Assembly (NCBI GenBank): GCA_036381125.1
Contig: DASVDK010000209.1
Span: forward strand, 1 to 13,500
Direction: 5' to 3'
DNA: 13,500 nucleotides
Source of the DNA: DASVDK01 sp036381125 [NCBI: Thermodesulfobacteriota bacterium]
GTDB taxonomy: Bacteria; DASVDK01
The notes under the pieces were generated by a model that saw only the letters and a program-made list of their open reading frames with translations, had not been told where the DNA came from and did no database searches. Position 1 is the stretch's first letter. Each line of letters starts with the position of its first letter. Both the position numbers and the translations under genes were made by a program. This document shows positions 1 to 13,500 of this stretch, piece by piece.

Positions 1-822
1 CCCCTCATCGTGCACCTGGCGAGCCCGGCGCAGATCGAGCGCTACGCCGACCGGGTCGACTCGCGGGCCCGCGCCCTGGTCGCGCGCTTCTGGCCCGGTC
101 CGCTCACGCTCGTCCTGCCGCGCCGCGTCGACGCCGCGGGCCGGCCGGTGATCCCCGACATCGTCACCTCGGGGCTCGACACGGTGGCGCTGCGGATGCC
201 CGACCACCCGGTGGCGCTGGCGCTCCTGGCCGAGGCGGGCCGTCCGGTGGCGGCCCCTTCGGCCAACCCGTTCGGGTACGTGAGCCCCACGTCGGCCGCT
301 CACGTCGTCGAGCAGCTCGGCGACGCCGTCGACCTCGTCCTCGACGGCGGCCCCTGCCGCGTGGGGGTCGAGTCGACTGTCGTGAGCCTCGCGGGGGAGC
401 GGCCGCGCCTGCTGCGTCCGGGCGGCGTGCCGCTCGAGGGGATCGAGTCGGTGATCGGGCCGGTCGAGGTCGCGGCGCCGTCGGCGAGGTCACCGGAGGC
501 GCCGGGGCAACTGCCGTCGCACTACGCGCCGCGGACGCCGCTCGTGCTCCTCGGAAGCCGGGACGACCCGGCGCGCCTCGCGCGCCGGAGACCGGACGAG
601 CGGGTGGGGCTCCTCGCCCTCGCGCCCGCGCCGGACGCCGCCCGCTTCGCCGCCGTCGAGACGCTCTCGGCCGACGGCGACCTGCGCGAGGCGGCGCAGC
701 ACCTCTTCGGCGCCCTGCGCCGGCTCGACGCCGCCGGCCTCGACCGCATCGTGGCCGAGCCCTGCCCGGAGGTCGGCCTCGGCCGGGCCATCATGGACCG
801 CCTCCGCCGCGCCTCCGCCTGA
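1..822 (+). CDS. L-threonylcarbamoyladenylate synthase, Sua5 type (5' end outside window)
   Basis: This enzyme makes threonylcarbamoyl-AMP from threonine, bicarbonate and ATP, the first step of the t6A37 modification of ANN-decoding tRNAs, in the cytoplasm. The frame is open from base 1, which begins inside the YrdC domain at PLIVHLAS, so the start and the N-terminal KRP-type nucleotide motif lie upstream. Visible family motifs are WPGPLTLVLP, APSANPFGYVSPTSA, GVESTVVSL and LLRPGGV. A linker reading PGQLPSHYAPRTP then leads into about 100 further residues ending LGRAIMDRLRRA. That linker plus C-terminal domain is characteristic of the long Sua5 form rather than the short TsaC. The 273 residues seen fit a full protein of roughly 320-350. 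It converges on the cytochrome gene at 915-2222, and the repeat cluster starts 2 nt after its stop. Family assignment is secure; Sua5 versus TsaC rests on the linker and C-terminal domain. Confidence 0.93.
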   Translation, partial: PLIVHLASPAQIERYADRVDSRARALVARFWPGPLTLVLPRRVDAAGRPVIPDIVTSGLDTVALRMPDHPVALALLAEAGRPVAAPSANPFGYVSPTSAAHVVEQLGDAVDLVLDGGPCRVGVESTVVSLAGERPRLLRPGGVPLEGIESVIGPVEVAAPSARSPEAPGQLPSHYAPRTPLVLLGSRDDPARLARRRPDERVGLLALAPAPDAARFAAVETLSADGDLREAAQHLFGALRRLDAAGLDRIVAEPCPEVGLGRAIMDRLRRASA

Positions 823-824
823 CC

Positions 825-901
825 GGGGTCAGGTCTTTCCATTTTCCAGGGGGTCAGGTCTTTCCATTTTCCAGCCCGGAGTACGTCGAGGCCTGACCCC
901 C
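825..901. repeat. REP-like repeat cluster: two direct units plus an inverted partial copy
   Basis: Two identical 24-bp units beginning GGGGTCAGGTCTTTCC lie at 825-848 and 850-873, offset by 25 bp. The segment CCTGACCCCC at 892-901 is the exact reverse complement of GGGGGTCAGG at 849-858, giving a 10-bp stem around a 33-nt loop. The cluster fills most of the gap between two convergent genes. It contains a TTTCCATTTT core that is AT-rich for this genome. Arrays with GGGGTCAGGTC ends are, from memory, common in intergenic regions of GC-rich environmental genomes and resemble REP elements mobilised by Y1 (RAYT/IS200-like) transposases. No transposase is present here, so that link is inference. 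The stem could also help end transcription from both sides, although there is no U-tract next to it. Confidence 0.8.
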
Positions 902-914
902 GTCACGCGGCTCG

Positions 915-2222
915 TCAGAGCGACTTGAGGAACTCCACGAGGTCGAGGACCTCGTCGTCGCGGAGCCCGAGACCGAACGTCCGGTCGTAGTGGTCGACCA
1001 CGTCGGCGAGGGTCGCGAAGCGGCCGTCGTGGTAGAAGCCGCCCTTCTGGTGCGAGAAGAGCCCCCGCAGCGGCGAGGTCCGGTAGCGGCCGTCGGGCGC
1101 GCGCTCCGCCTGGAACGCGTCGATCCCGATCTCCTCCGGCGTGTGGAGGTTCCACCCCGGCTCGGTGTAGAGCGGCGGCACGTGGCAGGTGGCGCAGCGC
1201 GCCTTGCCGGTGAAGAGCGCCTGGCCGCGTGAGGCGGCGTCCGCGTCGAAGCTCCCGCGGGGCGGCGTCGGCGCGGGGATGGCGAGCTGGTAGACGTGGA
1301 GCGCCGCGAGCTTGCCGGTGATCAGGTCCGGGTCGCTCCGCACGTCGGCGAACCCGGCCCGGGCGGCGATCGGGAACCGCGCCTCGTCCGCGAGCCGGGG
1401 ATCGAAGAACGTCCCTTTGCCGTGCATCTCGAGCGTCGCGACGAAGGCGTTCCAGTGCGTGACCGAGCCCCAGCCGGTCCAGGTGTGCAGGTTCACCCCG
1501 GCGAGGCCGAATGCCGGCGGGATCAGCGTCGCCGCGGACTTCCCGTCGGGACGGAACGCCTTGCCGTCGAGAACCAGCTCGGCGTCGAACTTCCCAGGCC
1601 CCCAGCTCCGCAGCACCGTCCGGACCGTCGACTCGTCGACCTCGAGGAGCGTCGCGAAGGCCTCGAGGTCGGGGGCGAGGGCGACGATCGCGCCGATGTC
1701 GAGGTCGCGGTTGGCCCACCCGTCGAGCCGGCGGCCGATCCCCGGCGCGAGCGAGTCGTCGACCGTCGAATGACAGAGGGCGCACTGGATCCCGATCGAC
1801 CTGAGCCCGCCGCCGTCGTCGAAGAAGCCGGTCACGCCGACGACGGCGTTCAGCCTGAGGAGGTCCAGCGTCGTCGCCGGCGCGTCGAGGTCGACGTTGC
1901 CCGCCTGGAGGCGGCGGACGAGGGGACGCGGGAGCGCCTCGGCGTCCACCTTCAGCCCGAGACCGAGGGCCGCGTTCGGGCCGAGGCCGGGGCCGACCCC
2001 CCCGAGCGCCTCGCCGGCGATCGCGCGGTGCAGCCCGAGCGTGTCGCCCCAGAAGGCCTCGTCGCCGAACGTGTCGAAGCGGAAGATCCGGCGCCCCTCC
2101 TCGACGAGGCGCCGGGCGTGACGGTCGACGGCGCGATCGTGCGGCGGGCCGAGGCCGGCATCGGCGCCGATCGACAGGGCGGCCAGCGCCGCGAGCAGCA
2201 CGACGGAGAGGGGGCGAGACAT
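915..2222 (-). CDS. Exported cytochrome c with two CXXCH heme motifs (diheme peroxidase/oxidoreductase-like)
   Basis: The 435-residue protein opens with a Sec-type signal peptide (residues 1 to about 22, hydrophobic LSVVLLAALAALSIGA), so it should act in the periplasm. Heme-binding motifs are C147-ALC-H151 and C343-ATC-H347. Around them are VGVTGFFDD, LAPGIGRRLDGWANRDLD, GLAGVNLHTWTGWGSVTHW and, near the end, a GGFYHDGRF segment like that of the diheme peroxidase/MauG superfamily. The first heme site is unusually far in, behind about 125 residues of conserved-looking non-heme sequence, unlike classical cytochrome c peroxidases, so peroxidase activity is not established. The ATG at 2222 is supported by an SD (AAGGAGGT, complement of 2227-2234) 4 nt upstream. 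It is the last gene of a three-gene operon and lies 31 nt after the cupredoxin gene, a plausible electron partner. It converges on the Sua5 gene. Confidence 0.85.
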   Translation of the reverse strand: MSRPLSVVLLAALAALSIGADAGLGPPHDRAVDRHARRLVEEGRRIFRFDTFGDEAFWGDTLGLHRAIAGEALGGVGPGLGPNAALGLGLKVDAEALPRPLVRRLQAGNVDLDAPATTLDLLRLNAVVGVTGFFDDGGGLRSIGIQCALCHSTVDDSLAPGIGRRLDGWANRDLDIGAIVALAPDLEAFATLLEVDESTVRTVLRSWGPGKFDAELVLDGKAFRPDGKSAATLIPPAFGLAGVNLHTWTGWGSVTHWNAFVATLEMHGKGTFFDPRLADEARFPIAARAGFADVRSDPDLITGKLAALHVYQLAIPAPTPPRGSFDADAASRGQALFTGKARCATCHVPPLYTEPGWNLHTPEEIGIDAFQAERAPDGRYRTSPLRGLFSHQKGGFYHDGRFATLADVVDHYDRTFGLGLRDDEVLDLVEFLKSL

Positions 2223-2253
2223 GGAGACCTCCTTCGGAGGCCGGTGCCTGGCT

Positions 2254-2640
2254 CTAGTCGGAACGTACGGTGATGCGACCGACCATCCCGGCCGCTTCGT
2301 GCGGCCGACAGAAGTAGTGGTAGGTGCCCGGGACGACGAGCGTGATCTCGAAGCGGTCGCCCGGGTTCACGAGGTAGCCGGAGTCCCAGGGGGTCGCGCC
2401 GGCCGGAATCCGGTCGGGGTACGCGGTGGTCGTGTGGACGTGGCGCTCGACGACCCAGCGCACCGTGGTCCCCGGCGAGATCGTCAGCTCGGCCGGATCG
2501 AACCAGACCCGGGCCCCCGACGCGTCGCCGGTCATCAGGACCTCGACCACCGGCCCGGCGGCGGCCGGCCGGGCGGACGCGGCCGCGAGGCCGGCGAGCA
2601 GAAGCCCGCCGGCCCCGATCAGTCTGCGGCGCGTCAGCAC
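2254..2640 (-). CDS. Plastocyanin-like type 1 copper protein (cupredoxin) with twin-arginine-type signal
   Basis: The predicted 128-residue protein begins at a GTG at 2640, 2 nt after the stop of the preceding gene. The frame stays open further upstream, but that extension overlaps the neighbour and has no signal peptide, whereas the GTG start puts LTRRRLIG directly before a hydrophobic stretch ending ARPAAA (about residue 28), a Tat-like export signal. No good SD is seen, so translational coupling is likely. The mature part has the cupredoxin signature: the first His at H69 (HVHTTTAYPDRIPAG; H67 is the alternative), then C111, H114 and M119 in YHYFCRPHEAAGMVG. The C-x2-H-x4-M spacing is that of plastocyanin and related blue-copper proteins. 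It should carry single electrons in the periplasm, probably to or from the cytochrome encoded next. Assignment to the plastocyanin/halocyanin-like group is firm; the partner is inferred. Confidence 0.88.
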   Translation of the reverse strand: MLTRRRLIGAGGLLLAGLAAASARPAAAGPVVEVLMTGDASGARVWFDPAELTISPGTTVRWVVERHVHTTTAYPDRIPAGATPWDSGYLVNPGDRFEITLVVPGTYHYFCRPHEAAGMVGRITVRSD

Positions 2641-2642
2641 GG

Positions 2643-3083
2643 CTACTTGCCGGCCACGCGCTGTTCCTGCGCCTTCGGGATGTGCCAGAGCACGATGTGG
2701 TAATGCGGCTTCTCCACTCCGGGGTGTCCGGCGTTGTAGACGAGGTCGACGTGGTCGACCTTCTCCTGCGCGGTGGCGAGGTTCTCGAACGCCTTGTGCG
2801 CCTGGAGGTCCTCGAGCGGGATCATGTAGATCGAGCTGACGAGACGCCCCTGCTTGTCGTAGGCCAGGAAGGGGCCGGCCGGCAACGTCTCCGGCTTTAC
2901 GTAGAGCGTCCCCATGCCCGGCAGGAAGTCGGGGAGGGGGACCAGCTCGCTCACCTTCTTGTACCCGTCGCCGGGAGGCGCCTTGCGGAGATCCTGGGCG
3001 GTCGCGGTACCGGTCGCGGTACCGGTTGCGAGGGCCAGTGCGGCGAGGGCCGCGAAAACGAAACCAGGTCGGATGCGGGCCAT
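2643..3083 (-). CDS. Secreted His-rich protein, DUF5602/TTHB210-like
   Basis: This 146-residue protein has a Sec-type signal peptide (hydrophobic residues 8-19, then a TGTATGTATA stretch to about residue 29) and is probably periplasmic. The mature part has no recognised enzyme motif. It contains PDFLPGMGTLYV (52-62), GPFLAYDKQGRLV, IYMIPLEDL, DHVDLVYNAGHPG (H111, H120) and PHYHIVLWHIP (H127, H129, H134). From memory this pattern fits the DUF5602 family typified by Thermus TTHB210, whose function is not known to me. The clustered histidines suggest, but do not prove, metal binding. The ATG at 3083 has a GGAGG SD (complement of 3090-3094) 6 nt upstream. It is the first gene of the operon with the cupredoxin (gap 2 nt) and cytochrome, and its promoter region carries the palindrome shared with the divergent regulator. 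Confidence 0.75.
   Translation of the reverse strand: MARIRPGFVFAALAALALATGTATGTATAQDLRKAPPGDGYKKVSELVPLPDFLPGMGTLYVKPETLPAGPFLAYDKQGRLVSSIYMIPLEDLQAHKAFENLATAQEKVDHVDLVYNAGHPGVEKPHYHIVLWHIPKAQEQRVAGK
3001..3024 (-). repeat. 12-bp perfect tandem duplication inside a signal-peptide coding region
   Basis: GTCGCGGTACCG occurs twice in a row on the plus strand and is followed by a partial third unit (GTTGCG). It encodes the repeated Thr-Gly-Thr-Ala run near the end of the signal peptide of the gene at 2643-3083. Being 12 bp long, gain or loss of a unit would keep the frame and only change the signal peptide length. Confidence 0.8.
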
Positions 3084-3134
3084 CGGTTCCCTCCGGTTCG
3101 ATTTTCGGGCGCGCGCTTGCGCCCGGCATCCGCT

Positions 3135-3163
3135 ACACTAGGCTAGAAGCGTTACTTGTGCAA
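3135..3163 (-). promoter_or_regulatory. Candidate sigma-70-type promoter for the DUF5602-cupredoxin-cytochrome operon
   Basis: Read on the minus strand, TTGCAC (complement of 3158-3163) is followed by 17 nt and TAGTGT (complement of 3135-3140). Each hexamer matches consensus at three of six positions, so it is a moderate candidate. The predicted start would fall near 3128, leaving a leader of about 45 nt before the ATG at 3083. The -35 overlaps the palindrome at 3152-3167, a position expected for repression. Confidence 0.45.
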
Positions 3164-3167
3164 GTAA
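3152..3167. promoter_or_regulatory. Palindromic operator candidate between regulator and exported redox operon
   Basis: TTACTTG TG CAAGTAA is a perfect 7-bp inverted repeat with a 2-nt centre. It lies in the 98-bp divergent gap, 14 nt before the regulator ATG and overlapping the candidate -35 of the minus-strand operon. It is conspicuously AT-rich for this genome. The likely ligand is the winged-helix protein encoded at 3182-3838, which would then control both itself and the operon; this is inferred from symmetry and position. Confidence 0.65.
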
Positions 3168-3181
3168 AAACTTTCTAAACT

Positions 3182-3838
3182 ATGCGGCGGCCGCCCGACC
3201 TCCCTTCGGGGACGAAGTACGACATCCTGAAACTCCTGATCCGACAGGAGCTTGCGGCCGACGACCTGGCCGCGAGCCTCGGGGTCAGCGGGGCGGCGGT
3301 CCGCCAGCACCTCGACACCCTGCGAGCCCTGGGACTCGTCGAGCGCCGAAAGGTCGTGACGCAGCCGTCGCGTCCGACCTACCTCTACCGGCTGTCGCCC
3401 GATGGGCAGCGAGCGTTCCCGAAGCGTTACGAGCTGTTGCTGGCGCTGGTGATCGAGTCGATCCTCGACCGGCACGGCGAGCGCGGGGTGGCCGAGGTCG
3501 TGGCCGCGGCCGCCGAGCGGCTCGCGGCGCGGGTGAAGGGGCGTTTCGCGTCGGCCGACGAGCGGCGGCGATGGGACCTCCTCCTCGGGTGGCTCGAGGA
3601 GGAGCTGGCCTGGCAGGCGGACGCGCGCGAGGAGGGGGACGGCTGGCGCCGGGTGGTGATCCACCAGTGCCCCTTCCAGGACGTCTCGCGGGACCACCCG
3701 GCCGTCTGCGGGGTCTTCTTCCGGACGCTCGTCGAGGCGCTCTACGGGGCCGTGCCGGTCGAGCACCGGCCCGAGCCGCCGCCGGCCTGCTGCTCGCTCA
3801 GGATCGCGGCGGCTCTTCCGCCATCGCGTCCAGCATGA
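3182..3838 (+). CDS. Winged-helix transcriptional regulator with SufR-like cysteine cluster
   Basis: This 218-residue protein has an N-terminal winged helix-turn-helix at about 11-80 (DILKLLIRQELAADDLAASL, VSGAAVRQHLDTLRALGLVE, then a wing with PTYLYRLSPDG). Its C-terminal region has cysteines at C163, C176, C203 and C204. The segment HQCPFQDVSRDHPAVC gives the C-x12-C spacing of the SufR-type iron-sulfur repressors, and EHRPEPPPACCSLRI sits where that family has its final cysteine. A third SufR cysteine expected about 14 residues after C176 is absent, while a vicinal CC pair is present, so the ligand set is unusual. It probably senses redox state, iron-sulfur status or a metal. No SD precedes the ATG, so initiation may be leaderless or weak. 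It is divergent from the redox operon, and its last 41 bp overlap the end of the convergent gene at 3798-4139. Family certainty is good; the sensed signal is inference. Confidence 0.82.
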   Translation: MRRPPDLPSGTKYDILKLLIRQELAADDLAASLGVSGAAVRQHLDTLRALGLVERRKVVTQPSRPTYLYRLSPDGQRAFPKRYELLLALVIESILDRHGERGVAEVVAAAAERLAARVKGRFASADERRRWDLLLGWLEEELAWQADAREEGDGWRRVVIHQCPFQDVSRDHPAVCGVFFRTLVEALYGAVPVEHRPEPPPACCSLRIAAALPPSRPA

Positions 3839-4139
3839 CGGTCGCGTGCGCGTAGGCGCCGCCCGCGCGCATCTCGGCCGCCACCCAGACCGCTTCCATC
3901 AGCTCCTCGGGGGTCGCCCCGGCGCGGCGCGCGAGCTTCGTGTGGCCGCGGATGCAGTAGGGGCACTGCGTCACGTGGGCGACCGCCACGGCGATGAGCT
4001 GCTTGGTCTTGGCCGGCAGGGCCCCGTCGGCGAAGACCTCCTTCTGGAACGCCTCCCAGGCCGCGTGCGTCTTCGGGGCGAGCGCCTTGCGGCGCTCGGA
4101 GAGCTCGCGGGTGGTCGGCGGCACCATCTCCCTCGGCAT
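3798..4139 (-). CDS. Carboxymuconolactone decarboxylase / AhpD-like protein
   Basis: The 113-residue all-helical protein matches the small CMD family in length. The AhpD-type core reads AVAHVTQCPYCIRGHTKLAR, giving C59-x2-C62-x3-H66, the redox-active dithiol plus histidine used by alkylhydroperoxidase D-like members. The family also includes gamma-carboxymuconolactone decarboxylases, but presence of both cysteines favours a peroxidase-like or thiol-dependent role. The ATG at 4139 is chosen because GAGGAGT (complement of 4146-4152) lies 6 nt upstream; a second ATG four codons in lacks this spacing. The gene starts 11 nt after the stop of the M20 peptidase gene, so the two are probably cotranscribed. 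Its 3' end overlaps the convergent regulator gene by 41 bp. Confidence 0.9.
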   Translation of the reverse strand: MPREMVPPTTRELSERRKALAPKTHAAWEAFQKEVFADGALPAKTKQLIAVAVAHVTQCPYCIRGHTKLARRAGATPEELMEAVWVAAEMRAGGAYAHATVMLDAMAEEPPRS

Positions 4140-4150
4140 CGTGCCACTCC

Positions 4151-5527
4151 TCAGCGGGGCAGCGTCGCCAGGCGCGAGAAGTACCGTGCAAAGGCGGCGA
4201 TCCCGCCCGACGCCTGCTCCCAGTCGTAGTGCTCGTTGGGTGCGTGGTAACCATGCTCGGGCAGCGAGAGCCCGAGGAAGAGGACCGGCGCCCCGAGCAC
4301 CCGCTCCATCGTAGGGACGGCGCCGATCGAGCCGCCTTCGCGCGTGAAGGCCGGCGCCGCGCCGAAGGCGAACCGGTACGCGTCGCGCACGGCGTCGGCC
4401 AGGGGACCGGTCGTCACCCCCTTGAACGGCTCGAGGCCGTGCCCCGGGTGCACCTGGACGCCCGGGAAGCGGCTGCGGATGAACTCCGTCACCCGGGCCA
4501 TCGTCCGCGCCGTCGTCATGTTCGGCACGATGCGGCAGGAGCACTTCACCTCGGCCCGCGGCGGCACGATCGCCTTGACCCCCGGTCCCGTGTACCCGCC
4601 CACGACCCCGTGGACCTCGAAGGTCGGACGGGCCCAGATGCGGCGCATGACCTCGAGCGCGTCGGTCGTCCGGAGCGACGAGAGCCCGTGGTCCCGCATG
4701 AAGGTCTCGACCGAGAACCCCGAGGCGAGGAAGTCGCGGGCGTCGGCCTCCGAGAGCGGCTCGACCTCGTCGTAGAAGCCGGGGATCAGGACCTCGCCGG
4801 TCCGGCCGTCGACACAGGCGGCCACGACCTGCATCAGCTCGGCGATCGGGTTGCGCGCCGCGCCCCCTACCATGCCCGAGTGGGCGTCGGTCTCGGCCAC
4901 CTCCAGCGTGAGCCGGAAGGTCTGCATCCCTCGCAGGCCGGCCGGGCTGCTCGGCTTGCCCCGTGTGGTCCAGACCGTGTCGGAGACGACGACGCTGTCG
5001 GTGGCGAGCCGCTCCCGGTAGCGGGTGACGGCGGCCTCGAAGTGGGGGCTGCCGATCTCCTCCTCGAACTCCCACAGGAAGGCGATGTTGATCGGCACGC
5101 CGGCCTCGCGGGCGGCCAGCGCCCCGAGGAGCGCCGTCAAGGCCGGCCCCTTGTCGTCCGTGGCGCCGCGGCCGTAGTAGCGGTCGCCCTGCGTCGTGAG
5201 CCGGAAGGGGTCGGTCCTCCAGGCGTCGCCGTCGGCCGGCTGGACGTCCATGTGGTTGTAGAGCGTGACCGTCGGCCAGGCCGGATCGCCGGGCAGCCGC
5301 CCGTGGACCAGCGGGTGCCCGCCGGTCTCGAGCACCTCCGCCGCGGCGCCGACCGCCGCCAGCCGGGCGGCCGCCGCCTCCGCCCCGCGGCGCACGTCGG
5401 CCGCGCGCGCCGGATCGGCCGAGACGGTGGGGATGCCGACCAGCTCCGCGAGCCAGCGCTCGAACTCCTCCCGGTGCGACGCCGCGTAGGCGGCCAGCGC
5501 CTCGCGGCTCAGGCGACGCTCGTCCAC
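4151..5527 (-). CDS. M20 family metallodipeptidase (CNDP2/PepV-like)
   Basis: This is a two-zinc aminoacylase-fold peptidase, probably cytoplasmic, that hydrolyses dipeptides or related N-acyl amino acids. Counting from the GTG at 5527, the 458 residues contain H92-x-D94 in LYNHMDVQP, D124 in GRGATDDKG, the catalytic and metal glutamates E156 and E157 in FEEEIGS, D183 in VVSDTVW and the late histidine H428 in YHAPNEH. All expected ligands are present and the length is normal. The middle part (about 195-320, GLRGMQTFRLTLEVAETDAH) is the lid/dimerisation domain. An ATG at 5596 would add 23 residues without family similarity. The GTG has AGGAGG (complement of 5533-5538) 5 nt upstream and is preferred. 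It is followed 11 nt later by the AhpD-like gene and is divergent from the gene at 5626. The exact substrate cannot be read from sequence. Confidence 0.92.
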   Translation of the reverse strand: MDERRLSREALAAYAASHREEFERWLAELVGIPTVSADPARAADVRRGAEAAAARLAAVGAAAEVLETGGHPLVHGRLPGDPAWPTVTLYNHMDVQPADGDAWRTDPFRLTTQGDRYYGRGATDDKGPALTALLGALAAREAGVPINIAFLWEFEEEIGSPHFEAAVTRYRERLATDSVVVSDTVWTTRGKPSSPAGLRGMQTFRLTLEVAETDAHSGMVGGAARNPIAELMQVVAACVDGRTGEVLIPGFYDEVEPLSEADARDFLASGFSVETFMRDHGLSSLRTTDALEVMRRIWARPTFEVHGVVGGYTGPGVKAIVPPRAEVKCSCRIVPNMTTARTMARVTEFIRSRFPGVQVHPGHGLEPFKGVTTGPLADAVRDAYRFAFGAAPAFTREGGSIGAVPTMERVLGAPVLFLGLSLPEHGYHAPNEHYDWEQASGGIAAFARYFSRLATLPR

Positions 5528-5565
5528 GTTCACCTCCTGGGGGCAGGCCTCGACGCCTTCCCCCC

Positions 5566-5571
5566 ATTCTA
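5566..5571 (-). promoter_or_regulatory. Candidate -10 element for the M20 peptidase gene
   Basis: TAGAAT on the minus strand matches the sigma-70 -10 consensus at five of six positions and lies about 39 nt before the GTG at 5527, with the SD in between. No convincing -35 is found at 16-18 nt upstream (the sequence there is G-rich), so this is a partial call. Confidence 0.4.
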
Positions 5572-5625
5572 GCGGGCACGGCGGATGCACCCCCATGAGG
5601 CCGTCCGTCGGCGGAGGTACGTGCG

Positions 5626-6450
5626 ATGGCCGTTACGGTCCACCCCGACCTCGAGCGGCTGCGCGAGCGGGTGGCGCGCGAGCTGCTCGGCCACCCGATC
5701 GTCGTCCACAACCCCTTCACGACCTGGTTCGCGCAGGGCGAGATGAGCCGGGAGCAACTACGCCGCTTCGTCGTCCAGTTCTCGGTCTTCTCGAACCTCT
5801 TCCTCGTCGCGCAGCTCCTCAAGACGATCAACGCCCCCACGCTCGACGCGATGCGGGCGTCCAAGGAGATCCTGGCCAACGAGATCGGGGTCGTCTTCGC
5901 CAGGCAGGGGGCCGGCGCGCCGTCGGCGGGCGTCGATCCGGATCTGGTCTCCACGGAGGGGACAGTGGAGGGGGGCGTGTTCCGCTTCCGCGCGGCCCAC
6001 TTCGAGTGGCTTCTCCGGATGGCCGAGCCGCTCGGCCTCTCGTTCGACGACCTCGGCAAGCGGCGGCACGGGCGGCCGTCGACGCTCCGCTTCTGCGACG
6101 AGCTGGCGCGCCTCTACGGCTCGCCCGATCCGGTCGTGGCCGAGGGGGCGAGCTTCGCGGTGGAGCACTGGGCCGCGGCCGGCTTCTGGAAGGAGCTGAT
6201 CCAGGGCCTGCGGGCGTACCAGGCGCGCACCGGCGAGCGCTTCCCGATCGCCTTCTTCACCTGGCACGATCAGCTCGAGGACCAGCACGCCGCCCACACC
6301 GAGGACGAGCTGGCCGAGGCGGCGGCCCGCGTCGGCTTCGACGCGGACCGGTTCATCGCCGCCGGCCGCGAGATGCTCGACGGCGTCGAGGGCTTCTGGC
6401 TGGGCCTCGACGAGATGCGCCGCGAGGCGCCGTCCCCGCCGACCGGCTGA
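5626..6450 (+). CDS. Heme-oxygenase-fold protein, TenA/PqqC/CADD superfamily, candidate non-heme di-metal oxidase
   Basis: The 274-residue helical protein belongs to the TenA/PqqC/CADD superfamily, seen in VVHNPFTTWFAQGEMSREQL near the N-terminus and SFAVEHWAAAGFWKEL and FFTWHDQLEDQH towards the C-terminus. Positions expected to bind a di-metal centre in heme-oxygenase-like diiron oxidases (HDO) are all filled: E86 (ANEIG), H125 (RAAHFEW), E180 (AVEHW), and H214-x3-E218-x2-H221. The last triplet has the spacing of the H-x3-D-x2-H of chlamydial CADD, with Glu replacing Asp. E86 and H125 are separated by an apparent insertion of about 30 residues (GAGAPSAGVDPDLVSTEG and following). TenA thiaminases use a cysteine instead, so thiaminase activity is unlikely. 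The ATG has GGAGGT (5613-5618) 7 nt upstream. No pathway genes flank it: M20 peptidase diverges and a response regulator follows after 307 bp. Substrate unknown. Confidence 0.8.
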   Translation: MAVTVHPDLERLRERVARELLGHPIVVHNPFTTWFAQGEMSREQLRRFVVQFSVFSNLFLVAQLLKTINAPTLDAMRASKEILANEIGVVFARQGAGAPSAGVDPDLVSTEGTVEGGVFRFRAAHFEWLLRMAEPLGLSFDDLGKRRHGRPSTLRFCDELARLYGSPDPVVAEGASFAVEHWAAAGFWKELIQGLRAYQARTGERFPIAFFTWHDQLEDQHAAHTEDELAEAAARVGFDADRFIAAGREMLDGVEGFWLGLDEMRREAPSPPTG

Positions 6451-6757
6451 CCCGGACCCGAACGCCCGCCCCTCGTCGCGACAGTCCTCCCCGGACGCGC
6501 CGCGTCCTCGTGTTCCGGTTCACGCACGTTTCCTCCCGCAGATCGAACGGTGCCGCGCTCGGCCCGCAGGATGGGGCTCGCGTCGACAGGTGCTCGCCGG
6601 CGGCGCCGCGTCGAGCGTCATGGGGATACTCAGGCCCGGCTTCGACGGCACGGCGTTCGTCGTGTCGACGAGCGGCGGCCGGGAGGATCCGGGTCGTCCC
6701 ACCCTGCGTGGTGTTCCGGCTTGACTCCGCCGCCCGGCCCATGCTACGCGCGGTCCC
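6451..6757. other. Gene-free stretch of 307 bp
   Basis: No convincing coding sequence is seen on either strand. Short open frames here have no SD and codon use unlike the neighbours (for example an ATA codon in the 34-codon frame at 6620-6724). There is no stem with a following T-run after the stop at 6450. The only supported element is the promoter at 6721-6750. The stretch is less G+C-dominated than the flanking genes around 6510-6560 and 6620-6720, which may mark a degraded or regulatory region. Confidence 0.6.
6721..6750 (+). promoter_or_regulatory. Promoter with extended -10 directly before the response regulator
   Basis: TTGACT (6721-6726, five of six to the -35 consensus) is followed by 18 nt and TACGCG (6745-6750), preceded by TGC, an extended -10 arrangement. 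The -10 hexamer itself is weak. The predicted transcription start is about 6757, at or next to the ATG at 6758, so the transcript would be leaderless, in line with the missing SD. Confidence 0.6.
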
Positions 6758-7123
6758 ATGGAGCGCGCCGCGAGGATCGCCTACGTGGAGGACGACGCCG
6801 AGATCGCGCGCGTCGTGAAGTTCGGTCTCGAAGTGGCGCAGACGTTCGACGTGACGCTCTACCGCGACGCCCAGACCGCCCTTCGGGACCTCGACGAGCC
6901 GCCGGCCGTGCTGATCGTCGACGTCGGCCTGCCCGACCTCGACGGCATCGAACTCTGCCGCCGCGTCCGGGCGCGGTTCCCCGACCTGCCGATCCTCGTG
7001 CTCACCGCGTACGCCACCGAGCGCGAGCGCGCCATGGAGGCCGGCGCCTCCGACTTCCTCGCCAAGCCGGTCGGCATCCGGGAGCTGCGCAGCCGCCTGC
7101 GCCTCCTCGCCCGCCTCCCGTAG
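6758..7123 (+). CDS. Single-domain response regulator (CheY-like receiver)
   Basis: The 121 residues are a complete receiver domain with no output domain. The acidic pocket is E11-D12-D13, the phosphoacceptor D55 in VLIVDVGLPDLDG, the switch residue T83 in VLTAY and the conserved lysine K103 in FLAKPVG. It therefore should be phosphorylated by a histidine kinase and act by protein-protein contact, as CheY- or Spo0F-like proteins do. No kinase gene is in the window, so it is an orphan here. The ATG at 6758 has no SD and lies 7 nt after the -10 of its promoter. It converges on the ppiD-like gene with 7 bp between stop codons, too little for a separate terminator for each gene. Confidence 0.93.
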   Translation: MERAARIAYVEDDAEIARVVKFGLEVAQTFDVTLYRDAQTALRDLDEPPAVLIVDVGLPDLDGIELCRRVRARFPDLPILVLTAYATERERAMEAGASDFLAKPVGIRELRSRLRLLARLP

Positions 7124-7130
7124 CGCGGGC

Positions 7131-9074
7131 CTACCCCAGCGGCACGCTCGGCGCCTTCGGCGCGTAGAGGGGGTCGATCCGGATCTCGGCCTGCCGGCGC
7201 AGGCGCTCGACGAAGGCGCGGAACGCGGCGTTGCCCTTCTCCTGCTCGAGCGAGCGCGAGATGCGCGCGAGCGTGTCGGCGTCGGCCGACGGGTCGGCCG
7301 CCTTCCGCTCGGCCAGGCGCAGGACCACGGCGTCGTCGCCCACCGCGACCGGCTCGGGCGCCAGGCGCTGCTCTTCCGTGAGCCGGAAGGCCGCCTCGGC
7401 CACCGCCGGCGCCGGGCCGAGCTTCGGGATCTCGCGGGTGCGCCGCTCGAAGAGGTCGGTGCGCTCGACGCGCAGGCCGGCTGCTCTGGCGGCCGCCGCG
7501 AGGTTGCCGTCCTTGCGTGCCGCCTCGAGGAGGCTCGCCGCCTGCTCCCTGGCGGCGGCCACCGCCTTCTCGCGGGCGAGGCCGGCCTTCACGCGGTCCA
7601 TCACCTCGGCGAGCGGCGGCGTCGTGGCCTCGGTCCTCCCGGTGACCTGGACAACCGCCCACGCGGCGCCCTCCGCCACCGGCGCGCTCACGCGCCCCTC
7701 CTCGAGCCGCAGCGCCGCGCGCGCCGCCTCGGGGGAGAGGTCCGACGGCGGCTCGTCCGCCGTGAAGGGACCGACGGTCCGGGTGGGGATGTCCCGCAGC
7801 TTCGCCTCGCCCGCGAGGTCGCCGCTCCTGGCCGCCGCGACCGCGAGCTGATCGGCCAGCTCGCCGGCCTGTCGGCGGGCGCGCTCCGCCTTGAGGTCGG
7901 CCACGAGCGTGGCGCGCGACCCCTCGAGCGTCGCCGGCTTGCCCTCGCGCACCTGCTCGACCTTGATGATGTGGAAGCCGAAAGGACTGCGCACGAGGTC
8001 CGAGACCTGCCCTGCCCGGAGCGCGAAGGCGGCGTCCTCGAACTCCTTCACCATCACCCCCCGGCCGAACCAGCCGAGGCTGCCGGCCGACTTCGGGTCG
8101 CTCCCCTTGGAGGGGTCTTCGGACACCTCGAGCGCCACCTTGCCGAAGTCCTCGCCCTTCTTCACCCGGTCGAGGGCGGCCTGCGCCCGGGCGCGGGCCT
8201 GCTCGACCGTCTGCGCGTCGGCGTGCTCGTCGACCTTCACCAGGATGTGCCGGGCGCTGACCTCGGGCGGCGTGCCGAGCTCGTCCTTGCGGCGCTCGAA
8301 GGCCGCCTTGACGTCGTCCTCGGAGACGGTGACCTTGTCCGCAAGGCTTGCCGGGTCGACCCGGGCGACGAGGGCGGTCACCTCAGCCGGGCGCTCGTAC
8401 TCGCGCTTGTGCGCCTCGTAGTACGCCGTCAGCTCGTCCTCGGGGAAGGTTCCCTTCGGGTCGGGCCTCGCCGGCACGCGGACGAACTCGATCGACACCT
8501 TGTCGCGCTCGGCGTGGAAGGCCTGGCGCGCCTCGGCATCGGTCACCGAGACGCTCTCCGACACGAGCCGGCCGAGCTTCTGGAAGGCCAGCGTCTGGCG
8601 GACGGCCGCCTCGAAGGCGGCCGGGGTCCTGAGCGCCTGGCCCATGACGCCCTGCGTCAGCGCGGCGACGTACGTGTCGCGGTCGAAGCGGCCGTCCCGC
8701 TGGAAGACCGGCAGCCCGAGGATGTACTGGCGCACCTCCTCGTCGGTGACCCCGATGTCGAGGCGTTCGGCCTCCTGCTCGAGGAGGGCGCGCGTCACGA
8801 GGTTCTCGACGGCCTGCGCCCTGAGCATCTCGGGCCTGATCAGCCCGGCCGGGAGCTGGCCCCCGAACATCTGCCGGTAGCGCTCCTCGAGCGCGGCCTG
8901 CTCGGCCGCGACCTCGGCCGCGGTGATCTCGGTGCCGTTCACCCGGGCGGCGACGTCGACGCCGAGCGGGCCGCCGGTCTGGCCGCCGATGCCCCAGAAG
9001 ATGAAGACGATGGCGATCGGGACGAGGATCACCCAGAGAAACACGCTCTTGCGCTGGCGAATGGCGTCGAGCAT
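7131..9074 (-). CDS. PpiD-like membrane-anchored periplasmic foldase (SurA_N + parvulin domain)
   Basis: The 647-residue protein is close in length and layout to PpiD. It has a short cytoplasmic N-terminus (MLDAIRQRKS), one membrane segment at about 12-31 (FLWVILVPIAIVFIFWGIGG), a SurA_N-like chaperone region (VNGTEITAAEV and following, about 45-180), a parvulin-type peptidyl-prolyl isomerase domain at about 270-367 (VSARHILVKV, GSLGWFGRGVMVKEFEDAAF, PFGFHIIKVEQV), and a C-terminal chaperone-like part. It would help outer-membrane and periplasmic proteins fold as they leave the Sec translocon. In E. coli PpiD the parvulin domain is isomerase-inactive; whether this one is active cannot be told by reading. 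The ATG at 9074 has no SD but sits 7 nt after a TAGATT -10, suggesting a leaderless mRNA. A longer open frame upstream to 9638 is antisense to the GGDEF gene and was dismissed. Confidence 0.9.
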   Translation of the reverse strand: MLDAIRQRKSVFLWVILVPIAIVFIFWGIGGQTGGPLGVDVAARVNGTEITAAEVAAEQAALEERYRQMFGGQLPAGLIRPEMLRAQAVENLVTRALLEQEAERLDIGVTDEEVRQYILGLPVFQRDGRFDRDTYVAALTQGVMGQALRTPAAFEAAVRQTLAFQKLGRLVSESVSVTDAEARQAFHAERDKVSIEFVRVPARPDPKGTFPEDELTAYYEAHKREYERPAEVTALVARVDPASLADKVTVSEDDVKAAFERRKDELGTPPEVSARHILVKVDEHADAQTVEQARARAQAALDRVKKGEDFGKVALEVSEDPSKGSDPKSAGSLGWFGRGVMVKEFEDAAFALRAGQVSDLVRSPFGFHIIKVEQVREGKPATLEGSRATLVADLKAERARRQAGELADQLAVAAARSGDLAGEAKLRDIPTRTVGPFTADEPPSDLSPEAARAALRLEEGRVSAPVAEGAAWAVVQVTGRTEATTPPLAEVMDRVKAGLAREKAVAAAREQAASLLEAARKDGNLAAAARAAGLRVERTDLFERRTREIPKLGPAPAVAEAAFRLTEEQRLAPEPVAVGDDAVVLRLAERKAADPSADADTLARISRSLEQEKGNAAFRAFVERLRRQAEIRIDPLYAPKAPSVPLG

Positions 9075-9081
9075 GGGGGGA

Positions 9082-9110
9082 AATCTAGCCTGGAACGGCC
9101 GGAAAATCCA
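9082..9110 (-). promoter_or_regulatory. Candidate promoter of the ppiD-like gene
   Basis: On the minus strand TAGATT (complement of 9082-9087, four of six to consensus) follows TGGATT (complement of 9105-9110, three of six) after 17 nt. The -10 ends 7 nt before the ATG, so transcription should begin at or next to the start codon. Confidence 0.5.
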
Positions 9111-9209
9111 GGGAGGGCGGGGCGTTTCGGCGGCACCCGGGTGACGGCGCGCGGCAGCCTCCGGCGGCCTGCGACCCCACAAGGGGGCGAAACACGGTGC
9201 GCAGCCCGA

Positions 9210-9225
9210 CGGCACGACCCTTGCT
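9210..9225 (+). promoter_or_regulatory. Sigma-54 (RpoN) -24/-12 promoter candidate upstream of the GGDEF gene
   Basis: CGGCACGACCCTTGCT matches the RpoN consensus TGGCACG-N4-TTGCW at every specified base except the first. The invariant GG (9211-9212) and GC (9223-9224) are separated by exactly 10 nt. The predicted start is about 9236, some 5 nt before the GTG at 9241. No enhancer-binding protein or rpoN gene is in the window, and no clear upstream activator palindrome was recognised. Confidence 0.6.
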
Positions 9226-9240
9226 CTGCTCTCCCGGACC

Positions 9241-10533
9241 GTGAGCGCCCTCAACTTCGACACCGTACCGCTCGTGCTCGGGGCCATGGCGGCGACCGCC
9301 TCGGTCACGGCGCTCGCCGCAACGGAACTCGTGCGCCGCCGCCGGCGGCGCCTGGCCGCCGAGCGCGCCACGGCCGAGCTGATCGCGACCCTCCGCCAGG
9401 AGAACGAGGCGCTCAGGCTCAGGGCCGCCGAGAACGAGCGCCTCCTGCAGCTCCTCCCCGAGAGCCTCAAGCAGGTCGTCAACATCCGGCTGCCCGAGTC
9501 CGAGGTGTCGACCGCGGCGGTTCGCCAGGTGAACGTCGCGGTGCGCAGCGTCAAGACCCTCCTCGACCCCGACGTGATCGCCTTCTTCTTCCGCGACGCG
9601 CGCCGGGGGGTGCTCAAGCTCCAGGGGGGCCTCGGCATCCCCGATCACCTGCGGCCGAGCGCCGGGCGGGACGGCCTGGTCCTGCCGCTGCCGGAGGGGG
9701 CGGCCGGCCTCGCCGAGCAGCTCGGCGCGCTCGAGGGGGTCGAGGGGCTCGCGATCGACCTCGCGGCGCCGATCCTCTCCCACGACGAGCTGCTCGGCGT
9801 GGTCGCCATCGGCGGCGGCCGGCAGTCGCCGACCTACCGGAAGTGGCTCCTCGCCCTCGTCGCCGAGCTGACGGCGGTGGCGATCCTCGCCGCGCGCGGC
9901 CGCAAGGAGCTGGTCCACGAGTCGACGACCGACCCGCTCACCGGGCTCGCCAACCGGAAGCACCTCATGACGCGGTTCCGGATGGAGCTCGACCGCGCGG
10001 AGGCGTACGGCGCGGCGCTCTCCGTCCTGCTGATCGACGTGGACCACTTCAAGCAGTTCAACGACACGAACGGCCACCCGGCCGGCGACGACTGCCTGCG
10101 GACGGTCGCGAGGGTCCTCCACGAGGTCACGCGCGGCAGCGACATCGTGGCCCGCTACGGCGGCGAGGAGTTCGTCGTCGTCACGGTGGACGCCGACAAG
10201 GGGCAGGCGCTCGGCCACGCCGAGCGGATCCGCGCGGCCGTCGAGGCGGCGCCGATCGCCGGGGCGCGCTCGCCGTCCCCGGCGCACGTCACCATCAGCG
10301 CCGGGGTGGCGACCTACCCCGAGGACGGACGGCCCATCGAGGACCTCGTGGCGGCGGCCGACGCGGCGCTCTACCGGGCCAAGGAGGGCGGCCGCAACCG
10401 CGTGGTCGCCGCCCGCCCGGCGGCCGCGGGCACCGGAGCGGCCGCTGCCCGGGCCGCGCGGACGGCGCCGGGCCGCCGGCCCGAGCGCCGGCAGAGCGGT
10501 GCGTTGGCGGCACAGGCCGCGAGGAGTCGGTGA
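9241..10533 (+). CDS. Membrane-anchored diguanylate cyclase with coiled coil and GAF-like sensor
   Basis: This 430-residue protein should make cyclic di-GMP from two GTP at the inner membrane. It has an N-terminal membrane segment (about 9-28, PLVLGAMAATASVTALAA), an RRRRRR stop-transfer run, a coiled coil (about 38-75, RQENEALRLRAAENERLL), a GAF-like domain (about 80-220, including LDPDVIAFFF and APILSHDELLGVVAIGGG) and a GGDEF domain (about 226-395). The active-site signature is GGEEF at 307-311. The metal aspartate D266 is in LLIDVDHFKQFND. A product-inhibition I-site R298-GS-D301 sits five residues before GGEEF, so both activity and feedback look intact. The last 35 or so residues are low-complexity Ala/Arg. 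The GTG start lacks an SD but is needed to keep the membrane segment. Upstream is a sigma-54-like element. It is divergent from the ppiD-like gene. Confidence 0.92.
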   Translation: MSALNFDTVPLVLGAMAATASVTALAATELVRRRRRRLAAERATAELIATLRQENEALRLRAAENERLLQLLPESLKQVVNIRLPESEVSTAAVRQVNVAVRSVKTLLDPDVIAFFFRDARRGVLKLQGGLGIPDHLRPSAGRDGLVLPLPEGAAGLAEQLGALEGVEGLAIDLAAPILSHDELLGVVAIGGGRQSPTYRKWLLALVAELTAVAILAARGRKELVHESTTDPLTGLANRKHLMTRFRMELDRAEAYGAALSVLLIDVDHFKQFNDTNGHPAGDDCLRTVARVLHEVTRGSDIVARYGGEEFVVVTVDADKGQALGHAERIRAAVEAAPIAGARSPSPAHVTISAGVATYPEDGRPIEDLVAAADAALYRAKEGGRNRVVAARPAAAGTGAAAARAARTAPGRRPERRQSGALAAQAARSR

Positions 10534-10708
10534 CGAAGCGGGCCCGGCCCTGGACGGCGCGCCGCGACGCCGGTCCGTGGGCGTCGCGGACGGACGGGCC
10601 CCGGTCGCGCGCAGGCGGGGCCGCCGGCCGGAGGCCGCCGGGGTCCGGCACCCCGGGCGCGGCCGGAAAATCAAGCCCTGTCGGGGAGTTATCCGGCCGT
10701 CACGATCC

Positions 10709-10737
10709 TTGACAGCCCCGGGGGCGGGGCGTAGGAT
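10709..10737 (+). promoter_or_regulatory. Strong sigma-70-type promoter before pgpA
   Basis: A perfect TTGACA (10709-10714), 17-nt spacer and TAGGAT (10732-10737, four of six) precede the GTG at 10746. Only 8 nt separate the -10 and the start codon, so the predicted transcript begins within about 2 nt of the GTG and would be leaderless. It probably drives pgpA and perhaps the downstream genes through recA. Confidence 0.75.
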
Positions 10738-10745
10738 GCCGCCGC

Positions 10746-11207
10746 GTGAAGGGCGTCCTCCTGTTCCTCGCCACGACAGGCCTGAGCGCGTTGCCGCGCG
10801 TGCCGCCCGCGCCGGGGACCTTCGGGACGCTCGTCGGCGGGGTGCCGACCTACCTGCTGCTCGCCCAGATGCCGGCGCCGCTTGCCGGGGCAGGAGGGCT
10901 CGCGGTGGTGGCGCTCGCCGTCCTGGTGGCCGGCCGCGCGGAGGTCGTCCTCGGCCGGCACGATCCGGGCATCATCACGGTCGACGAGGTGGCGGGCTTC
11001 CTCGTGACCATGGCCGGCGTGCCGCCGGAGCCTCGCTACGTGGCGGCCGGCCTGGTACTGTTCCGGCTCTTCGACATCGTGAAGCCGTACCCCGCCGACC
11101 GGGTCGATGCGCGGATGGCCGGCGGCGTCGGCACGGTGCTCGACGACTGCGTGGCCGGCCTCTACGCGTGGCTCGCGCTCGCCGGGCTCAGGTGGGTGGG
11201 CCTGTAG
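10746..11207 (+). CDS. pgpA: Phosphatidylglycerophosphatase A
   Basis: This inner-membrane enzyme removes the phosphate from phosphatidylglycerol phosphate, the final step of phosphatidylglycerol synthesis. The 153 residues contain the family signatures PAPGTFGTLVGG (21-32), DPGIITVDEVAGF (73-85, with D80 and E81), LFRLFDIVKPYPADRVD (105-121) and GGVGTVLDDCVAG (126-138, with D133 and D134). Hydrophobic segments lie at about 33-62, 83-106 and 137-150. It is slightly short for the family (E. coli about 170), mainly at the N-terminus, but all core motifs are complete. The GTG start has no SD and fits a leaderless transcript from the promoter at 10709-10737. It heads the pgpA-cinA-thpR-recA run, with a 203-bp repeat-bearing gap before cinA. 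Confidence 0.93.
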   Translation: MKGVLLFLATTGLSALPRVPPAPGTFGTLVGGVPTYLLLAQMPAPLAGAGGLAVVALAVLVAGRAEVVLGRHDPGIITVDEVAGFLVTMAGVPPEPRYVAAGLVLFRLFDIVKPYPADRVDARMAGGVGTVLDDCVAGLYAWLALAGLRWVGL

Positions 11208-11211
11208 CGGC

Positions 11212-11271
11212 GGCGTCGGGGGGCCCGTCTCCGGTGGCCGGCCGCCCGGGGGGCGCGTGAGGCCCCCCGAC
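11212..11271. repeat. 60-bp hairpin repeat, copy 1
   Basis: This copy is identical over all 60 bases to 11337-11396, with a 125-bp offset. Inside it TCGGGGGGCC (11216-11225) and GGCCCCCCGA (11261-11270) form a perfect 10-bp stem enclosing 35 nt that itself contains GGCCGGCC. It begins 4 nt after the pgpA stop codon. There is no T-run, so it is not a standard intrinsic terminator; it looks like a REP/BIME-type palindromic unit. Confidence 0.88.
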
Positions 11272-11336
11272 GGAGCGGGGCGGCGCGCCGGCCTCGGTGG
11301 CGAGCGGCCCGGCTGTGCCGGGGCGCGAAGCGGGGG

Positions 11337-11396
11337 GGCGTCGGGGGGCCCGTCTCCGGTGGCCGGCCGCCCGGGGGGCGCGTGAGGCCCCCCGAC
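11337..11396. repeat. 60-bp hairpin repeat, copy 2
   Basis: This is the second identical copy, with the same 10-bp stem at 11341-11350 and 11386-11395. It ends 14 nt before the cinA ATG and 4 nt before its SD, so the structure could affect cinA translation. The 65 bp between the two copies (11272-11336) are G/C-rich and show no further copy of the unit. Confidence 0.88.
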
Positions 11397-11410
11397 TGTG
11401 AAGGACCGCC

Positions 11411-12685
11411 ATGCCGCTGGACGTGGAGCTTGTGCTGGTGGGCGACGAGTTCGCCCTGGGGCTCGTCCCCGACCCGCCGCACGGCGAGGTCGCACGACGG
11501 CTGCTTGCCATGGGGCTCGAGATCGCCCAGGTCACGGCCTGCGGCAGCCGGGAGTGGGCCGTCGAGGCGGCGTTCCGAGGGGCGCTCGAGCGGGCGACCG
11601 TGGTGATCGCCTTCGGCGGGCTCGGGACCCGGCCGGCCGACACGGCGGCGCGCGTGGCGGCCAGGGTCACCGGCCGGCGGCTCGTCATGCACGAGACCGC
11701 ACGGGTCAGCGTCGAGACGAAGCTCGCGCGGCGCAAGCCGAGAGCGGACGGCACCCCCTCGGTGCCGCCCAAGGTGGAGAAGCTCGTGCTCCTGCCGCAG
11801 CGGTGCGAGCTGATCCCGAACGGGCGCGGCCTTGCCGACGGCTTCCGCATCCCGCTGACCGGCAAGCACCTCGTCTGCCTGCCGGCGTCCGCGGCGGAGG
11901 CCCTCCCGATGCTCGAGGCCGACGTGTACCCGTTCCTCGAGCAGGAGCTGACCGGGCGGATCGCGAGCCGGCTCGCGGTGCTCAAGTGCTTCGGCCTCCC
12001 CATGGCGCGCGTCGAGGAGGCGGTCGAGGCGGCGGTCGAGGGGGTCACCGTGGACCCGTACGCGGTCTTCCCCGAGGTCCACGTGAAGGTGCTCGCGCGC
12101 GCCGCGGGCCCCGGGGAGGGGGGGGCCGACCTCGACGCCCGGTTCGAGGCGGCCGTGACCGCGCTCCGGGAGCGGCTCGGCGACGCCTGCTTCGGGCGGG
12201 ACGACGAGACGCTCGAGTCGGTGGTGGGACGCCTCCTCGGGGCGCGCGGCGAGAGGCTGGCGACGGCGGAGTCGTGCACCGGCGGCCTCCTGGGCGGCCG
12301 GGTCACGGCCGTGCCGGGGTCGTCCGCCTGGTTCGAGCGCGGCGTGGTGACCTACTCCAACGAGGCCAAGACCGACCTGCTCGGCGTCCCGGCCCCGCTC
12401 GTGCGGACGCACGGGGCCGTGAGCCAGGAGGTGGCCGAGTCGATGGCGTCGCGGGTGCGGACGCTGGCGGGGACGACGTACGGGATCGCGATCACCGGCG
12501 TGGCCGGCCCCGGCGGCGGGACGCCGCAGAAGCCGGTCGGCACGGTCTTCGTGGGGCTGGCGGGCCCCGACGGCGTCGAGGCGCGCGGGTACCGCTTCGG
12601 CGGCCAGCGCGGCGAGATCAGGGCGCTCGCGGTCGAGGTCGCGCTCGACTGGCTGCGGCGCACGCTGCTCGCGCGTGGCGGCTAG
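11411..12685 (+). CDS. cinA: CinA-like protein: degenerate MoCF/pyrophosphatase domain fused to PncC amidase
   Basis: The 424-residue protein has the usual two-domain CinA length. The C-terminal domain (about 262-424) is an intact nicotinamide-nucleotide amidase, which returns NMN to NaMN for NAD recycling: TAESCTGG with catalytic S288, WFERGVVTYSNEAKTDLLGV, GIAITGVAGPGGG and PQKPVG. The N-terminal domain (about 4-170) keeps the fold signatures VGDEFALG (10-17), GGLG (69-72) and ELIPNGRGLADGF. However, the usual GPTxDDxT after GGLG reads TRPADTA, and the LPGxPxE motif reads LPASAAE. Its ADP-ribose/NMN-type pyrophosphatase function may be weakened or lost. The ATG has AAGGA (11401-11405) 5 nt upstream. 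It overlaps thpR by 11 bp and belongs to the run leading to recA. Confidence 0.9.
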   Translation: MPLDVELVLVGDEFALGLVPDPPHGEVARRLLAMGLEIAQVTACGSREWAVEAAFRGALERATVVIAFGGLGTRPADTAARVAARVTGRRLVMHETARVSVETKLARRKPRADGTPSVPPKVEKLVLLPQRCELIPNGRGLADGFRIPLTGKHLVCLPASAAEALPMLEADVYPFLEQELTGRIASRLAVLKCFGLPMARVEEAVEAAVEGVTVDPYAVFPEVHVKVLARAAGPGEGGADLDARFEAAVTALRERLGDACFGRDDETLESVVGRLLGARGERLATAESCTGGLLGGRVTAVPGSSAWFERGVVTYSNEAKTDLLGVPAPLVRTHGAVSQEVAESMASRVRTLAGTTYGIAITGVAGPGGGTPQKPVGTVFVGLAGPDGVEARGYRFGGQRGEIRALAVEVALDWLRRTLLARGG

Positions 12686-13253
12686 CCAGCGGCTCTTCGC
12701 GGCCGTGGCGCTGCCGCCGGCGCTGCGCGAGCAGGCGGCGCGCTGGGCTGCGGCGCTCGCGGCCGACCCGGCCACGGGGCGCGGGGTCCGCTGGTCGCGC
12801 CCGGAGGGGCTGCACCTGACGCTGCACTTCTTCGGCAACGTGCCGGAAGGGGAGCTGGCGCGCGTCGCCGGGGCGCTCGAGGCCGGCGTGGCGGCGGCGC
12901 CCGGCGCCTTCGACCTCGCGCTCGAGGGGCTCGGCGCCTTCCCCACGGCAGCGCGGCCGCGGGTGATCTGGATCGGTGCGGTCGGCGAGGGCCGGGCGCG
13001 CCTCGAGCGCCTGCAGGCGGCGCTGGCGGCGGAGATCGCGGGGGCCGGCTTCCCGGTGGAATCGCGCCCTTTCCACGCGCACGTGACGCTCGGCCGCGTG
13101 GCGGGCGCGCCGCCGCGCGGCCTTCGCGCGGCGATCGAGGCCGGCGCCGGGCGGCGGCTCGGCGAGTTCCGCGTCGAGGCGGTGACGCTCTATCGCAGCG
13201 AGCTCTCGCGCGACGGCTCGCGCTACACGGAACTGGAACGATGGGGCCTTTGA
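12675..13253 (+). CDS. thpR: RNA 2',3'-cyclic phosphodiesterase (LigT/2'-5' RNA ligase family)
   Basis: This 192-residue 2H phosphoesterase opens 2',3'-cyclic phosphates on RNA ends; the bacterial family also joins 2'-5' linkages in vitro. Both HxTx active-site motifs are present: H47-L-T49-L in [10 protein letters not shown] and H136-V-T138-L in FHAHVTLGR. The N-terminus [10 protein letters not shown] and the [19 protein letters not shown] strand are typical, and length is normal. The GTG at 12675 lies inside the end of cinA (11-bp overlap), indicating translational coupling; no strong SD is seen. recA starts 64 nt downstream. The cinA-thpR-recA order is, from memory, recurrent in several bacterial phyla. 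Confidence 0.93.
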
Positions 13254-13317
13254 ACGAGGCGGCGGGCCCCGACGCCGGCGGCGACACGGCAGCTATGAGG
13301 AACGGGGAGGAACGGAC

Positions 13318-13500
13318 GTGACCGACCATCGCGGCAGGAGCGGCAGCAACCCGGTGGGCGACCCGAACAAGCGGCGTGCCCTCGACCTCGCCCTTGCGCA
13401 GATCGAGAAGCAGTTTGGCAAGGGGGCGGTGATGCGGTTGGGGGCGGCGGGGCCGGTGGCGGCGGTGCCGGTGGTGTCGACCGGGTCGCTGGCGCTGGAC
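13318..13500 (+). CDS. recA: RecA recombinase, N-terminal part (runs off window)
   Basis: The first 61 residues are visible, opening with a hydrophilic [12 protein letters not shown] and then the RecA N-terminal helix and strand: [22 protein letters not shown], and [10 protein letters not shown]. The Walker A motif lies beyond the window end. RecA is the ATP-dependent DNA strand exchange protein and trigger of the SOS response. The GTG start is preferred because GGAGG (13306-13310) is 7 nt upstream; the ATG at 13295 is out of frame. No LexA-type box (CTGT-N8-ACAG or GAAC-N4-GTTC) is visible in the 64 nt between thpR and recA, so readthrough from upstream, or an operator further away, is likely. 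Confidence 0.95.

What the first reader, a model, noticed from the sequence alone, without database searches (positions are those of the whole stretch)
915..3838. Possible new regulated periplasmic redox module: SufR-like regulator with DUF5602 protein, cupredoxin and two-heme cytochrome
Three consecutive exported proteins (His-rich DUF5602-like, plastocyanin-like, two-CXXCH cytochrome c) are packed into one operon with gaps of 2 and 31 nt. They are divergent from a cysteine-cluster regulator, with a perfect palindrome in between. The grouping suggests a stress- or metal-responsive electron-transfer unit in which the DUF5602 protein, a family without a known role, is a third component. Seen: gene order, signal peptides, ligands, palindrome. 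Inferred: joint function.
Basis: partly seen in the sequence, partly recalled or inferred. Interest (0 to 1): 0.62.

Follow-up and report, generated by a model that had tools for sequence, protein, structure and literature searches.

The report
Regulated periplasmic copper–heme redox operon
A bacterial operon exports an uncharacterised histidine-site protein together with its near-constant copper electron carrier and a two-heme cytochrome, apparently switched by an iron-sulfur-type sensor; the pairing recurs across several bacterial phyla and points to an unstudied periplasmic redox stress system.

Summary
In detail: an exported DUF5602 (TTHB210-like) protein, a cupredoxin and a two-CxxCH cytochrome form one operon, divergent from a Cys/His-cluster wHTH regulator, with a 7+2+7 inverted repeat between.

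Of 80 DUF5602 loci, 71 have this cupredoxin directly downstream, 8 a HiPIP-like iron-sulfur carrier in its place, 1 neither. Exchange of two unrelated one-electron carriers supports redox work by DUF5602. Its regulator is exchangeable too: ECF sigma 48, PAS-LuxR 7, SufR-like 3, none of these 22 of 80.

The window regulator lies in a clade holding all 7 DUF5602-linked and 12 of 13 cytochrome-linked rows; 16 of 49 cytochromes have such a regulator within 1.5 kb, 0.03 expected. The operator core recurs with one mismatch beside an orthologue. The cytochrome is optional for DUF5602 (1 of 80), but one Gemmatimonadota-phylum genome carries all four genes in another order.

The regulator is not SufR proper (60 bits, cut-off 178.8) and resembles ArnR in architecture. 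Most likely: Fe-S-sensing repression of a periplasmic oxidant-defence electron-transfer unit. Substrate and signal are inferred, not shown.

The parts
915..2222 (-). exported di-heme c-type cytochrome, C-terminal part related to bacterial cytochrome c peroxidase/MauG
   Evidence: two CxxCH; profile A7 vs PDB CCPs, best 8.7e-8 and 2e-7, C-terminal part only; full-length relatives 50-66% identical
2254..2640 (-). plastocyanin-like cupredoxin, GTG start, twin-arginine-type N-terminus
   Evidence: PF00127 E 4e-15; 48-53% identical to seven cupredoxins next to DUF5602 in alphaproteobacterial plasmids
2643..3083 (-). exported DUF5602 / TTHB210-like protein; H111, H120, H127, H129 conserved
   Evidence: PF18197 28.3 bits, cut-off 26.6; PDB 3vg8 E 1.1e-25; His counts over 97 sequences
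3152..3167 (.). inverted repeat TTACTTG-TG-CAAGTAA, putative operator for both divergent transcripts
   Evidence: core ACTTGTGCAAGT found with 1 mismatch upstream of the L132 regulator and 3 mismatches at L127
3182..3838 (+). wHTH regulator with C-terminal Cys3His site (C163-X12-C176-X18-H195-X7-C203, extra C204)
   Evidence: HTH_5; TIGR02702 SufR 60 bits, cut-off 178.8; residues; model pLDDT 82.9 with weak TRAPP-subunit matches; tree
3798..4139 (-). AhpD/carboxymuconolactone-decarboxylase-type protein, convergent with the regulator; possible accessory
   Evidence: PF02627 8e-24, ahpD_dom 9e-23; relatives below E 1e-20 in flanks of 11 of 80 DUF5602 loci, 8 of them Microvirga (titles); directly after the cupredoxin in L034 and L133

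Best explanation
The locus is a divergently organised, stress-inducible periplasmic electron-transfer unit. The regulator, a wHTH dimer with a TRAPPC3-like C-terminal domain carrying a Cys3His site, probably holds an Fe-S cluster and represses both itself and the operon by binding TTACTTG-TG-CAAGTAA. Damage to the cluster by an oxidant or nitric oxide would release it. The operon then exports (1) DUF5602, a His-site protein acting on or with a redox-active metal or oxidant; (2) a type-1 copper cupredoxin that passes single electrons to or from DUF5602; and (3) in this lineage, a peroxidase-related di-heme cytochrome that exchanges electrons with the same cupredoxin. The net role is removal of an oxidant in the periplasm. 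Shown: gene order, families, conserved pairing, carrier exchange, regulator clade, operator core shared with an orthologue. Inferred: dimer, Fe-S binding, repression, direction of electron flow, substrate.
For: DUF5602 is followed by this cupredoxin in 71 of 80 loci and by a HiPIP-like gene in 8 of 80; no match to the same cupredoxin profile lies elsewhere in 767 kb of flanks. The HiPIP-like protein of L018 matches PioC, E 7e-12. The orthologous regulator (55% and 47% identical) is divergent from DUF5602-cupredoxin in L127 and L132, with the operator core at 3 and 1 mismatches (221 and 2 of 5000 shuffles). G214 (L131) carries regulator | cytochrome-DUF5602-cupredoxin. 16 of 49 cytochrome matches have a regulator of this type within 1.5 kb against 0.03 expected. 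The regulator clade is supported 99/91. H120 and H127 are present in 97 of 97 DUF5602 sequences, H129 in 94, H111 in 91. The cytochrome profile matches CCPs in its C-terminal part. A cupredoxin donating to a CCP is known from a reference title seen in PMC6274584. ArnR, with a TRAPPC3-like domain, three Cys and a conserved nearby His, binds [4Fe-4S] and loses DNA binding with NO (passages of PMC12343034).
Against: No expression, metal-content or binding data exist here. The cytochrome is linked in only 1 of 80 loci of the genome scan, and 31 of 40 cytochrome genomes have no DUF5602 match. Only 3 of 80 loci have a SufR-like regulator. No further orthologue of the window regulator beyond L127 and L132 was found in 94 + 249 genomes. 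In L023 and L046 the inverted repeats differ from the window's. Thermus HB8 DUF5602 has no adjacent carrier. The cytochrome model failed (pLDDT 32), so its fold is unproven. The L127 operator match could be chance (4% of shuffles). The consensus scan found no sigma-70 promoter in 800-4300.
Confidence: 0.55

Rival explanations
1. Copper-handling module: DUF5602 and the cupredoxin bind or buffer periplasmic copper, and the regulator responds indirectly to copper through Fe-S cluster damage.
For: His triad in DUF5602; copper ligands in the cupredoxin.
Against: In 8 of 80 loci the copper protein is replaced by a HiPIP-like Fe-S protein. None of the 8 window proteins scanned is a copper transporter or multicopper oxidase; the rest of the window was not scanned.
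Confidence: 0.15
2. Post-translational maturation pair: the di-heme protein, distantly MauG/MbnH-like, oxidises conserved residues of DUF5602 (for example W133, Y75, Y86) to make a protein-derived cofactor, with the cupredoxin as electron acceptor, as amicyanin serves in the mau system (recalled).
For: NCBIfam hits of the cytochrome include MauG (41.7 bits, cut-off 443.85) and MbnH (22.1, cut-off 362.85), C-terminal part only; W133 in 90, Y75 in 94 and Y86 in 95 of 97 DUF5602 sequences.
Against: 79 of 80 DUF5602 loci have no linked cytochrome in the stretch held, and 31 of 40 cytochrome genomes have no DUF5602 match.
Confidence: 0.08
3. Alternative respiratory branch: cupredoxin and cytochrome feed a terminal oxidase or denitrification enzyme; DUF5602 is a scaffold or docking factor.
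For: cbb3 oxidase genes lie near DUF5602 on the Thioclava and Roseibium plasmids, and a truncated haemoglobin on a Mesorhizobium plasmid. A cytochrome oxidase subunit I-like cluster (named by eye) lies 1.9-5.4 kb away in 9 of 80 loci, 8 of them Microvirga; a cluster holding Rieske/FAD reductase-like proteins (named by eye) lies within 4.2 kb in 7 of 80.
Against: None of these is directly adjacent to the pair in a wide range of genera, whereas the carrier is in 79 of 80; a sigma factor is the commonest regulator nearby (48 of 80).
Confidence: 0.15
4. Accidental neighbourhood: separate functions placed side by side.
For: The cytochrome and the regulator vary between loci.
Against: 79 of 80 loci have a carrier directly after DUF5602; the four-gene set reappears in another order in G214.
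Confidence: 0.05

Closest known systems
TTHB210 of Thermus thermophilus HB8 (PF18197, DUF5602, PDB 3vg8)
   Same: Same protein family over 95 residues; stands divergent from a sigma factor/anti-sigma pair, reported as a sigE-TTHB212 operon in a passage of PMC4153023.
   Different: Thermus gene has no adjacent cupredoxin or SufR-like regulator; a DHOR di-heme protein lies about 2.6 kb away but is a different family.
SufR, Fe-S repressor of suf operons
   Same: ArsR-type wHTH, CX12C pair, best NCBIfam hit.
   Different: 60 bits against a cut-off of 178.8; later ligand spacing differs, with His in the third position; stands beside exported redox proteins, not suf genes.
ArnR / Rv2621c
   Same: wHTH plus TRAPPC3-like C-terminal domain with three Cys and a conserved nearby His (passages of PMC12343034; our model).
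   Different: ArnR represses nar and hmp genes of Corynebacterium; no direct sequence comparison was made, and our TRAPP matches are weak.
Bacterial di-heme cytochrome c peroxidase with pseudoazurin as donor
   Same: Di-heme protein and cupredoxin as partners; C-terminal heme domain related.
   Different: Only the C-terminal part aligns; below the PF03150 cut-off (14.1 against 25.6 bits).
mau cluster (MauG with amicyanin), recalled
   Same: Di-heme enzyme with cupredoxin.
   Different: No methylamine dehydrogenase gene among the operon's genes; the MauG model is matched over 87 residues only.

Membership tests
TTHB210-like / DUF5602 (PF18197) | score above Pfam gathering cut-off | tested here: met
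   28.3 bits against 26.6; 3vg8 E 1.1e-25
TTHB210-like / DUF5602 (PF18197) | conserved HPGxxxPHxH motif (as seen in our alignment) | tested here: met
   H120 and H127 97 of 97, H129 94 of 97
TTHB210-like / DUF5602 (PF18197) | ring oligomer (recalled for TTHB210) | not testable with these tools
   no multimer prediction run; 3vg8 lists 10 chains
Plastocyanin/azurin cupredoxin (PF00127) | score above cut-off and type-1 Cu ligands | tested here: met
   56.4 bits against 21.2; H69, C111, H114, M119 invariant in 8 rows
Plastocyanin proper (TIGR02656) | equivalog cut-off 87.85 bits | tested here: not met
   67 bits
SufR (TIGR02702) | equivalog cut-off 178.8 bits | tested here: not met
   60 bits
SufR (TIGR02702) | CX12CX13CX14C cluster motif (recalled) | tested here: not met
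   CX12C then X18-H-X7-C (residues)
SufR (TIGR02702) | binds [4Fe-4S] and represses suf genes | not testable with these tools
   divergent partner is DUF5602, not a suf gene
ArnR-type regulator | wHTH plus TRAPPC3-like domain with 3 Cys and a His | tested here: inconclusive
   Cys and His present; model pLDDT 82.9; TRAPP subunit chains (6aq3, 7b6d) among Foldseek hits at E about 1e-3, TM 0.37-0.39 to the model and 0.44-0.47 to the target, ranked among and below wHTH proteins
ArnR-type regulator | sequence kinship with ArnR itself | not tested
   ArnR sequence not fetched
Di-heme cytochrome c peroxidase / MauG (PF03150) | two CxxCH motifs | tested here: met
   residues 147 and 343
Di-heme cytochrome c peroxidase / MauG (PF03150) | Pfam cut-off 25.6 bits | tested here: not met
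   14.1 bits
Di-heme cytochrome c peroxidase / MauG (PF03150) | whole-length fold | tested here: inconclusive
   model failed, pLDDT 32

The most novel reading that the evidence does not exclude
DUF5602 is a new kind of periplasmic His-site redox protein that works with a dedicated one-electron carrier, supplied interchangeably by an unrelated cupredoxin or HiPIP. The pair is placed under whatever stress sensor the lineage owns (ECF sigma, PAS-LuxR, or a clade of SufR/ArnR-like Fe-S repressors specialised for periplasmic redox genes). The window is the version in which a di-heme peroxidase-like cytochrome has been added.
Probability: 0.45. Interest if true: 0.75.

Novelty: new variant of a known kind. 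Interest (0 to 1): 0.62.

Why it matters
A protein family with a solved structure but no described role that I could find gains a testable partner and pathway. Swapping of cupredoxin for HiPIP beside it is a natural experiment that argues for electron transfer. A regulator clade that keeps company with periplasmic redox genes, with a predicted operator, gives a direct handle on what the system senses. The searches for TTHB210, DUF5602, PF18197 and TTHB210-like found no open-access paper; most papers of subscription journals are not held in that library.

Tried and rejected
SufR proper: rejected by score, ligand spacing and gene context. Chance palindrome: not excluded by shuffles alone (136 of 5000), but disfavoured by the L132 match (2 of 5000). 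Di-heme cytochrome as a constant third partner of DUF5602: rejected (1 of 80). Fold of the cytochrome: AlphaFold with two sequences failed. Lineage of the window: near full-length CinA-like matches reach only 29-44% identity in 15 genomes or records tried, so no phylum can be named. No whole genome is held for the window. The first conservation count on an A2M file mixed insert columns and was redone. An earlier expected value for regulators near cytochromes (0.006) used another profile and threshold than the observed count; it was replaced by a matched one. DUF5602-like hits in the phylum of G002 (a Methylomirabilota MAG by the title of L076) are mostly weak: 13 of 95 genomes at E <= 1e-5, of which 4 below 1e-20; many of the weak ones look by eye like BON-domain proteins with a DUF5602-like tail, checked by Pfam for L114 only. 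Phylum of G005 (a Syntrophaceae MAG by title): 1 of 198 genomes, the query locus's own. Phylum of G003 (ANGP1 by title): 3 of 43, one of them the query locus's own; the other two (L205, L206) showed no cupredoxin of this subfamily in the stretches held.
Full report
What is there. The cupredoxin begins at a GTG at 2640 with LTRRRLIG, a twin-arginine-type start. The intergenic region is 98 nt and less G+C-rich (0.54) than the window (0.74). It holds TTACTTG-TG-CAAGTAA at 3152-3167.

Families. The DUF5602 protein passes the PF18197 cut-off and matches TTHB210, PDB 3vg8, at E 1.1e-25; so the family has a structure, but no role was found in the open-access library. Over 97 sequences (profile score above 90, duplicates dropped, window included) H120 and H127 are invariant, H129 is in 94 and H111 in 91, which suggests a metal site (inference). 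The cupredoxin is a PF00127 protein. The window cytochrome passes no Pfam cut-off. A seven-row profile matches cytochrome c peroxidases and the hydrazine synthase gamma subunit in its C-terminal part.

DUF5602 and its carrier. A protein search in plasmids gave 34 records. Of 10 stretches read, 7 have an intact cupredoxin directly after DUF5602 (L001-L004, L008-L010), one has a truncated cupredoxin frame beside an IS element (L005), and the two Thermus ones have none. A genome scan with the 11-row alignment confirmed 283 relatives and kept the best 80; 28 of these are Microvirga by title, so the sample is uneven and leans to close relatives. In 71 of 80 the cupredoxin follows on the same strand, in 8 of 80 a HiPIP-like gene does, and in 1 (L054) neither was found. 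The cupredoxin profile found no second hit in 767 kb of flanks; it was built from cupredoxins next to DUF5602 and is selective for this subfamily, so other cupredoxins could be missed. The L018 HiPIP-like protein matches PioC at 7e-12 but is below the Pfam HIPIP cut-off (13.8 against 22 bits); the other seven belong to its BLAST cluster, and the frame in L045 departs from the family after its first Cys. The swap of an Fe-S carrier for a copper carrier is the best argument that DUF5602 takes part in electron transfer.

Regulators. Within 700 nt of the pair, 48 of 80 loci have a gene of the sigma-factor cluster (Pfam-checked in L010 and L067), 7 one of the PAS-LuxR cluster (checked in L032), 3 a SufR-like gene, and 22 none of these. 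SufR-like genes lie directly beside DUF5602 in L023, L046, L127 and L132, beside its cupredoxin in L057, beyond the cytochrome in L131, and in the window. L023, L046 and L057 are from the scan of 80; L127, L131 and L132 came from phylum searches. G327 has two DUF5602 copies: one with the SufR-like gene (L127), the other (L128) downstream of a small gene whose start resembles the one between the sigma-like gene and DUF5602 in L126. Searches with the three-row regulator profile found one match at E <= 1e-20 in 94 genomes of the phylum of G327 (388.6 bits), and in 249 genomes of the phylum of G188 one strong match (374.1 bits) followed by others from 108.5 bits down. Both strong matches are query rows, so no further orthologue was found. 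Phyla are known only through record titles: L076 (Methylomirabilota) lies in G002, and G327 is in its phylum; L050 (Gemmatimonadetes) lies in G001, and G188 and G214 are in its phylum.

Regulator clade. A tree of 50 regulators splits 25 and 25 (99/91, midpoint root). One side holds all 7 DUF5602-linked rows, 12 of 13 cytochrome-linked rows and 6 others; the other side holds 1 cytochrome-linked row, from a locus with two regulators (L209). Rows were chosen by a profile score above 60 and length of at least 190; fragments and duplicates were dropped, and L131 was added by hand. Five of the 13 cytochrome rows come from the fetch, four of them (L207, L209 twice, L211) from loci picked because both genes had been seen close together. 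Among the six others, flanks hold Rieske/FAD reductases (L149, L167 checked by Pfam), DUF4142 proteins (L155, L167, L172) and a cupredoxin (L172). In 52 regulators, 45 show CX12C followed by a further Cys or His and Cys at near-constant spacing; 7 do not fit or are cut.

Operator. The core ACTTGTGCAAGT occurs with 1 mismatch (reverse strand) in the 108-nt stretch at L132, the only such match in that 14-kb locus, reached by 2 of 5000 shuffles. It occurs with 3 mismatches in a 62-nt stretch of L127 that I chose by eye, reached by 221 of 5000. L023 and L046 have a different, shared inverted repeat between regulator and DUF5602. This fits an autoregulating repressor (inference).

Cytochrome. It occurs in 40 of 249 genomes of the phylum of G001, with 49 matches. 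With the six-row regulator profile, 118 of the 249 genomes have a match at E <= 1e-17, 168 matches in all. 16 of the 49 cytochrome matches have such a regulator within 1.5 kb, against 0.03 expected at an assumed 3.8 Mb per genome. One of the 16 (G014) is itself a row of the profile; only 12 candidates per genome were scored and the match list was cut, so both the density and the count are lower bounds. An earlier count on the 30 best cytochrome loci gave 10 of 30. DUF5602 genomes and cytochrome genomes overlap in 9 of 13 (2.1 expected, hypergeometric 1.4e-5, not corrected for kinship; one of the 13, G033, has only a fragment). All four genes stand together in the window and in G214 (L131), in different orders; L050 has cytochrome and DUF5602-cupredoxin 1.9 kb apart.

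Structure. The regulator model (pLDDT 82.9) matches wHTH proteins and, weakly, TRAPP subunit chains. ArnR was reported to have a TRAPPC3-like sensory domain, three essential Cys and a conserved nearby His, a [4Fe-4S] cluster, and DNA binding lost with NO (passages of PMC12343034). Fe-S sensing by the window regulator is therefore likely but unproven.

Conclusion. The core is DUF5602 plus carrier; the regulator is one of several alternatives and is ArnR/SufR-like rather than SufR; the cytochrome is an add-on of some lineages that often has a regulator of the same clade. The oxidant, metal and signal are open.

Noticed in passing
L018, L029, L045, L047, L052, L060, L063, L065: HiPIP-like gene stands in the place of the cupredoxin directly after DUF5602.
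   Followed up: yes
L114:820-1788 and L115:1237-1887: BON-domain-like frames with a divergent DUF5602-like C-terminal part in the phylum of G002; BON checked by Pfam for L114 only.
   Followed up: partly
window 3798-4139; L034:7062-7547; L133:10975-11463; L109:1555-2256: AhpD/CMD-type gene recurs near DUF5602, twice directly after the cupredoxin, once in frame after a DUF5602 fragment.
   Followed up: partly
L152, L155, L163, L167, L172: DUF4142-like genes stand beside regulators of the same clade, in L172 with a cupredoxin (Pfam-checked in L155, L167, L172); another candidate periplasmic redox set.
   Followed up: partly
L017, L022, L036, L037, L039, L041, L070, L075, L084: Cytochrome oxidase subunit I-like cluster (named by eye) 1.9-5.4 kb from DUF5602, 8 of 9 in Microvirga.
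   Followed up: no
window 825-874: Exact tandem pair of a 25-nt unit GGGGTCAGGTCTTTCCATTTTCCAG downstream of the operon.
   Followed up: no
window 11209-11284 and 11334-11409: 76-nt G+C-rich direct repeat, 91% identical, between a pgpA-like and a cinA-like gene (names recalled).
   Followed up: no
L020, L032, L048, L050, L051, L059, L066: PAS-LuxR regulator gene next to DUF5602, on the opposite strand in all but L059 (Pfam-checked in L032).
   Followed up: partly
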